From: Hadesarchaea archaeon
Lineage (GTDB): Archaea > Hadarchaeota > Hadarchaeia > Hadarchaeales > Hadarchaeaceae
Direction of reading: 5' to 3'
Length of the DNA stretch: 7,130 nt
Assembly: GCA_030616505.1 (NCBI GenBank)
Contig: JAUWXD010000013.1
Coordinates: 1-7,130 of the forward strand
Positions 1 to 7,130 of this stretch are shown here, piece by piece. Position 1 is the first letter of the stretch. Every line of letters starts with the position of its first letter. The position numbers and the translations under genes are program-made. The notes under the pieces were generated by a model. That model was not told where the DNA came from. It did no database searches and saw only the letters and a program-made list of their open reading frames with translations.

Positions 1-186
1 AAACTCAAAACTCGATACAACCTCAAGCTTCCTCCGCACCTCAAGCGGAAATTCTGCAGAAAGTGCCTGTCGTTCTGGAAGCCAGGGGCAAGCTGTAGGG
101 TGAGGGTTCAGTCTGGTCGCGTAGTTGTGACTTGCTTACGCTGCGGTCGCGTTGTACGCTTACCCTACGGAAAAAAGAAAAAATAA
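1..186 (+). CDS. rnp4: Ribonuclease P protein component 4 (Rpp21/Rpr2 family), 3' end only
   Basis: The window opens inside this gene, and 61 C-terminal residues are visible up to TAA at 184-186. The family is a protein subunit of archaeal RNase P, which removes 5' leaders from pre-tRNA. The visible part contains the zinc ribbon: CRKC (residues 19-22 of the fragment) and CLRC (45-48) are the two CxxC knuckles. The preceding LPPHLKRKFC stretch and the PGASCRVRV stretch between the knuckles match the usual family pattern. The tail is basic (YGKKKK), as expected for an RNA-binding subunit. The start lies outside the window. In many archaea this gene sits close to rps19e; here a minus-strand gene separates them. 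The assignment rests on motif recognition and is strong despite the truncation. Confidence 0.88.
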   Translation, partial: KLKTRYNLKLPPHLKRKFCRKCLSFWKPGASCRVRVQSGRVVVTCLRCGRVVRLPYGKKKK

Positions 187-189
187 AAT
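171..189 (-). terminator. T-rich tract, possible minus-strand terminator
   Basis: Read on the minus strand this is a nearly pure T tract with T4, T6 and T6 blocks, about 60 bases past the stop of the minus-strand gene ending at 247. Archaeal RNA polymerase commonly terminates at oligo-T without a hairpin. The tract is also the lysine-rich tail codons of rnp4, so its composition may simply reflect coding. Confidence 0.3.
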
Positions 190-246
190 GGATAAGGGGA
201 CCCTCGCGTTTGGCCCCCGCTCGTCTTGCAGTTCCTCACAGCCGCG

Positions 247-816
247 CTAGAAGCTGTATTCCACAATTGTGGCGCCCGCAGGTGGGGCGAACACATCGTC
301 CCCGAGAGTTGGGTTTGCGCTGATGCTAGATATTGTTACGGTTGTTTCTCCGATGGTAGCCGTGAAGTTCGCCGTCCCATGTGTTGTGATCAATGCTTGG
401 GCGGTAGTTGTCATTCCCTCAAATGAGAGGGACATCGTCTGAAAGACTTGTTCAGCGAGTGCCCCCGTGTATTTTGTCCAGACATCGTTTCCATAGATGT
501 AATACTCGCTCGCGGTGTTATTGACAATGATTTTCTGAAGCTCACCCGTTGTTTCTTCTACCCTGATGTCAGGACTGGCACCAAGGTTTCTCGCCCTAAT
601 GCGCATTGCGCCTGACCACCCTCCAGTAGTAGTTCCGCTGATAGTAAAGTCCACGCTTGATAAAGTCACTCCGCCGTCTCCCGTGCCGTCTCCGTCACCG
701 CTTGGCAATCCTGGCGTTATTACGAGGACGGCTGCGACGACTCCCACTACTGCAACGACAGCTACAACTATTCCTATTATCGCGGCTGTAGCAAATCCTT
801 TCTCTTTCATCCTCAT
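247..816 (-). CDS. Membrane-anchored secreted protein, pilin-like N-terminus and LolA/LppX-like C-terminal region
   Basis: This is a 189-residue protein of unknown exact function. Residues 1-7 are basic and end in KG, followed by F8 and an uninterrupted hydrophobic segment (about 8-33, rich in V/A/I). The KG-F junction resembles a class III (type IV prepilin) signal peptide, though a plain N-terminal anchor is equally possible. Residues 34-50 are a Gly/Asp-rich linker. Residues 52-189 look like a beta-rich extracytoplasmic domain. Its end (ISANPTLGDDVFAPPAGA, 165-182) resembles the ending of LolA/LppX-type lipid-binding domains, and WTKYTG (113-118) fits the 'vw.Y' strand seen in that group. 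The ATG at 816 was chosen because GTGAGGT lies 5 bases upstream; M3 would be too far. It is transcribed convergently with rnp4 and divergently from rps19e. The coding call is firm; the fold is inferred. Confidence 0.75.
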   Translation of the reverse strand: MRMKEKGFATAAIIGIVVAVVAVVGVVAAVLVITPGLPSGDGDGTGDGGVTLSSVDFTISGTTTGGWSGAMRIRARNLGASPDIRVEETTGELQKIIVNNTASEYYIYGNDVWTKYTGALAEQVFQTMSLSFEGMTTTAQALITTHGTANFTATIGETTVTISSISANPTLGDDVFAPPAGATIVEYSF

Positions 817-848
817 TTTTTACCTCACACAATACTCTATTTTTGTAC

Positions 849-856
849 TTTAAATA
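849..856 (-). promoter_or_regulatory. TATA box for the secreted-protein gene
   Basis: On the minus strand the bases read TATTTAAA. A transcript starting about 25 bases downstream would have a leader of roughly 10 bases, just enough for the GTGAGGT Shine-Dalgarno site at 828-822. Confidence 0.5.
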
Positions 857-920
857 TACTGGTACCCATCCAGCAATCCCCCAACACGCTTCTGAAATTG
901 AGATGCCAGCTTTGATATAC

Positions 921-936
921 GGAAAAGCGTTAATAT
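921..936 (+). promoter_or_regulatory. BRE/TATA-like promoter of the rps19e-ftsY operon
   Basis: GGAAAAGC followed by GTTAATAT resembles an archaeal BRE plus TATA element. Transcription would begin near 958-962, leaving a leader of about 20-25 bases that contains GGCGGG (971-976) ahead of the ATG at 983. It is the best candidate in the 166-base divergent gap at 817-982. That gap shows nothing else beyond the minus-strand TATA box. Confidence 0.45.
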
Positions 937-982
937 CGCCTGCTTCAAAAGGATTGAAGGATAATACATAGGCGGGAAAAAG

Positions 983-1411
983 ATGTCAGTTCGAGAGGTT
1001 CCAGCAAACGTGCTTATAAAAAGGCTGAGCGGGGAGCTGAAGAAGCTGAAGGAGATAACACCCCCAGAGTGGAGTCACTTTGCCAAGACTGGGGCCCACA
1101 AGGAACGTCCACCAGAACAACCAGATTGGTGGTACATGCGTGCAGCGTCACTCCTCAGGCGAATATATATCGATGGCCCAGTGGGGATTTCGAGGCTTCG
1201 CACTCATTACGGCGGGCGGCAAAACCGGGGACAGAGCCCAGAACATTTCCGGAAGGCAGGGGGCAAAGTCATACGTACAGTTCTCCAACAGCTCGAAAGT
1301 GCTGGCCTTGTCAAAAAGGCCGTACGTAGGGGGCGGAAGCTCACCCCTAAAAGCGCATCAATGCTTGAGAAGTTGGCTGAAAAAATAAAAGCTGAGCGGA
1401 AGGGGGCGTGA
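983..1411 (+). CDS. rps19e: 30S ribosomal protein S19e
   Basis: This 142-residue protein belongs to a small-subunit ribosomal family found in archaea and eukaryotes but not bacteria. In eukaryotes S19e acts in late 40S maturation. Family hallmarks are visible: DWWYMRAASLLRRIY (48-62), the glycine/arginine loop GGRQNRGQ (77-84), PEHFRKAGG (86-94), a helix IRTVLQQLE (97-105) and GRKLTPKS (117-124) of the winged-helix fold. The length is normal for archaea. The ATG at 983 has GGCGGG upstream. It is the first gene of the tight plus-strand operon and ends 4 bases before the proposed start of the PDCD5-family gene. Confidence 0.95.
   Translation: MSVREVPANVLIKRLSGELKKLKEITPPEWSHFAKTGAHKERPPEQPDWWYMRAASLLRRIYIDGPVGISRLRTHYGGRQNRGQSPEHFRKAGGKVIRTVLQQLESAGLVKKAVRRGRKLTPKSASMLEKLAEKIKAERKGA
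1402..1411 (+). promoter_or_regulatory. Ribosome-binding site that points to the ACG start of the PDCD5 gene
   Basis: A GGGGGCGTGA stretch overlaps the rps19e stop. Its CGTG (1407-1410) is 5 bases before ACG at 1416. The same 5-base gap separates GGTG from ATG at rpl31e, eif6 and rplX in this operon. That identical spacing favours translation starting at 1416 over the downstream TTG at 1458. Confidence 0.5.
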
Positions 1412-1415
1412 AACA

Positions 1416-1745
1416 ACGGAGGATGAGGAAATAGAGGAGCTCAAGAGGAGAAAACTGTTGGAGTACCAAGCCAAGCTCCAAGAACAGCAGCGCCAAGCCG
1501 AGCTTCGGAGTCAGTACGAGGCCCAGAAACGTATCGCGATTCAACACATACTGACGCCTGAGGCCCGTAGTAGGCTCGCAAACATACGCACGGCCAAGCC
1601 GGAGTTTGCCGAACAGCTCGAGCTCCAGCTGATTCAGCTCGCTCAGGCGGGCAGGGTTGGTTCCAAGATCACCGATTCACAGTTGAAGGAGATTCTGGGT
1701 CGATTGCAGGCGCGCAAGCGCAAGTTCAAGATAAGGAGGGCCTAA
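1416..1745 (+). CDS. PDCD5-family DNA/RNA-binding protein, apparent ACG start
   Basis: The family (archaeal relatives of human programmed cell death 5) comprises small basic proteins with a three-helix core; their archaeal role is unsettled. From ACG at 1416 the product is 109 residues, a usual family length. It begins EDEEIEELKRRKLLEYQ, the typical acidic-then-basic N-terminal helix. Next come a Gln/Arg-rich helix, the hallmark ILTPEARSRLANIR (45-58) and a basic tail. No ATG, GTG or TTG exists in frame between the upstream stop at 1386 and TTG at 1458. Starting at 1458 would remove 14 conserved-looking residues, so I prefer 1416. One T-to-C change would turn ATG into this ACG, so mutation or base-call error is possible. 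TAA at 1743-1745 abuts the rpl39e ATG. The family call is firm; the start is inferred. Confidence 0.88.
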   Translation, partial: TEDEEIEELKRRKLLEYQAKLQEQQRQAELRSQYEAQKRIAIQHILTPEARSRLANIRTAKPEFAEQLELQLIQLAQAGRVGSKITDSQLKEILGRLQARKRKFKIRRA

Positions 1746-1901
1746 ATGGCGCGAAACAAACCGACAGCGCTGAAGCGAAGGTTGGGAAGGGCCAAGAAGT
1801 TCACGAGACGGGCCCCGATTTGGGTGATGGGAAAAACCAAGGGCAGGATTCGCACCCACGTGAAGAAACGGAGCTGGCGCAGACAACGCGTCAAACCCTA
1901 G
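1746..1901 (+). CDS. rpl39e: 50S ribosomal protein L39e
   Basis: The 51-residue product is the exact usual length for L39e, a very basic archaeal/eukaryotic protein that lines the nascent-peptide exit tunnel. It starts MARNKPTALKRRLGRA. The family signature is near the C-terminus: RRAPIWVMGKT, then RTHVKKRSWRRQRVKP. ATG at 1746 directly follows the PDCD5 stop, and GGAGGG (1735-1740) lies 5 bases upstream. TAG at 1899-1901 shares its G with the Shine-Dalgarno GGTG of rpl31e, so the two are translationally close. It is easily missed because of its small size. Confidence 0.96.
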   Translation: MARNKPTALKRRLGRAKKFTRRAPIWVMGKTKGRIRTHVKKRSWRRQRVKP

Positions 1902-1909
1902 GTGGTCCA

Positions 1910-2161
1910 ATGCCAGAGGAACGAATTTACATCATCCCCCTGAGAAAGGCCAGACAAGCACCTCGGCAGCGACGCACCGGGAGAGCAGCGAAGTTGGTCC
2001 GAGAATTTTTGAAAAAGCACATGAAATCAGACGAAATAAAATTGGATCCAAAGCTAAACAGTAAGCTCTGGGAACGTGGCGTCCAACATCCTCCCTCTAA
2101 AATCAGGGTGCGTGTCGTAAAGCAAGACGATGGGTCAGTAGAAGTTTCCCTCGCTGAGTGA
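1910..2161 (+). CDS. rpl31e: 50S ribosomal protein L31e
   Basis: This 83-residue large-subunit protein is specific to archaea and eukaryotes and sits near the tunnel exit. Recognisable parts are MPEERIYIIPLRKA, a basic stretch ending AKLVREFLKKHM, the segment LDPKLNSKLWERGVQHPPSKIRVRV and an acidic end. The frame stays open upstream to 1820, overlapping rpl39e. I chose ATG 1910 because GGTG (1901-1904) precedes it by 5 bases and family members begin in this way. It ends at TGA 2159-2161, 12 bases before eif6. Confidence 0.95.
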   Translation: MPEERIYIIPLRKARQAPRQRRTGRAAKLVREFLKKHMKSDEIKLDPKLNSKLWERGVQHPPSKIRVRVVKQDDGSVEVSLAE

Positions 2162-2173
2162 TCAGGTGGGGAA

Positions 2174-2836
2174 ATGACAATAATCAGGATGGGCTTCAAC
2201 CGGATTCCGTATTTGGGGGCCTTTGCCGTGTGTACAAATAAGATAGCGTTGTTTCCAGCTCAGCTCCACTTTAACGAACAAGACGCGCAACGTGCTCTCG
2301 ATGTGCCAATAGTCAAAAGTAGTTTGGATACAAGTCCGTTGATTGGGATTTTGATGGCAGGGAACTCTAACGGTTTCGTTTGTTCAGACTTGTTTGGCGT
2401 AGAGAGCAACGAGAATCTGGATGAGATCGGGGCAGACATTCATCAAGTGCCTGGAAAGTTCACCGCATTTGGGAATCTCATCCTAGCAAACGACAACGGA
2501 GCGGTCGTAAATCCAGATTTCCCTGACGATATGTTGAAATCCATGAGTGAAGGTCTCGGCGTTTCCATAGAGCGCGGGACGGTGGCAGGAATAAAAAATA
2601 TAGGGGCAGCCGGCGTCGCGACCAACCGCGGAGCCCTTTTGCATCCAGACGTGTCGGAAAAAGAGCTAAAATTAGTGGAAAAAGTTCTTAAGGTACCTGT
2701 CGATGTAGGAACAGCGTGTGGCGGAGTAAAGTTCGTAGGGATATGTGTGGTGGCGAACTCAAACGGCGCGGTCGTTGGCATGACCACGACTGGACCGGAA
2801 CTCGGCCGCATCGATAGTGCGTTAGGATTCATCTGA
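2174..2836 (+). CDS. eif6: Translation initiation factor 6 (aIF6)
   Basis: aIF6 binds the large ribosomal subunit and blocks joining with the small one until maturation is finished. The protein is 220 residues, the normal archaeal length. The five-fold pentein repeats show as recurring Asn/Gly turns: CTNKIAL (20-26), GNSNG (63-67), ANDNG (105-109), TNRG (150-153) and ANSNG (194-198). NRIPYLGAFA (9-18) corresponds to the NPYIG start of the family. ATG 2174 has GGTG 5 bases upstream; ATG at 2189 is possible but lacks such a site. It sits between rpl31e and rplX, consistent with a role in 50S biogenesis. Confidence 0.96.
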   Translation: MTIIRMGFNRIPYLGAFAVCTNKIALFPAQLHFNEQDAQRALDVPIVKSSLDTSPLIGILMAGNSNGFVCSDLFGVESNENLDEIGADIHQVPGKFTAFGNLILANDNGAVVNPDFPDDMLKSMSEGLGVSIERGTVAGIKNIGAAGVATNRGALLHPDVSEKELKLVEKVLKVPVDVGTACGGVKFVGICVVANSNGAVVGMTTTGPELGRIDSALGFI

Positions 2837-2845
2837 GGTGGAAAA

Positions 2846-3067
2846 ATGCAAGTGTACCGGATACGTGGGTGGTTCAAACAGGGTTTCGGCCGCCAAAAGT
2901 TCACCCGTGAGCTGATTGCGCTATCTAAAGAGCAGGCACTAGAGCGCATCTATTCCGAGTTTGGCAGCCACCACAAGCTCAAGCGAAACCGAATCAATAT
3001 AGAAGACGTGGCTGAAATCAAACCTGAAGAGGCAACTGACCCAGATATCTTGGCGAGGTTGGAGTGA
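2846..3067 (+). CDS. rplX: 50S ribosomal protein LX (L18Ae/L20a family)
   Basis: This 73-residue archaeal protein corresponds to the conserved N-terminal domain of eukaryotic L18A. It has the family pattern: YRIRGWFKQG at the start, FTRELIALSKEQALERIYS (19-37), FGSHHKLKRNRI (39-50), then the strand IEDVAEIKPEE. GGTG (2837-2840) follows the eif6 stop at once and is 5 bases before ATG 2846. Its own stop TGA (3065-3067) lies inside the GTGATC Shine-Dalgarno site of pfdA. LX next to aIF6 and prefoldin alpha is a common archaeal gene order. Confidence 0.94.
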   Translation: MQVYRIRGWFKQGFGRQKFTRELIALSKEQALERIYSEFGSHHKLKRNRINIEDVAEIKPEEATDPDILARLE

Positions 3068-3071
3068 TCGA

Positions 3072-3539
3072 ATGGAACGCTTGACGAATGAAGAACAAGA
3101 GCAGTTGCAGCGTGTTATAGCCCAGCTTAACAACCACCAAGCTTCCGTGGAGCCACTCCGCCAACATATCTCCATGCTCACTACATCACTCACGGAGCTT
3201 TCCATGACAATCGGCACAATCAAGTCATTGAAGGAACTTGAACAGGGAACAGGGATACTAGTCCCCGTTGGATCTGACTCTTTCATCAACGCCAAAATCG
3301 CCCAGCCCGATAAGGTATTGACAGGGCTTGGTGCGGATGTGGTGGCCGAACGTACCACCGACGATGCTGTAAATGTCCTCGAGTCGCGCTCAGCAGAGCT
3401 CGGGAAGGCTATGGAACAAGCACGCAACGAATTAGAGCGGTTGGAGGAGCGCATCGAGACGCTTAGGCCTGAAGCAGAGAAACTCTTAAGGAAGGCAAGA
3501 GACGAGCCCGAGCGACAAGGGGCAACGTTAGATGTTTGA
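3072..3539 (+). CDS. pfdA: Prefoldin subunit alpha
   Basis: Prefoldin alpha forms, with beta, a hexameric jellyfish-shaped chaperone that takes unfolded proteins and passes them to the thermosome. The 155-residue sequence has the expected plan. It starts with an N-terminal coiled coil (about 3-55, LTNEEQEQLQRVIAQLNNH onward). A beta-hairpin region follows, containing GTGILVPVGSDSFINAKI (58-75) and VLTGLGADVVAE (81-92). A second coiled coil spans about 97-145, with ELERLEERIETLRPEAEKL near its end. GTGATC (3064-3069) upstream is a good archaeal Shine-Dalgarno site. The last 8 bases overlap the start of ftsY, which suggests coupled translation. Confidence 0.94.
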   Translation: MERLTNEEQEQLQRVIAQLNNHQASVEPLRQHISMLTTSLTELSMTIGTIKSLKELEQGTGILVPVGSDSFINAKIAQPDKVLTGLGADVVAERTTDDAVNVLESRSAELGKAMEQARNELERLEERIETLRPEAEKLLRKARDEPERQGATLDV

Positions 3540-3840
3540 TAAGCTGAAGAAAAGGCTCAAGCAAGTAAAAGAGCGTATCACCAAGAAAGTTGCGTCAGAA
3601 CCAGTTACTGAAGCTCCACCAGAAACGAAACCTGAACCTGAAGTTTTGTCTGATGCACAACCAGAAAGTCCACCTGAGGCCCCAACAACGGCCGAATCTG
3701 AAGTTCTGCCCGAAGCACCTCCAGAAAAGGTACCTGAAACCAAACCCAAACCTGAAGCGCCTCCAGAAGAATTGCCTAAAGCCCTATCTACCAAGCCAGA
3801 GGCCCCGCCCAAGGCTCCTCCGAAAGCCCCCCCCCCGTGA
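3532..3840 (+). CDS. ftsY: FtsY N-terminal part: membrane-binding helix and acidic Pro/Glu-rich A domain (frame-split from the GTPase part)
   Basis: These 102 codons look like the front end of the SRP receptor rather than a separate gene. They begin MFDKLKKRLKQVKERI, an amphipathic basic helix like the membrane-targeting helix of FtsY. Residues 23-102 are a low-complexity Pro/Glu/Lys linker, as in the variable A domain. The frame ends at TGA 3838-3840 right after ten C; the NG domain continues in another frame from 3837. With one extra C (C11) or two fewer (C8), both parts would form one protein, of about 403 residues in the C11 case. Possible causes are an assembly or sequencing indel, slippage during expression, or true splitting. 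The ATG overlaps the pfdA end by 8 bases; the upstream GGGG (3519-3522) is a weak Shine-Dalgarno site. Confidence 0.8.
   Translation: MFDKLKKRLKQVKERITKKVASEPVTEAPPETKPEPEVLSDAQPESPPEAPTTAESEVLPEAPPEKVPETKPKPEAPPEELPKALSTKPEAPPKAPPKAPPP
3631..3750 (+). repeat. Imperfect 60-base tandem duplication in the FtsY A domain
   Basis: Positions 3631-3690 and 3691-3750 align without gaps at about two-thirds identity, both in frame. They encode PEPEVLSDAQPESPPEAPTT and AESEVLPEAPPEKVPETKPK. A weaker third copy may begin at 3751 (PEAPPEELPK). This suggests the acidic linker grew by duplication. Confidence 0.55.
3827..3836 (+). repeat. Run of ten C at the ftsY frame junction
   Basis: Ten consecutive C lie exactly where the two ftsY frames meet, followed by GTGA, in which GTG (downstream frame) overlaps TGA (upstream frame). 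Such runs are prone to length change in replication, sequencing and assembly. Confidence 0.95.
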
Positions 3841-4742
3841 AGAAACCAAAAAGGGGATTGCGGAGGGCAGTGAAACGCATCGTCCGGAGAGAACTCGCCC
3901 CTGCAGACATCGAGGACATCATCTGGGACCTCCAAGTAATCTTGCTCGAGAGCGATGTTGCAGTCACGGTCACCGACCACATCGTCGAACGGATTAAAGC
4001 AGGCCTTGTAGGGCGGAAGCTTGGCGTTAGAGAGGACCCGAAGAAATTGGCAGACGAGGTGCTACGACAGGCGATCAAAGAGGTCCTGTCAACTGAGCAA
4101 AAGGTCGACTTAATCAAGGTCATCGATGCCAAGCGCGCCAAGGGGGAGCCCACAGTGATGGTTTTCGTGGGGATAAACGGCACTGGAAAGACGACAACTA
4201 TAGCCAAGATGGCACGATACCTGATGGGCCATGGCTACAAAGTCGTGCTCGCAGCAGCTGACACCTTCCGGGCCGCAGGTATCGAGCAACTCGAGATACA
4301 TGCTGGGCGCGTAGGCGTAGGGATAATCAAACAGCGCCGCGGGTCAGATGCAGCGGCGGTGGCATATGACGCGATAGCTCACGCGAAAGCTCGCGGAATC
4401 GATGTGGTTCTCGTTGACACGGCTGGGAGGATGCAGACGGAAGTCAACCTTATGGATGAGATGAAAAAAATCGTGCGTGTGGCCAAGCCAGATATGATAA
4501 TTTTCGTTGGGGACGCACTCACTGGGAACGATGCAGTCGAGCAGGCCAAGACGTTCGATCAGGCAGTTGGGATTAGTGGCTCAATTCTGTGTAAGATGGA
4601 TGCGGACGCTCGTGGAGGAGCGGCTCTCTCGATAACACATGTCACGGGCAAGCCGATTCTCTTCTTGGGTACTGGGCAAGGGTACGAGGATTTGGTCGAG
4701 TTCAAGCCAGACATCATCTTGAATGCGCTCTTTGGAGACTGA
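3837..4742 (+). CDS. ftsY: Signal recognition particle receptor FtsY, NG GTPase domain
   Basis: FtsY receives SRP-ribosome complexes at the cytoplasmic membrane and, with SRP54, hydrolyses GTP to release the nascent chain to the Sec channel. This 301-codon frame holds the whole NG unit. The helical N domain spans about 5-95. The P-loop is GINGTGKT (112-119), followed by DTFRAAGIEQL (142-152) and DTAGR (194-198). The guanine-specificity motif is CKMD (252-255), then the closing motif ARGGAALS (258-265) and GTGQGYEDL (278-286). ADARGGAA and a C-terminus without an M domain separate it from SRP54. CKMD replaces the usual TKxD. GTG 3837 has no Shine-Dalgarno site, only C10 upstream, so it is probably not a real start but the continuation of the frame begun at 3532. 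It is the last gene of the operon. Confidence 0.93.
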   Translation: MKKPKRGLRRAVKRIVRRELAPADIEDIIWDLQVILLESDVAVTVTDHIVERIKAGLVGRKLGVREDPKKLADEVLRQAIKEVLSTEQKVDLIKVIDAKRAKGEPTVMVFVGINGTGKTTTIAKMARYLMGHGYKVVLAAADTFRAAGIEQLEIHAGRVGVGIIKQRRGSDAAAVAYDAIAHAKARGIDVVLVDTAGRMQTEVNLMDEMKKIVRVAKPDMIIFVGDALTGNDAVEQAKTFDQAVGISGSILCKMDADARGGAALSITHVTGKPILFLGTGQGYEDLVEFKPDIILNALFGD

Positions 4743-4759
4743 AACCGAATTTGCCCGTG

Positions 4760-4764
4760 TTTTT
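4760..4764 (+). terminator. Oligo-T, possible end of the rps19e-ftsY operon
   Basis: T5 lies 18 bases past the ftsY stop. It overlaps the 5' edge of the BRE/TATA element of the next RNA gene, forming part of the palindrome TTTTCGAAAA (4761-4770). It is short, so termination may be partial. Confidence 0.35.
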
Positions 4765-4778
4765 CGAAAAAGTTAAAC
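4765..4778 (+). promoter_or_regulatory. BRE/TATA promoter of the box C/D sRNA gene
   Basis: CGAAAA directly followed by AGTTAAAC fits an archaeal BRE plus TATA element. From its centre (about 4774), 25 bases downstream falls at 4799-4800, which is exactly the first base of the sRNA closing stem. Confidence 0.6.
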
Positions 4779-4799
4779 CCTTCCAACTCAAAACGATAA

Positions 4800-4868
4800 T
4801 GGCACGGATGATGTCATAACATCGTCTGAGCAAACGATGATTTGATTGATGGGCGGACTGACGTGCCC
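4800..4868 (+). ncRNA. Box C/D guide sRNA (predicted 2'-O-methylation guide)
   Basis: All parts of an archaeal C/D sRNA occur in order. The closing stem is GGCACG (4801-4806) paired with CGTGCC (4862-4867). Box C is ATGATGT (4808-4814), D' is CTGA (4826-4829), C' is ACGATGA (4834-4840) and D is CTGA (4858-4861). The outer kink-turn works in detail: 3-base bulge GAU (4807-4809), tandem G-A pairs G4810/A4861 and A4811/G4860, U-U, then G-C. The seventh base of C, changed A to T, pairs with A4857. The inner C'/D' motif has a 4-base GCAA spacer. Guides are 4815-4825 and 4841-4857. Such RNAs bind L7Ae, Nop5 and fibrillarin to methylate rRNA or tRNA. A promoter 25 bases upstream supports independent transcription. 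The target is not established. Confidence 0.8.
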
Positions 4869-4877
4869 ATATTTGAG

Positions 4878-4916
4878 ACGTGTGATGTTTCTAAAATCAA
4901 GGTCATCGACGTTTTT
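4878..4916 (+). terminator. Interrupted hairpin followed by T5 downstream of the sRNA
   Basis: ACGT (4878-4881) and GATG (4884-4887) pair with CATC (4904-4907) and ACGT (4909-4912) across a 16-base loop, and T5 follows at 4912-4916. It could end plus-strand transcripts before they run into the convergent trpB2. The stem is short and interrupted, so it is weak evidence; the oligo-T is the more relevant archaeal signal. Confidence 0.35.
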
Positions 4917-4922
4917 CGTGCT

Positions 4923-6281
4923 TCAAACCTTTGGGACATCTTTCAAAGCCTTATTCACAAGCTCTACCGGGTACTCGTAATCCTTCAGTTTCTTGGAGTG
5001 ATAGGCATCATAAGCTGCCAGATCAAAGTGGCCGTGCCCACTGTTAGCAAAGAAGATTACCTTCTCCTCGCCAGTCTCCTTACACCTCAGAGCTTCATCG
5101 ATTGTGCCTTTGACACAGTGTGCTGTCTCGGGTGCCACCACGATACCCTCAGCGTGTGCGAACGTAATCGCAGCGTCGAATACTTCATTCTGGTGATATG
5201 CAACAGCATCTATGACTTTCTCCTTTACGAGCTTGCAGAGTAATGGAGCGTCGCCGTGATAGCGCAAACCTCCCGAATGTATCGGTGGCGGGACGAATGA
5301 ATGACCGAGTGTGTACATCTTGAGCAAGGGAGTCATCTTAGCAGTGTCACCAAAGTCGTACATATAAGGTCCTTTAGTTAAGGTTGGACATGCCTTTGGT
5401 TCGCATGCCACGACCTTCAGTTCCGGTTTTTTACCTGTGAGTTTATCCGCCACGAACGGGAACACAGCGCCTGAGAAATTGCTCCCACCTCCAACGCAAC
5501 CGAACATGATGTCAGGGTAATCGCCTGCGAGCTCAAACTGTTTTTTCGCCTCAAGGCCGACCACGGTTTGGTGAAGTAGAACGTGATTAAGCACGCTCCC
5601 AAGCGAATATTTCGTGTCCTCGTGCTTTGCGGCATCCTCCATCGCTTCCGAAATCGCTATCCCTAAACTGCCCGTACATTTCGGGTCGTTCTTGAGTACA
5701 CTCTTCCCATACTCTGTACGCTCACTTGGACTGGGGATACACGTGGCTCCCCACGACTCCATCAGGATGCGACGGTAGGGCTTCTGCTCGTAGCTGATCT
5801 TGACCATGTATATCATGCACTCTAAATCGAAAAGGCGCGTGGCAAAAGCCAGGGCACTTCCCCACTGACCTGCACCAGTTTCTGTTGTTATCCGTTGGGT
5901 TCCTTCTTTCATGTTGTAGTACGCTTGAGCAACAGCCGTGTTCGGTTTGTGACTTCCTGGAGGGCTGACCCCTTCCCATTTATAATATATTTTGGCAGGA
6001 GTCTTCAGTGCTTTCTCCAACCTTCGAGCGCGATAAAGTGGAGATGGGCGCCATAGTCGGTAAATATCTCGAACTTCCTCTGGAATTGGAATCCATCGCT
6101 CTTGACTGACCTCTTGTTTTATAAGTTCCATTGGAAAAATCGGTGCTAATGCCTCAGGACCAATCGGTTCCTTTGTCGCAGGGTTGAGCGGAGGATCAAG
6201 AGGAGTCGGGAGATCAGCTTGAATGTTGTACCAAGACTTCGGTATCTCGTTTTCATCGAGTAGGAACTTCACTTGCTCCAT
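4923..6281 (-). CDS. trpB2: Tryptophan synthase beta chain, TrpB2 type
   Basis: This is a PLP enzyme that joins indole and L-serine to give L-tryptophan. The 452 residues, longer than the roughly 400 of TrpB1, and the N-terminal extension ending [15 protein letters not shown] (78-92) mark the TrpB2 class. GSHKPNTA (109-116) carries the PLP-binding lysine K112. ETGAGQWG (134-141) and the phosphate-cup motif GGGSN (264-268) follow. HSGGLRYHG (335-343) and NSGHGHFD (413-420) are further conserved blocks. No trpA or other trp gene is nearby, as is common for TrpB2, which is thought to work without tight TrpA binding, perhaps for indole salvage. The stop TGA is at 4925-4923. ATG 6281 has a GGTCGTTGG stretch just upstream and would have a very short leader from the TATA at 6312-6319. 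Confidence 0.95.
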
Positions 6282-6311
6282 CCAACGACCTAGTTTACTA
6301 ATACCGAGCGG

Positions 6312-6319
6312 TTTTAATC
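6312..6319. promoter_or_regulatory. Shared TATA-like element between trpB2 and the LysE-type gene
   Basis: This is the clearest TATA-like sequence in the 69-base divergent gap. On the minus strand it reads GATTAAAA, preceded by the BRE-like GCAAAA; transcription would start near 6288, giving trpB2 a leader of about 7 bases. On the plus strand TTTTAATC would place a start near 6341, at the GAGGGA Shine-Dalgarno site of the exporter gene. The minus-strand reading is the better one. Confidence 0.45.
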
Positions 6320-6350
6320 TTTTGCTCCAAATCGTTTCTAGAGGGACAAA

Positions 6351-6986
6351 ATGTTTGAAGTTCTGATTCAGTTCCCAATCGGTTTTTTCATCGCACTCTC
6401 AGGGGCGCTTATCCCCGGTCCGCTGTTGACTTACACCATTGCAAAGTCTTCAACATACGGTGCGCGAACCGGACCGCTCGCGGTGGCTGGCCACGTCTTG
6501 GTCGAACTAGCTGTGCTTTCCCTCATCGCTCTCGGGCTGGGCGTCGTGCTCTGGAGCCAAGCTTTCCAAGTCGGGCTCGGCCTGATAGGCGGGGCTCTAC
6601 TGGTTGTCATAGGGGCACTCAGCATCTCGAAGCTCACGCAAAGTCCCGACCCCAAAGGCATGGTGGTGACTAAGTATCACCCGTTGCTAGGGGGCGTGAT
6701 GTTTAGTACAATCCTCAATCCTACCGTGATTATCTGGTGGGCAACAATCGGGCTGGCCACGCTTATGGAATCCTTCCTGATTGCGTCTTTGGCGGGCGTC
6801 GTCTTCTGGTTGTTGGGCCACTTCCTCGCCGACCTCAGCTGGTTCTCGCTGGTCTCTCTCTCGGTCGCCCGGGGACGTAGATTTCTAAGCACAAGAGGAT
6901 ATCGTACCTTGCTCCTTACGTGTGGGTGCGTACTTCTAGCCCTGGGAGCTTACTTCATCTACAAGTATGGTTTACAGCTGCTTTAG
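6351..6986 (+). CDS. LysE/RhtB-family amino-acid exporter
   Basis: This 211-residue polytopic membrane protein has about six hydrophobic segments, roughly 7-28, 44-66, 72-93, 115-137, 143-172 and 187-206. Length and plan match the LysE/RhtB superfamily, which exports amino acids using the proton gradient. [13 protein letters not shown] (18-30) is the first-helix signature with the conserved PGP, and [12 protein letters not shown] (123-134) is the N-P-x-x-x-x-x-W signature of the fourth helix. ATG 6351 has GAGGGA 4 bases upstream. It is divergent from trpB2 with possible shared promoter DNA, so an aromatic or related amino acid is a reasonable but unproven substrate. The family is clear; substrate specificity cannot be read from the sequence. 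Confidence 0.88.
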
Positions 6987-6993
6987 GGAAGAC

Positions 6994-7015
6994 AAAAAAT
7001 CGTGTGTACAAAAAA
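6994..7015 (-). terminator. Two T6 runs on the minus strand
   Basis: A6 at 6994-6999 and A6 at 7010-7015 read as T6 on the minus strand. Paired oligo-T runs are typical archaeal termination signals and suggest a minus-strand transcript arriving from beyond the window's end. Confidence 0.35.
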
Positions 7016-7130
7016 GGACTTACACAATACTGGATGTATACATGGGCTAGTTGCTAGTTTGAACTTCGAGCGGGCCCCAAGGACTCGCAGCTCGGGCCTG
7101 AGACCAGCTACTCCCGCAACGTCTTCTTGC
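7016..7130. other. Unassigned tail of the window
   Basis: Composition changes from AT-rich (7016-7045) to GC-rich (about 7066-7130). On the minus strand two frames are open at the window edge. One ends at TAG 7049-7047. The other runs to TAA 6985-6983, and its 48 residues begin QEDVAGVAGLRPELRVLG, but it would cross both T6 runs. Neither resembles a family I recognise. It could be the 3' end of a minus-strand gene or a structured RNA. I tried a tRNA reading and it does not fold. Confidence 0.2.

Follow-up and report, generated by a model that had tools for sequence, protein, structure and literature searches.

A stand-alone gene for a probable box C/D guide sRNA in Hadesarchaea, with a D guide predicted to direct 2'-O-methylation of rRNA

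The window, by which we mean the whole stretch of 7,130 nucleotides of archaeal DNA analysed here, carries the gene for FtsY and a convergent trpB-like gene, separated by 180 bases between the end of the ftsY stop codon at 4742 and the beginning of the trpB-like stop codon at 4923 on the minus strand. A box C/D sRNA of ~67 nt lies in this gap on the plus strand, at 4801-4867, with the elements in the order stem, box C, box D', box C', box D and the layout GGCACG-g-ATGATGT-CATAACATCGT-CTGA-gcaa-ACGATGA-TTTGATTGATGGGCGGA-CTGA-CGTGCC (Table 1). A preceding sequence-only reading had reported a complete sRNA of this class, with a 6-bp closing stem and the four boxes in order, in a 180-base gap. The gap, the stem and the order of the boxes were all recovered, and its coordinates, 4800-4868, give the right locus with ends one base too wide on each side.

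Table 1. Features of the sRNA locus and its neighbours in the window
Feature	Position	Strand	Remark
BRE/TATA-like element	CGAAAA 4765-4770, GTTAAA 4772-4777	+	~26 bases before the stem
ftsY core (SRP54 GTPase and N domain), upstream neighbour	3837..4742	+	PF00448, 4.2e-75
Terminal stem, 5' arm GGCACG	4801..4806	+	covariation with 3' arm
Box C ATGATGT, last base T not A	4808..4814	+	ATGATGT in 25/25 copies of the group of the window
D' guide CATAACATCGT	4815..4825	+	core ACATCG in most copies; complementary to the 23S site and to box C
Box D' CTGA	4826..4829	+	CTGA in 24/25 copies; TTGA in G017
Box C' ACGATGA	4834..4840	+	6/7 of RUGAUGA; mostly GCGATGA in relatives
D guide TTGATGGGCGGA	4846..4857	+	position -5 is G4853; fits the 16S C1402 and 23S C2558 sites
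Box D CTGA	4858..4861	+	in 25/25 aligned copies, which were parsed by box D (degraded second copy of G009, without box D, excluded)
Terminal stem, 3' arm CGTGCC	4862..4867	+	covariation with 5' arm
trpB-like PLP enzyme, convergent neighbour	4923..6281	-	PF00291, 1.4e-36

The boxes of such RNAs are short, which leaves room for a chance arrangement. With a descriptor combining boxes C, D' and C' at a match of at least 5/7, box D, and a stem of at least 5 bp, a single place was found in the window (with two readings of C'), and none on 4000 strands from 2000 dinucleotide shuffles. Box C of the window matches RUGAUGA at 6/7 positions, beside a covarying 6-bp closing stem with a CTGA box D. Given also the covariation and the conservation in relatives described below, we assign a chance origin next to no probability and consider it already refuted.

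The BRE/TATA element that the sequence-only reading had placed so that transcription starts at the stem was found again, and it recurs at the same place in G022, the genome nearest to the window (CGAAAAGGTTAAA; CGAAAA/GGTTAAA). Across 25 copies, the A+T fraction is 0.68-0.84 between 40 and 30 bases upstream of box C, and a second A+T-rich stretch is located 15 to 8 bases before it.

The ftsY gene of the window is at most 85% identical to those of Hadesarchaea MAGs and 89% identical to that of G022, in which both neighbours (the trpB-like gene being 90% identical) and the promoter-like element are kept. A DNA search detected relatives of the sRNA in 15/19 genomes. Using a covariance model (R1) built from an alignment of 17 sequences (A1), we found the sRNA in 23/28 genomes of the Hadesarchaea phylum; R1 gave no match in G002, G013, G014, G020 and G021, which are draft assemblies of unstated completeness. 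Fibrillarin scores above the Pfam cut-off in the genomes of 26/28 relatives, and the remaining two have weak matches.

Gene context was compared at loci from the 23 genomes with 1.5-kb flanks, some of them ended by a contig edge. The trpB-like gene is the convergent neighbour in 14/23 genomes, and ftsY is present in the flank of 5/23 (G009, G010, G011, G012 and G022). The description of the sRNA as lying directly after ftsY therefore holds for the window, G009, G010 and G022 (the sRNA is also 3' of ftsY in the loci L009 and L010), but not in general. Because ftsY is in the flank of only these five genomes, the sRNA gene is independent of it.

Some genomes contain more than one copy. Two copies with starts 194 bases apart are present in G004, the second of which (L135:1307-1384) has all four boxes. 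G009 has a degraded second copy that lacks box D. Such a degraded copy, without a recognisable box D and beside an intact one, was seen at L128:1379-1449 (minus strand, 26.3 bits) and at the corresponding position 3' of the sRNA in L009.

A separate observation concerns the upstream neighbour. The P/E-rich N-terminal part of FtsY (3532-3840) and the GTPase core (3837-4742) are out of frame in the window, and the break sits at a run of ten C. The N-terminal part is in one frame with the core in 14/15 loci of relatives and in G022; L014 is without such a part. The frame break may be genuine, or it may stem from slippage or an error in sequencing.

Comparison with relatives shows that the stem covaries and that boxes C and D are kept. 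In A1, five of the six stem pairs show changes in both partners, and all six do so in a larger alignment of 33 sequences (A3), where the covariation score is 0.763 and slid partners give 0.056-0.175. The model itself served to align A3, whose counts therefore lean towards the stem; A1 was not aligned in this way. The sequence-only reading had put weight on the outer kink-turn, where the T ending box C and the A before box D were taken as a coordinated deviation that keeps the pair and is hard to get by chance. The T is indeed invariant in the group of the window (25/25), and A usually precedes box D (A 21, T 3, G 1), but the pair is not strictly kept. With T-A in 21/25 copies the argument is weaker than stated, and it is weak evidence beside the strong covariation of the stem. 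In the Methanobacteriota copies introduced below, box C ends in TGATGA, followed by A in 49/50 genomes read and by T in one.

The D guide hardly varies among the copies. Positions -3 to -11 before box D read UGAUGGGCG in 25/25 copies, save for one C at -8. Using the +5 rule as given in the accessible text of Dennis et al. (PMC4644070), the predicted target nucleotides opposite G4853, the fifth base before box D, are C1402 of 16S rRNA and C2558 of 23S rRNA (E. coli numbers). C1402 is in helix 44, in the decoding region, and C2558 is in the stem of the A-loop hairpin 92. The 16S site reads ACCGCCCGUCAA (ending in AC in G015), and the 23S site reads UUCGCCCAU(U/C)AA, or UUCGCCCGUUAA in G015 and G026. 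Against the consensus sites, positions -2 to -12 of the window guide form 11 bp with one G-U pair in the case of 16S and two in the case of 23S. With these G-U pairs intervening, the guide stays below nine consecutive Watson-Crick pairs, the number that the same text (PMC4644070) gives as a rule for guide-target duplexes.

Among all sites in 16S and 23S rRNA together, the D guide scores best at these two in 7/8 genomes, and in G015 the 23S site ranks third; this ranking covers the rRNA matches of eight genomes, among which the 23S of G005 is incomplete and some genes have insertions. Of 400 shuffled guides, 1-8 reached the observed second-best score and 11-32 equalled the single best site, so that a match to one site is not significant alone. 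CGCCC is common to both sites, which are therefore not independent.

The guide positions that bear on the choice of subunit are those at which the two sites differ, namely -1, -2, -8 and -10. Position -2 of the guide is G in 19/25 copies and A in 6/25, where A pairs with the 23S site only and mismatches the C of 16S. At -8 it has U in 24/25 copies and C in one (G026, whose 23S has G for A); the 23S of G015 and G024 also has G at the partner of -8, with the guide U retained. At -10 it has G in 25/25 copies, which pairs with the C of 16S and forms a wobble pair with the U that most 23S have. All 50 Methanobacteriota genomes read have A at -2, U at -8 and G at -10, and a variable base at -1, directly before box D (G 28, T 15, A 7); these counts come from 52 loci in 50 of 137 matched genomes, the best-scoring plus 20 picked ones and not a random sample, and include kin, so that the genomes are not independent. 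In a comparison of 22/25 copies, with both G004 copies and the G025 copy left out, pairing from -2 to -11 is unbroken with 23S in 14/14 genomes with their own 23S, and with 16S in 9/12 genomes with their own 16S, the other 3/12 having a mismatch at -2. In the same copies, the fixed-register duplex energy ranges from -16.6 to -18.4 kcal/mol for 16S against -13.9 to -16.6 kcal/mol for 23S, and favours 16S in every row.

If 16S C1402 were the single target, the 23S match would be a by-product of the common CGCCC. The more stable duplex, the invariant G at -10 and the frequent G at -2 agree with this, as does the listing of the C1402 position as Nm in P. abyssi (Cm1369), yeast, human and E. coli in the accessible part of PMC11542601. 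The U at -8 would then merely wobble with the G of 16S, both here and in all Methanobacteriota read, and the A at -2 would mismatch the C of 16S in six copies and in those 50 genomes, where -2 is fixed and -1 varies. We regard a guide for 16S only as unlikely. A guide for 23S C2558 only, with the 16S match as the by-product, would fit the unbroken pairing with 23S, the C of the G026 guide, which matches the G of its 23S, and the A at -2 in Methanobacteriota, whose 23S A-loop region (UUCGCCCAUUAA in 2 genomes) suits this base. Yet none of the copies read has A at -10, though most 23S have U there, the duplex is weaker than that with 16S, and we found no published Nm at C2558 in the literature looked at. 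This alternative, too, is improbable in our estimate. Either single-target model has to allow for a fixed wobble, whereas a dual-target model explains the residues at -2 (where it is G), -8 and -10.

The conserved wobble residues thus point to both sites as putative targets. We tentatively propose, as a possibility short of an even chance, that one D guide methylates both subunits, in the decoding region (16S C1402) and in the A-loop hairpin (23S C2558), and that selection preserves its dual fit by retaining G or U at the internal positions that distinguish the targets (G at -2 for C/U, U at -8 for G/A and G at -10 for C/U). The A at -2 in Methanobacteriota would make the 23S half the dominant one there. 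We think that at least one of the two nucleotides is methylated. Yeast snR70 and human U43 are given for the C1402-equivalent site in the part of PMC8817022 available to us. Speaking against a target there, the halophile table of PMC2584109, as far as accessible, has no 2'-O-methyl at the 1402 position in H. volcanii. In the accessible text of Dennis et al., predictions in helix 44 are sparse and those in the A-loop are at U2552 and C2556; 1402 and 2558 are absent from the main text, and a listing in the supplements is possible (PMC4644070).

The D' guide gives a less uniform picture. The core ACATCG(T), present in most copies, can form 6 bp with CGAUGU of the consensus 23S (C2501-U2506), where the predicted U2504 site lies 54 nt before the C2558 site. 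At least nine consecutive Watson-Crick pairs are formed in 4/10 genomes with their own 23S and the common D' type (G010, G015, G024 and G027). The window D' guide forms six consecutive pairs with the consensus 23S, the target in G026 is altered, with a mismatch at -4, and the guide is a different sequence in G017, G018, G028 and G029. As judged from these pairings, the D' guide would be weaker and lineage-dependent, at best for 23S U2504.

The D' core can also pair with box C in an 8-bp hairpin, for which 94% of cells are paired in A1. The minimum-energy folds of the window and of G022 contain the hairpin, and that of L138 contains 5 bp of it. These features would suit a kink-turn RNA with another role, such as an L7Ae-binding element in the 3' UTR of ftsY or an RNA that switches by means of the hairpin. 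Several observations argue against such a role: no hairpin pair in A1 changes on both sides, the hairpin is absent from the best folds of L125 and L144, the D' guide differs in the four genomes mentioned above, the RNA persists where the flank is without ftsY, and the D guide, not the hairpin, is common to the Methanobacteriota copies. We consider another role very improbable, and the hairpin would be a by-product or a folding hazard resolved by L7Ae. The hairpin was also considered as the cause of the T in box C and rejected, since the T is retained in the four genomes whose D' guide is a different sequence.

Some rRNA genes of the relatives show irregularities of their own. In the 23S of L113, L114, L116, L176, L177 and L179, CGATGTCG is not immediately preceded by the usual TTTGCTACCT, which suggests introns ending at the putative D' target in these six loci; several 23S matches exceed 3.5 kb. 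The 16S match in L103 (G018) spans 2356 bases against ~1480, likely owing to an insertion or intron. In the 23S of L175 (G026), C replaces the A of CUCGAUGUCG that is present in the other 23S read, either by error or in reality; we take this A to be E. coli A2503.

Beyond the Hadesarchaea phylum, R1 was applied to 24 of 61 further genomes and matched 13 at E ≤0.1, many of these matches being weak. A second model (R2) was built from 24 copies of the phylum and 9 from other archaea, after dropping a minus-strand match in the window (19.5 bits), which was taken for an effect of the palindrome, and the degraded copy in L128, and then L128 entirely. R2 matched 137/149 Methanobacteriota genomes. The likeness may come from common descent or from convergence, because these probable relatives differ in the D' guide and in the spacing from C' to D, which is 16-17 nt in the group of the window and ~12 nt in Methanobacteriota. 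A search of six Methanobacteriota genomes for an exact 12-nt target of their D' guide gave matches at the sRNA itself only. Weak matches in G030 and G035 (26.8 and 25.7 bits) have C at -8 and a better fit to 16S, and may be separate 16S guides.

A covariance-model search had been suggested as a check, with a split outcome: the model from relatives matches widely within the phylum, whereas no Rfam family reached its cut-off on the window, the best being sR2 (RF01139) at 20.2 bits against a gathering score of 42. The sR2 score is 25.9 bits for L009 and 27-41 bits for the copies of other archaea, with L163 (G035) at 40.8 just below the cut-off. A literature search found no paper on Hadesarchaea snoRNA, and no title on this sRNA among the matches listed. 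The sRNA family is new, in that no Rfam model recognises the window copy; the kind itself is known.

The boxes in order, the covarying stem, the promoter-like element, the conserved guide, the fibrillarin of the relatives and the copies in other archaea all favour assigning the RNA to the box C/D class, a reading drawn from sequence comparison. We hypothesize that the ~67-nt sRNA is the product of a stand-alone gene, which probably has its own promoter, that L7Ae, Nop5 and fibrillarin would bind it at C/D and C'/D', as expected from its class, and that the D guide would direct 2'-O-methylation of the rRNA nucleotide opposite G4853, at 16S C1402 and/or 23S C2558, with a weaker D' guide. We put the probability of this reading at roughly 0.8.

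An sRNA family of the Hadesarchaea phylum is thus delimited, and targets are proposed for it; Methanobacteriota and a few other archaea probably carry relatives. The sRNA is ordinary in kind and has a clear candidate function, and its interest lies in its guide. Ribose methylation of C1402 is carried out by a protein enzyme in bacteria and with a snoRNA in eukaryotes, and an archaeal guide would allow a comparison across the three domains. If the guide serves both subunits, it would be a simple test case of a dual-target guide tuned by wobble pairs.

Compared with known systems, the RNA resembles the archaeal box C/D sRNAs of Dennis et al. 2015, as described in the accessible text (PMC4644070), in its size, terminal stem and C-D'-C'-D order, and in guides that, by the +5 rule, are predicted to address functional centres of rRNA, possibly at two sites within 100 nt of each other. 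It differs from them in having a promoter-like element of its own, a TATA-like motif being given in the accessible part of PMC7994747 for ~20% of the studied genes of archaeal C/D sRNAs, in the C'-D spacing of 16-17 nt, and in a single guide that fits both 16S and 23S. Rfam sR2, the best sub-threshold match, has a printed D-guide consensus, GAUGGCgGcu, that differs from the D guide of the window, which scores far under the cut-off. The equivalent target nucleotide is modified by the U43/snR70 snoRNA in 18S rRNA (Cm1703/Cm1639) and by bacterial RsmI in 16S rRNA (Cm1402), according to the accessible parts of PMC11542601 and PMC8817022, and these are analogues by predicted target only.
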